From Limnohabitans sp. (lineage in GTDB: Bacteria > Pseudomonadota > Gammaproteobacteria > Burkholderiales > Burkholderiaceae_C), in the NCBI GenBank assembly GCA_018882835.1, contig VERE01000001.1:1-64000 (forward strand): 64,000 nt of DNA, in the 5' to 3' direction. Below the pieces are notes generated by a model. The model was not told the origin of the DNA. It searched no databases and saw nothing but the letters and a program-made list of their open reading frames with translations. Positions 1-64,000 of the stretch are shown piece by piece. The first letter of the stretch is position 1; every line of letters begins with the position of its first letter. Both the position numbers and the translations under genes were made by a program.

Positions 1-136
1 CTGCACACCTGTTGATGGAAGAGGTAAACGCCTGGCAAAAAACCAGCTGGACACTTCAGATCAAAGCTTAAGGTCAGTGTCACAGACTTGAAACGTTCCC
101 AAGGCACCATGTTTGTTTTAAAGTGAGCTGGATGCC

Positions 137-1042
137 ATGAATGAACGCCCATCATTGGACGAGGATCATATCCGACGTCTTCGCGAAGACTTGCTGGACA
201 GTCTGGATGAGGAACTGGAGATGGAATTGGATGATCGGGCGCAGGCCCCCTCTGATTCAAATGAAGACCACATCTCTCGAGCGCGTTATTTCCGAGAACT
301 GTTGCGACTCCAGGGAGAGCTTGTCAAACTCCAAGACTGGGTGGTGGCAAAGCGACACCGCATTGTGATCTTGTTCGAGGGACGTGACGCAGCTGGCAAG
401 GGAGGCGTCATCAAGCGAATCACGCAACGGCTCAACCCTCGTGTTTGCAGAGTTGCCGCCCTGCCCGCCCCCAACGACCGGGAGCGAACGCAGTGGTACT
501 TCCAGCGCTATGTAGCGCACCTTCCCGCAGCAGGTGAGATCGTGCTGTTCGATCGCAGCTGGTACAACCGTGCTGGCGTTGAACGGGTGATGGGCTTTTG
601 CAATGACGCAGAGTACGAGGAATTTTTCCGCACGGTGCCTGAATTTGAAAAAATGCTGGCGCGCAGCGGCATTCAACTGATCAAGTACTGGTTTTCGATC
701 ACGGACGATGAGCAGCACGCGCGCTTTTTAGGCCGAATCCACGATCCGCTCAAACAATGGAAACTCAGCCCGATGGACCTGGAAAGCCGGCGGCGTTGGG
801 AGGACTACACCCGCGCCAAGGAAACCATGATTGAGCGCACGCACATTCCGCAAGCCCCCTGGTGGATTGTCCAGGCCGTGGACAAAAAGCGGGCTCGGCT
901 GAATTGCATGGACCATCTTCTGCAACAAGTCCCTTACCACGAAATTCCGCATCCCGAAGTTGAGTTACCCCAGCGAGTGCGCAACCCAGATTACATTCGA
1001 CATCCGGTCCCAGCAGACATGATCGTGCCGGAAAAGTACTGA
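137..1042 (+). CDS. ppk2: Polyphosphate kinase 2 family protein (PPK2)
   Basis: Predicted cytoplasmic polyphosphate:nucleotide phosphotransferase of 301 aa; PPK2 enzymes use polyphosphate to phosphorylate nucleoside di- or monophosphates. Residues 1-45 are an acidic, weakly conserved extension. A Walker A motif, GRDAAGKG, lies at about 82-89, and the family hallmark FDRSWYNR at about 138-145. The length fits single-domain PPK2. It is convergent with the CorA-like gene, with stops only 2 bases apart, and sits 2 kb from ppk1-sixA, so one locus can both make and use polyphosphate. Whether it prefers ADP, GDP or AMP cannot be read from the sequence. No convincing Pho box was seen upstream. Confidence 0.93.
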   Translation: MNERPSLDEDHIRRLREDLLDSLDEELEMELDDRAQAPSDSNEDHISRARYFRELLRLQGELVKLQDWVVAKRHRIVILFEGRDAAGKGGVIKRITQRLNPRVCRVAALPAPNDRERTQWYFQRYVAHLPAAGEIVLFDRSWYNRAGVERVMGFCNDAEYEEFFRTVPEFEKMLARSGIQLIKYWFSITDDEQHARFLGRIHDPLKQWKLSPMDLESRRRWEDYTRAKETMIERTHIPQAPWWIVQAVDKKRARLNCMDHLLQQVPYHEIPHPEVELPQRVRNPDYIRHPVPADMIVPEKY

Positions 1043-1044
1043 GC

Positions 1045-2148
1045 CTAATGGGCTGAGCCCAAATAGCGCTTGCGCCAGAAAAAGATCAGAAGGCCGACCC
1101 CGACGGCCGCCATCATCAGGAGCGTGGCCTCCAAACCATGCTCGAGATGGATGAATTCAAAATGCTCGAAATTCATGCCAAAGAAGCCTGTGATCAGGTT
1201 CAGGGGCAAGAAAACAGCGGTCAGCACTGTCAGCGTACGCATGATAGCGTTGGTGCGGTTACTTTGCGCGCTGAAATGCATTTGAACACTGGTCTCTGCA
1301 CTTTGCTCCAGCCGCCTGACATGGTGCACAACACGCTCGATGTGCTCTAGGACGTCACGACTGCGGACTTTCAACAGTTCTAGCGCACGATCTGAATGGC
1401 TGCTTTCTGACTTAAGGCTTTCCAATCCATCAGTCCAATCCTGAATGGCAGCACGCTGGTCTTCACAAATTTCATCCAGGTGATGCAGCATCAAACGAGC
1501 GTCCAACAGCGCGCTCCAGTCGTTGAAACGGCCATCGGGACGCAACAACTGACTTTGCCATTGATCCAATTGACGCGTGATGTCTCTTCTCAAATTCAGG
1601 TAGCCATCCACCATTTGACTGGTGATGCGCAACATCAAATCCGCTGAGCTATGCGGCACCCTGGCACTGCTGGTAAACAAATTGGCATGAAACGCTGCCA
1701 GCATGCGACTGGCAAAGGTGTCTCTGACGGCGCAATCCACGGGATGCACCGTCAATAACAATCGGTCAAAAACCGCAAACGCTACGGGACTGGTGTCAAT
1801 GCGTCGCAAAGCATTCATACCCGCTTTGGCTTGCGATCGGTGCAAGATTTCTCCTGGTCGTGACAAATCAGACTCGGTGCTGCCAGCGGCGAGTCGTCGG
1901 AACACCAGCATGTCGTACTGCGAGGTGTAATCGTAATGCGAGGGCAATTGATTGTTCAGCATGTCAGCAATGTGCAAATCCACCAACTGTGAACCACACA
2001 GAGATTGCAGCATCTGTTGCACCTCACTTTGCATCAATTCGAATTCTCGCCGTGCCAAGGCAACCCATACAAAACCGTTCGCGGGCAGAAACTGTGGCAA
2101 CTGGTCGGACTCCAAAATGGCTTCACTGGCTATTGAAAAAACACGCAT
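1045..2148 (-). CDS. CorA-family divalent cation transporter
   Basis: Inner-membrane protein of 367 aa in the CorA/ZntB metal transporter family. The long N-terminal cytoplasmic domain is helical and charged. Two transmembrane helices lie at the extreme C-terminus (about 305-323 and 338-355). The signature GMN at about 324-326 is followed by FE, as in many CorA/ZntB relatives. The basic tail after the second helix also fits. Mg2+, Co2+ or Zn2+ could be the substrate; the sequence does not decide. It is divergent from the small basic protein at 2214 and convergent with ppk2. Confidence 0.85.
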   Translation of the reverse strand: MRVFSIASEAILESDQLPQFLPANGFVWVALARREFELMQSEVQQMLQSLCGSQLVDLHIADMLNNQLPSHYDYTSQYDMLVFRRLAAGSTESDLSRPGEILHRSQAKAGMNALRRIDTSPVAFAVFDRLLLTVHPVDCAVRDTFASRMLAAFHANLFTSSARVPHSSADLMLRITSQMVDGYLNLRRDITRQLDQWQSQLLRPDGRFNDWSALLDARLMLHHLDEICEDQRAAIQDWTDGLESLKSESSHSDRALELLKVRSRDVLEHIERVVHHVRRLEQSAETSVQMHFSAQSNRTNAIMRTLTVLTAVFLPLNLITGFFGMNFEHFEFIHLEHGLEATLLMMAAVGVGLLIFFWRKRYLGSAH

Positions 2149-2160
2149 GCTGTCATTCCA

Positions 2161-2188
2161 TTGAATTTCAATATAAACTGTATATACT
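2161..2188 (+). promoter_or_regulatory. Sigma70-like promoter for the small RHH-like gene
   Basis: TTGAAT (2161-2166) and TATACT (2183-2188) are separated by 16 bases. A strong AAGGAG ribosome binding site at 2203-2208 and ATG at 2214 follow. The segment is AT-rich compared with its surroundings and contains a near-direct repeat ACTGTAT-AT-ACTGTAT over the -10 region. It also forms the divergent promoter region of the CorA-like gene. Confidence 0.55.
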
Positions 2189-2213
2189 GTATTATTCTTT
2201 ATAAGGAGCCAAA

Positions 2214-2543
2214 ATGGCCACAGCCACTCGCAAAGCGCCTGCCACCGCTAAAAAAACGGCTCGCACGCCGGCACCTAAACCAGCGCCCGATGCTCAGAAG
2301 CCTGCGGAAGTCAAAACCAAAAAGCCCAAGCTGGTTCGCGACAGTTTCACCATCCCCAAAAATGAGTACAGCAACATTGACACCCTCAAACAAAGAACGG
2401 CATTGCTCGGAAACCCTGCCAAAAAAAGTGAACTGATCCGCGCTGGGATTCAACTTTTGACCACCCTCAACGATGCACAGTTGCGCAAAGCGCTTGCGCA
2501 AATTCCCACCGTCAAGACAGGACGCCCTGTCAAGCCAAAATAA
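2214..2543 (+). CDS. Small basic protein with Lys/Ala/Pro-rich tail and RHH-like C-terminal half
   Basis: Unrecognised 109-aa protein. Residues 1-40 are a histone-H1-like stretch of Ala, Lys, Pro and Thr, including AKKTA and TKKPK. The second half begins with a strand-like segment (RDSFTIPK) and continues into helices containing AKKSELIRAG, which resembles a ribbon-helix-helix DNA-binding fold. A role in DNA binding or nucleoid structure is inference from composition and this pattern. The start is well supported by AAGGAG six bases upstream and by a good promoter. It is convergent with sixA, 26 bases apart. Confidence 0.75.
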   Translation: MATATRKAPATAKKTARTPAPKPAPDAQKPAEVKTKKPKLVRDSFTIPKNEYSNIDTLKQRTALLGNPAKKSELIRAGIQLLTTLNDAQLRKALAQIPTVKTGRPVKPK

Positions 2544-2569
2544 GCGGCACGCCATGGGCAAGGCAAACG

Positions 2570-3031
2570 CTAGAGCATTTCTGGCGTTTGCACTGTGATC
2601 AAGACCGTCTGGATTTGATCTTCCTTGTGTCGGGAGCGTAGCCACCACACCGAGCCTTTTCGAATAGGAAAGTCCGGGGCATCCAGTTTCAGCAAAGCGG
2701 CTACCGTCTGTCCCAAAAACGGTTGATGGGCAACCACCACCACGGGATTTTTGCCGTGGGGCCATTGCACCAACTCCAGCAAATGCTCATGTGAGCCCTG
2801 CGGGGACAGCTCATCCCGAATTTTGTATTTTCGTCCCATCGGCATGACCGTTTGCTCGGCTCGGCGTGCGGGGCTGCAAAAAATTCGGGCTCCTTCTGGC
2901 AACTGTCGATCCAGCCAACGCGACATCCGTTGCGCCTGCCGTTCACCACGGTGCGTCAAAGCGCGCGCCATATCGTCTTCTCCATCTTCCGCTTCGTGGG
3001 CCTCAGCATGCCGCCAGAGAATCAGATCCAT
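2570..3031 (-). CDS. sixA: Phosphohistidine phosphatase SixA
   Basis: Histidine phosphatase family protein of 153 aa. The catalytic RHA motif with the nucleophilic His at about residue 8 (LILWRHAEA) and the second conserved His in VVAHQPF are both present. SixA removes phosphate from phosphohistidine on HPt domains or the nitrogen phosphotransferase system in other bacteria. It starts one base after the stop codon of ppk1, so the two are almost certainly cotranscribed and would share the Pho box upstream of ppk1. Genes of this family are often next to polyphosphate genes in Burkholderiales, though the functional reason is unclear. Confidence 0.87.
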   Translation of the reverse strand: MDLILWRHAEAHEAEDGEDDMARALTHRGERQAQRMSRWLDRQLPEGARIFCSPARRAEQTVMPMGRKYKIRDELSPQGSHEHLLELVQWPHGKNPVVVVAHQPFLGQTVAALLKLDAPDFPIRKGSVWWLRSRHKEDQIQTVLITVQTPEML

Positions 3032-3032
3032 C

Positions 3033-5123
3033 TCAGGCCTTTCCTGCGTAGCGATGCATCAATTGAGCCTGAGCGCTGAGTTTTTGGCGCCGCACCGCAG
3101 GCTGCAATCTGACATAACTTGAATCAGGCTGAAGCGCCCAGGCATCGGTGTTGTCATTGAGGTAAACGGTCAGACACTCTTCTATCACGCGCTCCCTCAG
3201 GACGGGGTCGAGAACGGGCCAGGCCAGCTCAACCCGGCGCAGCATGTTGCGATTCATCCAGTCAGCACTGGACAAATAAAGCGACTCATCGTCACCTGCG
3301 CAAAAATAAAAAACCCGGGAGTGCTCCAGGAACCGGCCAATCACTGACCGCACTTGAATGTTGTCAGTGATGCCTGCGATCTCTGCCGGCAAAATGCAGG
3401 CACCTCGCACGATCAGCTGCACCCTGGCACCCTGCTGTGCTGCCAGCACCAGGGCGCGCGCCAGGCGGTCGTCGGTCAAGGCGTTCATTTTGGCCACAAT
3501 TCGTGCCGGTTGACCGTTGGCTGCTGCCCGTCCAACCTTTTCGATGGCCAAGACCATTTGGTCCTGCAGCTTGAACGGCGCCACCCAGATGTGGTTCATT
3601 CTGGGCAGCCGACTTTGGCTCGCCAGATGAATGAACAGACGCTCAATATCGGCTGTCAATTTGGCGTTGGCGGTCAGGTAGCTGAGATCCGTGTACAAAC
3701 GTGCGGTCCGAGCGTTGTAATTGCCGGTGGACAAATGCGCATATCGCTTCAACAGCTTGCCCTCGCGACGCGTGACCAGAAGCATCTTGGCATGTGTTTT
3801 AAGGCCAACCACGCCATACACAACTTGCGCACCCACCGACTCCAGTTGCTCTGCCCAATTGATGTTGGCTTCTTCGTCAAAGCGAGCCTTCAGTTCCACC
3901 ACTGCAGTGACCTCTTTGCCACGGCGAACCGCCTCGCGCAACAAATCCATCAACTCTGAGTCAGAGCCTGTTCGGTAAATGGTTTGCTTGATGGCCAAAA
4001 CTTGAGGGTCGTAGACAGCCTCACGCAAAAAGGCCAACACCCCCTCAAAGCTTTCATAAGGCTGGTGAATCAGCACATCACGCGATTGCAACTGGGAAAA
4101 GAGGGAAACGCCATGCGCCAATTCACGTGGATAACTTGGGCGGTAAGGCGTGTAAAGCAAGGACGGCATGTCCATCAAATCAATCAATTGATTGAGACGA
4201 ACCAAATTCACAGGGCCATGCACACGGTAAAGTGCACTGGCAGGCAACTCGAACTGTTTCAACAAGAAATCAGACAAATATTCCGAACATCCCGAGGAAA
4301 CTTCCAGGCGGACGGCGCGCCCAAAATGCCGGTGAACCAAGCCTTGGCGAAGTGCCTTGCGCAAATTTTGGACGTCCTCTTCGTCGACTGTGAGATCAGA
4401 ATCGCGCGTCACACGAAATTGTGAAAACTGGCCCACTTCACGCCCAGGGAACAGGTCTTTCAGATGCGCGCGAATGACACTGGAGAGTGAGACAAACAAG
4501 CTTTTCTTTCCGGCGAGCTTTTCGGGCAACTTGATCACCCGAGGCAACACACGCGGCACTTTCACGATGGCAATTTCATTCTCACGTCCAAATGCGTCCT
4601 TGCCTGACAAACGAACAATGAAATTCAGCGATTTGTTGGCAACCTGCGGAAACGGATGCGCAGGGTCCAATCCCACAGGAATCAGCAGCGGTCGCACCTC
4701 TTGCTCAAAATAACGCCTGACCCAACGTTGCTGCGCAAGTGTTCTTTCACTGTGCGAAAGAATTCTGATACCTGCCTTCGCAAAAGCGGGAATCAGTTGA
4801 TGGTTGTATACATCGTATTGGGCTGCGACCAACTCATGGGCGGCTGCGGAGATGTGCTGGTAGCTTTTGACCGAGAACTGCCCTTTTTCATCGTTGCCCA
4901 ATGCAGCACGGAAGTGAAGTGCAAAACGAACCTCAAAAAACTCATCCATATTGGAAGAGACGATGCACAGATATCTCAAACGCTCGAGCAGCGGAACTTC
5001 CTCACGCCTGGCCCAATCCAAAACCCTGGCATTAAATGACAGTATGGCCTGGTCCCGATCAATGAAAGGGATGGCTTGCGATACTTCCGATGAGGGATTT
5101 GAGGTGGGCACAGAAAGCGACAT
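3033..5123 (-). CDS. ppk1: Polyphosphate kinase 1
   Basis: Makes polyphosphate reversibly from ATP at the inner membrane. The protein is about 696 aa, near the usual 690. It shows the N domain (FNARVLDWA, NMDEFFEVRF), the H domain and the two catalytic domains. The two conserved histidines lie in GLKTHAKM, the autophosphorylated one in E. coli, and YAHLSTGNYN. The ORF track begins at 5174, but that extension reads through a Pho box at 5156-5184, so the first residues are unlikely to be translated. ATG codons at 5135 and 5123 are the candidates; 5123 leaves a plausible short leader, although neither has a clear ribosome binding site. sixA follows directly. Confidence 0.95.
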   Translation of the reverse strand: MSLSVPTSNPSSEVSQAIPFIDRDQAILSFNARVLDWARREEVPLLERLRYLCIVSSNMDEFFEVRFALHFRAALGNDEKGQFSVKSYQHISAAAHELVAAQYDVYNHQLIPAFAKAGIRILSHSERTLAQQRWVRRYFEQEVRPLLIPVGLDPAHPFPQVANKSLNFIVRLSGKDAFGRENEIAIVKVPRVLPRVIKLPEKLAGKKSLFVSLSSVIRAHLKDLFPGREVGQFSQFRVTRDSDLTVDEEDVQNLRKALRQGLVHRHFGRAVRLEVSSGCSEYLSDFLLKQFELPASALYRVHGPVNLVRLNQLIDLMDMPSLLYTPYRPSYPRELAHGVSLFSQLQSRDVLIHQPYESFEGVLAFLREAVYDPQVLAIKQTIYRTGSDSELMDLLREAVRRGKEVTAVVELKARFDEEANINWAEQLESVGAQVVYGVVGLKTHAKMLLVTRREGKLLKRYAHLSTGNYNARTARLYTDLSYLTANAKLTADIERLFIHLASQSRLPRMNHIWVAPFKLQDQMVLAIEKVGRAAANGQPARIVAKMNALTDDRLARALVLAAQQGARVQLIVRGACILPAEIAGITDNIQVRSVIGRFLEHSRVFYFCAGDDESLYLSSADWMNRNMLRRVELAWPVLDPVLRERVIEECLTVYLNDNTDAWALQPDSSYVRLQPAVRRQKLSAQAQLMHRYAGKA

Positions 5124-5150
5124 CTGTTGGGACATTTGGAGTGTCCACAA

Positions 5151-5184
5151 ATAAGATGACAATTTGATGTCCAAATGATGACAA
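5151..5184 (-). promoter_or_regulatory. Candidate Pho box and -10 upstream of ppk1
   Basis: On the minus strand three 7-mers, TTGTCAT, TGGACAT and TTGTCAT, occur at 5184-5178, 5173-5167 and 5162-5156, exactly 11 bases apart. This is the spacing of PhoB sites (consensus CTGTCAT plus 4 bases). Ten bases after the second repeat is TCTTAT (5156-5151), a reasonable -10 for an activator-dependent promoter lacking a -35. The site fills the gap between the glycosyltransferase stop at 5187 and the ppk1 start. Confidence 0.75.
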
Positions 5185-5186
5185 AT

Positions 5187-6221
5187 CTATTTCTTGATCA
5201 ACGTCAGGTTCTTCAAGAACAATGCAGTCGCCTCGGACCAGCTGAAGTCAAGCGCACGCTCGCGCGCTTGCGAGCGCGTGACACACAAAGCCATTTTGAC
5301 AGCCGTTTCCAAATCATCGTGTAATACACCTCCCAGTCGGTCACCTTCCTCGGTGGTGCGCGCGAGAACCTCCAATGGCCCATCCACCGGATAGGCTGCC
5401 ACGGGCGTACCTGCAGCCATGGCCTCGACCATGACCAGGCCAAAAGTCTCTGAGCGACTCGGAAACACAAACACATCGGAAGATTGATAAATCTTGGACA
5501 GGGCTTCCCTTGGCAGAATTCCCAGCCAGGTTACTTCGGCATAGCGCTGCTGAAGTGACTTCAATACGGGTCCAACGCCACAAACTACCTTGCTTCCTCC
5601 TATGGGGAGGTCCAAAAAGGCCTGAATATTTTTCTCATAAGACACGCGCCCTACAAAGAGCATGATGGGGCGCGGCAAATGCCTGAGTAAGTCGTGGTCA
5701 GTTGGCTTGCTCGCATAGGAAAACAAGGTTGTATCCACGCCATGTGTCCAGGTGCGTAAAGTTGAAAAGCCTCGTCGCTCAAGCATCTGCAACACACCGT
5801 GCGTGGGCACCATCACCCCAGAAGAGGGGCGGTGAAAATGTCGCATCAAGGCGTACCCCCAACTCAATGGCACATGCAATGCTGCATTCAGTATTTCAGG
5901 AAATTTGGTGTGGAATGCAGTCGTGAATGCCTTTTTTCTTCGCAATCCGTATTTTCGACCGGCCCAACCCAGAGGCCCTTCGGTCGCGAGGTGAATGGCG
6001 TCAGGATCAAAGTCATCCAGCATCCGACTCAGACCTGCCAGCGGACGAATCGCCAAGTCAATTCCGGTATACCCAGGACAAGGGCGTGTTTTGAAGCAGC
6101 CAGGATGTATGACCAAAACCTCATGGCCAAGCAACGTCAGTTCCTTGACCAACTCCACCAACGTGGTGACCACACCATTGACCTGCGGCATCCATGCATC
6201 GGTGACCAATGCGATCTTCAT
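5187..6221 (-). CDS. GT4 glycosyltransferase, Agt-like (diacylglycerol glycosyltransferase candidate)
   Basis: Cytoplasmic or membrane-associated GT-B glycosyltransferase of 344 aa. The N-terminal MKIALVTDAWMPQ and NGVV loop are typical of family 4 enzymes, as are the C-terminal donor-site motif around SRSETFGLVMVEAMA and the GRVSYEKN segment. It begins with an ATGA overlap on the phosphoesterase gene, so translation is coupled. In alphaproteobacteria and marine bacteria an enzyme of this kind (Agt) is paired with PlcP and glycosylates the diacylglycerol that PlcP releases, forming phosphorus-free glycolipid. That role is inferred here from the pairing and the Pho box. The sugar donor is unknown. 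The ORF-track start at 6269 is replaced by the ATG at 6221. Confidence 0.85.
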   Translation of the reverse strand: MKIALVTDAWMPQVNGVVTTLVELVKELTLLGHEVLVIHPGCFKTRPCPGYTGIDLAIRPLAGLSRMLDDFDPDAIHLATEGPLGWAGRKYGLRRKKAFTTAFHTKFPEILNAALHVPLSWGYALMRHFHRPSSGVMVPTHGVLQMLERRGFSTLRTWTHGVDTTLFSYASKPTDHDLLRHLPRPIMLFVGRVSYEKNIQAFLDLPIGGSKVVCGVGPVLKSLQQRYAEVTWLGILPREALSKIYQSSDVFVFPSRSETFGLVMVEAMAAGTPVAAYPVDGPLEVLARTTEEGDRLGGVLHDDLETAVKMALCVTRSQARERALDFSWSEATALFLKNLTLIKK

Positions 6222-6985
6222 GCCAGACTTTCTTGCAATTGAACACTGTCTCCCATTTGTGGATCCCAAAAGATCAACTCCAAACGGCCGTCATGGTGTT
6301 CCACCAACGCCGAACGGCTTTCGACCCAGTCACCATCGTTGCAGTACACCACCCCATCTATGGTTCGAATTTCAGCCCGAAGAATGTGGCCGCAAATGAC
6401 CCCCTGAAATCCTCGTTTTTGAGCTTCCTGCGCCACCGCTCGCTCAAAAGCAGTGACATAGTTCAAAGCCGTTTTGACTTTGTGCTTCAGGTAAGCGGAT
6501 AAAGACCAGTAAGGCAAACCAAGGCGAGCGCGTGCGCGATTCAAGTTCCGATTCAATCGCAAGGTGAACTCATACAGGTAATCACCCACATAAGCCAACC
6601 ATTTGGCATGCTGGACAACCGCATCGAAATAATCACCGTGGGTCAACCAAAATTTCCGCCCATCAGCCAGGGTGTGCACGGCTTCTTCAGACACATCGAT
6701 ACCACCAAATTGATGGGTCACAAAATCTCTTGCAAACTCATCGTGGTTGCCTGGCACGTAAATTACCTGACATCCCTTGCGAGCCCGTCGCAGCAGTTTT
6801 TGCACCACATCGTTGTGCGCTTGCGGCCAATACCACTTGCGACGCAACTGCCATCCATCCACGATGTCACCCACCAGGTACAGATAATCACTGCTGTTGA
6901 CTTTGAGAAATGACAACAACGCATCGGCTTGACAGCCAGGTGTTCCCAAATGAATGTCAGAAATAAAGATGGCGCGGTAATGCAT
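6218..6985 (-). CDS. PlcP-type metallophosphoesterase (often annotated UDP-2,3-diacylglucosamine diphosphatase)
   Basis: Calcineurin-like metallophosphoesterase of 255 aa. Metal ligands are visible in ISDIHLG (D10, H12), GDIVDGW (D40), GNHDE (N80, H81) and THGD (H116). The pattern CQADALLSFL, the WYWPQAHNDVVQKLLR segment and DWVES resemble PlcP, the phosphate-starvation phospholipase C that removes phospholipid head groups, more than housekeeping LpxH. The expected GHxH motif reads GHIL at 199-202, so the last metal-binding His is replaced by Leu. The start overlaps the upstream stop as TGATG. The PlcP reading is family knowledge plus context; an LpxH-like role is the alternative. Confidence 0.85.
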   Translation of the reverse strand: MHYRAIFISDIHLGTPGCQADALLSFLKVNSSDYLYLVGDIVDGWQLRRKWYWPQAHNDVVQKLLRRARKGCQVIYVPGNHDEFARDFVTHQFGGIDVSEEAVHTLADGRKFWLTHGDYFDAVVQHAKWLAYVGDYLYEFTLRLNRNLNRARARLGLPYWSLSAYLKHKVKTALNYVTAFERAVAQEAQKRGFQGVICGHILRAEIRTIDGVVYCNDGDWVESRSALVEHHDGRLELIFWDPQMGDSVQLQESLA

Positions 6986-7830
6986 CAAGCACCCAGGAAG
7001 TGCTTTCTGTAACGGGAAGGTAAATCAGCGATTCGCATCAGCATAGGCAAATCTGCTGTATTGAAGTCTGGGTCCCACGCAGGCGCACCCAGTATGCGAG
7101 CACCTAGTCGCAAATAGCCTTTGATCAGCGCCGGTGGCTCGGCAGTCAAAGCATGATTGAATTGTTCCACTGGCAAAGGCAAGCGCGGTCTGACCTGAAG
7201 TTCGATCGGGGCTAAATGCGTCTGCTTCAATTGATGCCAAATGCTGGCCGCAACTTCACCACTGACAACGCCGTTGTGCATCATGGGAATGCTTGCGCAT
7301 CCAATCATGGTGTCGAGTTGATTGCGCACCATGAACTCAGCCAATGCGCCCCACAAGGCCATGATGACCCCGCCATGTCGATAATCAGCATGGACACAAC
7401 TGCGCCCTAATTCCACCATGCGCTCACGCAAGTTGCGCAGGCGCGTCAGGTCAAATTCGGTATCGGTGTAAGTGCTGCCCACTCGCAATGCTTGTGCCGG
7501 CGTCAAGACGCGGTAAGTCCCAATCACCTCTTGCGATTCAGCATCGCGCACCAATAAATGTTCGCAGTAGTCGTCAAATAAATCGATGTCATGCTCTGGC
7601 AGTGGGGTGCTGAGGCGCGCCCCCATTTCATACGCAAAGATGCTGTACCTCAGTCGCTGTGCGGCCCGTACTTCATCGAGGTGCCGTGCCCACGCCACCT
7701 CGATACCACTTGACTCAGCAATTTTGCGAGGCTGAGATGCAGCGCCGGCTTGATGCGCGCTTTGATGAAGTAACCCCCTGGGCAAAGCTATGGGTGAAAG
7801 GTCGAGTGTGGGGGTTGGCAATTCTTTCAT
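6985..7830 (-). CDS. GNAT-family N-acyltransferase, OlsB/hemolysin-like
   Basis: First gene of the operon, 281 aa. It belongs to the acyl-transferring GNAT group that includes OlsB, which attaches 3-hydroxy fatty acid to ornithine in ornithine-lipid synthesis. Visible family features are the RLRYSIFAYEMGA segment (about 75-90), GTYRVLTP, and the ELGRSCVHADYR acyl-donor region. The chosen ATG at 7830 has GGAG six bases upstream; the track start at 7932 would read through the Pho box. No olsA partner is in the window, so ornithine-lipid synthesis is a hypothesis. Placement ahead of PlcP- and Agt-like genes supports a role in membrane-lipid replacement. Confidence 0.82.
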   Translation of the reverse strand: MKELPTPTLDLSPIALPRGLLHQSAHQAGAASQPRKIAESSGIEVAWARHLDEVRAAQRLRYSIFAYEMGARLSTPLPEHDIDLFDDYCEHLLVRDAESQEVIGTYRVLTPAQALRVGSTYTDTEFDLTRLRNLRERMVELGRSCVHADYRHGGVIMALWGALAEFMVRNQLDTMIGCASIPMMHNGVVSGEVAASIWHQLKQTHLAPIELQVRPRLPLPVEQFNHALTAEPPALIKGYLRLGARILGAPAWDPDFNTADLPMLMRIADLPSRYRKHFLGA

Positions 7831-7859
7831 GGCATCTCCGTTGAATAAGCTTGCAGGAG

Positions 7860-7904
7860 AGTTTGAAGAGCTGCCGTGACACTGCCATGTCACTTTCATG
7901 AAGA
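7860..7904 (-). promoter_or_regulatory. Candidate Pho box upstream of the acyltransferase-phosphoesterase-glycosyltransferase operon
   Basis: On the minus strand TCTTCAT (7904-7898), GTGACAT (7893-7887) and GTGTCAC (7882-7876) are spaced exactly 11 bases apart. The second and third match CTGTCAT at 5 of 7 positions each. Ten bases after the third is CAAACT (7865-7860), a weak -10, giving a predicted start near 7853 and a leader of about 23 bases to the GGAG/ATG of the first gene. An additional TTGTCAT in the opposite orientation lies at 7907-7913. Confidence 0.65.
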
Positions 7905-8005
7905 ATTTGTCATCTTTATCCGGCGTGAACAAGCCACTGTGTCACAAGCAATTCACATTTATCCAGAAGCATTTCAACAATTCAGAACAATAGAGGGATC
8001 TTCGT

Positions 8006-8383
8006 TTGAAAATCACCGTCATGGGGGCAGACTACGTGGGGCTTGTCATTGGAGCTTATTGCGCGGAAGCTGGCGGCAGCGTGGTTTGCTATGACAGTGA
8101 CATCGACAAGATTCAGTCATTGCAGCGCTGCAAAATTTCCGTGATCGACCCCGACCTCCAGAGCTTGATGGCCAGAAACAAGGGCGCGGGGAGGCTGCGA
8201 TTCACGCACGATGCCGTTTACAGCATTCACCGTGCTGAACTCATTTTCATCACAATCAGCAGATGTTCGATGCCACACTCCTCATGCAATTGTTTGTCGA
8301 GGACCCTTAAAAATGTGCATCGATGGGGAAACCGTTGCGAAGTGATTTTGGTGAATTCCACATTTGGTATGGATATTTCATGA
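8006..8383 (+). pseudogene. Decayed UDP-glucose 6-dehydrogenase, N-terminal remnant
   Basis: The first 80 residues read like the NAD-binding start of UDP-glucose/nucleotide-sugar dehydrogenase: MKITVMGADYVGL, IDPDLQSLMARN and GRLRFTHDAV. The normal enzyme is about 440 aa; this frame stops at 125. The glycine motif GxGYVG has become GADYVG, and the expected GTPP and KSTVPVGT regions are degraded (VNSTFGMD just before the stop). A TTG start with GAGGGA upstream is preserved. Weak similarity may continue in another frame to about 8480. An intact dehydrogenase is no longer encoded here. Confidence 0.72.
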
Positions 8384-8627
8384 CATTGTCAGAAATCTCA
8401 ATTTTGTGGTTTATGCACCCCAAGCGATCAGTTGCCGCGCCGTGACCCTTGAGCCGGCCAGGGCCATGGCTTTAACCATCGCACGGGCACCCCAGCCTGC
8501 TTCGGATGGCGCCGGTCAAACGTTTTCGAAGCAACAAATATTAAATTTTTGTGACAGGCTTGGTAGATCATTAAATGGCAATGATTCAGCGATATCCTGC
8601 TAATCCCTATGTCCCCAAAGGCTAAGC
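8384..8627. other. Non-coding stretch after the pseudogene
   Basis: No convincing gene. A 79-aa frame at 8364-8603 has no family features beyond a possible out-of-frame echo of the dehydrogenase (NFVVYAP against the usual FxVVSNPEF). Together with 7831-8005 and the pseudogene, nearly 800 bases lack an intact gene, which looks like an eroding segment. Confidence 0.5.
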
Positions 8628-8903
8628 ATGCGCGCCATCAAAGAAGCTCGAAAATTCATTGAACGTGAACCACAGACAATGGCTGCCCAAACTCTGTCCA
8701 GGCTGGTTCTGGCTTTAGAAAATCAAAGCCCCTTCTCGATTTCAGAGATCTACAGTTTGAACTACGATCAGTTCAATCTTGCCCTTGAAATACTCCAAGA
8801 ATGGCGAATTGACCGGTATTACGCCAGCAAAGTCAAATTGTTTGATGTATCTACGCAGGCAACGGAAATGTCGCCAGGTCAAGGCAGCACATCGAATTCC
8901 TGA
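8628..8903 (+). CDS. Small protein of unknown function upstream of parA-like gene
   Basis: Predicted 91-aa protein that I do not recognise. It is mostly alpha-helical and mixed in charge, with an aromatic-rich segment around NYDQFNLALEILQEWRIDRYY at about 45-65 and a Ser/Gly/Thr-rich tail. It has no signal peptide or membrane segment. It ends 24 bases before the ParA-like gene on the same strand, so the two are likely cotranscribed. A partner role to the ATPase is possible but only positional. Confidence 0.6.
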   Translation: MRAIKEARKFIEREPQTMAAQTLSRLVLALENQSPFSISEIYSLNYDQFNLALEILQEWRIDRYYASKVKLFDVSTQATEMSPGQGSTSNS

Positions 8904-8927
8904 CAAGCTTGCACAAGGCCGCTCACC

Positions 8928-9545
8928 ATGACCATTGTCGTTGTCGCGAACCCCAAAGGGGGCTCAGGAAAGTCCACTATCGCATCAAACATTGCCGGCT
9001 ATTTCGCTTCACAGGGTCGCGCTGTGGGGCTAGGCGATCTGGACAAGCAAGGCTCGTCTGAACTCTGGCGAAAGTTACGCCCACCTGCAGCCAATGCGGT
9101 GCACGCTTGGCCCTGCGAAGACGGCAAGCTGCCCAAACTTCCTAAAGGCCTCAGCCATGGCGTCATTGATACCCCTGCGGGGCTGCATGGCTGGCGGCTG
9201 CGTGAAATTCTGGAAAAAGCCGACAAAATTATCATACCGTTGCAGCCCAGTATTTTTGATATGCATGCCACGCGTGAATTTTTCGACCTGTTGGCTAGCA
9301 AAAGCAAAGGCATCCAGGCGCGCGCGCGATGGGTAGGCATGCGGGTGGATGAGCGAACTCTGGCAGCAGGCCAGCTCCACGACTTTTCGCAAAACTTGCC
9401 TATTGAGCGCATCACCAACCTGCGAAGCACACAATACTACCTGCACTTGGCGGCACATGGCCTCTCACTGTTCGACCTTCAGCCGCACCGGGTTGAAAAA
9501 GATTTAGCGCAATGGCAGCCACTGTGTCAGTGGCTCAGCACTTGA
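8928..9545 (+). CDS. ParA/MinD-family ATPase, orphan
   Basis: A 205-aa P-loop ATPase. The deviant Walker A motif KGGSGKST at residues 10-17, with its signature lysine, defines the ParA/MinD class. A ParA-type DLDKQGSS follows at about 37-44 and VIDTPAG provides the Walker B region. It is short and lacks the N-terminal helix-turn-helix of plasmid type Ia ParA. No parB or parS is in the window, so it is more likely a positioning ATPase for a cell structure, or a solitary regulator, than the chromosome partition protein. A degraded terminator lies 120 bases downstream. Confidence 0.85.
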   Translation: MTIVVVANPKGGSGKSTIASNIAGYFASQGRAVGLGDLDKQGSSELWRKLRPPAANAVHAWPCEDGKLPKLPKGLSHGVIDTPAGLHGWRLREILEKADKIIIPLQPSIFDMHATREFFDLLASKSKGIQARARWVGMRVDERTLAAGQLHDFSQNLPIERITNLRSTQYYLHLAAHGLSLFDLQPHRVEKDLAQWQPLCQWLST

Positions 9546-9660
9546 AGAACTCTGACGGCATTGAAGTCAAAGATCATCTTTGCCACCATCGTTGTTGGTG
9601 ATGATCAGCGTTGCATCGCGGTGACTGCCAGCAACGCCTAACTTGGCTCACATTGACTTA

Positions 9661-9695
9661 TCAAGCTCTCCGCGCGGGCGCTTTTTTATGCTCCC
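9661..9695 (+). terminator. Degenerate terminator-like copy upstream of the porin
   Basis: The hairpin AAGC-T-CTC / GGG-C-GCTT has one mismatch and one G-T pair, followed by six T. It matches the porin's own terminator at 11155 at roughly 31 of 35 positions, including the ATGC that follows the T run. It may end the parA transcript, but it looks like a decayed duplicate. Confidence 0.5.
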
Positions 9696-9698
9696 GCC

Positions 9699-9736
9699 AC
9701 GTCATCAAATCTTCAAAAATCCTTCACGATCGTGAA
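9699..9736 (+). promoter_or_regulatory. Weak Pho-box-like repeats and a 14-bp palindrome upstream of the porin
   Basis: ACGTCAT (9699), TCTTCAA (9710) and CCTTCAC (9721) are 11 bases apart but match the Pho consensus poorly (about 5, 3 and 4 of 7). Overlapping the last is the perfect palindrome TTCACGATCGTGAA (9723-9736), a good operator candidate for an unknown regulator. It lies about 80 bases upstream of the porin ATG. Confidence 0.4.
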
Positions 9737-9812
9737 ATTTTTAGATTGAAAAATCCTGTTGCTATCGATCCATCTCGATCGACGCACTCCAATAATCACA
9801 TGGATTCATTCA

Positions 9813-11129
9813 ATGAAAACTAACATCTCTCTCTCTCGTAAAAGTGTTGCTGTTGCAGTCATTCTGGCTTGTTTGACTTTTTCTCAACAGTCTTTTGCCC
9901 AAGATGGGAAAGTTCAGTCTAATGGCCTGGGTTTGTCCTCGGCCAACGGGGAAACCACCCTTAACTTGGTTGGCCGGCTGCACTTTGACGTTCGCAGTTT
10001 CAACAGTACTTTCGCCAACAACATGACGACTGACAAGGACACCGCAAAATACGGTGACACCTATGACATCCGTCGCGCACGAATTGGCATCCAAGGCACC
10101 TTCATGAAGGATGTCGCATATGAAATTGTCTTCAATGCGCCCAGTTCCGACAGCACCAACCTGGACACTGGCTTCATCAACTACACGCTAAGCAAGCCCT
10201 TGCAATTTCGCGTCGGTAAATTCAAGCAGCAATTCAATTTGGAAGAGTTGACCAGCTCAAACAACATTGACTTCATTGAGCGCTCTTATGTCAATCAGTT
10301 CGCACCAGGCAAAAAACTGGGCATGATGATTCATGGCGCGCCCAAAGACGGCCTTTACTATGGCGTGAGCATGTTCCAGGAAGGGACCTCTGTTTCCTCG
10401 GCTTCTCGCAACACGCAAAATTCTGCCCGCCTTGCAAGCAACCTGGCCCAGCTGACTGGCATCAAAGATTCAGTACTGCACTTTGGTGTTGCACAAACCT
10501 CCGGCAGCTTTGATGTTGCATCAGGCGCAACCGGCGATATCCTGAAATTGCGCACCGATGCACGCGGCGTCGATGGCGTTTTTGCCTCGACATTTGCCAA
10601 CGGCTCAACGACAAATATCAACGAAGTCAGCCGGACGCAATCTGGGCTTGAAGTGGCGTATGCCACTGGCCCGCTGAAGATTCAAGCAGAAGCCGTCAAG
10701 TCGAAATACAGCTTTAACAACGGCCTTTCAGGGACAACACTGAACACTGTTGATGGAAAAATCAACACGCAGTACCTCGCCGTGATGTACAACATCACAG
10801 GTGAAAAGTGGTCTGACGCCTACAAAGACGGCGCATTCTCAGGCACCAAGCCTTTGGCCAATTTCAGCAGCAGCGGCAAAGGCAACGGCGCTTGGCAAAT
10901 TGGCGTGCGCGTTTCTTCTTACGATGCCAATGATTGGGTGGCGACCACAGCGACCACTGGCTCTAAAAAAGGAAGCACGACAACCTTCGGCGTAAACTGG
11001 ATTTTGAACCCCAATGCGCGCCTCATGCTGAACCATTCGGCATCGAAGTTTGACACCGCGTTTGCAGCGGGAGCCGCTACCGGCGACAAAGAAAAAGTCA
11101 CCACGCTGCGCACCCAAATCAATTTCTAA
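9813..11129 (+). CDS. Outer-membrane porin, phosphate-selective OprO/OprP type
   Basis: A 438-aa outer-membrane beta-barrel precursor. The ATG at 9813 gives a clear signal peptide: basic start, hydrophobic core, and cleavage after QQSFA. After it come a LVGRLHFDVRSF first strand, RRARIGIQGTF, the FRVGKFKQQFN segment, and a terminal strand ending in F (LRTQINF), all as in the phosphate-selective porin O/P family. Such porins pass phosphate or polyphosphate, which suits neighbouring polyphosphate genes, but specificity cannot be read directly. The track start at 9759 is rejected because it would bury the signal peptide. A perfect terminator follows. Confidence 0.9.
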   Translation: MKTNISLSRKSVAVAVILACLTFSQQSFAQDGKVQSNGLGLSSANGETTLNLVGRLHFDVRSFNSTFANNMTTDKDTAKYGDTYDIRRARIGIQGTFMKDVAYEIVFNAPSSDSTNLDTGFINYTLSKPLQFRVGKFKQQFNLEELTSSNNIDFIERSYVNQFAPGKKLGMMIHGAPKDGLYYGVSMFQEGTSVSSASRNTQNSARLASNLAQLTGIKDSVLHFGVAQTSGSFDVASGATGDILKLRTDARGVDGVFASTFANGSTTNINEVSRTQSGLEVAYATGPLKIQAEAVKSKYSFNNGLSGTTLNTVDGKINTQYLAVMYNITGEKWSDAYKDGAFSGTKPLANFSSSGKGNGAWQIGVRVSSYDANDWVATTATTGSKKGSTTTFGVNWILNPNARLMLNHSASKFDTAFAAGAATGDKEKVTTLRTQINF

Positions 11130-11154
11130 TTTGGGATTCAAGCTCTTCAAGGAT

Positions 11155-11182
11155 TCAAGCGCCCCTCGCGGGCGCTTTTTTT
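11155..11182 (+). terminator. Rho-independent terminator of the porin gene
   Basis: AAGCGCCC pairs perfectly with GGGCGCTT around a CTCGC loop, followed by seven T. It lies 28 bases after the porin stop and touches the stop codon of glmM on the opposite strand. Confidence 0.85.
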
Positions 11183-12512
11183 ATGCACCCAACAGCACAT
11201 CCGCCAGCCGTTGGGCACTCTGCTGCGCCACCTGGGCGTCACGCGCCTCCACCATCACACGCACCAAGGGTTCGGTGCCACTGGGTCGGATCAGCACACG
11301 CCCTGCGTCGCCCAAAGCCTGTTCCACCTCACGCTGTACAGCAGCAAGTGCGGGGGTCTGCCAGGTTTGTCCTGGCTGCAATCGAACATTGACCAAAGTT
11401 TGCGGGAACAAGGTCACGTCTTTCAACAATGAGGCTGGTGCTTCACCGCTTCGCACGCAGGCCTGCAGCACCTGCAAGGCACTGATGAGGCCATCCCCCG
11501 TGGTGTGCTTGTCCAGCGCCAGCAAATGGCCTGAGCCCTCGCCACCGAGGATCCAGCCATGCTTTTCCAGCGCCTCCAGAACATAGCGGTCGCCCACCTT
11601 GGCACGCTCAAAAGCGACGCCCCGCTTTTTCAGGGCGACTTCAACGGCCATGTTGGTCATCAAGGTGCCTACCACGCCCGGGACCACTTCGTCCCGGCCC
11701 AAGCGGTCATCCACCATCAGGTACAACAATTCGTCACCGTTGTACAAGCGCCCCTGTGCATCGACCACCTGCAAGCGGTCTGCGTCGCCGTCCAGCGCAA
11801 TGCCGAAATCGGCTTGATGTTCGCGCACGGCCTTCACCAATGCCTCGGGATGCGTTGCGCCAACGCCCTGGTTGATATTCAGGCCATCGGGCGCACAGCC
11901 AATGGCGATCACTTCTGCGCCCAGCTCATGAAACACTTCCGGGGCAATCTGATAAGCCGCACCGTGCGCTGCGTCCACCACCAATTTCAGGCCCTTCAAG
12001 GTCAAGTCATTGGCGAAGGTGCTTTTGCAAAACTCGATGTAGCGCCCGGCCGCATCGTTGAGCCGGCGAGCCTTGCCTAAGTTGGCGGAGGCTACCCAGG
12101 CCGGGGCTTGTTGCAAGGCCGTCTCGACCGCAATCTCCCAGGCATCGTCCAGCTTGGTTCCTTGGGCGCTGAAGAACTTGATGCCATTATCCTGATACGG
12201 GTTGTGGCTGGCACTGATGACCACGCCCAAACTGGCACGTTGCGCGCGGGTCAGATAGGCCACTGCAGGCGTTGGCACCGGGCCTAGCAACAACACATCC
12301 ACGCCCGCCGAGTTAAAGCCTGACTCCAGCGCCGACTCCAGCATGTAGCCCGAAATGCGGGTATCTTTGCCAATCAGCACCGTGGGGCGATTTTCTTTTT
12401 CACGCAACACACGGCCTACGGCATGGGCCAGTTGAAGGACAAAGTCCGGCGTGATCGGCGACTGTCCAACAGTGCCGCGGATGCCATCGGTGCCAAAGTA
12501 TTTGCGGGTCAT
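11181..12512 (-). CDS. glmM: Phosphoglucosamine mutase
   Basis: Converts glucosamine-6-phosphate to glucosamine-1-phosphate for UDP-GlcNAc, the precursor of peptidoglycan and lipopolysaccharide. The protein has 443 aa (E. coli 445). The start [13 protein letters not shown] is diagnostic. The phosphoserine loop [12 protein letters not shown] puts the active Ser at 102. The metal loop DGDADR and the C-terminal phosphate-binding [12 protein letters not shown] are present. The track start is 40 codons too early. It is the last gene of the rlmE-ftsH-folP-glmM group, the same order as in E. coli. Confidence 0.98.
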
Positions 12513-12549
12513 GATGCGATGCTTCTCAAAAATAGCCGGGAGGATTGTC

Positions 12550-13413
12550 TCAAATTGGACGGGCAGCCTGCCAAACCGCCAGGGCGGCGACCGTCTCGGC
12601 CACATCATGCACGCGCACGATATGGGCGCCACGCTCGACCGACAACACTGCAGCTGCCACGCTGGGAATCAGCCGCTGTGAAAGATCCAGCCCGGTCACA
12701 GCGCCTAAAGATGATTTGCGCGACCAGCCCACCAGCCAAGGATGTGCAGGCATTAGCAAAGCTGCTTGCTGTGCCAGCAGGGAAAAATTTTGTTCGACGG
12801 TTTTGCCAAAACCCACGCCCGGGTCCAAGGCAATGCGCTCGCTGGCCACACCCGCGGCGGCCAGCACACTGACACGCTCTTGCATAAAGGCTTGGACTGC
12901 GTGGACCGCATCGCCCTGCAAGGGTTGCAGTTGCATGGTTTGCGGCTCGCCATGCATGTGCATCACGCACACGCCACAAGCCGAAGCGGCCACAGCGGAA
13001 ACGGCGCCAGGCTGTCGCAAGCCCCAGATATCGTTGATGATGTCGACCCCCATGTCCAGCGCTCGGCGCATGGTGGCTGGCTTGTAGGTGTCCAGAGAAA
13101 TGGGCACCTGCCAGCGCAAGCACTCCGTCAAAACGGGCTCAATGCGGCGCCACTCTTCATCCTCGCTCAGCGCAGGGGCGCCAGGCCGGGAGGACTCGCC
13201 GCCGATGTCCAGCAGATGAGCGCCCTCTTTCAGCAAGCGGTCTGCGTGGGCCAGCGCCGCTGTGGCTTGGTCATGCTGCCCCCCATCAGAAAACGAATCG
13301 GGTGTCACGTTGACGATGCCCATCACCAACGGGCGCGCCAGGTCCAATTGGAAGCGTGTGGTCTGCCAGAAAGGCACATGGGGCCGAAGCCCCATGTGTG
13401 TGTGGTGTGTCAT
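12550..13413 (-). CDS. folP: Dihydropteroate synthase
   Basis: Joins p-aminobenzoate to the pterin pyrophosphate in folate synthesis; it is the sulfonamide target. The TIM-barrel protein is 287 aa. The two signatures are [15 protein letters not shown] (about 32-46) and [12 protein letters not shown] (about 68-79). The substrate-binding Lys-rich loop near GWSRKSSLG is also present. It follows ftsH after 5 bases and precedes glmM by 37, so the genes form one operon. Confidence 0.97.
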
Positions 13414-13418
13414 CTTGC

Positions 13419-15332
<1,914 letters not shown>

Positions 15333-15465
15333 TGCAGGCTCCAGGAGAAAAAGGCAAGATCTGCCCTAGAAAGGCATATGACTGACATTTTAGGCTTTTC
15401 AAGACACCCCAGCGAGAATTTCGCACGTCCAGCCCTGCCGGTCATGCGGTTTTCTGTGAAATGCC

Positions 15466-16128
15466 TCAAGAATCGCGCTTGAGACCCAGCCCTACCAGGA
15501 AAGTTTCCGAAGATTTGTCACGGCTGGACTTGGGCTTGATCGGCTTGACCACCTTGAAGGTTTCCTTGAACAGCTTGACCAGCTGGCTGTAACCGCTGCC
15601 GTGAAAGACCTTGGTCACCAGAGCCCCGCCGGGCTTGAGGTGCGCCTGGCTGAATTCGATGGCCAATTCGACCAGATGGGCAATGCGGGCGGCATCGGCC
15701 GACTCGATGCCTGACAGATTGGGGGCCATGTCCGATACCACCACATCGACGGCCCGCCCCTGCAAGGCGGCTTCCAACTGCGACAAGACCTCGGGCTCGC
15801 GGAAGTCGCCGTTCAAAAAGGTCACGCCCTCCACCGGCATCATGGGCAAAATATCCAGCGCAATGATGGTGCCGTTCAATTGACCCACGGCCGCGCCTTC
15901 CGGTGACAAACGGCGGCGAACATACTGGCTCCAGGCACCGGGCGTCGAGCCCAAGTCCACCACCACCTGGCCTGGTTTGATCAGGCCCAGCTGCTCGTCA
16001 ATTTCCTTGAGTTTGTAGGCAGCGCGCGCCCGGTAACCGTCTTTTTGCGCGAGCTTGACGTAGGGGTCGTTGACATGGTCGTTCAACCACGACTTGTTGA
16101 CCTTTTTGCTTTTCGTATTGATTTTCAA
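15466..16128 (-). CDS. rlmE: 23S rRNA 2'-O-methyltransferase RlmE (FtsJ/RrmJ)
   Basis: Methylates U2552 of 23S rRNA during 50S assembly. The protein is 220 aa. A SAM-binding motif occurs at [14 protein letters not shown] (about 54-67), and the K-D-K-E type catalytic residues include D in SDMAPNLSG and K in the FHGSG region. I choose a TTG start at 16128 (MKINTKSKK), with GAGG seven bases upstream. The track start would extend into the divergent yhbY promoter without a ribosome binding site. Basic N-terminal residues fit RNA binding. ftsH follows downstream, as in E. coli. Confidence 0.95.
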
Positions 16129-16162
16129 TGGTTTGCCTCGACAAGGGAGGGATAATAACGCC

Positions 16163-16636
16163 ATGCCTGCCATTCAACTGACACCCGCACAGCGCAAAGT
16201 GCATCGCGCTGATGCCCACCACCTCGAACCGGTCGTGATGATCGGCAACGATGGGCTCACGCCCGCTGTTGTGAAAGAGACCGATGCCGCCCTCAACGCT
16301 CACGGCTTGATCAAGGTTCGCGTCCTGGGCGACGACCGCAGCGCCCGCGAAATCATTTTTCAAAACCTGGCGGAGCAACTCAGCGCCGCGCCCATTCAAC
16401 ACATTGGCAAGCTGCTGGTGCTGTGGCGCCCACAGCCTGAAAAAGAGCGTGTGGTCGACGAAGACCGGATGCCGGGGCCGCGCGACTTCAAAGTGCTGAA
16501 GTACAGCAAACGCGGCGGCCAGCGTCCTGAGGTCAAAACCCTGAGGGTGCTGGGCAACCAGCGACTGACCTCGGGGGGCCAGATCAAGCGGGCCAAGCCG
16601 AAACAAAAGTCGGTCAAGAAGCGCAGCCTAGGCTGA
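16163..16636 (+). CDS. yhbY: YhbY-family RNA-binding protein (CRM domain)
   Basis: Small ribosome-assembly protein associated with pre-50S particles. The 157-aa protein has an N-terminal CRM domain of about 95 residues with the GNDGLTPAV loop in place of the usual GxxG region, and a long basic tail rich in Lys, Arg and Gln. E. coli YhbY is only 97 aa, so the tail is a betaproteobacterial extension. The start [12 protein letters not shown] at 16163 is 34 bases from the divergent rlmE start, so the two share a promoter region. Its 3' end overlaps that of the DUF4149 gene. Confidence 0.92.
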
Positions 16637-17023
16637 GCTTTTTGCCTGGCGCCACAAACAGGCGCCAGCGCACAACCACTGCAGGGCGTACATCGCTGTG
16701 CCCACCGAGTGCCACAAAGCCAAATTCTCACGCGCCACAATGCGCGGCGCCACGGCCAGCTCGACCAGCAAGGCGAGCAACATACCGCCCAGAATCCAAA
16801 CCAGGCCTTGCACCTGATCGCGGCGGCGCAGCGCCATCCACAAAAGCAAGCCACACACCACCGACACCCAGGTCTGGGCACTGAACAATCGTGCTGCCAT
16901 CTGGCCGGCTTGTGCGGGGCTGCCCAGGAAGGCAAACAACAGGGGCACCACGCCAAAGGCCAGCGTGGTCAGGCTACCCCACCAGAGGGCGGCCACAAAC
17001 AATTCAAGCCGTTGCAGTTTCAA
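16628..17023 (-). CDS. DUF4149-domain inner-membrane protein
   Basis: Small membrane protein of 131 aa with about four hydrophobic helices ([17 protein letters not shown] near the start, then about 47-62, 70-90 and 103-120). It matches the betaproteobacterial DUF4149 family often found between greA and yhbY. Function is unknown. Its start overlaps the stop of greA (ATGA), so it is translated from the greA message. Confidence 0.8.
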
Positions 17024-17496
17024 CGGTAGGCCACGCCCACAATTTCGTAGCGCTTCACGCCGCCGGGTGCTTGCACTTCGGCCACGTCACCTTCTTCTTT
17101 GCCGATCAATGCGCGGGCAATCGGGCTGCTGATGTTGATCAGGCCCAGCTTCAGGTCGGCCTCGTCTTCGCCCACGATTTGGTAGGTCACGGCGTCGCCC
17201 GTGGCTTCGTCTTCCAATTCCACCGTGGCACCAAACACGACTTTGCCACCGGCATCGACACTGGAGGGGTCGATGATCTGGGCCGCAGAGAGCTTGCTCT
17301 CGATTTCCTGAATGCGGCCTTCGATGAAGCCTTGGCGGTCTTTGGCGGCGTCGTATTCGGCGTTTTCGCTGAGGTCGCCCTGCGCGCGCGCTTCGGCAAT
17401 GGCGTTGATCACGCCGGGACGCTCGACGGTTTTCAGTCGGTGCAATTCCTCTTTCAACTTTTCCGCGCCGCGCTTGGTGATGGGAATGGTGGCCAT
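17020..17496 (-). CDS. greA: Transcription elongation factor GreA
   Basis: Stimulates RNA polymerase to cleave backtracked transcripts. The protein has 158 aa, exactly the E. coli length. An N-terminal coiled coil (about 10-75) carries the acidic tip residues in the [13 protein letters not shown] segment, and a C-terminal FKBP-like domain ends in [10 protein letters not shown] hairpin with a T-rich tail lies between carB and greA, so greA may have its own promoter or be attenuated. It is a neighbour of carB in many betaproteobacteria. Confidence 0.98.
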
Positions 17497-17505
17497 GTCT
17501 TGTCT

Positions 17506-17541
17506 CTCAAAAAGAAACCGCCGGGAGTTGCCTCCCAGCGG
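17506..17541 (-). terminator. Terminator or attenuator between carB and greA
   Basis: On the minus strand CCGCTGGGAG pairs with CTCCCGGCGG around GCAA. It is a 10-bp stem with one G-T pair, followed by TTTCTTTTTG. It lies 21 bases after the carB stop and ends close to the greA start. Confidence 0.7.
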
Positions 17542-17562
17542 CAGTTCATGTTTTTTTTCGAA

Positions 17563-20796
<3,234 letters not shown>

Positions 20797-20797
20797 G

Positions 20798-21961
20798 TTA
20801 TTTACCCTCCATCAGGGAGATGAAGCGGTCGAAGAGGTAGCTGATGTCGTGCGGTCCCGGCGAAGCTTCGGGGTGGCCCTGGAAACAGAACGCCGGTTTG
20901 TCGGTGCGGGCCAGGCCTTGCAATGTGCCATCGAACAGCGACTTGTGAGTCGCGCGCAAGTTGGCGGGCAAGGATTTTTCGTCCACGGCAAAACCATGGT
21001 TCTGGCTGGTGATGGACACGCGGCCGTTGTCCAGGTCTTTCACGGGATGGTTGGCGCCATGGTGGCCGAACTTCATCTTGAAGGTTTTCGCGCCGCTGGC
21101 CAAGGCCATGATCTGGTGGCCCAGGCAGATGCCGAACGTGGGAATGCCGGTCTCGATCAAGGTCTTCGCTGCAGCAATGGCGTAGTCGCATGGCTCTGGA
21201 TCGCCGGGGCCATTGGACAGGAAAATGCCGTCGGGCTTGTGCTTGAGCACGTCTGCAGCGGACGTTTTGGCGGGCACCACGGTGACCTTGCAGCCGCGCT
21301 CGGCCAGCATGCGCAGAATGTTTTTCTTGACGCCGAAGTCGTAGGCCACGACGTGAAAGCGCGGCGCGCTTTGGGTGCCGTAGCCTGAGCCGAGCTGCCA
21401 CTCGGACTGGGTCCATTCGTAGGATTTGTCGACAGTGACCTTTTGCGCGAGGTCCAGACCCGCCATTGTGGGGGCGGCCTTGGCGGCGGCAATCGCTTGG
21501 TCGATGTGCGCCTGGGTGACCTTCTCGCCTTGCTTCAAGCCGACAATGGCGCCGTTTTGAGCGCCATGGGTGCGCAGGTGGCGTGTCAACTTGCGGGTGT
21601 CGATGTTGGCAATGGCCACAGTGTTTTCAGACACCAGGTATTGGGCCAAGGTCTGGGTCGAACGGAAGTTCGAAGCCAGCAAGGGCAGGTCTTTGATGAT
21701 CAGACCCGCGGCATGGACTTTTTCAGCTTCGACGTCTTCGGCATTGATGCCATAGTTGCCAATGTGCGGGTACGTCAAGGTGACGATCTGCTGGCAGTAA
21801 GAGGGGTCGGTAAGAATTTCCTGGTAGCCGGTGATCGAGGTGTTGAACACCACTTCTCCGACAGTAGAGCCTGTGGCTCCGATGGAATTGCCAATCAAGA
21901 CCGTGCCGTCTGCAAGCGCCAGGATGGCGGGCGGGAAGGTTCCCTGAAGAGACAAAAGCAC
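20798..21961 (-). CDS. carA: Carbamoyl-phosphate synthase small subunit
   Basis: Glutamine amidotransferase subunit that supplies ammonia to CarB. A GTG start at 21961, with GGAG six bases upstream, gives 387 aa (E. coli 382); the track start adds 14 unlikely residues. The N-terminal domain begins [20 protein letters not shown]. The class I amidotransferase domain carries the catalytic Cys in TFGICLGHQ and its His/Glu in the [11 protein letters not shown] region. The gene lies 150 bases from the large inverted repeat upstream. Confidence 0.98.
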
Positions 21962-22113
21962 TGGGTTCTCCGTTGAGGTTCGGTGACGCCCCAGCGCGCG
22001 CAAGAGTGGCCTCTTTGTGGCTGCTTTGAGTGGGAGGTGGCTTGAGATCGAGCTAAGGCGTACGGGTGAATGCGGGAAAGCCTCCCATTATAAGGGGCGA
22101 GCCGCATGAGCTG

Positions 22114-22223
22114 CATGGGGTCAGGTCTTGAGTTTTGCCTTTTTTCTGTGGATAACTTCAGGTGTTGGCGTACTGTCTAAGTTATCCACAGAAAAAAGGC
22201 AAAACTCAAGACCTGACCCCATG
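22114..22223. repeat. Perfect 45-bp inverted repeat with 20-base loop and two DnaA boxes
   Basis: The left arm is 22114-22158 and the right arm 22179-22223. They are exact reverse complements, with CAGGTGTTGGCGTACTGTCT between them. Each arm carries a consensus DnaA box (TTATCCACA), at 22147-22155 on one strand and 22182-22190 on the other. Arm ends begin CATGGGGTCAGGTC, like REP-type palindromes linked to IS200-like (RAYT) transposases. No transposase is adjacent. The right arm runs into the 3' end of the SpoU gene. Confidence 0.9.
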
Positions 22224-22991
22224 GAAGCAGATTGCGGCGGCGGCGGCTACGTTTAAGGATTCTTCTCCACCAGGTTGGGCAATGCGGACTGTCAGCGTGG
22301 CCTTGGCCATCAACTCTTGTCGCACGCCCTGCCCTTCGTGACCCAGCAGCCAGGCACAGGGAAAGGGGATGGCTTGCTGGTGGACCAGTTCGTGCAGGTA
22401 GGGGCCTTGGTGAGAGCTGGTTGCTATCCATGGGATATCGAGCGCTTGCAGGTCTTCGACCGCCAAGCCTTCGATCAACTGAAGCGCAAAATGAGCGCCC
22501 ATGCCGGCGCGCAGCACTTTGGGAGACCACAGCGCCGCGCTGCCTTTCAACGCCAGGACTTGACGGTAGCCAAAAGCCGATGCGCTGCGCAGGATAGAGC
22601 CGACGTTGCCGGCGTCTTGCACGCGGTCCAACACCACCGTAGGCATCGCGGGCGCCATGGACAATGGGGCAGGAAGTCGCAACACAAAGCCCATGCTCGC
22701 AGGCGACTCCAAGCCGCTGATGCCAGCAAACAAGTCGTCGGCCAACACCACTTGCCGTGCAGCAGCCAAACGCCAGGCCTGTGGGGCTTGATGCCATGCC
22801 GATTCTGTGAACACAGCCTCTTCAATCTCGCACCCCCGCGCCATGGCCGCGCGACAAAGGTGATCGCCCTCCAGCCAGACTTGCCCCTGCTTGCGGTAAG
22901 CCGTTGCGTCCTGAGAGAGGCGTCGCATGGCTTTCAGCCAGGGGTTGTCGCGAGACGTGATGTGTTTCACGTTGGCTGCAGCGTCCGTCAT
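22206..22991 (-). CDS. TrmH/SpoU-family RNA 2'-O-methyltransferase
   Basis: SPOUT-class methyltransferase of 261 aa acting on rRNA or tRNA. An N-terminal substrate-binding domain ([13 protein letters not shown]) is followed by the three SpoU motifs: [17 protein letters not shown] near 130, LLGHEGQGV near 215, and [14 protein letters not shown] near 245. ATG at 22991 overlaps the rnhB stop. The last few residues and the stop codon are encoded inside the large inverted repeat, so the native C-terminus may have been replaced. The exact target base is unknown. Confidence 0.92.
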
Positions 22992-23626
22992 GTGGCATTC
23001 CTTGGTGAAGCAGACAACACCGCGGCCACGGGCGCGAAGCTTTGCCGGTGCCAAGGGGTGGCGCCAAAGGTTTTCAGTGCCTGCATATGCTCTGCCGTTC
23101 CATAACCCTTGTGGCTGGCAAAACCGTACTGCGGGAAATCACGGTCAATGGTTTCGCACCACCGGTCTCGGTGCACCTTGGCCAAAATGGAGGCCGCAGA
23201 AATCGCCTGCACCTTCGAATCACCTTGCACGATGGCCTCGGCCAAGATATCCAGCACAGGCAAGCGGTTGCCATCCACCAGCACTTTGTTGGGCTTCAAG
23301 CGAAGGCCCTCCACCGCGCGGCGCATCGCCAGCATGGTGGCCTGCAAGATGTTGATTTGATCAATCTCCTCGACGCTGGCTTCGGCCACAGAGCAACACA
23401 ATGCTTTGGCGCGAATTTCATCGTAAAGCCGCTCACGCTGCCGTGCCGTGAGCTTTTTGGAGTCGGCCAATCCCTTGATCGGATTTTGGTCATCGAGGAT
23501 CACGGCTGCCGCCACCACCGGCCCGGCCAGGGGCCCTCGCCCAGCCTCGTCCACCCCGGCCAACAAACCGGGCGCATCCCAAGGCAGCGAGGGCTGCTCA
23601 GCGTGCAAGAAGGCTTTCGATCGCAT
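22988..23626 (-). CDS. rnhB: Ribonuclease HII
   Basis: Removes RNA primers and single ribonucleotides from RNA-DNA duplexes. Active-site acidic residues lie in [14 protein letters not shown] (D, E) and in the later D-rich positions. [11 protein letters not shown] is characteristic. I choose ATG 23626 (212 aa); a GTG at 23650 would give 220 aa. Either start lies inside the 3' end of lpxB. It completes the lpxA-lpxB-rnhB order typical of Proteobacteria. Confidence 0.96.
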
Positions 23627-24761
23627 GGGAAGACAAGGTGGGGGTGTCACGCAATAACTGATCGTGCAAATCGGTGAAGCGCTGCGTCAATTCACGCACT
23701 TGCTCCGGCTGGTCAAGCCAGGCCAACACGCCGTGCGCCATGGCATCGGGTGTGGCCTTGTCCTGGAGCAACTCCGGTACCACAAACGATTGGCACAGGA
23801 TGTTGGGCAAGCCCACCCAGGGCTGCAGCTTTTTGCCCTTCATCAGCCACCAGCTGAGCCAGTGCATGTTGTAGGCAATCACCATGGGTCGCTTGAACAG
23901 CGCGGCCTCCAGCGTGGCGGTGCCGCTGGCCACCAGGCTGACATCGCAGGCGGCCAGCGCATCGTGAGATTTCCCGTCCAACACCTGCAGGTCGGGCACG
24001 CCGCCCACTTGGACCACATGGCGGTCAATCACCTGACGCAAAGAAGGTACGGCGGGCAGAACGAAACGCAAACCCGGGCGTTGCGCAGCCATGCGCTGCG
24101 CCGCTTGCAAGAAACGGGGTGCCAGGTACTGAATCTCGGAGGCGCGACTGCCTGGCAGCAACGCAACCACGGTGGCATCCAACGCCAGGCCCAAGCGCAA
24201 ACGCGCTGCGGCACGGTCAGGCTCGCGCGCAATGGTTTGCGCCAGAGGATGGCCGACATAAGTGGCCGAAATGCCATGCTGGGCCAACAACGCTGGCTCA
24301 AAGGGAAAAAGGCAAAGCACATGGTCCACGCTTTGGCGGATCTTTTCTACCCGTTCGGGACGCCAGGCCCAAATCGAGGGGCACACAAATTGGACCGTCG
24401 GTATACCTGCCTGACGCAAATCGCGCGCCAGGTCCAAATTGAAATCCGGCGCATCGACGCCGACAAAGATCTGCGGCGGGTTTGCCAATAAACGCGCTTT
24501 AAGCTGCGATCGAATCCCGACAATTTCTCGGTAATGGCGCAGCACCTCGACGTAGCCACGCACGGCCAGTTTCTCGTGCGGCCACCAGGCTTCAAAGCCT
24601 TGCTCGGCCATGCGCGGTCCGCCAATGCCCACCAGTTTCGCCTGGGGCCAGCGTGCGCGCAGGCCACGAATCATCAAGCTCGCCAACAAGTCGCCAGAGG
24701 TCTCGCCGGCGACCATGGCCAGTGTGGGATGGGTGGCGGCCTGGTACGCACTAGCGGACAT
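23598..24761 (-). CDS. lpxB: Lipid-A-disaccharide synthase
   Basis: Condenses UDP-diacylglucosamine with lipid X to form the lipid A disaccharide at the inner-membrane surface. The protein is 387 aa (E. coli 382). The start region [17 protein letters not shown] is diagnostic, and the GT-B donor site near [14 protein letters not shown] is present. The ATG at 24761 is used because the track's extra residues overlap the lpxA end. It is followed by rnhB with overlap. Confidence 0.97.
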
Positions 24762-24780
24762 TTTGAAATGCGTGACCGAA

Positions 24781-25575
24781 TCAGCGCACAATGCCGCGCT
24801 CGGCGGAAACCTTGCCCAGGAAATCCAGCATCATTTGCACATCAGGCGCTGCCTCAGGCGTTTCAGACGAGATATCAGCGATCTGAGCTTGCGCCTGGGC
24901 GAGCGTCAGCCCTTCACGGTACAAGGCCTTGTGCATGGCCTTGACAGCACGCACACGCTCGGCGGAAAAACCACGCCGCTTCAAGCCCTCGAAATTCATC
25001 GAGCGTGCCTGCGCCGGTTGCCCCTGGCACATGACAAAAGGGGGCAGGTCGGCAAACAACAAGGAGTTCATGGCGGTGAAGCTGTGCGCCCCCAGCCGAC
25101 AGAACTGATGAACCACGGTAAAGCCCCCTAGTATGACCCAGTCACCCACGTGCACATGCCCGGCCAGTTGAGCGCTGTTGGCAAAGATGGTGTGGTTGCC
25201 CACCTGGCAATCATGCGCCAAATGCACATAGGCCATGATCCAGTTGTCATTGCCCACCCGTGTCACGCCCGCATCGCTGGCCGTTCCAATGTTGAAGGTG
25301 CAAAACTCGCGAATGGTGTTGCGGTCGCCAATGTGCAACTCGCAGGGCTCGCCTGCGTATTTTTTATCTTGCGGCACAGCACCCAGCGAATTGAATTGAA
25401 AGATCTGGTTGTCACGGCCAATGGTGGTGTGGCCCTCGATCACGCAATGGGCGCCAATCCTGGTGCCGGCGCCAACGCGCACATGGGGTCCAATCACGGC
25501 ATACGGTCCGACCGACACCGTGCTATCGAGTTGGGCCGCAGGATCGATCACCGCGGTTGGGTGGATCAGGCTCAT
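24781..25575 (-). CDS. lpxA: UDP-N-acetylglucosamine acyltransferase
   Basis: First committed acyl transfer of lipid A synthesis. The protein is 264 aa (E. coli 262), with a left-handed beta-helix built of hexapeptide repeats starting [17 protein letters not shown]. The catalytic His is in the [10 protein letters not shown] region (about 125), and the C-terminal helical bundle starts near 195. The start at 25575 is 11 bases after fabZ. Confidence 0.98.
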
Positions 25576-25585
25576 GGCAAGCGCC

Positions 25586-26029
25586 TCAGGCAATGGTCCG
25601 CATGGTACACATCAACTCGGCTTCGGTGGCCACGTCGGAGCCCACCAATGCGCGCGCCTTGAATTTGAAAATGCCGGCCTTCATGCGATCCAGCGACACT
25701 TCCAGAATCAGTTGATCCCCCGGCTCCACAGGCCGCTTGAATCGGGCGCCGTCGATGCCGGCAAAGTAATAAACGGTTTTGTCATCCGGCGAAGTGCCCA
25801 GCGTGTCAAAAGCCAACAAAGCGGCGGCCTGGGCCAGCGCTTCCAACATCAGCACCCCTGGCATCACCGGGCGATGCGGAAAATGGCCCGTGAAAAAAGG
25901 CTCGTTGATGGAAACGTTTTTCAAGGCGCGAATGCTCTTGCCTTTTTCAATTTCCAACACGCGGTCGACCAGCAAGATGGGATAACGGTGCGGCAATTGC
26001 TTGAGAATTTGATGGATGTCCATGCTCAT
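25586..26029 (-). CDS. fabZ: 3-hydroxyacyl-ACP dehydratase FabZ
   Basis: Dehydrates hydroxyacyl-ACP in fatty acid elongation and so competes with LpxA for 3-hydroxyacyl-ACP. The hot-dog-fold protein is 147 aa. The catalytic His and Glu are visible in [22 protein letters not shown]. The track ORF begins 91 codons earlier in lpxD; the ATG at 26029 overlaps the lpxD stop (ATGA) and gives the family length. Confidence 0.97.
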
Positions 26030-27012
26030 GTCGGGGGTCCTGTGAGGGCCTGTTCCAAGGCCCGGATACGGTCTCTTAATCGGTGAAGTTGGCGCAGCGT
26101 GGCAGCGTTTTTCTCCCAGGAGGCATTGTCGTCGATTGGAAAAACACCGCTGTACTGTCCCGGCTTCAAAATCGAGCGCATCACCACCGAGGCAGCAGAC
26201 ACGTGCACATGGTCGACCAGGCTCAGATGGCCCAGCACCACGGCACCGCCACCGACCGTGCAATAAGCGCCAATGCGGGCGCTTCCCGCGACGCCCACGC
26301 AACCTGCCATGGCGGTATGGGCGCCTACATGGACGTTGTGACCAATTTGCACGAGGTTGTCCAGCTTCACACCGTTTTCCAGGACCGTGTCGTCCAATGC
26401 GCCGCGGTCAATGCAGGAATTGGCGCCAATCTCTACATCGTCGCCGATGCGGACCGCGCCCAGTTGCTCAATCTTGACCCAGGTGCCTGCATCGGGCGCA
26501 AAGCCAAAGCCATCGGCACCAATCACCACACCAGAGTGAAGAATGCAACGTGCCCCGACGCGGCAGCCTTCCCCAACGGTCACACGAGATTTCAGCCAAC
26601 TGCCGGCACCAATGTGCGCATGGCGCTCGACCACACAGAGCGGGCCAATGCGTGCAGTGGGGTCAATGTGCGCAGACGGGTGAATCACCGCACTGGGATG
26701 AATGCGTGGCTCGTCGCTCGGAGCGGCTTGGGCACGCCACCATTGCGTCAGTCGGGCGAAGTAAAGATAAGGTTGATCGGCCACGATCCAGGCGCGCAAA
26801 TGGGCTTGCGCCTGCACCGCCTGGTCAGGCCCCACAATGACACAGGCCGCCTGTGTGGCGGCCAGTTGAGAGACATAGCGGGGGTTGCTGAGAAAGCTCA
26901 GCGATTGTGAACCGGCCGTGTCCAGTGGCGCCAAACGATCGATGGGCTGATCCGGGGAGCCATGCAGAACGCCCCCCAGTGCCTCGACAATCTGACCTAG
27001 ACGCAGGGACAC
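26026..27012 (-). CDS. lpxD: UDP-3-O-(3-hydroxyacyl)glucosamine N-acyltransferase
   Basis: Third acyl step of lipid A synthesis. The protein is 328 aa (E. coli 341). An N-terminal uridine-binding domain (about 1-100) is followed by a hexapeptide beta-helix; the catalytic His is in [13 protein letters not shown] (about 235). The C-terminal helix ends in a charged segment. It sits between skp and fabZ, as in most Gram-negative genomes. Confidence 0.98.
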
Positions 27013-27019
27013 ACCGGGC

Positions 27020-27526
27020 TTACTTGCTGGCGTTGATGGCCTTGATCACCTTCTCGGTGATGTCGTGCTTGGGATTGATGTAGACCGCCTCTTGCAGGAC
27101 CAGGTCATACTTCTCCGCCTCGGCCACTTGGCGAACCACCCGATTGGCACGCTCCAGCACTTGCTGGAACTCTTCATTTTTGCGCGTGTTCAGGTCTTCC
27201 TGAAACTCACGGCGCTTGCGTTGGAAGTCACGGTCCTGGTCGACCAACTGTTTTTGACGCTGATTGCGCTGTGTTTCCGAAAGGGTGGGCGCATCGCGCT
27301 CCAGTTTTTCAGAGGCCGTCTTGAGGGTGTTGCCCATGTCGACCAGTTCTTTTTCGCGACGGGCAAACTCTTGTTCCAGCTTGGCTTGCGCCTGCTTGGC
27401 GGTATTCGCCTCGCGGAAAATGCGGTCGGTGTTGACAAAACCCACCCGGAATTCTTGGGCATGGGCTGCCAGCGAGGTCACGCCTGCAAAAAGGCCAATG
27501 AGGATGGCGCGCAACATAGAGTTCAT
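27020..27526 (-). CDS. skp: Periplasmic chaperone Skp/OmpH
   Basis: Trimeric periplasmic holdase that carries unfolded outer-membrane proteins to the Bam complex. The precursor is 168 aa. A signal peptide (hydrophobic [19 protein letters not shown]) is cleaved before QEFRVGFVN. Then comes a long charged coiled-coil segment, about 45-120, rich in Lys, Glu, Gln and Arg. The ATG at 27526 overlaps the bamA stop as TGATG. Confidence 0.95.
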
Positions 27527-29823
27527 CAAAAGGACGTCCCGATTTGGAATTGCAATCTCTGGATTCTATCGCCAGAGACCTTGTGGGTGGGGTTGGCAAT
27601 GGCCAAGCGCAAAGGCCCCATCGGCGAAACCCAGCTGATGCCTGCGCCCACGGAGCTTCTCAGGTCGTTGAGGGTGAACTTGTCATTTTCACCAAAGACG
27701 TTACCGGCATCGTAAAAACCATAAAGGCGAAGCGTTCTGTCATTGCCCGCCCCAGGAAAAGGCGCAAAGACCTCGGCATTCATCACAATTTTCTTGGTGC
27801 CGCCGACCACCAGGCCCGTGATGTCACGCGGGCCCAACGACCCCTGATCGAAGCCACGCACAGAGCCCAGACCCCCGACGAAATAGTTCTTGAAAATGGG
27901 GTATGGATGCCCGGAAAGGCCCTTCCCATAGCCAATTTCACCATTCAGGGCAAAGCTGTACTGTTTGCTGATGGGGAAATACTGCTGGTATTGCGCGCCT
28001 GAGCGTGTGTAATGGGTGTCACCAGCCAGCGCCAAGTCGGAGTAAACACGCGACATGACGCCGCGCGTGGGCACCATGACGCTGTCACGGCTGTCCCTGG
28101 TCCAGCCAAAGGTCAGAGGCAGGCTGGCAGAGGTGTACCCAAACCGCTCTGCATAGTCCAGGTAGGCCGCCGGGATACTGGTGCCAGGCTTGATGGTGGT
28201 TTGCTCTGCCGCGACACCCACCACAATGCGATCCAGCTCGCTGAACGGAATGCCAAAACGCAAGCCTAAGCCAGAAGTCACCAGTCGGTAATTACCCGCC
28301 TGCTCGATGTAAGGACGGCTGGACCGGTGGTACAGATCGTAAGTCCGGGAGACACCATCTGCGGTGAAATAGGGGTCGGTGGTGTTGATTGAAAAAATCT
28401 GGTTGTATTTGCTGGTGCTCACTTGGGCACCCAAATAATTGCCGCTGCCAAAAATATTGTCCTGCTGAATGCCAAACGTCAGGAACAGCTTCTCAAAAGA
28501 AGAGTAGCCAGCGCCCAGCTGCAGTGAGCCCGTTGGCTTTTCCGCAACGTTGATGACCAGGTCTACTTGATCGGGCGCCCCAGGGACCTCTTGTGTGTCA
28601 ACGGTGACTTCCTTGAAGTAGCCCAGGCGCTCGATACGGTCGCGCGACAAGCGGATGCGATCGCCGTCGTACCAGGCCGACTCCATTTGTCGCATCTCGC
28701 GCCGAATGATTTCGTCTCGCGTGCGCGAGTTCCCAGCCACATTGATGCGACGTACGTAGGCGCGGCGTGAGGGCTCGGCTTGCAACACCACGCTGACCTG
28801 GTTGGTGGCCCGATCGATGTCGGGGCGCGGCTCTACGCGCGCAAAGGCAAAGCCAAAATTACCAAAGTATTCTGTGAACGATTTGACCGTTTGGGCCACG
28901 TCGTTAGCGTTGTAGGTCTGACCAGGCTTGATGGTGATGAGCGATTTGAATTCGTCGTCTCGGCCAAGGAAGTAACCCTCAAGCTTGACGGAAGACACTA
29001 CAAAACGCTGACCTTCGGTGACATTGATCGTGACCGAGATGTCTTGCCGGTTGGGCGAAATGGAAACTTGGGTTGAGTCGATTCTGAACTCCAGGTAGCC
29101 CCTGGACAAATAAAACGAGCGCAGTGTTTCCAGGTCTGCGTTCAGCTTGTTGCGCGCATAGCGGTCTGTTTTGGTGTACCAACTGAGCCAGTTGCCCGTG
29201 TTCAAATCCAATTGGTCACGCAGGGTGGACTCGGAAAAGGCCTTGTTGCCAACAATCTTGATTTCCTTGATCTTGGCCACATCCCCCTCCACCACGTTGA
29301 AGCTGAGGTTGACGCGGTTGCGGTCAATCGGGGTGATGGTGGTGATGATTTCTGCGCCATACAAACTGCGGTTGATGTATTGGCGCTTGAGTTCTTGCTC
29401 GGCACGATCGGCCAGCGCTTTGTCAAAAGCCCGGCCTTCCGACAGGCCAATGTCTCGCAGAGCCTTTTTCAGCGTGTCTTTCTCGAACTCTTTGGTGCCG
29501 ATGAAGTCGACACCCGCAATCACGGGACGCTCCTCGACCACCACCACCAGCACATTGCCATTGACCTCGATGCGAACATCTTTGAAAAGTCCCAGGGCAA
29601 ACAAACCCCGGATGGCTGCCGTGCCCTTTTCGTCCGTGTAGGTGTCTCCCACTCGAAAGGGCAACGAGGCAAAGACCGTGCCGGGCTCAACCCGCTGCAG
29701 ACCTTCGACGCGAATGTCTCGCATTTGGAAAGGCTCAATCGCCCACGCCAAATTACAGGTCAAGGCACCCAGTGCCAGCCACTTGGCGACCTTGAGGAAA
29801 AGTTGGCGAATGGTGTGATTCAT
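27526..29823 (-). CDS. bamA: Outer membrane assembly factor BamA
   Basis: Core of the Bam complex that inserts beta-barrels in the outer membrane. The precursor is 765 aa (E. coli 810). A signal peptide ends near NLAWA and IEPFQMRDIRVEGL opens POTRA1. Five POTRA domains extend to about 420, followed by a 16-strand barrel containing the conserved loop VRGFDQGSLGP and ending in F (FQIGTSF). ATG 29823 is preferred over the TTG six bases earlier. skp follows immediately. Confidence 0.98.
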   Translation of the reverse strand: MNHTIRQLFLKVAKWLALGALTCNLAWAIEPFQMRDIRVEGLQRVEPGTVFASLPFRVGDTYTDEKGTAAIRGLFALGLFKDVRIEVNGNVLVVVVEERPVIAGVDFIGTKEFEKDTLKKALRDIGLSEGRAFDKALADRAEQELKRQYINRSLYGAEIITTITPIDRNRVNLSFNVVEGDVAKIKEIKIVGNKAFSESTLRDQLDLNTGNWLSWYTKTDRYARNKLNADLETLRSFYLSRGYLEFRIDSTQVSISPNRQDISVTINVTEGQRFVVSSVKLEGYFLGRDDEFKSLITIKPGQTYNANDVAQTVKSFTEYFGNFGFAFARVEPRPDIDRATNQVSVVLQAEPSRRAYVRRINVAGNSRTRDEIIRREMRQMESAWYDGDRIRLSRDRIERLGYFKEVTVDTQEVPGAPDQVDLVINVAEKPTGSLQLGAGYSSFEKLFLTFGIQQDNIFGSGNYLGAQVSTSKYNQIFSINTTDPYFTADGVSRTYDLYHRSSRPYIEQAGNYRLVTSGLGLRFGIPFSELDRIVVGVAAEQTTIKPGTSIPAAYLDYAERFGYTSASLPLTFGWTRDSRDSVMVPTRGVMSRVYSDLALAGDTHYTRSGAQYQQYFPISKQYSFALNGEIGYGKGLSGHPYPIFKNYFVGGLGSVRGFDQGSLGPRDITGLVVGGTKKIVMNAEVFAPFPGAGNDRTLRLYGFYDAGNVFGENDKFTLNDLRSSVGAGISWVSPMGPLRLAIANPTHKVSGDRIQRLQFQIGTSF

Positions 29824-29855
29824 GGGCAAAGTGTGTGTCCGTTAAACGACGGGGA

Positions 29856-31247
29856 TCACCCGCCCTCCAGCCAGCGCAGAAGGTCATTTCGCAAGGCAAG
29901 CGCCATCAGCAACAGCACGAAAGCCGTTCCCAAGCGCTGCAACCCTACTGTCCACGCCAAAGAAGGACGTTTCCTCGTCAATCCTTCCCAAAGATAATAC
30001 ATCAGGTGGCCCCCATCAAGGACGGGAACAGGCAGCAAATTCAAGACGCCCAGGCTGATGCTGACCAGGGCCAGATAGTTCAAAAAGGCAGCCAGACCCA
30101 GTTGGGCAGACTTGCCTGCATATTCGGCCATGGTCAGCGGCCCGCTGAGATGGCGCAGTGAGGCCTCGCCAATCAACATCTTGCCCAGGGTTCTCAAGGT
30201 CAGCCATGACAGCTCCCAGGTTCGTTGCGCCCCTTTGACCCAACCACCGACAAAATCTTGCTGAACCCAAACCTTGGCCGGCGCCTCACCAATCATGGCA
30301 TCCACTCGCCCGATGACCTGACCTTCGACTTGCACCCGTCGCGGCTGCACTTCAATCAACAGCACCCCAAATTGGCCGCGACGAGAAACTTCCCACACCT
30401 GGTGACCCGTTGCGCTGGCCTCGCCTTGCACGCTTTGTCGAATCAGGGCTCTTAAATGCTGGGCATCCTGAACTGTTCGGCCCTGGATTTTCAGGACTTG
30501 GTCACCCCGCCGCAAGCCCGCCTGCTGGGCCACACCCCCCGCGACGAGCTCTCCCAAAACAGGCGCCGTCCAGGGGCCTTGCAGGCCCAGCTCGCGCCAC
30601 CAAGCCGGTTCGTCGACGGGCTGGGTCATTTGAGAGAAGTCCAGCGTGACATCACGGGTTTCTTGATCGCTGCGGGCGCTCACCTCCAGCGTGATCTGGC
30701 CACCCTCCTGCCCCTGCTGCAACAGCCACCAACGCAAATCCTCATAGGACACCACCTCTTTGGGATCATGACCTTCCCTGATTGCCCGCAACACTTGATC
30801 ACCGCTTTGCAAGCCTGCCCGCTGCGCCAGGGAATCCGCGGCAGGCATCGCCAAAACGGCCTTGTTTTCCCATTGGCCCCACCACGCCAGTCCCGACAGC
30901 AGCACGATGGCCAACAACAGGTTCGCCAAGGGGCCGGCCGCCACAATCGCAATGCGTGAGCGCAAAGGTTGTCGGTTGAAGGCCGCAGGAAGGTCCGCGG
31001 CTGCCACCTCGCCATCTGACTCATCCAGCATCTGGACATAGCCGCCCAGGGGAATGAGGCCGATGACGAATTCTGTGTCTTGCCCTGCCCTGGGTTGGGC
31101 GGCGCGCCAGGAGAAAATCGGGCGGCCAAAGCCTATCGAAAAGCGCAGCACTTTGACGCCACAAGCCACTGCCACACGGTAATGGCCGTATTCATGCAGG
31201 GTGATCAGCACACCCAGGGTGAACAAAAAGGCAAGCAAGGTCAACAT
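29856..31247 (-). CDS. rseP: Site-2 protease RseP
   Basis: Intramembrane zinc protease that cleaves anti-sigma factor RseA in the envelope-stress cascade and clears signal peptides. The protein is 463 aa (E. coli 450). Zinc motif HEYGH lies near residues 18-22 in the first helix. Two PDZ domains occupy roughly 115-290, and NLLPVPVLDGGHL in the third helix supplies the third ligand Asp. It sits between dxr and bamA, consistent with its envelope role. Confidence 0.97.
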   Translation of the reverse strand: MLTLLAFLFTLGVLITLHEYGHYRVAVACGVKVLRFSIGFGRPIFSWRAAQPRAGQDTEFVIGLIPLGGYVQMLDESDGEVAAADLPAAFNRQPLRSRIAIVAAGPLANLLLAIVLLSGLAWWGQWENKAVLAMPAADSLAQRAGLQSGDQVLRAIREGHDPKEVVSYEDLRWWLLQQGQEGGQITLEVSARSDQETRDVTLDFSQMTQPVDEPAWWRELGLQGPWTAPVLGELVAGGVAQQAGLRRGDQVLKIQGRTVQDAQHLRALIRQSVQGEASATGHQVWEVSRRGQFGVLLIEVQPRRVQVEGQVIGRVDAMIGEAPAKVWVQQDFVGGWVKGAQRTWELSWLTLRTLGKMLIGEASLRHLSGPLTMAEYAGKSAQLGLAAFLNYLALVSISLGVLNLLPVPVLDGGHLMYYLWEGLTRKRPSLAWTVGLQRLGTAFVLLLMALALRNDLLRWLEGG

Positions 31248-31259
31248 CAGCTGATGCCT

Positions 31260-32450
31260 TCAGCGCATACCGCGCGAGATGATGTCTTGCGCTGCGGCGC
31301 GCGCTTGCGCGTCGATGGCCAGCAAATCTTCAAGCGAGCGGGGTGCGGCAGGCAGGAAAGCGTTCAATGTCGCCAGGTTCAGTGCATGAATCTGGTCAAA
31401 CCGGATGCGACGCTCCAAAAAAGCGGCCACAGCAATTTCATTGGCAGCATTCAATACGGCGGTGGTACCTGAGGGTGCAGCCAAGGCCTCCCATGCCAAG
31501 CGCAAGCCTGGAAAGCGCTCGGCATGGCCATGGTCATCCAGCGCCTCGAAGGTCATGGCGGACAAGGCATGGAAATCCAGTGCCTGGGCCCCGGAGTTCA
31601 TGCGCTCAGGCCAGGACAGGCCATAGGCAATGGGCACCCGCATGTCAGGCGTGCCCAGTTGCGCCACGACCGAGGCATCGCGGTATTGCACCATGGAATG
31701 AATCACGCTTTGCGGATGAATCACCACGGACAGCCGATCGCCTGGCAAGCCAAAGAGGTAACGCGCTTCAATGACCTCGAGCGCTTTGTTCATCATGGTG
31801 GCCGAATCCACCGAAATTTTCCGTCCCATGACCCAATTGGGGTGGGCGCAAGCCTCTTCAGGCGTTACATCTTTCAAGGTGGCGACTGCTCGGGAACGGA
31901 AAGGACCGCCGGAGGCCGTCAGGATGATTTTGTCGACCCGCGCATTCCAGGTGGTGGGGTCCTCTGGCAGCGACTGAAAAATAGCCGAGTGCTCGCTGTC
32001 AATCGGCAACAAGGTCGCACCGCCCTCACGCACTGCTTGCAAAAAAACCTCGGCACCGACCACCAAGGCTTCCTTGTTGGCCAAGAGCAGGCGCTTGCCA
32101 GCGCGCGCGGCAGCCAGGCAGGGCGACAAACCCGCCGCACCCACAATGGCGGCCATCACGGCATCGACCTCTGGCAGCGACGCCACCTCATCCAGGGCGG
32201 CGGCGCCCGACATCACCTGGACAGGGAGGCCTTCGGCTCTGATTTTGTCTTGCAGCACGCGGGCGGGGGCTTCATGAGCCATCACCACATAGCGGGGCTT
32301 GAACTGCTGGCACTGTGCCCACATCAGGTCGACCTGCTGTGCGCCGGTGAGCGCCACCACTTCAAACTTGTCGGCATGGCGGGCCACCACGTCCAGCGTG
32401 TTGGTGCCAATGGAACCCGTGGAGCCGAGGATGGTGAGACGTTGCTTCAT
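31260..32450 (-). CDS. dxr: 1-deoxy-D-xylulose 5-phosphate reductoisomerase
   Basis: Second step of the MEP isoprenoid pathway; NADPH-dependent. The protein is 396 aa (E. coli 398). GSTGSIGTNTLDVV is the dinucleotide-binding motif. LLLANKEALVVG and the metal-binding EHSAIFQSL region are present, as is the GRKISVDSATMMNK signature. ispD and ispF, later steps of the same pathway, lie 16 kb away in this window. Confidence 0.98.
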   Translation of the reverse strand: MKQRLTILGSTGSIGTNTLDVVARHADKFEVVALTGAQQVDLMWAQCQQFKPRYVVMAHEAPARVLQDKIRAEGLPVQVMSGAAALDEVASLPEVDAVMAAIVGAAGLSPCLAAARAGKRLLLANKEALVVGAEVFLQAVREGGATLLPIDSEHSAIFQSLPEDPTTWNARVDKIILTASGGPFRSRAVATLKDVTPEEACAHPNWVMGRKISVDSATMMNKALEVIEARYLFGLPGDRLSVVIHPQSVIHSMVQYRDASVVAQLGTPDMRVPIAYGLSWPERMNSGAQALDFHALSAMTFEALDDHGHAERFPGLRLAWEALAAPSGTTAVLNAANEIAVAAFLERRIRFDQIHALNLATLNAFLPAAPRSLEDLLAIDAQARAAAQDIISRGMR

Positions 32451-32451
32451 G

Positions 32452-33285
32452 TCAACTCAATGCCAGCATCATGGCCAATGGCAAAGTGGGCAATAAGGCA
32501 TCCACGCGGTCCAGAACGCCGCCATGGCCCGGAAGCAAATGACTGCTGTCCTTGACACCGGCGCTGCGCTTGACCAAGGACTCGACCAAGTCGCCCACCA
32601 CGCTCATCACCGTCAGGAACAACAGGCCCAACAAGCCCCCGAACCACCCCAGATGAAGCAAGTGGGTGTAAAGGCTGGGGGCTTCCAGGAACCAGCGCTG
32701 GTCAGCCGCAATCCAGGCCAGCGCCAGCATGAGCACCCCCAACATGCCGCCATACACACCCTCCCAACTCTTGCCAGGACTGATGCCGGGCGCCAGCTTG
32801 CGACGGCCAAACGCGCGACCGGCAAAGTAGGCAGCGACGTCGGCCATCCAGACCAGAAGCAACATGGAGAGCAAGAAATTGCTGCCCATCACCTTGGCTT
32901 GAAACACTGCCAGCCAGGTCAGCCACAGGGCCAGCACACCCGCCACGCACCGCAGGGCGCGTGGAATCAGAGGCCAGCCCGCCACGCCCTGGCGCAACAG
33001 CCAGGCGCCAGCCAGTACCCAGCAGCCACCGGCAATTTGCCAAAGCAACAACGAAGGCTGCCATGGCCAACCCTGAGCCCAGCTCAGGACACACAAAGCC
33101 AGACAAGCCAGGGCCAAGCCCATGGCGGATTTGAAATCAAGCTGGTTGAGGCGACCCCATTCCCAAGCGCCCGCCGCAATGAGCAGCAAGGTCAAGCCTG
33201 CCAAGGGCTCGGGTGTCGCGTGAAACAACGCCGGCAACAGCAACGCCACCAGAATCAGGGCTGTGATGACGCGTTGCCGCAGCAT
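32452..33285 (-). CDS. cdsA: Phosphatidate cytidylyltransferase
   Basis: Makes CDP-diacylglycerol, the precursor of all phospholipids, at the inner membrane. The protein is 277 aa (E. coli 285). About eight hydrophobic helices are visible, with the C-terminal signature SVVGDLVESLVKRSAGVKDSS followed by PGHGGVLDRVD. It begins 14 bases after frr; uppS, normally between them, is absent. dxr follows after one base. Confidence 0.97.
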   Translation of the reverse strand: MLRQRVITALILVALLLPALFHATPEPLAGLTLLLIAAGAWEWGRLNQLDFKSAMGLALACLALCVLSWAQGWPWQPSLLLWQIAGGCWVLAGAWLLRQGVAGWPLIPRALRCVAGVLALWLTWLAVFQAKVMGSNFLLSMLLLVWMADVAAYFAGRAFGRRKLAPGISPGKSWEGVYGGMLGVLMLALAWIAADQRWFLEAPSLYTHLLHLGWFGGLLGLLFLTVMSVVGDLVESLVKRSAGVKDSSHLLPGHGGVLDRVDALLPTLPLAMMLALS

Positions 33286-33299
33286 GCGGGTCTGTCCGT

Positions 33300-33860
33300 T
33301 CAGACGGCCAGAATCTCTTGCTCTTTCGCCGCAATGACCTTGTCGATCTCGGCGATGTGCTTGTCGGTGGCTTTTTGGATATCGGCTTCGGCGCGCTTTT
33401 GGTCGTCTTCGGAGGCCAGCTTGTCCTTCACCAGTTTCTTGACCGCTTCGTTGGCGTCACGGCGCAAGTTGCGAACGGCAATCTTGGCGTTCTCTCCTTC
33501 GTTGCGAACCACTTTGGTGAGCTCCTTGCGGCGCTCTTCGGACATGGGCGGCATGGGCACGCGAATGAGCTCGCCCATGGACGAGGGATTCAGGCCGAGG
33601 TCGCTATCGCGAATGGCTTTTTCGATTTTGGGGCCCATGCCCTTTTCCCAAGGCTGCACGCTGATGGTGCGGGCGTCGAGCAAAGACACATTGGCCACCT
33701 GCCCAATCGGCGTGGGGTTGCCGTAGTAATCGACCATCACGGAATCCAGCAGCGAGGGATTGGCACGACCCGTGCGAATCTTGCTCAAGTGCTGCCCCAA
33801 AGCAGCAATCGACTGGTTCATCTTGTTATCAGTGTTCTTTTTAATGTCAGCAATGCTCAT
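33300..33860 (-). CDS. frr: Ribosome recycling factor
   Basis: Splits the post-termination ribosome together with EF-G. The protein is 186 aa (E. coli 185). It has the three-helix-bundle pattern, with [19 protein letters not shown] at about 31-49 and [15 protein letters not shown] near 130. It is encoded 30 bases after pyrH in the rpsB-tsf-pyrH-frr order. Confidence 0.99.
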
Positions 33861-33890
33861 GTCATTCTCCAGTGTGACGGTATCTAAAGC

Positions 33891-34613
33891 TCAGGCGTAC
33901 ACCAGGGTGCCTTCGTCCTCGCCCATCACCACGCGCTTGAGGGCGCCATTTTTGAAAATCGAAAACACTTTGATCGGCAACTTCTGGTCGCGGCACAGCG
34001 CAAATGCCGTGGCGTCCATGATGCCCAGGTTTTGCCGAATGGCTTCGTCAAAACTGATTTTTTCGTACCGCGTGGCATGCGGGTCTTTCTTGGGGTCGGC
34101 GGTGTAGACGCCATCGACTTTGGTGGCCTTGAGCACCATCTCGGCACCGATTTCCGCGCCGCGCAACGCAGCGGCCGTGTCGGTGGTGAAGAAGGGGTTG
34201 CCCGTGCCCGCAGCAAAGATGACCACTTTGCCTTCTTCGAGGTACTGCAGGGCTTTGGGGCGAACATAAGGCTCGACCACTTGCTCGATGCCAATCGCTG
34301 ACATCACGCGCGCGGTCAGGCCGGCTTTGTTCATGGTGTCGGCCAGGGCCAGGGCGTTCATGACTGTGGCCAGCATGCCCATGTAATCGGCGGTCGCACG
34401 GTCCATGCCGACCGATCCGCCTGCAACGCCACGGAAAATATTGCCACCACCAATCACGACAGCCACTTCAACGCCCAAACGGGTGACCTCGGCCACCTCT
34501 TCGACCATGCGCACAATGGTTGCGCGGTTGATGCCAAAGGCATCGTCGCCCATCAAGGCCTCACCCGACAGCTTGAGCAAAATGCGCTTGTGGGCTGGCT
34601 GGCGATCGGTCAT
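33891..34613 (-). CDS. pyrH: Uridylate kinase
   Basis: Hexameric UMP kinase of pyrimidine synthesis. The protein is 240 aa (E. coli 241). [13 protein letters not shown] at the N-terminus and [11 protein letters not shown] are the amino-acid-kinase phosphate-binding motifs, and [13 protein letters not shown] is the late signature. It shares the pyrimidine pathway with carAB in this window. A terminator separates it from tsf upstream. Confidence 0.99.
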
Positions 34614-34672
34614 GGCTGGGGCTCCTTGTGATTCAGTGAAGTGTAGCGTTTTAGAGGGCTTCAGATAAGAAA

Positions 34673-34692
34673 AAGGGGACCGAAGTCCCCTT
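34673..34692 (-). terminator. Terminator between tsf and pyrH
   Basis: On the minus strand AAGGGGAC pairs with GTCCCCTT around a TTCG tetraloop, followed by TTTCTTA. It lies 8 bases after the tsf stop. The stable tetraloop suggests real termination, with pyrH-frr partly expressed by read-through or from its own promoter. Confidence 0.85.
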
Positions 34693-34699
34693 GTGTGGC

Positions 34700-35593
34700 T
34701 CAGGCCGTTTGCCGTGCTGCGGCAACCTGGGCGGCCACCTCGGCGGCAAAGTCATCGACCTTCTTCTCGATGCCCTCGCCCACCACGTAAAGCGTGAACG
34801 CCTTGACGTTGGTGCCAGCGGCCTTGAGCATCTGCTCAACGGTCTGCTTGTCGTTCTTGACAAAAGGCTGGTTGAACAGCGATACCTCTTTGAGGTACTT
34901 CTGCACCGAGCCTTCGATCATCTTGGCAGCGATGTCTGCGGGCTTGCCCGATTCGGCCGCTTTGGCGGTGGCCACAGAGCGCTCTTTCTCGATCAATTCG
35001 GCAGGCACATCGGCACTGGTCAGGGCCACGGGTTTCATGGCGGCAACGTGCATGGCAACATCGCGGGCAGCAGCCTCCTGGCCGTCAAACTCCACCACCA
35101 CGCCGATGCGGGTGCCGTGCAAGTAGGAGGTCAGGTGGTTGGCGCCGCTGAAATATTTGAAGCGGCGGAAGCTCATGTTTTCGCCAATTTTGCCAATCAG
35201 GCCTTTGCGAACGTCTTCCAGCGTGGGGCCAAAGCTGTCCTGGCTGTAAGACAGGGCGCCCAGGGCTTCGATGCTGGCAGGGTTGTGCTTGGCCACCAGT
35301 TCGGCAGCGGCACGGGCCATGGCCAGGAAGCTGTCGTTCTTGGTCACAAAGTCGGTTTCGCAGTTGACTTCGATCAGGGCGCCGGTGGTGCCGTTGATGA
35401 AGCTGGCGACCACGCCTTCAGCGGTCACGCGCGCAGCGGCTTTGCCAGCCTTGCTGCCGAGCTTGACGCGCAGCAGCTCTTCGGCCTTGGCCATGTCGCC
35501 ATCGGACTCGGTCAGGGCTTTCTTGCACTCCATCATGGGGGCATCGGTCTTGGCGCGCAGTTCGGCGACCATGCTAGCGGTAATTGCAGCCAT
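34700..35593 (-). CDS. tsf: Elongation factor Ts
   Basis: Guanine-nucleotide exchange factor for EF-Tu. The protein is 297 aa (E. coli 283). [27 protein letters not shown] is the classic N-terminal domain and the TDFV motif occurs in [11 protein letters not shown] near 80. The C-terminal coiled-coil and dimerization regions are complete. Terminators flank it on both sides. Confidence 0.99.
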
Positions 35594-35656
35594 TTGTATT
35601 CTCCGTAATCAGTTCAATCGGGTTGTGTTCAGCAAGATTCGGTTTCAGTCGCGAAA

Positions 35657-35677
35657 AAGGGGCTTCACAAGCCCCTT
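35657..35677 (-). terminator. Terminator between rpsB and tsf
   Basis: On the minus strand AAGGGGCTT pairs with AAGCCCCTT around GTG, followed by TTTCGC. It lies 22 bases after rpsB. The short T run suggests partial termination, as is known for the rpsB-tsf pair in other bacteria. Confidence 0.8.
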
Positions 35678-35699
35678 GGACGCTGACGCGACGCGGGAA

Positions 35700-36452
35700 T
35701 CAGGCGGCAGCGCCGTCTTCCACTTCAACGAACTCGTCGTTGCCTTCGGCCACGGCCTTGACCACGTCGTTGACCGCATTGGCACGGCCTTCGAGGATAG
35801 CGTCGGCAATGCCACGGGCGTAGAGGGTGACAGCCTTGGAGGAGTCATCGTTGCCGGGAATGACATAGTCGATGCCTTCGGGCGAGTGGTTGGAGTCGAC
35901 AACGCCGATCAGGGGAATACCCAGCTTCTTGGCTTCCGCCACGGCAATCTTGTGGTAACCCACGTCGATCACGAAGATCGCGTCGGGCAGAGTGGCCATG
36001 TCCTGGATGCCGCCAATGTCTTTTTCCAGCTTTTCGATTTCACGGGTGAACATCAGCTGTTCTTTTTTGGACAGGCTGTCCAAGCCCGCTTCTTGCTGGG
36101 CCTTCATGTCCTTCAAGCGCTTGATCGAGGTCTTGACGGTTTTGAAATTGGTCAGCATGCCGCCGAGCCAGCGCTGCTCGACGAAGGGCACGCCGGCACG
36201 ACGGGCTTCAGCGGCCACGATGTCGCGCGCCTGGCGCTTGGTGCCCACCATCAGGATGGTGCCGCGGTTGGCCGACAACTGCTTGGCAAACTTCACTGCT
36301 TCCAAATACATGGGCAGTGTTTTTTCCAGGTTGATGATGTGAATTTTGTTGCGATGGCCGAAGATGAACGGGGACATCTTGGGGTTCCAGAAGCGGGTTT
36401 GGTGGCCAAAGTGCACACCGGCTTCCAGCATTTCGCGCATGGTCGTGGACAT
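35700..36452 (-). CDS. rpsB: 30S ribosomal protein S2
   Basis: The protein is 250 aa (E. coli 241). It starts [26 protein letters not shown], and the signatures [10 protein letters not shown] and [21 protein letters not shown] are present. GGAG lies 7 bases before the ATG. The leader upstream carries a small GC-rich hairpin at 36494-36509. The gene heads the long superoperon and is divergent from dadA. Confidence 0.99.
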
Positions 36453-36493
36453 AAAGTACTCCGAAGGTTGGGTCTAAAATCCAGTTCGAGATC

Positions 36494-36509
36494 GGCATGC
36501 GGGCATGCC
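36494..36509. repeat. Small inverted repeat in the rpsB leader
   Basis: GGCATGC and GCATGCC form a 7-bp perfect inverted repeat around GG, 42 bases upstream of the rpsB ATG. It could be part of an S2 autoregulatory leader structure or an operator for dadA, which starts divergently. Both are guesses from position. Confidence 0.35.
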
Positions 36510-36612
36510 AACACCTTGAGGGAACTGGTTTGCGATTGAATTGCAGGATTTTTCCGCAAAACCCAAAGATTCTAACACACCCTATCAGACCCCAGAGCAC
36601 ACCCCTGCCACC

Positions 36613-37860
36613 ATGAAAATTGCCGTCATTGGCGCCGGCATCATCGGCGTCACCACCGCCTACGAATTGGCCCGCCGTGGTCACGATGTGGAAGTGTTTG
36701 AGCGCCATGGTGCCGTGGCCGAAGGCGCCAGCTTTGCCAATGCAGGCGTTCTGGCGCCGGGCTATGTGACGCCATGGGCGGCCCAAGGTATGCCTGGCAA
36801 GGTGTTGCGTTACTTGTTCCAACAGCACGCCCCCGTTCGGCTGGGTCGTCCCGGCTGGCGCGACCTGGCTTGGATGCGCCGCTGGCTCAAGGCCTGCGAC
36901 CCAACGCAATACAAGGTCAACCGGGAGCGCATGCAAAGGCTGGCGTTCTACAGCCGTGCCTGCCTGCATGAGCTGACGCACCAACTGCAAATGGATTACG
37001 ACCGCCGAAGTGGCTACACCGTGTTGTTGCGTTCGGCCCAGGACGAAACACTGGTGCAAGCATCGCTGGATTTTTTGCGTGAGGCGGGTGTCCCCTTTCA
37101 ACGCCTGGACCGCCATGGCGTGCTGGCCCTTGAACCCGCCTTGAATGTCGACACCGAACTGCACGCAGGCATTCATTTACCCGACGATGAAGTGGCCAAC
37201 TGCCGCCAATTTGCGGTGCAACTGCGTCAGCACGCCGAAGCCCTGGGTGTGCGCTTTCATTTCAAGAAAAGCCTTTCCCCGTTGCGGCCCGCAGCCCCCA
37301 CCACATTGGACGGCCGACACGGCGCGGCCACCTTTGAGGCCGTGGTGATGTGCGCGGGTGTTCAAAGTGCAGACTTGCTGCGGCCCCTGGGCTTGCGAAT
37401 TCCTTTGACCGCGGTGTATGGCTACTCCCTGACCGCGCCGGTGCGCGAGGACATGGATGCTCCGCGCAGTGCCCTCATGGACGAACGCTACAAGGTTGCG
37501 ATTTCGCGCCTGGGCAACCGCGTGCGAGTGGCGGGCTCGGCTGAAATTGGCGGCGACCCTTTGCGGCTGCGCGATGCCTCGGTGCAAACCCTCTACAAAG
37601 TTTTGAACGACTGGTTTCCGGGCGGCGCACAATTGAGCCAAGGCGTCCAAATCTGGAAAGGCGCTCGGCCCATGCTGCCCGATGGGCCGCCTTTGCTGGG
37701 GGCCAGCGGTGTGCCAGGCATCTGGCTCAACCTGGGGCACGGCTCCAGCGGCTGGGCCCTCAGTTGCGGCAGCGCCCGCGCGGTGGCAGACCTGATCTCA
37801 GGCCACGACCCTGGCCTGGACCTGAATGGCTACCAACTGTCGGAACGCTTTCCATCATGA
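36613..37860 (+). CDS. dadA: D-amino acid dehydrogenase small subunit (DadA-like)
   Basis: FAD-dependent membrane-associated oxidase of D-amino acids, feeding electrons to the respiratory chain. The protein is 415 aa (E. coli 432). The FAD-binding motif VIGAGIIGVTTAYELARRG is at residues 5-23 and the C-terminal FAD contact is NLGHGSSGWALSCGSA. I chose the ATG at 36613; the 24 extra track residues lack homology. It overlaps nnr by ATGA. D-alanine is the usual substrate, but other D-amino acids are possible. Confidence 0.9.
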   Translation: MKIAVIGAGIIGVTTAYELARRGHDVEVFERHGAVAEGASFANAGVLAPGYVTPWAAQGMPGKVLRYLFQQHAPVRLGRPGWRDLAWMRRWLKACDPTQYKVNRERMQRLAFYSRACLHELTHQLQMDYDRRSGYTVLLRSAQDETLVQASLDFLREAGVPFQRLDRHGVLALEPALNVDTELHAGIHLPDDEVANCRQFAVQLRQHAEALGVRFHFKKSLSPLRPAAPTTLDGRHGAATFEAVVMCAGVQSADLLRPLGLRIPLTAVYGYSLTAPVREDMDAPRSALMDERYKVAISRLGNRVRVAGSAEIGGDPLRLRDASVQTLYKVLNDWFPGGAQLSQGVQIWKGARPMLPDGPPLLGASGVPGIWLNLGHGSSGWALSCGSARAVADLISGHDPGLDLNGYQLSERFPS

Positions 37861-39299
37861 ACCTGCAACGCATCTCTGCCCGCGCCGCCTGGCCCCTGCA
37901 TTCTGTGGCAAGCACACGCCAGCTGGAAACCCAGGCCTTGTCCCAGGTTGCGCCCCACAGCCTGATGCAGCGGGCTGCCGAGTCCGTGGCGCGCCTGGCC
38001 TTGGCCTTGGCGCCACACGCGCAAGACATTTGGATCGCATGTGGCCCCGGCAACAACGGTGGCGACGGCCTGCTGGCGGCGCAATGGCTGCAGCAAGCCG
38101 GCAAACGTGTGCATGTCACCCGATGGGCAGATGGCAAGGCGCCGCCAGCAGACACGCAATGGGCCTTGCAAAGCGTGCTGCAAGCGGGCCTGGCGATCAC
38201 CACCGACATCCCGAAAACCTGGGATCTGGCCATCGATGCGCTGCTGGGCTTGGGAGCGCGCACCGCCCCGTCAGGCCGAATGGGCGATGCGCTGGCTGCA
38301 CTGTGTGCAAGCCCAGCCCCCGTGCTGTGCGTGGATGTCCCCACAGGCCTGGATGCCGACACAGGTGTCTGGCACGGTCCGGCCCTTCACCCCGGACAAA
38401 TCCGCCATACGCTGAGCCTACTGACGCTCAAGCCCGGCTTGTTCACACGCGCCGGGCGCGACTGCGCCGGCACGGTTTGGCAGGACACCCTGGGCCTCGC
38501 CGTTTCTGAACAAGACGCTTGTGCCTGGCTGCAGGGGCCCAGCCCCTTGCCAAAGCGCTGGCATGACGCCCATAAAGGCCACTTTGGGGATGTGGCCGTA
38601 CTAGGCGGTGATGTCGGGATGTCAGGTGCAGCCTTGCTCGCTGGAACCGCTGCACTGCATGATGGCGCAGGGCGCGTGATGGTGCACTTGTTGGCAAAGG
38701 CCGAAGGCCTCGCCTCACCCGCAGCCTTGATGCTGCGGCCTGCGGACGCCTTGTCAATGGACGACAAAGCCACGCTGGTGGCGGGTTGCGGCGGGGGCGA
38801 AGCCATTCGCGCCCATTTGCCGCGTCTGCTTTCCAGAGCAGTCCGACTGGTGCTCGACGCTGATGCCCTGAATGCCATCGCACAAGACCAGGGCTTGCTG
38901 CATTTGCTGCAACAACGAGGGCAACGCCAACTGGAAACCGTCCTGACGCCCCACCCACTGGAGGCCGCACGCTTATTGGGGATGGACACAAGCGAGGTTC
39001 AAGCTGACCGGCTCACAAGCGCGCAGGCGCTGGCCAGGCTGACCCACAGCTGCGTGGTGCTCAAAGGGGCTGGCTCGGTGATCGCGCGCGCGCAGGGCCT
39101 GCCGCATGTCAACCCCACGGGCAATGCCCGGCTTTCCACTGCGGGCAGCGGCGATGTGTTGGCAGGCATGATTGGCGCACGCATGGCGCAAGGCCAGACC
39201 GCCTGGGAAGCTGCCTGCGGCGCAGTGTACGCTCACGGCCAACGCGCTGAAAAAGGCCCGCAAGACAGCGTGTTGACCGCTGACATGCTGGCCTGCTGA
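37857..39299 (+). CDS. nnr: Bifunctional NAD(P)H-hydrate epimerase / ADP-dependent dehydratase
   Basis: Repairs hydrated NADH and NADPH. The protein is 480 aa (E. coli YjeF 515). The N-terminal YjeF_N epimerase domain has IACGPGNNGGDGLLAA near 60. The C-terminal ribokinase-like dehydratase domain has TVLTPHPLEAARLLG and the active-site loop AGSGDVLAGMIGA. Start at 37857 overlaps the dadA stop, so the two are translationally coupled. It is convergent with the SDR gene, whose stop lies 4 bases away. Confidence 0.95.
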   Translation: MNLQRISARAAWPLHSVASTRQLETQALSQVAPHSLMQRAAESVARLALALAPHAQDIWIACGPGNNGGDGLLAAQWLQQAGKRVHVTRWADGKAPPADTQWALQSVLQAGLAITTDIPKTWDLAIDALLGLGARTAPSGRMGDALAALCASPAPVLCVDVPTGLDADTGVWHGPALHPGQIRHTLSLLTLKPGLFTRAGRDCAGTVWQDTLGLAVSEQDACAWLQGPSPLPKRWHDAHKGHFGDVAVLGGDVGMSGAALLAGTAALHDGAGRVMVHLLAKAEGLASPAALMLRPADALSMDDKATLVAGCGGGEAIRAHLPRLLSRAVRLVLDADALNAIAQDQGLLHLLQQRGQRQLETVLTPHPLEAARLLGMDTSEVQADRLTSAQALARLTHSCVVLKGAGSVIARAQGLPHVNPTGNARLSTAGSGDVLAGMIGARMAQGQTAWEAACGAVYAHGQRAEKGPQDSVLTADMLAC

Positions 39300-39303
39300 G
39301 AGA

Positions 39304-40056
39304 TCAACCGCGGCCGGCAAACGGCATCTTGGTGGCCATGACGGTGTGGAACATCACATTGGCCTCCAGGGGCAGACTGGCCATGTAGAGCACCGACTGG
39401 CCGACGATGTTCACGTCCATCAAGGGCTCCACAGCCACTTCACCATGGGCTTGCATGACGCCCTTGGCCATGCGCATGGCCATGGGGGTGGCGGCGTTGC
39501 CAATGTCGATTTGTCCCACGGCGATGTCGTATTTGCGGCCATCGAGCGAGGCGGTCTTGGTCAGGCCCGACACCGCATGTTTGGTAGACGTATAGGCAAT
39601 CGAGTTGGGGCGCGGCGTGGTGGCCGAGATCGAGCCGTTGTTGATGATGCGACCGCCACGGGGCGATTGGCTCTTCATCACGCGGAAGGCTTGCTGAATG
39701 CAATAGAACATGCCGTTCAAATTGGTGTCCACCACGTTTTTCCAGATCTCGATGTCCAGGTCCTCCAGGGGCACGGCAGGAGCGCTGACGCCGGCGTTGT
39801 TGAAGAGCACATCGACACGGCCATAGGTAGCCACTGCCTGGTCAAACAAAGCCTTGACAGACGCGGGGTCGACCACATTGGTTGGCACGGCCAAGCCCGT
39901 CACGCCGGCGCCGGCTTCGGACAGCGTTTCATTCAATGCATCGGCGCGGCGACCGGCCAGCACCACGCGGTAACCGGCTTTCAACAAGGTCAGGGCTGCG
40001 GCTTTGCCAACCCCCGAACCTGCACCAGTGACGATGGCAACTTTGGAATCACTCAT
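39304..40056 (-). CDS. SDR-family oxidoreductase, substrate unknown
   Basis: Short-chain dehydrogenase of 250 aa. The cofactor motif [11 protein letters not shown] is at 10-20, NNAG near 91, and the catalytic Ser-Tyr-Lys set includes YTSTK near 158. ATP or NADP preference is not clear; Arg-Arg after strand 2 (LAGRRAD) favours NADP. Substrate is unknown. It lies 16 bases after rnr on the same strand, so it may be cotranscribed. Confidence 0.85.
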
Positions 40057-40072
40057 GAAAAATCCTTGTGAA

Positions 40073-42331
40073 TTAACGGCGCGACTTGCGCCCTTTTTTG
40101 AACGACACAGCTTTTTTGACAGCTGCTTTCAGGGATTGCAGGGGTGATTTTGGCGCAGACGCTGCTGCCGCTTTGTCACCTTTGTCACCGCCCTTTTTGT
40201 CACGGCGACGTGCACCGGGCACATCACGCTCTGCAGGTTCGCGCAGACCGCGCTCGCGCGGCGCCTTGAGGGGGCGCTCCTCGCCCTCTCGCACCAGACG
40301 AAAGTCGATCTTGCGACCATCGAGGTCGACCCGACTGACCTGCACCTGAACCCGCGTGCCGATGGCATAGCGAATCCCGGTGCGCTCGCCGCGCAACTCT
40401 TGGCGCGCCTCATCGAAGCGGAAATACTCCCCGCCCAATTCGGTGATGTGCACCAAGCCCTCGACATACAGCGCGTCAAGCGTGACAAACACACCAAATC
40501 CGGTGGCCGCAGTGACCACCCCGCTGTATTCCTCGCCCAGGTGCTCGCGCATGTATTTGCACTTGAGCCAGGCCTCCACATCGCGGCTGGCCTCATCGGC
40601 CCGCCGCTCGTTGGCGCTGCAGTGCAGGCCCGCCGCCTCCCAAGCGGTTTGGTCGGGATGGCTGCTGCGCGCTTTGACCATCGCGTTTTCCGGCGGCTTG
40701 ACGCGCGACGCCAGCCGCCGCGACAAGCGCGCATGCGCTTCACCAGGGGTGGGCAAGTTGGGCAGTTGGTAGCGTTTCTTGGCCAGAATGGCCTTGATGA
40801 CGCGGTGCACCAGCAAATCGGGGTAGCGCCGAATGGGGCTGGTGAAGTGGGTATAAGCCTCGAATGCCAGGCCAAAGTGGCCGCTGTTGATGGGCGTGTA
40901 GATCGCCTGCTGCATGGAGCGAAGCAACATGCTGTGGATCTGTTGTGCGTCTGGCCGGTCTTTGGTGGCGTTCGCGATGGCCTGAAATTCTGCGGGCTTG
41001 GGCTCATCGCTGATGCTCATGCCAATGCCTGTGGATTTCAGGTAGTTGCGCAGCAATTCTTTTTTCTCGGGCGTGGGGCCCTCGTGCACACGGAACAGGC
41101 CGGGGTGCTTGCTTTGCAAAATGAAGTCGGCACTGCAAGCATTGGCGGCCAACATGGCCTCTTCAATCAAACGGTGCGCATCGTTGCGGGTGCGCGGCAC
41201 GATTTTTTCAATCCTGCCGTTGTCGTCACAGACGATCTGGGTCTCGGTGGTTTCAAAGTCCACCGCACCGCGACGTTGGCGAGCCTGCAACAGGGCGCGG
41301 TAAACATCGTGAAGGTCCATCAGATGCGGCACCAGTTCGGCGCGTGCCTGGGCTTGCGGCCCGCGGGTGTTGCCCAGAATGGCCGCCACCTCGGTGTAGG
41401 TGAAACGCGCCTGACTGTGCATCACCGCCGGATAAAACTGGTAAGCGTGAATCTCGCCATCGGCCGTGACCAGCATGTCGCAGACCATGCACAAACGCTC
41501 GACGTGGGGGTTCAGCGAACACAGACCATTGGAGAGCTTCTCGGGCAACATCGGGATGACGCGGCGCGGAAAGTAAACGCTGGTGGCGCGATCGTAGGCG
41601 TCGATGTCAATCGCGCTGCCGGTCTCGACATAGTGGCTCACGTCCGCAATGGCCACCAGCAAACGCCAACCCTTGCGGCGTCCGACACGTGCCGGTTCGC
41701 AGTACACCGCATCGTCAAAGTCGCGGGCGTCTTCGCCGTCGATGGTCACCAGTGGCACATCGGTCAGGTCAATGCGCTCTCGCTTGTCTTGCGCCCGCAC
41801 CTTGTCAGGCAAACCGCGCGCCAATGCCAGACAGGCCTGTGAAAATTCGTGCGGCACGCCGTATTTGCGTACGGCGATGTCGATTTCCATGCCGGGGTCG
41901 TCCATCTCGCCCAGCACTTCCTTGATGCGTCCCACAGGTTGGCCAAACAGACTGGGCGGTTCGGTCAACTCGACCACCACCACCTGCCCCACTTTGGCCA
42001 AACCGGTGGCGCTCTTGGGAATCAGCACGTCCTGGCCATAGCGCTTGTCTTCCGGTGCCACCAGCCACACGCCGCTTTCTTGCAACAAGCGGCCGATGAT
42101 AGGTTGCGCAGGCCGTTCAATGATTTCAACCACACGTCCTTCGGGACGGCCGCGCCCATCGAAGCGCACCACCCGGGCTTTGACCCGGTCTTTGTGCAGG
42201 ACGGCGCGCATTTCATTGGGTGGCAGGTAAATGTCTGCCGCCCCATCGTCGCGTTGGACAAAGCCGTGGCCATCGCGATGGCCTTGAACGGTTCCTTCAA
42301 ATTCTTCCAGCAGGCTGCTGGATGCACTCAT
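40073..42331 (-). CDS. rnr: Ribonuclease R
   Basis: Processive 3'-5' exoribonuclease that degrades structured RNA and helps mature tmRNA and rRNA. The protein is 752 aa (E. coli 813). N-terminal cold-shock domains begin with [13 protein letters not shown]. The RNB catalytic domain has [15 protein letters not shown] near 220, and an S1 domain near 620 begins [15 protein letters not shown] Lys/Arg-rich tail ends KKGRKSRR. The ATG at 42331 replaces the track start, which reaches toward the tRNA-Leu promoter. Confidence 0.97.
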
Positions 42332-42339
42332 TTTTTTGA

Positions 42340-42345
42340 TACAAT
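42340..42345 (+). promoter_or_regulatory. -10 element of tRNA-Leu promoter
   Basis: TACAAT lies 18 bases upstream of the first tRNA base. It is close to the start codon of the divergent rnr gene. No strong -35 is apparent. Confidence 0.5.
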
Positions 42346-42363
42346 GCCTTTCTTTCCTGAAAT

Positions 42364-42448
<85 letters not shown>

Positions 42449-42460
42449 ATCTTAACGAAA

Positions 42461-42487
42461 GCCACTGACCCTTCAGTGGCTTTTTTT
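42461..42487 (+). terminator. Terminator after tRNA-Leu
   Basis: GCCACTGA pairs with TCAGTGGC around CCCT, followed by seven T. It lies 12 bases after the tRNA and 8 bases before the rimO stop on the other strand. Confidence 0.9.
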
Positions 42488-42494
42488 ATGTTTT

Positions 42495-43889
42495 TTAAAC
42501 GGGCAAGGCAACCAAGTCGTGCCCCTGCGTTCCCACCACCTCGGCGCGGGTGAATTCCCCCACCTTGAGGCGTTTGCTCAGCTTTTCAGGGGGCAACAAA
42601 TGCACCACCCCGTCAATCTCGGGCGCGTCGGCATAACTGCGGCCCACGCCGCCCTTTTTACCGCCCCCAGGCGCCGAGTCCACCAGCACTTGAAGGCTGG
42701 CACCCACACGCTTCCTGAGTTTTTCCACCGACACCGCCTCAGCCACTTCCATGAAACGTGCTCGGCGCTCGTCGCGAACCTCTGCGGGCAGCATGCCCGG
42801 CAGATCATTGGCGGTGGCACCGCTCACCGGGCTGTAGGCAAAACAGCCTGCGCGGTCAATTTGCGCCTCACGCACAAAGTCCAGCAGGTGCTGAAACTCT
42901 TCTTCGGTTTCACCAGGAAAGCCAGCGATGAAGGTGCTTCGAATCACGATTTGCGGGCACAACTCGCGCCAGCGGGCAATGCGTTCGAGGTTGCGCTCGC
43001 CACTGGCGGGGCGCTTCATGCGCTTGAGCACGTCGGGGTGGCTGTGCTGAAAAGGCACATCCAGGTAGGGCAGCACCAAGCCTGAGGCCATCAGAGGGAC
43101 GATCTCGTCCACGCTGGGGTAGGGGTACACATAGTGCAAACGCACCCAGGCGCCATACCCCTCGGCCAATTGGCCCAAAGCTTGAACCAACTCGAGAGTG
43201 CGCGTCTTGATCGGTTGGCCGTCCCAAAAACCCGTGCGGTAGCGAACATCGACGCCGTAGGCCGAGGTGTCCTGGCTGATCACCAACAACTCTTTGACGC
43301 CGCCCTCGAACAAGGCGCGGGCCTCTTTCATCACGTCACCGATCGGGCGGGACACCAGGTCACCGCGCATGGAGGGGATGATGCAAAAGGTACAGCGGTG
43401 GTTACAGCCTTCGCTGATCTTCAGGTAAGCGTAATGCCGCGGCGTCAATTTGATGCCCGCCTCGCCAAAGGCTTGCGGCACCAGGTCGATGAACGGATCA
43501 TGCGGCTTGGGTAAGAACGCATGCACGGCATCCATGACTTCGTCGGTGGCATGCGGCCCGGTCACGGCCAGCACGCTGGGATGCATGGCCTTGACCAGGT
43601 TGTCGCCGCTTTCGGCGGCGCGCGCGCCCAGACAGCCGGTCACGATCACCTTGCCGTTCTCGGCCAGCGCCTCGCCAATGGTGTCCAGGCTTTCCTGCAC
43701 CGCATCGTCAATGAAACCGCAAGTGTTGACGATGACCAGGTCAGCGCCTTCAAATGTTTTGGAGGTTTGGTAGCCCTCGGCACTTAAGCGCGTGAGAATC
43801 AGCTCGGAATCGGTCAAGGCCTTGGGGCAGCCCAGGCTGACGAACCCGACCCGGGGTGATGCATTGGTCGCAGTGGGGGTGTCGTTCAT
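42495..43889 (-). CDS. rimO: Ribosomal protein S12 methylthiotransferase RimO
   Basis: Radical SAM enzyme that methylthiolates an aspartate of S12. The protein is 464 aa (E. coli 441). The N-terminal MTTase domain starts [17 protein letters not shown], with three Cys for the second cluster. The radical SAM motif CNHRCTFC is near 170, and a TRAM domain covers about 400-464. The track adds 52 codons from an overlapping frame of phaR; the ATG at 43889 is the first consistent start. phaR ends 6 bases upstream. Confidence 0.96.
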
Positions 43890-43894
43890 GTTGT

Positions 43895-44440
43895 TCAGCG
43901 CTTCAGGCCCATGGCGCCCAAAACCTGCTCGGTTTGCTTTTGCAGCTGGTCTTGCATTTGCACAAACATGTTCTGCGATTGCTCCACATAACTGCCCATC
44001 ATGCCCTGCAGCAAGGGGGACTGCATGGTCATGAATTGTTTCCACATTTCGGGCGACAAGGTTTGTGACTGCTCGCTCATTTTGTGCTGGATGTCCATGA
44101 ACGACTGCACATTTTTCTCCAGGTAAGTGCCCATGAAGCCTTGCATGGCATGCCCGTAAAAACGGATGATATTGGCCAGCGCGCGCTCGGTGAACATCGG
44201 TACGCCGCCGGTTTCCTCTTCCAGAATGATTTGCAAAAAAATACTGCGGGTCAGGTCTTCCTGCGTCTTGGCGTCCAGCACCACCACCGGCAGGTTGTCC
44301 ATCACCATCTGCTTGACCTCAGCCAGGGTGATGTACGACGACGTGAGCGTGTCATAGAGCCGGCGGTTGGGATACTTCTTGATGATGCGCTGTGTGGTAG
44401 CGCTTTCTGCGGCGGAAGATGCTTGTTTTTTGCTGACCAC
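43895..44440 (-). CDS. phaR: Polyhydroxyalkanoate synthesis repressor PhaR
   Basis: DNA-binding regulator that senses PHB granules and represses phasin genes. The PHB_acc N-terminal domain shows [17 protein letters not shown] and [10 protein letters not shown], followed by a Gln/Met-rich helical C-terminus. The start is uncertain: a GTG at 44440 gives 181 aa and a TTG at 44497 gives 200 aa. It fits with bdhA 2.5 kb away, which acts in PHB breakdown. It is cotranscribed with rimO by position. Confidence 0.92.
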
Positions 44441-44561
44441 GGGTTTGATTCCTGTACGCGATGCGGGTGCCTCAGCGAGATTGTAGGAAGGCCGCAAATT
44501 GTCGAACCCCTGAGGTTTTCCCTGAAAGGGGATCTCCGGGTGGCTGGACGTTACGGGAAAT

Positions 44562-44638
44562 TGGTAGGCGCGATTGGACTCGAACCAACGACCCCCACCA
44601 TGTCAAGGTGGTGCTCTAACCAGCTGAGCTACGCGCCT
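44562..44638 (-). tRNA. tRNA-Val (GAC)
   Basis: A 77-base tRNA read on the minus strand. The acceptor stem AGGCGCG pairs with CGCGCCT, followed by ACCA. The D arm contains AGCTCAGCTGGTTAGAGC, the anticodon loop reads CTTGACA with anticodon GAC, and the T loop is GTTCGAGTC. Confidence 0.96.
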
Positions 44639-44670
44639 GTGTTGTCGAGAAAAGAATTGTAACAGGGTTT

Positions 44671-46893
44671 TCAACGACGCCTTGCGGTACGTACGCCTTT
44701 GACCTCTTTCACCACAGTGAGCACCTTGGCCAAGCGCGCCGAATCACTGACCTCGATGGTGAAGGTCATCCAAGCCAGGCCCTTGATAGATTGCGTCTGG
44801 ACACCGATGACGTTCATCTTTTCCTTGGCAAACACTTCAGAAATATCGCGCAGCAGACCTTGCCGATCGATTGCCTCGACGGCAACATCCACTGGATAGT
44901 AAACCGTCTCACTGGCAGCCGATCGCCCCCACTCGACGTCAATCACGCGGTCTTCACTGCGCTGCTTCATTTGCCTGAAGTTGCTGCAGTTCGCGCGATG
45001 GATGCTGACCCCTTTGCCGCGCGTGACGAAACCCTGTATGGCGTCAGGGGGCGCGGGTTTGCAGCAGCGGGCCAGTTGAGTGAGCAATGAATCCACCCCC
45101 ACGACCAACACGCCGCCCCGTGTGCTGTGGCCAGAAGGCTTGGCTTTCTTGAGGATGATTTGCTCATCCAGCGGCACATTGACAACCTCTGGGGGGTTCA
45201 GCAGGGTTTCAATGTTGCGCAAAGAGAACTCGTCCTTGCCCACGACCTCGAACAGATCATCGGCCGACTTGAAGCCGAGTTGGCTGGCCAAATCTTCAAG
45301 CTTGATGGCCGTGCGACCTTCGCGCTGCAGCAATTTTTCAACGGCATCGCGCCCACGTGAGACTGTCTCTTGGGTGAGCAAGGCATTGAACCACGACCGG
45401 ACTTTGGCGCGCGCCCTGGGGCTGGCCAAAAACCCGAGCTCCGGGTTGAGCCAATCGCGGGAGGGGCCACCTTCTTTGACCGCAATGACCTCGACGGTCT
45501 GTCCGTTTTTCAAGGGTGTGTTCAGAGGGACCATGGTCCCGTCGATCCGTGCCCCCCGACAGCGATGGCCCAAGTTGGTATGCACGCTGTAGGCAAAATC
45601 AACCGCGGTGCTGCCCTGTGGCAATTCAACAATGGCCGCATCGGGCGTCAGCACATAGATTCTGTCGGACATGGCGTCCGAAGTGGCTCGGCCGGGCTGC
45701 GACTGACCCGATGTTGCCAACTCGCGCTCCCAGGCCAGCAACTGCCTGAGCACCGCAATTTTGGCGTCGTAATGGCTGCTGGCACTGACCCCCGCATAAC
45801 CTTTGGCCCCAGCTTCTTTGTAGGCCCAGTGCGCGGCCACGCCCAACTCGGCATGGGCATGCATGTCCTGCGTGCGAATTTGCACCTCGATGGCTTTCCC
45901 GTCAGCATCGCGCACCACGCTGTGCAAGCTCTGGTACCCATTGGACTTGGGGCGCGCAATGTAGTCATCAAACTCTTCCACCACAGGTTGGAAATGAGAG
46001 TGGACCCAGCTCAATGCGGCATAGCAATCAGGCACGCTGGGTACCACCACACGCAAGGCCCTGATATCGAAGATCTTGTCAAAGCTCAACGATTTGCCGC
46101 GCATCTTTTTGACGATGCTGTAAATGTGCTTGGGACGCCCCTGCACTTGCGCCTCGATGCCCTGCGCTTTCAAATCTTGCGTGAGTTTGTCGCGCAAACC
46201 TTGCATGTATTGCTCGCGCTCAGTGCGCTTCTCATCCAGCAAGCGGGCGACCTCGCGGTAAGTGTCAGGCTCCAGAAACCGAAAGGCCAGGTCCTCCATC
46301 TCCCATTTGATTTGCCAAATGCCGAGGCGGTTGGCCAGGGGGGCGAACACATGCAGCGACTCGTGGGCCAAACCGTAGGGCACAGGCAAGCGACTGGCCG
46401 CGAAGTGCCGCAAGGTTTGCAAGCGCGAAGCCAGCCGCAACAACACCACCCGCAGGTCGCGCGAAAAAGCCAGGAGCATGCGACGCACGTTCTCGGCATG
46501 CAGGCCCGAATCGGCCCCCGCCGCTGAAGCCCCCTGAACCGTGCGGGCCTGGCGTTGTACGTGAATCAGCTGGGTGGTTTCCACTGCCAGTTGGGCTTCC
46601 GCTTCACCAAAGGCTTTGCCAATGACATCTTGTGGCTTGTTGAGGTGCTCACAAGCGTAGACCAGGTAGCTGGCCGCCTGAATGGCCTCCGATCCGCCAA
46701 TGCTTCGCAGAATGGCCACCATGGCATCCGCGTGCGCCAGGATGTTTTCACCTGTGTCCAGATGGGCATCGGCCAGCAACGGTTCTGCGAAAGCGCGTGC
46801 GCGCGCCAGGCCTTCTGGCGCGTTCACCAGGCCTTGCTGAGCCACAGCAACAACGGCGTGGGTCAAAGGCAAATCGGGAGAGTGGCTTTTCAT
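44671..46893 (-). CDS. relA: (p)ppGpp synthetase RelA
   Basis: Ribosome-associated enzyme of the stringent response that makes (p)ppGpp from ATP and GTP/GDP. The protein is 740 aa (E. coli 744). The hydrolase region lacks the HD metal motif (VYACEHLNKPQDV where HD would be), marking it as the synthetase-only RelA rather than SpoT. The synthetase domain has KIFDIRALRVV and PKSNGYQSLHSVV near 325. TGS and C-terminal ACT domains follow. It is divergent from bdhA. Confidence 0.96.
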   Translation of the reverse strand: MKSHSPDLPLTHAVVAVAQQGLVNAPEGLARARAFAEPLLADAHLDTGENILAHADAMVAILRSIGGSEAIQAASYLVYACEHLNKPQDVIGKAFGEAEAQLAVETTQLIHVQRQARTVQGASAAGADSGLHAENVRRMLLAFSRDLRVVLLRLASRLQTLRHFAASRLPVPYGLAHESLHVFAPLANRLGIWQIKWEMEDLAFRFLEPDTYREVARLLDEKRTEREQYMQGLRDKLTQDLKAQGIEAQVQGRPKHIYSIVKKMRGKSLSFDKIFDIRALRVVVPSVPDCYAALSWVHSHFQPVVEEFDDYIARPKSNGYQSLHSVVRDADGKAIEVQIRTQDMHAHAELGVAAHWAYKEAGAKGYAGVSASSHYDAKIAVLRQLLAWERELATSGQSQPGRATSDAMSDRIYVLTPDAAIVELPQGSTAVDFAYSVHTNLGHRCRGARIDGTMVPLNTPLKNGQTVEVIAVKEGGPSRDWLNPELGFLASPRARAKVRSWFNALLTQETVSRGRDAVEKLLQREGRTAIKLEDLASQLGFKSADDLFEVVGKDEFSLRNIETLLNPPEVVNVPLDEQIILKKAKPSGHSTRGGVLVVGVDSLLTQLARCCKPAPPDAIQGFVTRGKGVSIHRANCSNFRQMKQRSEDRVIDVEWGRSAASETVYYPVDVAVEAIDRQGLLRDISEVFAKEKMNVIGVQTQSIKGLAWMTFTIEVSDSARLAKVLTVVKEVKGVRTARRR

Positions 46894-46987
46894 CAGTCTG
46901 GGCGTCAGGGGAATGCAATATGAGCAGAGATAATCCTTGGCATTCCCTGTGGATCACAGGCTAGATCGTAAACGACTGGAGTTTCAA

Positions 46988-47770
46988 ATGTCTCAAGGTT
47001 TTCTCAGCGGCAAGACCGCATTGGTCACAGGTTCCACCAGCGGCATCGGTTTGGGGATCGCCAAGGCTTTGGCGCGCCAAGGCGCCAACATCGTGCTCAA
47101 TGGGTTTGGCGACCATGCCACCCCTGAAAAAGACATTCAAGCCTTGGGCGTCAAGACGGCTTACCACGGCGCAGACATGAGCAAGCCCGCCGAGATCGAG
47201 GACATGATGAAATTCAGCGCCCAGCAATTTGGACGCGTGGACATCCTGGTCAACAACGCTGGCATTCAACACGTGGCCCCGATCGAGCAATTTCCGGTTG
47301 AGCGCTGGGATGCAGTGATCGCCATCAACCTCAGCAGCGCGTTTCACACCACCCGACTGGCGTTGCCTGCCATGCAAGCGGCCCACTGGGGCCGCATCAT
47401 CAACGTGGCCTCGGTCCACGGCCTGGTGGCCTCGGTCCAGAAAGCCGCCTATGTTGCTGCCAAGCATGGCATCGTGGGCTTGACCAAGGTCACTGCGCTG
47501 GAAAATGCCACCACTGGCGTGACCTGCAACGCCATTTGTCCCGGCTGGGTACTGACCCCCCTGGTACAAAAGCAAGTGGACGCCAAGGCTACGGCTTTGG
47601 GCATCTCCAACGACGAGGCCACCAAGCTTTTGCTGGGTGAAAAAGAACCCTCCATGCAATTCACCACGCCGGAAGAACTCGGCGAATTGGCGGTTTTCTT
47701 CTGCTCTGCGGCCGCGGGCAATGTGCGCGGTGTGGCATGGAACATGGATGGCGGTTGGGTCGCGCAATAA
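46988..47770 (+). CDS. bdhA: 3-hydroxybutyrate dehydrogenase
   Basis: NAD-dependent oxidation of D-3-hydroxybutyrate to acetoacetate, the step after PHB depolymerization. The protein is a 260-aa SDR. It has TGSTSGIGLGIAKALA near 12-27, NNAGIQHVAPIEQFP near 89, the Y-x-x-x-K in AAYVAAKHG and the C-terminal NMDGGWVAQ. The HVAPIE and GWVLTPLVQKQ segments are typical for this family. ATG at 46988 is chosen over the earlier track start. Confidence 0.95.
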   Translation: MSQGFLSGKTALVTGSTSGIGLGIAKALARQGANIVLNGFGDHATPEKDIQALGVKTAYHGADMSKPAEIEDMMKFSAQQFGRVDILVNNAGIQHVAPIEQFPVERWDAVIAINLSSAFHTTRLALPAMQAAHWGRIINVASVHGLVASVQKAAYVAAKHGIVGLTKVTALENATTGVTCNAICPGWVLTPLVQKQVDAKATALGISNDEATKLLLGEKEPSMQFTTPEELGELAVFFCSAAAGNVRGVAWNMDGGWVAQ

Positions 47771-47885
47771 GTCCATTTCCCATTTGAACTCCTGTGAATT
47801 AATTTGCAATTTATATGTATGAAAATATTTATAAAAACAAGTAAAACTTACGTCAAATGCGGTGAAATTGATTATTTTTGGCACC
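47771..47885. other. AT-rich intergenic region before the HTH gene
   Basis: This 115-base gap has a markedly higher AT content than its neighbours, with runs such as ATATTTATAAAAAC. It probably holds the promoter of the small regulator gene. No repeats or terminator were seen after bdhA. Confidence 0.4.
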
Positions 47886-48326
47886 ATGACCAAGAACGCC
47901 ATTCTGACCGAAGCGCAAAAATTTTCGCAAAGGCTCCGCACTGCCATGCAGGACTCGGGCTACAAGCCTTCTGCCACGGTGCTGGCCAATGAATTCAACC
48001 TCCGTTACTGGGGTAACAGCATCACCACCCATGCGGCCCGCAACTGGCTGATTGGCATTTCTTTGCCCAAACAAGACAAGCTGAGGGTTCTCAGTGACTG
48101 GCTTCACATCAGCCCCAACGACCTGCTGTTTGGGCCTGACCATGCTCCCACCCGATTGCCGTTGATGGAAGCATTGGTCCCTGATGAGTTGAACTTGGCA
48201 GACCATCAAATGGTCAAGCGCTACATGGCTTTGTCAGTGGAGCATCGGCGCGTGGTTCGAGAGATGGTTGCAGCACTCGACTACATGGCCAACCGAGGCG
48301 GCCCTCCCGCCATCGCTGCTAGCTGA
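47886..48326 (+). CDS. Small HTH-type DNA-binding regulator
   Basis: A 146-aa protein that I do not assign to a named family. Residues 3-80 resemble an HTH-XRE/phage-repressor-like domain: [27 protein letters not shown] and [23 protein letters not shown]. The C-terminal part is a charged helix ([19 protein letters not shown]). The start is the ATG at 47886. Its last 8 bases overlap the end of ispF on the other strand. The target is unknown. Confidence 0.75.
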
Positions 48327-48810
48327 GGCGCGCCAACAAAGCCACTGCACGGGCCTCCATGCTTTGGCCTTGGCCCACGGGACCCAGTTTTTCTGCCGTT
48401 TTGGCTTTGACGTTGACTTGGCGCACATGCAGACCCAAATCTAGTGCGATATGTTCAGCCATGGTGGGCAACCAGGCCGCCAATTTCGGGCCCTGGGCCA
48501 CAATGGTGCTGTCGATGTTGCCAATCTGCCAACCGGCAGCCTTCAAAAAGCCTGCGGTATGCCGCAACAAAAGTCGCGAATCAGCGCCATGAAAGCGTGC
48601 GTCGGTGTCCGGAAAATGACGGCCGATGTCCCCCAACGCGGCGGCCCCCAGCAAGGCATCGATGACGGCATGCAGCAAGACGTCGGCATCCGAGTGCCCC
48701 AGCAGGCCTTTGTCGTGCGGGACATGCACCCCGCCCAAAATCAGTGGTCGCCCAGGCACCAGGGCGTGGACATCCCAGCCTTCGCCGATGCGAAACGGTA
48801 AATCGCTCAT
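48319..48810 (-). CDS. ispF: 2-C-methyl-D-erythritol 2,4-cyclodiphosphate synthase
   Basis: Fifth step of the MEP pathway. The protein is 163 aa (E. coli 159). Metal ligands lie in [19 protein letters not shown] and near [21 protein letters not shown]. Conserved [10 protein letters not shown] and the C-terminal [12 protein letters not shown] are present. It overlaps ispD by 4 bases. Confidence 0.98.
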
Positions 48811-49529
48811 GCAGAGGCCTCCTTGTTGGCCTGGCGTGCCGCCAACAATGCGCGCGCCAATTGAAAATCTTCAGGGTAAGTGACTTTGAAGTTGTGTGCG
48901 CTGCCGCGCACCAGCAAGGGGGCGAGCCCGATGTGCTCCATGGCGGAGGCTTCATCGGTGACCGCATCGCCAGCCTGGACCAAAGCCTCGGCCAGCACGC
49001 CCAGACGAAACATTTGCGGGGTTTGAGCCAACCATTTGCCACTGCGGTCCAGCGTGGCTTGTACACGCCCGCCCCGCTCTGATTTAAGGGTATCGGCCAG
49101 CGGTTGCGCCAGCAAGCCACCCACGGCATCGGCTCTGCAAGCCGATATCAGGTTGGCAATGTGGGCTGGCTCAATCAGGCAGCGCGCAGCATCATGCACC
49201 ATCACCCAGTCGGCGTCGCTGGCACCTTGAGAGTGCAAATGGCGCAAGCCAGCCAGAACGCTTTGGGCGCGCGTGGCACCGCCAACCGATGCCACTGACC
49301 AATGCCCTAGCCCGTATTGCGTCAGAAAGTCCGACAAGGTGACGTCGCCAGGCGCGACCACCAGCAGGCACTGGCTCAAGCCCGCAACCTGCGCAAAAGC
49401 CTTCACCGTGTGAATCACCAGAGGCTGGCCTTCCAGCAAGGTGTATTGCTTGGGCAAGGCTGTGCCTGCGCGGCTGCCAGAGCCTGCGCAGGGAATCAAA
49501 ACATGTATCTTTTCGGGGACAGTGGCCAT
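48807..49529 (-). CDS. ispD: 2-C-methyl-D-erythritol 4-phosphate cytidylyltransferase
   Basis: Third step of the MEP pathway. The protein is 240 aa (E. coli 236). The nucleotide-binding motif [18 protein letters not shown] is at about 13-30 and the [11 protein letters not shown] region near 107. The pairing with ispF is usual, and overlapping stop/start codons indicate coupled translation. It is divergent from mfd. Confidence 0.97.
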
Positions 49530-49624
49530 GCGGTGTGTGTTGAAGCTGGCCTCATTCTAAAATCCTTCTACCACCCCACACTGTCGTGCCTGGGGTGGTT
49601 TGTCATTGTTCGGCCCCTTTTTTG

Positions 49625-52600
49625 ATGCAAGCACCCTCCCTTCTCCCCGGCAAACGCTTTACCCTGCCCCGCCCCGTCGGCTCTGCCGATGCCTTGTTAC
49701 TGGCACGCCTGGGCGAGCGTGAAAAAGCCCAGGGGCGCCGTGTGGCGATGGTCACGGCCGATGCCCAGGATGCACAGCGGCTGCTGGAAGAAATGCCTTT
49801 CTTCGCGCCCGATTTGCGCTGCGTGCTGTTTCCCGATTGGGAAACCTTGCCTTATGACAGCTTCTCGCCACACCAAGACCTGATCAGCGAACGCCTGGCT
49901 ACGCTGTGGCGCATTTCTCAGGGCGAAGCCGATGTGGTGCTGATTCCGGCCACCACCGCCCTTTACCGGCTGGCCCCGCCCGCTTTCTTGGCTGGCTACA
50001 CCTTTCATTTGAAAGTCAAGCAACACCTGGACGAAGCCCAGCTCAAATCGCAATTGACCTTGGCTGGTTACCAGCATGTGACCCAAGTGGTCAGCCCAGG
50101 CGAATATGCTGTCCGGGGCGGCTTGATCGATCTGTTCCCCATGGGGTCGCTGGTGCCCTACCGTCTGGACCTGTTCGACGACGAAATCGACTCGATTCGA
50201 ACCTTCGACCCCGATAGCCAGCGCAGCCTCTATCCGGTGCCCGAAGTGCGCTTGCTGCCAGGCCGGGAGTTTCCGATGGACGAAGCCGCACGGGGAAAAT
50301 TCCGCAGCCGCTGGCGAGAATTGCTCGAAGGCGACCCCACGCGCAGCCGGCTTTACAAAGACATGGGATTGGGCGTGGCCACGGCCGGCATTGAGTACTA
50401 CCTGCCCTTGTTTTTTGAAGACACTGCCACGGTGTTCGATTACCTGGGCGAGCAGGCCGTGATGGTCCTGCACGGCGAACTCGAAAGCGCTTTTCAACGC
50501 TTTTGGGAGGACACCCAAGACCGCTACCGCTTGGTGCAAGGTGACCCTCAACGGCCGGCCCTGCCACCGTCGGCCCTGTTCCTCAGTGCAGAGCAGTTCT
50601 ATGCCCGCGCCAATGTCCACGCGCAGCTCTCTTTGCGACCTCAGCTGGAAGACGTGGCGGACAACGCCTTCGCCCAACGCTTGCCGGACATTCGCGCCGA
50701 GCGCGGCACCGATGACCCCTTGCTGCGGCTGAAAGCGCACACGGCGCAAACGACTCACCGTGTCTTGGTGCTGGCCGAAAGCGATGGCCGCCGCGAAAGC
50801 CTGCTGGACTTTCTGCGGGCCAGCCAAATGGACACGCCGGTGTTTGACTCGCTGGAAGACTTTCTCACCAGCGAGGAAACCTTCGGGCTGGCCACAGCCC
50901 CGCTTTATGCCGGCTTTGCCTGGGTCGAGCAAGGCCTGGACCTGGTCACGGAAACCGAACTGTTTGCCAGCGGCCCCACGGCACGCCGTCGCAAAAAGCA
51001 AGAACAAGTCAGCGATGTCGACGCGCTCATCAAAGACCTGTCCGAACTGCAACTCGGTGACCCAGTGGTGCACAGCGCGCATGGTATCGGGCGGTACCGG
51101 GGCCTGATCCATCTGGACATGGGCAACACCCTGGCCGATGGCAGTGCGGCGCTGCAGGAATTCTTGCACCTGGAATATGCCGACAAGGCGGTGCTGTACG
51201 TGCCGGTGAGCCAATTGCACCTGATCAGCCGCTACACCGGCGTGAGTGCCGATGAGGCACCCATGCACCGCCTGGGCTCCGGCCAATGGGACAAAGCCCG
51301 CCGCCGTGCCGCCGAGCAAGTGCGCGATGCCGCGGCTGAATTGCTGAACGTGTACGCGCGCCGCGCCGCCCGCGAAGGCCATGCCTTTCGCTATGCTGCG
51401 CAAGACTACGAAGTGTTTGCCAACGATTTCGGCTTCGAAGAGACACCGGATCAGCGGGCCGCGATTCACGCTGTGATTCAAGACATGATCAGCCCACAGC
51501 CTATGGACCGTTTGGTGTGTGGTGATGTGGGCTTTGGCAAAACCGAGGTGGCTTTGCGTGCCGCCTTCATTGCCGTGACGGGGGGCAGGCAAGTGGCCTT
51601 CCTCGCGCCGACCACGCTGTTGGCCGAGCAGCATTTTCAAACCCTGACCGACCGATTCTCCAAATGGCCGGTCAAGATTGCGGAGATGAGCCGCTTTCGC
51701 ACCACCAAAGAAATCAACGCCGCCGCGGCTGGCATTGCCGAAGGCACGGTGGACATCGTGGTGGGCACCCACAAATTGCTGAGCGAGTCTGTCAAATTCA
51801 AAAACCTGGGCTTGCTCATCATCGATGAGGAGCACCGCTTTGGGGTGCGCCACAAAGAGGCGATGAAGTCACTGCGCGCCGAGGTGGACGTGCTGACCCT
51901 GACCGCCACACCCATTCCGCGAACCTTGGGCATGGCGCTGGAGGGCTTGCGTGATTTGAGCGTGATCGCCACCGCCCCGCAACGCCGGCTGGCCATCAAG
52001 ACCTTTGTGCGCAACGAGGGGCAAGGCGTGATCCGTGAAGCGGTGTTGCGCGAGTTGAAACGTGGCGGGCAATGCTACTTCTTGCACAACGAAGTGGAGA
52101 CCATTGAGAACCGCAAGGCCAAGCTTGAAGAATTCCTGCCCGAAGCCCGCATCGCCATCGCCCACGGCCAAATGCCCGAGCGAGAACTCGAGCGCGTGAT
52201 GCGTGACTTCGTGGCCCAGCGCTACAACATTTTGCTGTGCTCCACCATCATTGAAACCGGCATTGATGTGCCGACGGCCAACACCATTCTGATCAGCCGC
52301 GCCGACAAGTTCGGCTTGGCCCAGTTGCACCAATTGCGCGGCCGTGTGGGTCGCAGCCACCACCAGGCCTATGCCTATTTGCTGGTGCCTGAAATCGACG
52401 GCCTGACCAAGCAGGCCGCGCAGCGGCTGGAGGCGATCCAGCAAATGGAAGAGCTGGGCTCGGGCTTTTACCTGGCCATGCACGACTTGGAAATTCGTGG
52501 CGCTGGCGAAGTGCTGGGCGAGAGCCAGAGTGGCAACATGATGGAAGTGGGCTTTCAGCTTTACAACGAAATGTTGGCCGAAGCCGTGCGCGCATTGAAG

Positions 52601-53092
52601 AACGGCCAAGAGCCCGACCTGCTAAGCCCGCTGAATGTCACCACCGAAATCAATTTGCACGCGCCGGCCCTGTTGCCCGACAGCTACTGCGGCGATGTGC
52701 ACCTGCGTTTGTCGTTCTATAAAAAACTGGCAATGGCCAAGAACTCTGACCAGGTCGACGCCTTGCTGGAAGAAATTGTGGACCGCTTTGGCAAGCTGCC
52801 CGTACAGGCGCAAACCCTGATTGATGTGCACCGCCTGCGCGTGATCGCACGGCCCTATGGCGTGGCCAAAGTGGATTCCGCGCCGGGGGTGACCCACATC
52901 AGCTTCAAACCCAACCCGCCGATCGATGCCATGCGCATCATCGAACTGGTTCAGAAAAACCGTCACATCAAATTGGCGGGCAATGACAAATTGCGCATTG
53001 AACGCGAACTCACCGATGTGCACCAGCGTGCCCAGCTGGTTCGCGATGTGCTGCGCAGCCTTGGACAACCCAACGTCAAAGAAACCTCATGA
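49625..53092 (+). CDS. mfd: Transcription-repair coupling factor Mfd
   Basis: Removes stalled RNA polymerase at DNA lesions and recruits UvrA. The protein is 1155 aa (E. coli 1148). UvrB-homology modules occupy the first ~350 residues. The RNAP-interacting domain near 480-550 has the DPVVHSAHGIGRYRGL pattern. The helicase motor has Walker A GDVGFGKTEVA near 640 and a DEEH box. The C-terminal domain follows. ATG at 49625 is used. serB overlaps its stop. uvrC, of the same repair pathway, is 4 kb downstream. Confidence 0.98.
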   Translation: MQAPSLLPGKRFTLPRPVGSADALLLARLGEREKAQGRRVAMVTADAQDAQRLLEEMPFFAPDLRCVLFPDWETLPYDSFSPHQDLISERLATLWRISQGEADVVLIPATTALYRLAPPAFLAGYTFHLKVKQHLDEAQLKSQLTLAGYQHVTQVVSPGEYAVRGGLIDLFPMGSLVPYRLDLFDDEIDSIRTFDPDSQRSLYPVPEVRLLPGREFPMDEAARGKFRSRWRELLEGDPTRSRLYKDMGLGVATAGIEYYLPLFFEDTATVFDYLGEQAVMVLHGELESAFQRFWEDTQDRYRLVQGDPQRPALPPSALFLSAEQFYARANVHAQLSLRPQLEDVADNAFAQRLPDIRAERGTDDPLLRLKAHTAQTTHRVLVLAESDGRRESLLDFLRASQMDTPVFDSLEDFLTSEETFGLATAPLYAGFAWVEQGLDLVTETELFASGPTARRRKKQEQVSDVDALIKDLSELQLGDPVVHSAHGIGRYRGLIHLDMGNTLADGSAALQEFLHLEYADKAVLYVPVSQLHLISRYTGVSADEAPMHRLGSGQWDKARRRAAEQVRDAAAELLNVYARRAAREGHAFRYAAQDYEVFANDFGFEETPDQRAAIHAVIQDMISPQPMDRLVCGDVGFGKTEVALRAAFIAVTGGRQVAFLAPTTLLAEQHFQTLTDRFSKWPVKIAEMSRFRTTKEINAAAAGIAEGTVDIVVGTHKLLSESVKFKNLGLLIIDEEHRFGVRHKEAMKSLRAEVDVLTLTATPIPRTLGMALEGLRDLSVIATAPQRRLAIKTFVRNEGQGVIREAVLRELKRGGQCYFLHNEVETIENRKAKLEEFLPEARIAIAHGQMPERELERVMRDFVAQRYNILLCSTIIETGIDVPTANTILISRADKFGLAQLHQLRGRVGRSHHQAYAYLLVPEIDGLTKQAAQRLEAIQQMEELGSGFYLAMHDLEIRGAGEVLGESQSGNMMEVGFQLYNEMLAEAVRALKNGQEPDLLSPLNVTTEINLHAPALLPDSYCGDVHLRLSFYKKLAMAKNSDQVDALLEEIVDRFGKLPVQAQTLIDVHRLRVIARPYGVAKVDSAPGVTHISFKPNPPIDAMRIIELVQKNRHIKLAGNDKLRIERELTDVHQRAQLVRDVLRSLGQPNVKETS

Positions 53093-53811
53093 GCACGATT
53101 GTTTCCCCCGGCCTGACCTTGCAGGGCGTGACCCCACCCTTGTCGCTGAAAAATTTTGGCTTGATTGCCTTCGACATGGACTCGACCCTGATCAATATCG
53201 AGTGCATTGACGAGGTGGCTGACGCCGCCGGCCGCAAGGCCGAAGTGGCGGCCATCACCGAAGCGGCCATGCGCGGCGAAATCACCGACTACAAAGACAG
53301 CCTGCGCCGGCGCGTGGCTCTGCTCAAGGGCGTGCCCGAAAGCGCCTTGAGCGAGGTCTACCAGCAACGCTTGCGTCTGAACCCGGGGGCCGCCGAACTG
53401 GTGCAAGCCTGCAAGGCTGCGGGCTTGAAAGTGCTGCTGGTCAGCGGCGGCTTCACTTATTTCACCGACCGCGTGCGTGACACCCTGGGCATCGACTTCA
53501 CGCGCAGCAATGTGTTCGAAATCGAGAACGGCTTGCTCACCGGCCGCATGGTGGACCAACCCTGGGGCGACATTTGCGACGGCGAAGAAAAGCGCCGCAT
53601 GGTGTTGCAAACCTGCGCACAGCTGGGGATCACGCCGGGCCAAGCCATCGCCATGGGGGATGGCGCCAACGATTTGCCAATGATGAAAGCCTGCGCCGAT
53701 GCCGGCGGCCTCTCGGTGGCTTACCACGCCAAGCCGAAAGTGCGTGAGCAGGCAAGGGTGTCGATCGCGTCCGGTGGCCTCGACCGCCTGCTGGAAATTT
53801 TTGCCCGCTGA
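53089..53811 (+). CDS. serB: Phosphoserine phosphatase SerB
   Basis: Last step of serine synthesis, a HAD-superfamily hydrolase. The protein is 240 aa, shorter than E. coli SerB (322) because it lacks the N-terminal ACT-like region. The nucleophile motif FDMDSTLINIE is at about 28-38, the second motif LLVSGGFTYFT follows, and the metal motif GDGANDLPM is near 187. Start overlaps the mfd stop by ATGA. Confidence 0.95.
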   Translation: MSTIVSPGLTLQGVTPPLSLKNFGLIAFDMDSTLINIECIDEVADAAGRKAEVAAITEAAMRGEITDYKDSLRRRVALLKGVPESALSEVYQQRLRLNPGAAELVQACKAAGLKVLLVSGGFTYFTDRVRDTLGIDFTRSNVFEIENGLLTGRMVDQPWGDICDGEEKRRMVLQTCAQLGITPGQAIAMGDGANDLPMMKACADAGGLSVAYHAKPKVREQARVSIASGGLDRLLEIFAR

Positions 53812-53871
53812 CGGCTTTGTTAGGCCCCCCCTCAGGGCCACTGCAATCCCAAGCCGAAAAGAAATCGTTGC

Positions 53872-54909
53872 TTAAGCGAAAGTCAGCTGGACTTTCATCG
53901 ACTGGTGGCGGTCTGCGGCCAGCGCGAAAGCTTCTTCGAATTGGGTATACGGCAAGCTGTGGCTGATCAGAGGCTTGACGTCGACCAAGCCTTTGTTCAT
54001 CAGCTCGACTGCCAAGGCAAATTCTTCGTGGAAGCGGAAGGAGCCGCGCAGGTCGAACTCTTTGGCGACCAACACGTTGAGGGGAATGCTGATTTCACCG
54101 CCCGTGCCCACCTGCACAATGATGCCGCGCGGCTTGAGTACGTCAAAACCTGCGCGCAAAGCCTGCGCATTGCCGCTGGCTTCAATCAGCACATCAAAGT
54201 AACCTTTGTCGGCCTTGTAGCCGTCCAGTCCATCAGGGTGGGTGGCCACGTTGACCGTGTGGTCGGCCCCGACTTGGCGCACACGCGCCAGGGTTTGGTC
54301 GGTCACGTCCGTGGCCACCACTTCGGCGGCTCCGGCGCGGCGCGCTGCGATGACGATCAAGGCGCCAATGGGACCGCAGCCTGTGACCAACACGCGCTTG
54401 CCCAGCAGATCGCCAGCACGGCGCACAGAATGCAGGGCCACCGACAGCGGCTCGGCCATGGCCGCTTCGGCATCGCTCACGTTGTCCGCGACGGCATGGG
54501 CTTGCCAGGCCTCGATGATCAACTCTTGCCGGAAGGCGCCCTGAATGTGAGGCCAAGGCATGGCACTGCCATAAAAACGCATGTTCAGGCAATGGTTGTG
54601 CTGGCCCTTTTGGCAATACGCGCAATGGCCGCAGGGACGGCTGGGACTGATCGAAATGCGGGTGCCGGCTTGAATTGACCTGACCGCGGCGCCCACCTCG
54701 GCCACCACACCCGACACCTCGTGGCCCAGCACCATGGGTTGCTTGACACGGACAGTGCCAAAGCCACCATGCTGAAAGTAATGCAGATCGGAGCCACAAA
54801 TGCCACCGGCGCGCATGTGCACGCGCAGTTGGTTTTCACCCAAGGCTTCATGCGGCGTGTCTTCAATGCGCAGATCGCGGGCGGAATGGATGACGAGGGC
54901 TTGAGGCAT
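53872..54909 (-). CDS. idnD: Zinc-dependent alcohol dehydrogenase, L-idonate 5-dehydrogenase type
   Basis: Medium-chain zinc dehydrogenase of 345 aa (E. coli IdnD 343). The catalytic zinc site starts at GGICGSDLHYFQHGGFG. The structural zinc set is CGHCAYCQKGQHNHC near 90-104, and the NAD-binding GCGPIGALIV near 180. The HYFQHGGFG pattern is characteristic of idonate or related sugar-acid dehydrogenases. The IdnO-like gene directly upstream supports conversion of L-idonate to 5-ketogluconate to gluconate. Substrate is inferred. Confidence 0.82.
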   Translation of the reverse strand: MPQALVIHSARDLRIEDTPHEALGENQLRVHMRAGGICGSDLHYFQHGGFGTVRVKQPMVLGHEVSGVVAEVGAAVRSIQAGTRISISPSRPCGHCAYCQKGQHNHCLNMRFYGSAMPWPHIQGAFRQELIIEAWQAHAVADNVSDAEAAMAEPLSVALHSVRRAGDLLGKRVLVTGCGPIGALIVIAARRAGAAEVVATDVTDQTLARVRQVGADHTVNVATHPDGLDGYKADKGYFDVLIEASGNAQALRAGFDVLKPRGIIVQVGTGGEISIPLNVLVAKEFDLRGSFRFHEEFALAVELMNKGLVDVKPLISHSLPYTQFEEAFALAADRHQSMKVQLTFA

Positions 54910-54923
54910 GAGATTCTCCGGTT

Positions 54924-55742
54924 TCAAAGAGTGGCGGTCACGCCGCCGTCCACGTAAAGGATATGACCATTGACAAAATCAGAGGCAGCACTGGACAGGA
55001 AGACCGCGGCGCCAACCAAGTCTTGCACATCGCCCCAACGCGCGCTGGGGGTGCGGCCAATCAGCCAGGCGCTGAACTTTTCATCGGCCACCAGGGACTG
55101 TGTGAGTTCGGTCTTGAAGTAGCCCGGCCCCAAGCCGTTGACCTGAATGCCGTGCTTGCCCCAATCGATGGCCATGCCCTTGGTCAGCATTTTCATGGCG
55201 CCTTTGGAGGCCGCATACGGCGCAATACCGGGCCGTCCGAGTTCGCTCTGGACCGAGCAGATGTTCACGATCTTGCCCCGCTGACGCTGAATCATGTGTT
55301 GCGCCACAGCGCGTGACACCAAAAACGCGCTGTCCAGGTTGGTGCGCATGATGTTGTGCCACTGCGCCACCGGGAACTGGTCGAGTGGCGAGCGAAAGGT
55401 CATGCCGGCGTTGTTGACCAAAATATCGATGGCCCCCGCTTGGGTTTCAATGCGGGCAATGGCCGCATCGACTTCGGCCTGGGCCGTGACATCGAAACCT
55501 TCGCTGAGCACGCGCTGCGCCCCATCGCCCGTTGCGGCCTGAACTTCATCACGCAGGGTCTGTGCCGCGCGTGACAGCTTGCCAGTATCGCGACCATTGA
55601 GAATCACCCGCGCCCCGGCCGACAGCAGGCCGCGCGCCAGCGCAAAGCCAATGCCACCACTGGAGCCCGTGATCAAGGCAGTACGACCGCGCAAGTCAAA
55701 CATGCGCAGTGCCGAAGGAAGAGAAGATGTGTTATTCGTCAT
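54924..55742 (-). CDS. idnO: SDR oxidoreductase, gluconate 5-dehydrogenase (IdnO) type
   Basis: Short-chain dehydrogenase of 272 aa. It has TGSSGGIGFALARGL near 34, NNAGMTFRSPLDQFP near 117 and the catalytic YAASKGA near 183. GYFKTELTQSLVADEKFSAWL with RTPSARWG is typical for gluconate/5-ketogluconate reductases. The extra N-terminal segment MTNNTSSLPSALR is unusual; an internal ATG at MFDLRG would give the usual 255 aa. A candidate operator overlaps the first ATG. idnD follows. Confidence 0.8.
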   Translation of the reverse strand: MTNNTSSLPSALRMFDLRGRTALITGSSGGIGFALARGLLSAGARVILNGRDTGKLSRAAQTLRDEVQAATGDGAQRVLSEGFDVTAQAEVDAAIARIETQAGAIDILVNNAGMTFRSPLDQFPVAQWHNIMRTNLDSAFLVSRAVAQHMIQRQRGKIVNICSVQSELGRPGIAPYAASKGAMKMLTKGMAIDWGKHGIQVNGLGPGYFKTELTQSLVADEKFSAWLIGRTPSARWGDVQDLVGAAVFLSSAASDFVNGHILYVDGGVTATL

Positions 55743-55746
55743 ACGA
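55736..55746. promoter_or_regulatory. Candidate GntR/FadR-type operator between idnO and the Ldh-family gene
   Basis: TCGT-CAT-ACGA is a perfect palindrome that matches the loose T-N-G-T-N3-A-C-N-A pattern of FCD-type GntR regulators, which often control sugar-acid genes. It overlaps the idnO start codon and is in the divergent promoter region. No GntR gene is in the window. Confidence 0.4.
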
Positions 55747-55815
55747 TATGATTTTAGAAGAAAAACCGCTTTTCCGACTTGCCGCATGGCTTCGTAGAAA
55801 CCCCCAGGAGACACC

Positions 55816-56865
55816 ATGACCTCACCTCCCCGCTATGCCGCCGAACAGCTTCACCGCTATGCCAGCGCCTTGCTGCAAAAGGCGGGCATGCAAACCGAAC
55901 TCGCCGAGTGCGTGGCCGACACCTTGGTCCAGGGTGACTTGTTAGGCCACGACACCCATGGTTTGGCGTTGCTGGCTGGCTACCTCAAAGAGTTGGAAAC
56001 AGGCAGCATGCGTGCCCAGGGGGCGCCCCTGGTGGTCTCCGATCGCCCTGCTGCCCTGCTGTGGGACGGGCAGCGCCTGCCCGGCCCCTGGCTGATGAAA
56101 CAGGCCATGGACACGCTGACCCCACGTGCGCGCGAACTCGGTGTGTCCTCGCTGGTCATCCGCCGCAGCCACCACATTGCCTGTCTGGCTGTGTATCTGT
56201 TGCGCGCACTGCAAGACGATTTGCTGATGGTGCTGGCCTGCTCCGACGCCAACTCGGCCAGTGTGGCGCCTTTTGGCGGCACTCAGGCGGTGTTCACGCC
56301 CAACCCCTTGGCACTGGGCTTTCCTTTGAGCGACGAAAGTGGCGTGATGGTGGACATTTCTGCCTCCATCACCACCAATGGCATGAGCAACCGCAAGCAC
56401 AAGGCCGGCGAGAAATATGCCTACGATGTGCTGATCGATGCAGACGGCAACCCCAGCAACGACCCGGCCCTGCTGTTTGCCACCCCTCCCGGCACCCTGT
56501 TGCCAGTGGGCGGCCTCACCCACGGACACAAGGGCTATGGCTTGTCTTTGCTGGTTGAATCGCTGACAGGGGGTTTGGCGGGCCATGGCCGAGCAGACCC
56601 GAAAGAGGGCTGGGGTGCGACGGTGCACATCACCCTGTACGACCTGAAAGCCTTTGGCGGTCACGCCGAGTTCCTGCGCCAGATGGATACCGTGGCTGAA
56701 CGTTGTCGCACCAACAAGCCCATCGATCCGCAACGCCCGGTGCGCTTGCCCGGTGAGGGCGGGTTGGCGCGCCGCGCGCAGCAGCTGAAAGAGGGTGTGC
56801 AACTGCACCCCTCTATCCTGCCTTCGTTGGAAGACTACGCGAACAAATTTGGCGTGAAGCTCTGA
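55816..56865 (+). CDS. Ldh-family (malate/L-lactate/ureidoglycolate type) dehydrogenase
   Basis: NAD(P)-dependent oxidoreductase of the LDH2/MDH2 family, 349 aa. DTHGLALLAGYLKELETG, containing the catalytic His-type motif, occurs near 45. HHIACLAVYL and FGGTQAVFTPNPLALGFP near 150 are typical. HGHKGYGLSLLVESLTGGL is the conserved late motif. The family includes malate, sulfolactate, ureidoglycolate and keto-sugar-acid reductases; substrate is unknown here. It is divergent from idnO, so a role in sugar-acid use is likely. Confidence 0.85.
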   Translation: MTSPPRYAAEQLHRYASALLQKAGMQTELAECVADTLVQGDLLGHDTHGLALLAGYLKELETGSMRAQGAPLVVSDRPAALLWDGQRLPGPWLMKQAMDTLTPRARELGVSSLVIRRSHHIACLAVYLLRALQDDLLMVLACSDANSASVAPFGGTQAVFTPNPLALGFPLSDESGVMVDISASITTNGMSNRKHKAGEKYAYDVLIDADGNPSNDPALLFATPPGTLLPVGGLTHGHKGYGLSLLVESLTGGLAGHGRADPKEGWGATVHITLYDLKAFGGHAEFLRQMDTVAERCRTNKPIDPQRPVRLPGEGGLARRAQQLKEGVQLHPSILPSLEDYANKFGVKL

Positions 56866-56894
56866 GCATGAGATTGCGCTTGCGATGAGGGGTG

Positions 56895-58781
56895 CTAGCG
56901 CAAGGCTTGGTAGATGGCTTGTGCGAGGTCTTCGGAAATGCCATCCACAGTGCACAGGTCTTGCACACTGGCTTCGGCCACGCCGCGCACGCCGCCGAAG
57001 CGTTGCAACAGGCGGGCGCGTTTTTTCGGGCCCACACCAGGAATGTCTTCAAGCTTGCTGCCGCCCACGCGCACGCGTGCCCGCTGGGCACGCATGCCGG
57101 TGATGGCAAAGCGGTGGGCTTCGTCGCGAATTTGCGCCACCAGCATCAAGGCCGCCGAGTCGCGTCCCAGATAAACTTTTTCGCGACCATCGGCAAACAC
57201 CAGATCTTCAAGGCCGACCTTGCGGCCCTCGCCCTTTTCCACACCGACGATGCGAGACAGGTCCAAGCCCAGAGATTCGAAAACTTCGCGCGCCATGCCC
57301 ACCTGCCCTTTGCCGCCGTCGATCAACACCAAATCTGGAAAGCGCCCTTCCCCCAGGCGAACACTTTCGGCGAGTTTGCTGTATCGGCGCATCAGCACTT
57401 GGCGCATGGCGGCGTAATCATCCCCCGGCGTGATGCCCTCGATGTTGTATCGCCGGTACTCCGAGGCCTGCATTTTGTGGTGGTGAAAGACAACGCACGA
57501 GGCCTGCGTGGCCTCACCCGCCGTGTGTGAAATGTCGAAGCACTCGATGCGAAAGCCATCAAAGTCTTCTGGCGCAAGGTCCAAAGCTTCCAGCAAGGCG
57601 CGGGTGCGCGCTTGCTGCGAGCCCTCTTCGGCCAGCAAGCGCGTCAATTGAATTTGTGCATTTTGTTGCGCCATTTCCAGCCAGATGCGCCGCTGCTCTC
57701 GCGGCTGATGCACAGCGCTGATGCGCACGCCGCTTTGCTCGCTGAGGACATCGATCAAGCCTTTGTCCACACGATGGCTGGTGATCAGCGCTGGCGGCAC
57801 CGGCACCTCCAGGTAATGCTGGGCCAGAAAAGCCTCCAGCACTTCCGCAGGCTCGGCATCCTCGACATGCATCGGAAAGTAAGGCCGGTCGCCCAAATGG
57901 CGGCCACCGCGCACCATGGCGAGGTTGACGCAGGCTTTGCCGCCTTGAATTTGCACAGCCAGAATGTCCACGTCCTGGTCATCCACAGTGTCCACCGCTT
58001 GTTGGTGCAACACCTTGGAAAGCGCCGTGATCTGGTTGCGCAGTTCTGCGGCTTGCTCGAACTCAAGCTTGTCGGAATGCGCCAACATGCGCTGCTCCAA
58101 ATCGGCCATGACTTGCTGGGTTTCACCACGCAAAAAACGAGTGGCGCTGGCCACGTCCTTGGCATAGTCTTCCACCGAGATATGGCCGACACAAGGCCCC
58201 GAGCAGCGCTTGATTTGAAACAGCAAACATGGGCGCGTGCGATGGCTGAACACCGTGTCCTCGCAGGTGCGCAAGTGAAAGACTTTTTGCATCAGCCAAA
58301 TGGCTTCGCGCACCGCCCACACACTGGGGTAAGGCCCAAAATAGTCATGTCGCTTGTCGACCGCGCCGCGGTAGTACACCACCCTTGGAATGTCCGCCGG
58401 ATGGGGGGCTGAATCAGCTGTTGCGGCACCGGCGGGACGGGCCCGCGTGAGCTTCAAGTAAGGGTAGCTCTTATCGTCCCGAAAAAGAATGTTGTACTTG
58501 GGCTTGAGCGTCTTGATGAGGTTGTTTTCCAGCAGCAAGGCCTCCGCCTCCGAGCGCACCACCGTGGTTTCCATCCGCACGATCTTGCCCACCATGTGAC
58601 CAATGCGCGTTCCGCCGTGCTCGCGCTGAAAGTAGCTGGACACCCGCTTGCGCAGGTTGATGGCCTTGCCCACGTACAACACCTGGTCTTCCGCGTCGAA
58701 ATAGCGGTACACCCCCGGCAATGCCGGCAAAGCGGCCACCTCGGCCAGCAATGGTTCGGGAAAGACATGTGAAGAAGACAT
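56895..58781 (-). CDS. uvrC: Excinuclease ABC subunit C
   Basis: Makes both incisions in nucleotide excision repair. The protein is 628 aa (E. coli 610). The GIY-YIG nuclease domain opens [18 protein letters not shown] near 22-39. A UVR domain near 215, the RNase H-like nuclease with [11 protein letters not shown] near 410, and C-terminal HhH repeats ([13 protein letters not shown]) follow. The track ORF begins 104 codons too early; the ATG at 58781 fits the family. Confidence 0.97.
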
Positions 58782-58833
58782 GGGGCTATTGTGCCGACTC
58801 TGCAACCCCAGGCGCTCGCGGTATAAATAGGCC

Positions 58834-59889
58834 ATGACAGCCTCCCCCCGCTCAACCCTTGAAGCCGCCCCTTTGGAGCTGCGCTGGGATATTTTTTGCC
58901 AGGTCATCGACAACCACGGCGATCTTGGGGTGTGCTGGCGCCTGGCGCGCTCATTGGGTGCGCTGGGGATGCGCGTCAGGCTCTGGGTCGACGATGCCTC
59001 TGCACTGGCCTGGATGGCGCCCGCAGGGCATCCGCAGGTGCAAGTCTTGCCCTGGCCGCTCACTGCCCCTGGTGACCTTGCCGATGTGGTCATCGAAGCC
59101 TTTGGCTGCGAGTTGCCCCACAGTTACCAGGTGATGTTGGGGCAAAACCCCCGATCCTGCATCTGGCTCAACCTGGAGTACCTCAGCGCCGAGGCCTATG
59201 TGGCGCGCATGCATGGGTTGCCCTCGCCAGTGCTGAGCGGGCCGGCGAAGGGATGTACCAAATGGTTTTTCTATCCCGGCTTCACGGCGCAGACCGGTGG
59301 CTTGCTGCGCGAGCCAGGATTGCCAATGCCTTCATTCGCGCCTGGCGCACAGCCCTTGACGGTCAGCCTGTTCTGTTACGAACCGGTGAATCTGGCAGCC
59401 ATGCTGCAGCGCTTGTCTGAGTTAGCGCACGGGGTGCATCTGAAGATCACGGCGGGTCGGGCCCAACAGGCCGTGGCAGCGCTGGGGCAGATACCGGCAC
59501 TCAACCGCTTGAGCTGCCAGGCTTTGCCCCACATGCCCCAGGATGATTTCGATGCGATGCTGCAAACCTCGGATTTGAACTTTGTGCGCGGCGAAGACTC
59601 CCTGGTTCGCGCCCTGTGGGCCGGCAAACCTTTCGTCTGGCAAATTTACCCGCAGCACGATGGTGCCCACTGGCACAAACTGACGGCCTTTCTGGATAGC
59701 TTGTCAGCGCCTACGGTGGTGCGTGCTTGGCACCTGTTCTGGAACGCCGATGAAGCCGCCCCCTGCCCGCCGTTGACTGCGCCGGACTGGCAAATTTGGC
59801 AGATCTGGGCCCGCGAAACCCAGGCCATTTTGCGCCAACAAACCGATTTGACCCGGCAGTTGATCGACTTTGTGGTGAAAAAGCGTTAA
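58834..59889 (+). CDS. earP: EF-P arginine rhamnosyltransferase EarP
   Basis: GT-B enzyme that transfers rhamnose from dTDP-rhamnose to Arg32 of elongation factor P, activating it for polyproline translation. The protein is 351 aa. [21 protein letters not shown] near 20-40 is the family signature, including the catalytic Asp region, and the donor-binding motif is [19 protein letters not shown] near 255. It lies 81 bases upstream of efp, the usual arrangement, and that efp has Arg at position 32. Confidence 0.97.
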
Positions 59890-59902
59890 AATTCAAGGCT
59901 TT

Positions 59903-59920
59903 GCGAATTCTGGAATTCGC
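59903..59920. repeat. Perfect inverted repeat between earP and efp
   Basis: GCGAATTC-TG-GAATTCGC gives two 8-bp arms with a 2-base spacer, 13 bases after the earP stop. It has no T run, so it is not a simple terminator. It could be an operator or an mRNA-end hairpin. Confidence 0.5.
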
Positions 59921-59970
59921 CCCCGCCGCCCCTCGCGGCCTCCCTTTGTGGCCCTTGCGCCCCTGACCTT

Positions 59971-60525
59971 ATGAAAATCGCACAAGAAATTCGCGCCGGC
60001 AATGTGATCATGCAAGGCAAAGACCCCATGGTCGTTTTGAAAACCGAATACGCCCGTGGCGGTCGCAACGCCGCCACCGTGCGCATGAAGCTGAAAAGCC
60101 TGCTGAACAATTTCGGCACCGAAGTGGTTTTCAAGGCTGACGACAAGATGGATCAAATCGTCCTGGACAAGAAAGAGTGCACCTACTCTTACTTTGCCGA
60201 CCCGATGTATGTGTGGATGGACACCGAGTACAACCAGTACGAAGTGGAAGCCGAAAACATGGGTGATGCCCTGAACTACCTGGAAGACGGCATGTCGGCC
60301 GAAGTGGTGTTCTACGAAGGCAAGGCCATTTCCGTCGAATTGCCCACCTCGGTCGAGCGCGAAGTCACCTGGACCGAACCCGCTGTCAAAGGCGACACTT
60401 CAGGCAAAGTGTTGAAGCCCGCAAAAATTGCCACCGGTTTCGAAATACCCGTGCCCATCTTCGTGGCGCAAGGTGACCGCATTGAAATTGACACCCGCAC
60501 TGCGGAATACCGCCGTCGCGTCTGA
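59971..60525 (+). CDS. efp: Elongation factor P, EarP-modified type
   Basis: Relieves ribosome stalling at polyproline stretches. The protein is 184 aa (E. coli 188). The KOW-like domain I is [22 protein letters not shown]. The loop ARGGRNA puts Arg at residue 32, the EarP target, instead of the Lys used by EpmA. Two OB domains follow, ending [11 protein letters not shown] strong terminator follows. Confidence 0.98.
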
Positions 60526-60549
60526 GCTTTCCAGCAAAGCTTGCCAGTC

Positions 60550-60570
60550 AAGCGCCTTCGGGCGCTTTTT
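60550..60570 (+). terminator. Terminator after efp
   Basis: AAGCGCC pairs with GGCGCTT around a TTCG loop, followed by TTT. It lies 25 bases after the efp stop, just before the LOG-family gene. Confidence 0.85.
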
Positions 60571-60595
60571 GCATTTCTGGCAGTAACATCCAGGC

Positions 60596-61459
60596 ATGGA
60601 TGGCATGTTAGACCCTCAAGACCGACGCTTGGCAGAGGCCTGGGAAACGCTGAAGGCACAAAGCGAAAGCGGCGACGCCCTGGCGCCAGAATCCAACCGG
60701 CTGGCGTTTGCCGACCCCGAGTTTTTGCTGCGGCGCGAAACCAGGGGAATTCGCTTCCAACTGGAAATGCTCAAGCCGGACTTGGCCCAGCATGAGCGCG
60801 GCATTGAAAACACGGTGGTGGTGTTTGGCAGCGCGCGCTTTCGCAGCGAGGAGGTGGCCCACGCCGAGCTGGAGAAAGCACGCTCTGAGGGTAACCCCCA
60901 GGCCATTGCCCGCGCCGAGACGCTGGTGCGCAATGCCCACTATTACGAGCAAGCACGCGCCTTTGGCCACAAGGTGGCCACTTACAGCTTGGACCAGTCA
61001 CCTGCACACAAACTGTTTGTCTGCACGGGCGGTGGCCCCGGCATCATGGAGGCCGCCAACCGTGGCGCGCATGAAGCCGGCGGTATCAGCGTGGGCTTGA
61101 ACATCGCGCTACCCCACGAGCAAACGCCCAATCCCTACATCACGCCAGGCCTGAGCTTCAAGTTCCATTATTTTGCGCTGCGCAAAATGCACTTCATGAT
61201 GCGCGCCAAAGCGCTGGTGGCGTTTCCGGGTGGCTTTGGGACAATGGATGAACTGTTTGAAACCCTGACCCTGGTTCAATGCAAAAAAGCCAAGCCGGTG
61301 CCCATCGTCTTGTTCGGCAGCGACTATTGGCACCGCCTGCTGAACCTCCAAGTGATGCTGGACGAGGGCGCCATTTCGGTGGAAGACCTGAACCTTTTCA
61401 AATACGTAGACGATGTTCAAGACGCCTGGGGCGTCATCCGTGATTTTTATCAGCTCTGA
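60596..61459 (+). CDS. LOG-family protein (TIGR00730 Rossmann-fold nucleotide hydrolase)
   Basis: Rossmann-fold protein of 287 aa. VVVFGSARF, CTGGGPGIMEAANRGA near 140 and FPGGFGTMDELFETLT near 212 are the LOG signatures; relatives release adenine-type bases from nucleoside monophosphates. The N-terminal 75 residues are an extension seen in the longer bacterial type. The last 26 bases overlap the end of the MFS gene on the other strand. Confidence 0.88.
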   Translation: MDGMLDPQDRRLAEAWETLKAQSESGDALAPESNRLAFADPEFLLRRETRGIRFQLEMLKPDLAQHERGIENTVVVFGSARFRSEEVAHAELEKARSEGNPQAIARAETLVRNAHYYEQARAFGHKVATYSLDQSPAHKLFVCTGGGPGIMEAANRGAHEAGGISVGLNIALPHEQTPNPYITPGLSFKFHYFALRKMHFMMRAKALVAFPGGFGTMDELFETLTLVQCKKAKPVPIVLFGSDYWHRLLNLQVMLDEGAISVEDLNLFKYVDDVQDAWGVIRDFYQL

Positions 61460-62585
61460 GGCGCCAGGCCACCCGGGCACCCGACGACACCGCCGCTGCA
61501 AGGCACCAAAACACACCCGCAACGCCAATCAGGCCGCTGGTGGCGCCAAACACCATGGGCATCAAAACGCTGGAAGCGTTGATGGTCATCATTCGCAAAC
61601 CCAGCGCCTCGCCTTGGCGCGGTTCGGGCGTGATTTGATGCAAGGTGCTCATCACCATGGGCTGTACCGAGCCCAGCGACAAGCCCAGCAAGCCGGAGCA
61701 CAGGCCCATCATCCAGGCCGTGGCAGTGAAGGGGTACAAGGCCAGCAACAGCCCCGTCATGAGCATGGCGGCCGTGATGATTTGCCACTCCTTGAATCGC
61801 CCTGCAACCATCGGTAGTGAGAAGCGGATCAAGGTGGCGGCCAGCGCAAACGTGCCCAGCACCATGCCAATGGCAGACGCACTGATGCCGCGCTCGTGCC
61901 CCAGAATGGGCACCATGAACGTGTGAACATCCCAGCAGGAAGACAAAAACCAGTTCACCAGCAACAGGCGTCGCAGCGGTGGGTCTCTCAGCAAATCCCA
62001 GGCCCGCTGGGGACCTTGCGCCGTCGGCGTCGCCTGGCTGGGACGTTCGTCAAGGGCGCGGATCCAAAGCCAGGTCAGCAGTGGCAACACCGCCATCGTG
62101 GCAAAAGCGGCGCGAAAGCCAGCATGGTCAATCAGCAGGCCTGCCAGCAAGGGCCCCACAAAGTTGGAGGCGGCAGGCCCGACCGACAGCCAGCTGAAAG
62201 CACTTCGAAGCGCGACAGTGTCAACTGCCATGCGGCCCACATGCCGTTGCAGCGCAATGATGACCGCGCCCGTCGCACCCCCTGTCAGCAAGGCGCTCAC
62301 GCACAAGACGGGATACATCGGCCAAATGACCGCCAGCAGCGCCCCACTGAAAGCCATGGTGATGCCTATGCGCAAGGTGGGCTTCATGCCGTGGCGATCC
62401 ACGAAGCGACCGGCTGGCAGCGCCAGGAACACTTGCGTCAAAGCGAACATGGCCAGCAACAGGCCCACGGCGGCCTCGCTGTGGCCCTCGCGCAGGGCCA
62501 TCAAGGGCGAGGCCATGCGCATGCCTGTCATGCAAGCATGCAAGCAGACTTGGCCCGCCACCAGACGAAACAGCTCTCGCTTCAT
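61434..62585 (-). CDS. MFS transporter, substrate unknown
   Basis: Inner-membrane transporter of 383 aa with about 12 hydrophobic helices, for example VGLLLAMFALTQVFLALPAG and the segment near MGLCSGLLGLSLGS. The motif after helix 2, GRFVDRHGMK, is the MFS motif A (GxxxDRxGxK). No substrate clue is visible. Its ATG overlaps the rmuC stop (ATGA), so the two are cotranscribed. Confidence 0.85.
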   Translation of the reverse strand: MKRELFRLVAGQVCLHACMTGMRMASPLMALREGHSEAAVGLLLAMFALTQVFLALPAGRFVDRHGMKPTLRIGITMAFSGALLAVIWPMYPVLCVSALLTGGATGAVIIALQRHVGRMAVDTVALRSAFSWLSVGPAASNFVGPLLAGLLIDHAGFRAAFATMAVLPLLTWLWIRALDERPSQATPTAQGPQRAWDLLRDPPLRRLLLVNWFLSSCWDVHTFMVPILGHERGISASAIGMVLGTFALAATLIRFSLPMVAGRFKEWQIITAAMLMTGLLLALYPFTATAWMMGLCSGLLGLSLGSVQPMVMSTLHQITPEPRQGEALGLRMMTINASSVLMPMVFGATSGLIGVAGVFWCLAAAVSSGARVAWRLRADKNHG

Positions 62586-63883
62586 TCCTCTTCGGTCAGG
62601 GTGTCTGGCGTTGGCAGCAGGGCTTGCGCTTCCCCGTCCGGCAGGGCTTCCACATTTTTCAAAGCGCGCCGCATCTGACGGCTGCGGGTGTCGGCGCGGT
62701 CCAGGGTGTCGGCAGCTTTTTGCACTTGTTCGCGGACCTTAGCCACCCAATCGCCATAGCGTTCAAACTCTGTTTTGACAGCCCCCAAAACCTTCCAGAC
62801 TTCAGAAGCCTGTTGCTCCAGCGCCAGTGTGCGAAAGCCCATGTGCAGGCTGTTCAACATGGCCAGCAAGGTGGTGGGGCCTGCAAGCGTCACGCGGTAG
62901 TCACGCTGCAAGCTGTCCATCAAGCCCGGGCGGCGCAGCACTTCTGCATAGAGGCTCTCGATGGGCAAGAACAAAATCGCGAAGTCGGTGGTGTGGGGCG
63001 GCGCCAGGTAGTTCTCGGCAATGCTGCGCGCTTCGTTGCGAATGCGCGACTCCAACGCCTTGGCGGCCAACTCGGCGGCCGCAGGGTCGGCCCGGTCATG
63101 CGCGTCCAACAAGCGCTCGTAATCTTCACGCGGAAATTTGGCATCCACCGGCAACCACACCGGCTCGCCAGACTCGCCGCCGCGGCCCGGGAAGCGAATG
63201 GCGAAATCCACCCGCTGGTTGCTGCGCGGTCGTGTTTCCACTTGCTTGGCGTATTGCTCAGGGGTCAGCACTTGCTCGAGCAAGGCCTCCAGCTGCACCT
63301 CGCCAAAAATGCCACGGGTCTTGACGTTGGTCAGCACACGCTGCAAATCGCCCACCCCCTGCGCCAGTGACTGCATTTGCCCCAAGCCTTGGTGCACCTG
63401 CTCGAGCCGATCGGCCACCTGTTTGAAGCTTTCGGACAAGCGGGCTTCCAGCGTGGACTGCAATTTCTCGTCCACGGTCTTGCGCATTTCATCGAGCTTG
63501 GCTGCGTTGGTCTGTTGCAATTGCAACAATTGCGCGTCCAGGGTGTGGCGCACTTCCTGCAAACGTTGCGCGTTGCTTTCGCTGAGCGACAGGATCTGGT
63601 TGCTGAGGGTGTCCCCCAGGTGCTTTTGCAAGGAGCCCATTTGCTCGGCCTGGCTTTGTTGAAAGCTGTTCAGGCTTTGTTGCAATTCCTGGCGCCCGGT
63701 CCGCGAAGACTCGCTGATTTCATAACGCAGGTCGCGCTCGAGCCGTTCGATCTTTTCCTGCATGACCTTGAGCTCAGTCACCAGGCGGGTGTCATCGCGC
63801 GCATTCAAGCGGCGCAAAACCATCAGCACAATCACCAGCAGGATGCTGATGAGCGCCAGCAAAAAATTGTTGTCCAGCATCAT
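62582..63883 (-). CDS. rmuC: DNA recombination protein RmuC
   Basis: Protein that limits DNA rearrangements at inverted repeats in E. coli and has a nuclease-like domain. The protein is 433 aa. An N-terminal membrane anchor (FLLALISILLVIVLMVL) is followed by a long coiled coil (about 35-175, with repeated Leu and Gln). The RmuC domain has RGIFGEVQLEALLEQVLTPEQY near 200 and VWLPVDAKFPREDYERLLDA near 258. The biochemical role is still not settled. Confidence 0.94.
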   Translation of the reverse strand: MMLDNNFLLALISILLVIVLMVLRRLNARDDTRLVTELKVMQEKIERLERDLRYEISESSRTGRQELQQSLNSFQQSQAEQMGSLQKHLGDTLSNQILSLSESNAQRLQEVRHTLDAQLLQLQQTNAAKLDEMRKTVDEKLQSTLEARLSESFKQVADRLEQVHQGLGQMQSLAQGVGDLQRVLTNVKTRGIFGEVQLEALLEQVLTPEQYAKQVETRPRSNQRVDFAIRFPGRGGESGEPVWLPVDAKFPREDYERLLDAHDRADPAAAELAAKALESRIRNEARSIAENYLAPPHTTDFAILFLPIESLYAEVLRRPGLMDSLQRDYRVTLAGPTTLLAMLNSLHMGFRTLALEQQASEVWKVLGAVKTEFERYGDWVAKVREQVQKAADTLDRADTRSRQMRRALKNVEALPDGEAQALLPTPDTLTEEE

Positions 63884-63884
63884 G

Positions 63885-64000
63885 TCAACGAGACACTTGG
63901 TTCAGCGGGGTTCGGGTCCGCCCATGGACCAGGTAATCCACCAGATTGTCTGCCGCCAGGTTGGCCATTTTCAAACGGGTGGCGATCGTGGCACTGGCGA
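63885..64000 (-). CDS. D-2-hydroxyacid dehydrogenase, C-terminal fragment (runs off the window)
   Basis: The visible 38 codons end with MANLAADNLVDYLVHGRTRTPLN, the usual C-terminus of D-isomer 2-hydroxyacid dehydrogenases of the glyoxylate/hydroxypyruvate/2-ketogluconate reductase group. The remainder is outside the window. The stop lies 1 base from the rmuC start. Confidence 0.7.
   Translation of the reverse strand, partial: ASATIATRLKMANLAADNLVDYLVHGRTRTPLNQVSR

What the first reader, a model, noticed from the sequence alone, without database searches (positions are those of the whole stretch)
5187..7904. Pho-box-controlled lipid-remodelling operon: OlsB-like, PlcP-like, Agt-like
The sequence shows three translationally coupled genes behind three 7-mers at exact 11-base spacing, followed by a -10-like hexamer, GGAG and ATG at sensible distances. 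Known families: PlcP removes phospholipid head groups under phosphate starvation, Agt glycosylates the resulting diacylglycerol, and OlsB starts ornithine-lipid synthesis. Joining all three in one operon would give a single unit that swaps phospholipids for two kinds of phosphorus-free lipid. Standard annotation would probably call the middle gene a lipid A enzyme and miss this.
Basis: partly seen in the sequence, partly recalled or inferred. Interest (0 to 1): 0.8.

Follow-up and report, generated by a model that had tools for sequence, protein, structure and literature searches.

The report
Phosphate-starvation membrane-lipid swap operon
A freshwater relative of Limnohabitans carries, behind a likely phosphate-starvation switch, three genes that together should replace phosphorus-containing membrane lipids with two phosphorus-free kinds; the same three-gene unit recurs in dozens of related bacteria, but this particular copy may be partly broken.

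Summary
Three overlapping minus-strand genes (7830-6985, 6985-6218, 6221-5187) follow three 7-mers at exact 11-base spacing. Best families: OlsB, PlcP (not LpxH) and an Agt1-like GT4 glycosyltransferase. PlcP is 52% identical to S. meliloti PlcP and 57% to the P. aeruginosa one, but only 27% over 118 aa to E. coli LpxH; the genome has a separate canonical lpxH. olsB sits directly upstream of plcP in 42 of 104 plcP-bearing genomes of the family, usually as olsB-plcP-agt-ppk1-sixA. PhoB-type boxes are enriched upstream of olsB and ppk1, not of plcP, agt or sixA; where phoX precedes olsB, the box before olsB disappears. In Limnohabitans relatives olsA lies divergently beside olsB. The enzymes and the plcP-agt pair are known; I found no description of the olsB-plcP-agt fusion, but the closest candidate paper (SAR11 four-gene cluster) was not readable. 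Two corrections for this genome: its PlcP has H202L at a predicted metal ligand that is His in all 80 named relatives, and the neighbouring ugd is a decayed remnant with no intact copy found. Glucuronosyl lipid is therefore unlikely here, and PlcP may be inactive, unless the base is an assembly error.

The parts
7876..7904 (-). Pho-box-like element: TCTTCAT-gaaa-GTGACAT-ggca-GTGTCAC, at -74/-63/-52 from the olsB ATG
   Evidence: conserved in the sister genome L118 and enriched upstream of olsB in relatives
7836..7839 (-). GGAG, Shine-Dalgarno-like, 5 nt before the olsB ATG
   Evidence: sequence
6985..7830 (-). olsB-like ornithine N-acyltransferase (PF13444), 281 aa
   Evidence: NCBIfam OlsB models are the best hits (163 and 153 bits; curated cut-offs 350 and 320), PF13444 118.6 bits; 34% to S. 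meliloti OlsB over 273 aa, E 5e-37; only PF13444 gene in the genome
6218..6985 (-). plcP-like metallophosphoesterase (phospholipase C type), 255 aa, with H202L (codon 6382-6380) in motif GHxH
   Evidence: 52% to S. meliloti PlcP, 57% to P. aeruginosa PlcP, 27% over 118 aa to E. coli LpxH; LpxH model 44 bits vs cut-off 134; H202L unique
5187..6221 (-). agt-like GT4 glycosyltransferase, 344 aa
   Evidence: PF13439 and PF00534; 46% over 337 aa to the P. aeruginosa glycosyltransferase downstream of plcP, i.e. Agt1
8006..8383 (+). decayed remnant of ugd (UDP-glucose 6-dehydrogenase, N-terminal part only), divergent from the operon
   Evidence: 36% to the N-terminal 95 aa of L042 Ugd; no other ugd match in the genome; 48% aa identity to the sister's remnant vs 83-95% for the operon genes
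3033..5117 (-). ppk1, next gene in the same direction; in relatives it has its own Pho box
   Evidence: in the window itself the ppk1 box alone is not significant (36/200 shuffles)
2570..3031 (-). sixA-like gene, last member of the conserved order olsB-plcP-agt-ppk1-sixA
   Evidence: gene order; the name is my reading, no family search was run on it

Best explanation
This is a PhoB-controlled lipid-remodelling operon. When phosphate is scarce, PhoB binds the repeats upstream of olsB and the three genes are transcribed together. PlcP cleaves the phospho-head-group from phospholipids, leaving diacylglycerol and freeing phosphate. Agt glucosylates the diacylglycerol, most likely from UDP-glucose to MGDG, since intact ugd is missing. 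OlsB N-acylates ornithine, and a second acyltransferase encoded elsewhere (candidate at G000:C21:57111) would complete ornithine lipid. Shown here: gene identity by family and by similarity to characterised homologues, genome context, conservation of the unit, and the Pho-box signal. Inferred: co-transcription, induction, substrates and lipid products. For the window genome itself PlcP activity is doubtful because of H202L, a change at a predicted metal-1 ligand, so this copy may make ornithine lipid but little glycolipid unless the change is an assembly error.
For: Family scans. PlcP closer to S. meliloti and P. aeruginosa PlcP than to LpxH, split supported in the tree. Canonical lpxH elsewhere at 227 bits, over its cut-off. 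olsB immediately upstream of plcP in 42 of 104 plcP genomes of the family (plus one downstream); order olsB-plcP-agt-ppk1-sixA in most of them and in many of 80 named relatives. In other Burkholderiales families olsB is within 10 kb of plcP in 15 of 61 genomes with both, in several different arrangements. Pho boxes of at least 11/14 upstream of olsB in 18/33 genomes without phoX, 0/8 with phoX, 0/42 upstream of plcP, 1/37 of agt, 0/29 of sixA, 20/31 of ppk1; similar in the second, partly overlapping, named set. phoB over its cut-off, in a pst-pho cluster. dN/dS against the sister genome about 0.015-0.05 for the three genes (dS near saturation, so rough). P. aeruginosa PlcP and Agt1 are experimentally characterised, Agt1 using only UDP-glucose (PMC8528852).
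Against: No transcript or lipid data. OlsB scores below the curated NCBIfam cut-offs. The window's Pho box alone is only modestly significant. H202L removes a residue equivalent to LpxH His197, an Mn1 ligand (PMC5016852). In about half of the plcP genomes of the family olsB lies elsewhere, so the fusion is not obligatory.
Confidence: 0.8

Rival explanations
1. The lineage of this genome is losing the pathway: ugd has decayed and PlcP carries a disabling substitution, so the operon is only partly functional (ornithine lipid only) in this strain. This is compatible with the best explanation for the relatives.
For: H202L is the only substitution of the window PlcP at a column otherwise invariant in 57 homologues, and all 80 named relatives, including a 95% identical sister, have His there. 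The ugd remnant is shared with the sister and evolves without visible constraint (48% aa identity vs 83-95% for the operon). No intact ugd was found in the genome.
Against: olsB, plcP and agt are otherwise under strong purifying selection with no frameshift or stop. The assembly is draft (107 contigs, 5% contamination), so one base may be an error and ugd could lie in missing sequence.
Confidence: 0.4
2. The middle gene is a lipid A enzyme (LpxH-like) and the operon serves lipopolysaccharide synthesis.
For: The best NCBIfam models are LpxH (44 bits), the nearest solved structures by fold are LpxH, and databases label such genes UDP-2,3-diacylglucosamine diphosphatase.
Against: 44 bits is far below the 134-bit cut-off; 27% identity over 118 aa to E. 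coli LpxH against 52-57% over nearly full length to PlcPs; a separate canonical lpxH in the genome; neighbours are phosphate genes.
Confidence: 0.03
3. The three genes are conserved neighbours but not one Pho-controlled transcription unit; the 11-base repeats are chance.
For: The window box alone is reached by about 1% of shuffles and the -10 looks weak; gaps of 72-376 bp separate olsB and plcP in many relatives.
Against: The box recurs upstream of olsB and is absent upstream of plcP and agt and in phoX-led clusters; overlapping genes in the window clade.
Confidence: 0.1
4. The PF13444 protein is an N-acyltransferase for another amino acid (as for glutamine or glycine lipids).
For: Scores are below the OlsB equivalog cut-offs and its identity to S. 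meliloti OlsB is only 34%.
Against: OlsB models beat GlsB (21 bits) and OlsF (48 bits) clearly; OlsA-like genes sit divergently beside it in Limnohabitans.
Confidence: 0.15

Closest known systems
plcP-agt operons (Pelagibacter HTCC7211, Erythrobacter, P. aeruginosa PA3219-PA3218, Methylosinus trichosporium OB3b; PMC4796936, PMC8528852, PMC9239053)
   Same: PlcP followed directly by an Agt-type GT4 enzyme, with a Pho box reported for several of them
   Different: Here olsB is fused in front, the Pho box lies upstream of olsB instead of plcP, and ppk1-sixA follow
olsBA operon of Pseudomonas (PhoB-dependent ornithine lipid synthesis; PMC5082522, PMC9804370)
   Same: OlsB induced under low phosphate
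   Different: In Pseudomonas it is separate from plcP-agt1; here olsB leads the plcP-agt operon and the OlsA candidate is elsewhere (divergent neighbour in Limnohabitans)
SAR11 four-gene lipid-renovation cluster (Carini et al. 2015; paper not held; known to me from memory of its abstract only)
   Same: A small phosphate-starvation-induced cluster proposed to make glycolipids and ornithine lipids
   Different: I could not check whether it holds an olsB; the taxon differs (Alphaproteobacteria) and the ppk1/sixA/phoX/olsA context was not compared
S. meliloti PlcP and OlsB/OlsA
   Same: Classically characterised homologues (52% and 34% identity for PlcP and OlsB)
   Different: plcP and olsB are far apart in the S. 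meliloti record examined

Membership tests
PlcP (phosphate-starvation phospholipase C) | Sequence closer to characterised PlcP than to LpxH | tested here: met
   52-57% to PlcPs, 27% over 118 aa to LpxH; tree split
PlcP (phosphate-starvation phospholipase C) | All seven metal ligands of the metallophosphoesterase site | tested here: not met
   D10, H12, D40, N80, H116 and H200 present, but position 202 is Leu, not His; His in all 80 named relatives. The window protein is a PlcP orthologue by descent, but its activity cannot be assumed
PlcP (phosphate-starvation phospholipase C) | Phospholipid cleavage, induced at low phosphate | not testable with these tools
   needs enzyme assay and lipidomics
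LpxH | Score above the LpxH curated cut-off; no other LpxH in the genome | tested here: not met
   44 bits vs 134; another gene scores 227
OlsB | PF13444 domain, OlsB models as best hits | tested here: met
OlsB | Score above the OlsB equivalog cut-off | tested here: not met
   163 vs 350 and 153 vs 320 bits; the two models carry Rhodobacter- and Brucella-type names, so the cut-offs may be narrow; hence 'OlsB-like'
OlsB | Partner O-acyltransferase OlsA in the genome | tested here: inconclusive
   C21 candidate: best NCBIfam hit OlsA 140.8 bits, below its 300 cut-off; 39-42% to S. meliloti OlsA over 121-136 aa, versus 30% for the genome's PlsC-like gene
Agt | GT4 domains, directly downstream of plcP, similar to a characterised Agt | tested here: met
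   46% over 337 aa to P. aeruginosa Agt1
Agt | Sugar donor and glycolipid product | not testable with these tools
   UDP-glucose inferred from Agt1 (PMC8528852) and absence of intact ugd
Pho regulon | PhoB box at a sensible distance, conserved in relatives | tested here: met
Pho regulon | PhoB-dependent induction at low phosphate | not testable with these tools
   needs transcript data

The most novel reading that the evidence does not exclude
Freshwater Comamonadaceae carry a previously undescribed Pho-controlled supercluster, (phoX)-olsB-plcP-agt-ppk1-sixA, joined by olsA and ugd in Limnohabitans, that couples phospholipid breakdown, two kinds of phosphorus-free lipid and polyphosphate metabolism in one locus.
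Probability: 0.5. Interest if true: 0.6.

Novelty: new variant of a known kind. Interest (0 to 1): 0.5.

Why it matters
Phosphorus limits many lakes, and Limnohabitans-like bacteria are common in them. Lipid swapping under phosphate starvation has been worked out mainly in marine Alphaproteobacteria, rhizobia and Pseudomonas. If this operon works as proposed, whole groups of freshwater Betaproteobacteria can lower their phosphorus demand by two lipid routes under one switch, and a gene routinely labelled as a lipid A enzyme is a marker for that capacity. Named relatives with the unit include isolates (Limnohabitans sp. B9-3 and JirII-31, Curvibacter delicatus, Hydrogenophaga taeniospiralis, Polaromonas sp. 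JS666), so it is directly testable.

Tried and rejected
Middle gene as LpxH: rejected. Pho box as chance: weak in isolation, rejected on conservation. Tested whether the olsB-plcP gap of other genera holds a second Pho box: almost never. Searched the genome for an intact ugd and for further PF13444 genes: none. The AlphaFold model of PlcP is mediocre (pLDDT 75); its best fold matches are LpxH structures, which only confirms the metallophosphoesterase fold. The SAR11 cluster paper is not held, so whether it contains olsB is open. The two Pho-box sets overlap partly in genomes.

Full report
The three genes are real and as described. On the minus strand, 7830-6985 encodes a 281-aa protein, 6985-6218 a 255-aa protein and 6221-5187 a 344-aa protein. 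The first two share one base (TGATG) and the last two overlap by four (ATGA). Upstream, TCTTCAT, GTGACAT and GTGTCAC begin at 7904, 7893 and 7882, exactly 11 bases apart, at -74, -63 and -52 from the first ATG.

Identity. The first protein has PF13444 and its best NCBIfam models are two OlsB equivalogs (163 and 153 bits, below their cut-offs of 350 and 320), well ahead of OlsF (48) and GlsB (21). It is 34% identical over 273 aa to S. meliloti OlsB. The second is a metallophosphoesterase. LpxH models give at most 44 bits against a cut-off of 134. It is 52% identical to the S. meliloti and 57% to the P. aeruginosa PlcP, but only 27% over 118 aa to E. coli LpxH, and the tree separates the two groups (I identified the S. 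meliloti and P. aeruginosa genes as the characterised ones by their neighbours, from my own knowledge of those loci and from PMC8528852). A canonical lpxH lies elsewhere in the genome (227 bits). The third is a GT4 glycosyltransferase, 46% identical over 337 aa to the P. aeruginosa enzyme directly downstream of plcP, Agt1, which accepts only UDP-glucose and makes MGDG (PMC8528852).

Conservation of the unit. plcP is present in 106 of 151 genomes of the family and olsB in 124. Among the 104 plcP genomes compared, olsB is directly upstream on the same strand in 42, directly downstream in 1, elsewhere in the genome in 55 (3 of these within 10 kb), and absent in 6. In those 42 the usual order is olsB-plcP-agt-ppk1-sixA, often with ppx nearby; phoX is directly upstream of olsB in 8 of the loci fetched. 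Of 80 named relatives, 51 have olsB beside plcP. In Limnohabitans and similar genomes an OlsA-like acyltransferase gene is divergent from olsB (12 of the 80, and L042), and in some an intact ugd follows agt. In other families of the order olsB lies within 10 kb of plcP in 15 of 61 genomes with both, in several different arrangements, which argues for a functional link and not just inherited order.

Pho control. Counting matches to CTGTCATNNNNCTGTCAT (14 positions, last C allowed; the consensus is cited in PMC8528852), the 200 nt upstream of olsB reach at least 11 in 18 of 33 genomes without phoX, against 5 of 33 on the other strand. The values are 0 of 8 where phoX precedes olsB, 0 of 42 upstream of plcP, 1 of 37 of agt, 0 of 29 of sixA and 20 of 31 of ppk1. 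The second, partly overlapping, set gives 13 of 43, 0 of 51, 1 of 42, 0 of 25 and 24 of 33 for olsB, plcP, agt, sixA and ppk1. The window box scores 11, the same as the best box upstream of this genome's pstS, and aligns with TTGACACGGCCTTGTCAC in the sister genome L118. phoB is over its cut-off and lies in a pstSCAB-phoU-phoB-phoR cluster (the names other than phoB are my reading of the translations). The olsA, ugd, phoX, ppx and sixA labels in relatives rest on similarity to one query each; OlsA and Ugd queries were checked against NCBIfam, the phoX, ppx and sixA ones were named by eye.

What is different in this genome. First, PlcP has GHIL where the others have GHIH. Position 202 is His in all other aligned homologues (57 rows) and in all 80 named relatives, including L118 at 95% identity. 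The equivalent residue in LpxH, His197, is a ligand of Mn1 (PMC5016852), and an LpxH mutant lacking another Mn1 ligand did not hold product. This is the only substitution of the window PlcP at an otherwise invariant column. Second, 8006-8383 on the plus strand is a remnant of ugd: it matches only the N-terminal 95 residues at 36%, is 48% identical to the corresponding remnant of L118 while the operon genes are 83-95% identical, and is the only ugd match in the genome. In L120 an intact ugd stands in the same place. Glucuronosyl-diacylglycerol is therefore unlikely in this strain, and MGDG depends on whether PlcP still works. The draft assembly (107 contigs, 98% complete, 5% contamination) leaves room for a base error and for missing genes.

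Novelty. The enzymes, plcP-agt operons and PhoB-controlled olsBA are known (PMC4796936, PMC9239053, PMC5082522, PMC8528852, PMC9804370). The library searches returned no paper that I recognised as describing an olsB-plcP-agt operon, but I read only passages, the library is open-access only, and the SAR11 four-gene cluster paper could not be read. I therefore call it a new variant of a known kind with moderate interest.

Noticed in passing
window 8006-8383 (+); L118 2108-2512 (-): Fast-evolving remnant of the N-terminal domain of UDP-glucose 6-dehydrogenase that has stayed an open frame of about 125 codons in two sister genomes, although the rest of the gene is gone.
   Followed up: partly
window 6380-6382 (-): Unique Leu codon at a metal-ligand His of PlcP; recent mutation or assembly error.
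   Followed up: partly
window 5156-5195 (-): Pho-box-like repeats upstream of ppk1 (10/14); not significant in the window alone, but ppk1 has a strong Pho box in most relatives.
   Followed up: partly
window 9759-11129 (+): Phosphate-selective porin O/P family protein (PF07396) near the operon, possibly another phosphate-uptake gene.
   Followed up: no
L069, L074, L079, L088: In relatives without the adjacent agt, a second GT4 gene (35% to P. aeruginosa Agt1) sits beside ugd, possibly the glucuronosyl (Agt2-type) branch.
   Followed up: partly
PLSDB record CP090106.1: This S. meliloti record, named plasmid pSymB, is 3.7 Mb and holds housekeeping genes such as mutS and trpS, so it looks like a mislabelled chromosome.
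   Followed up: no
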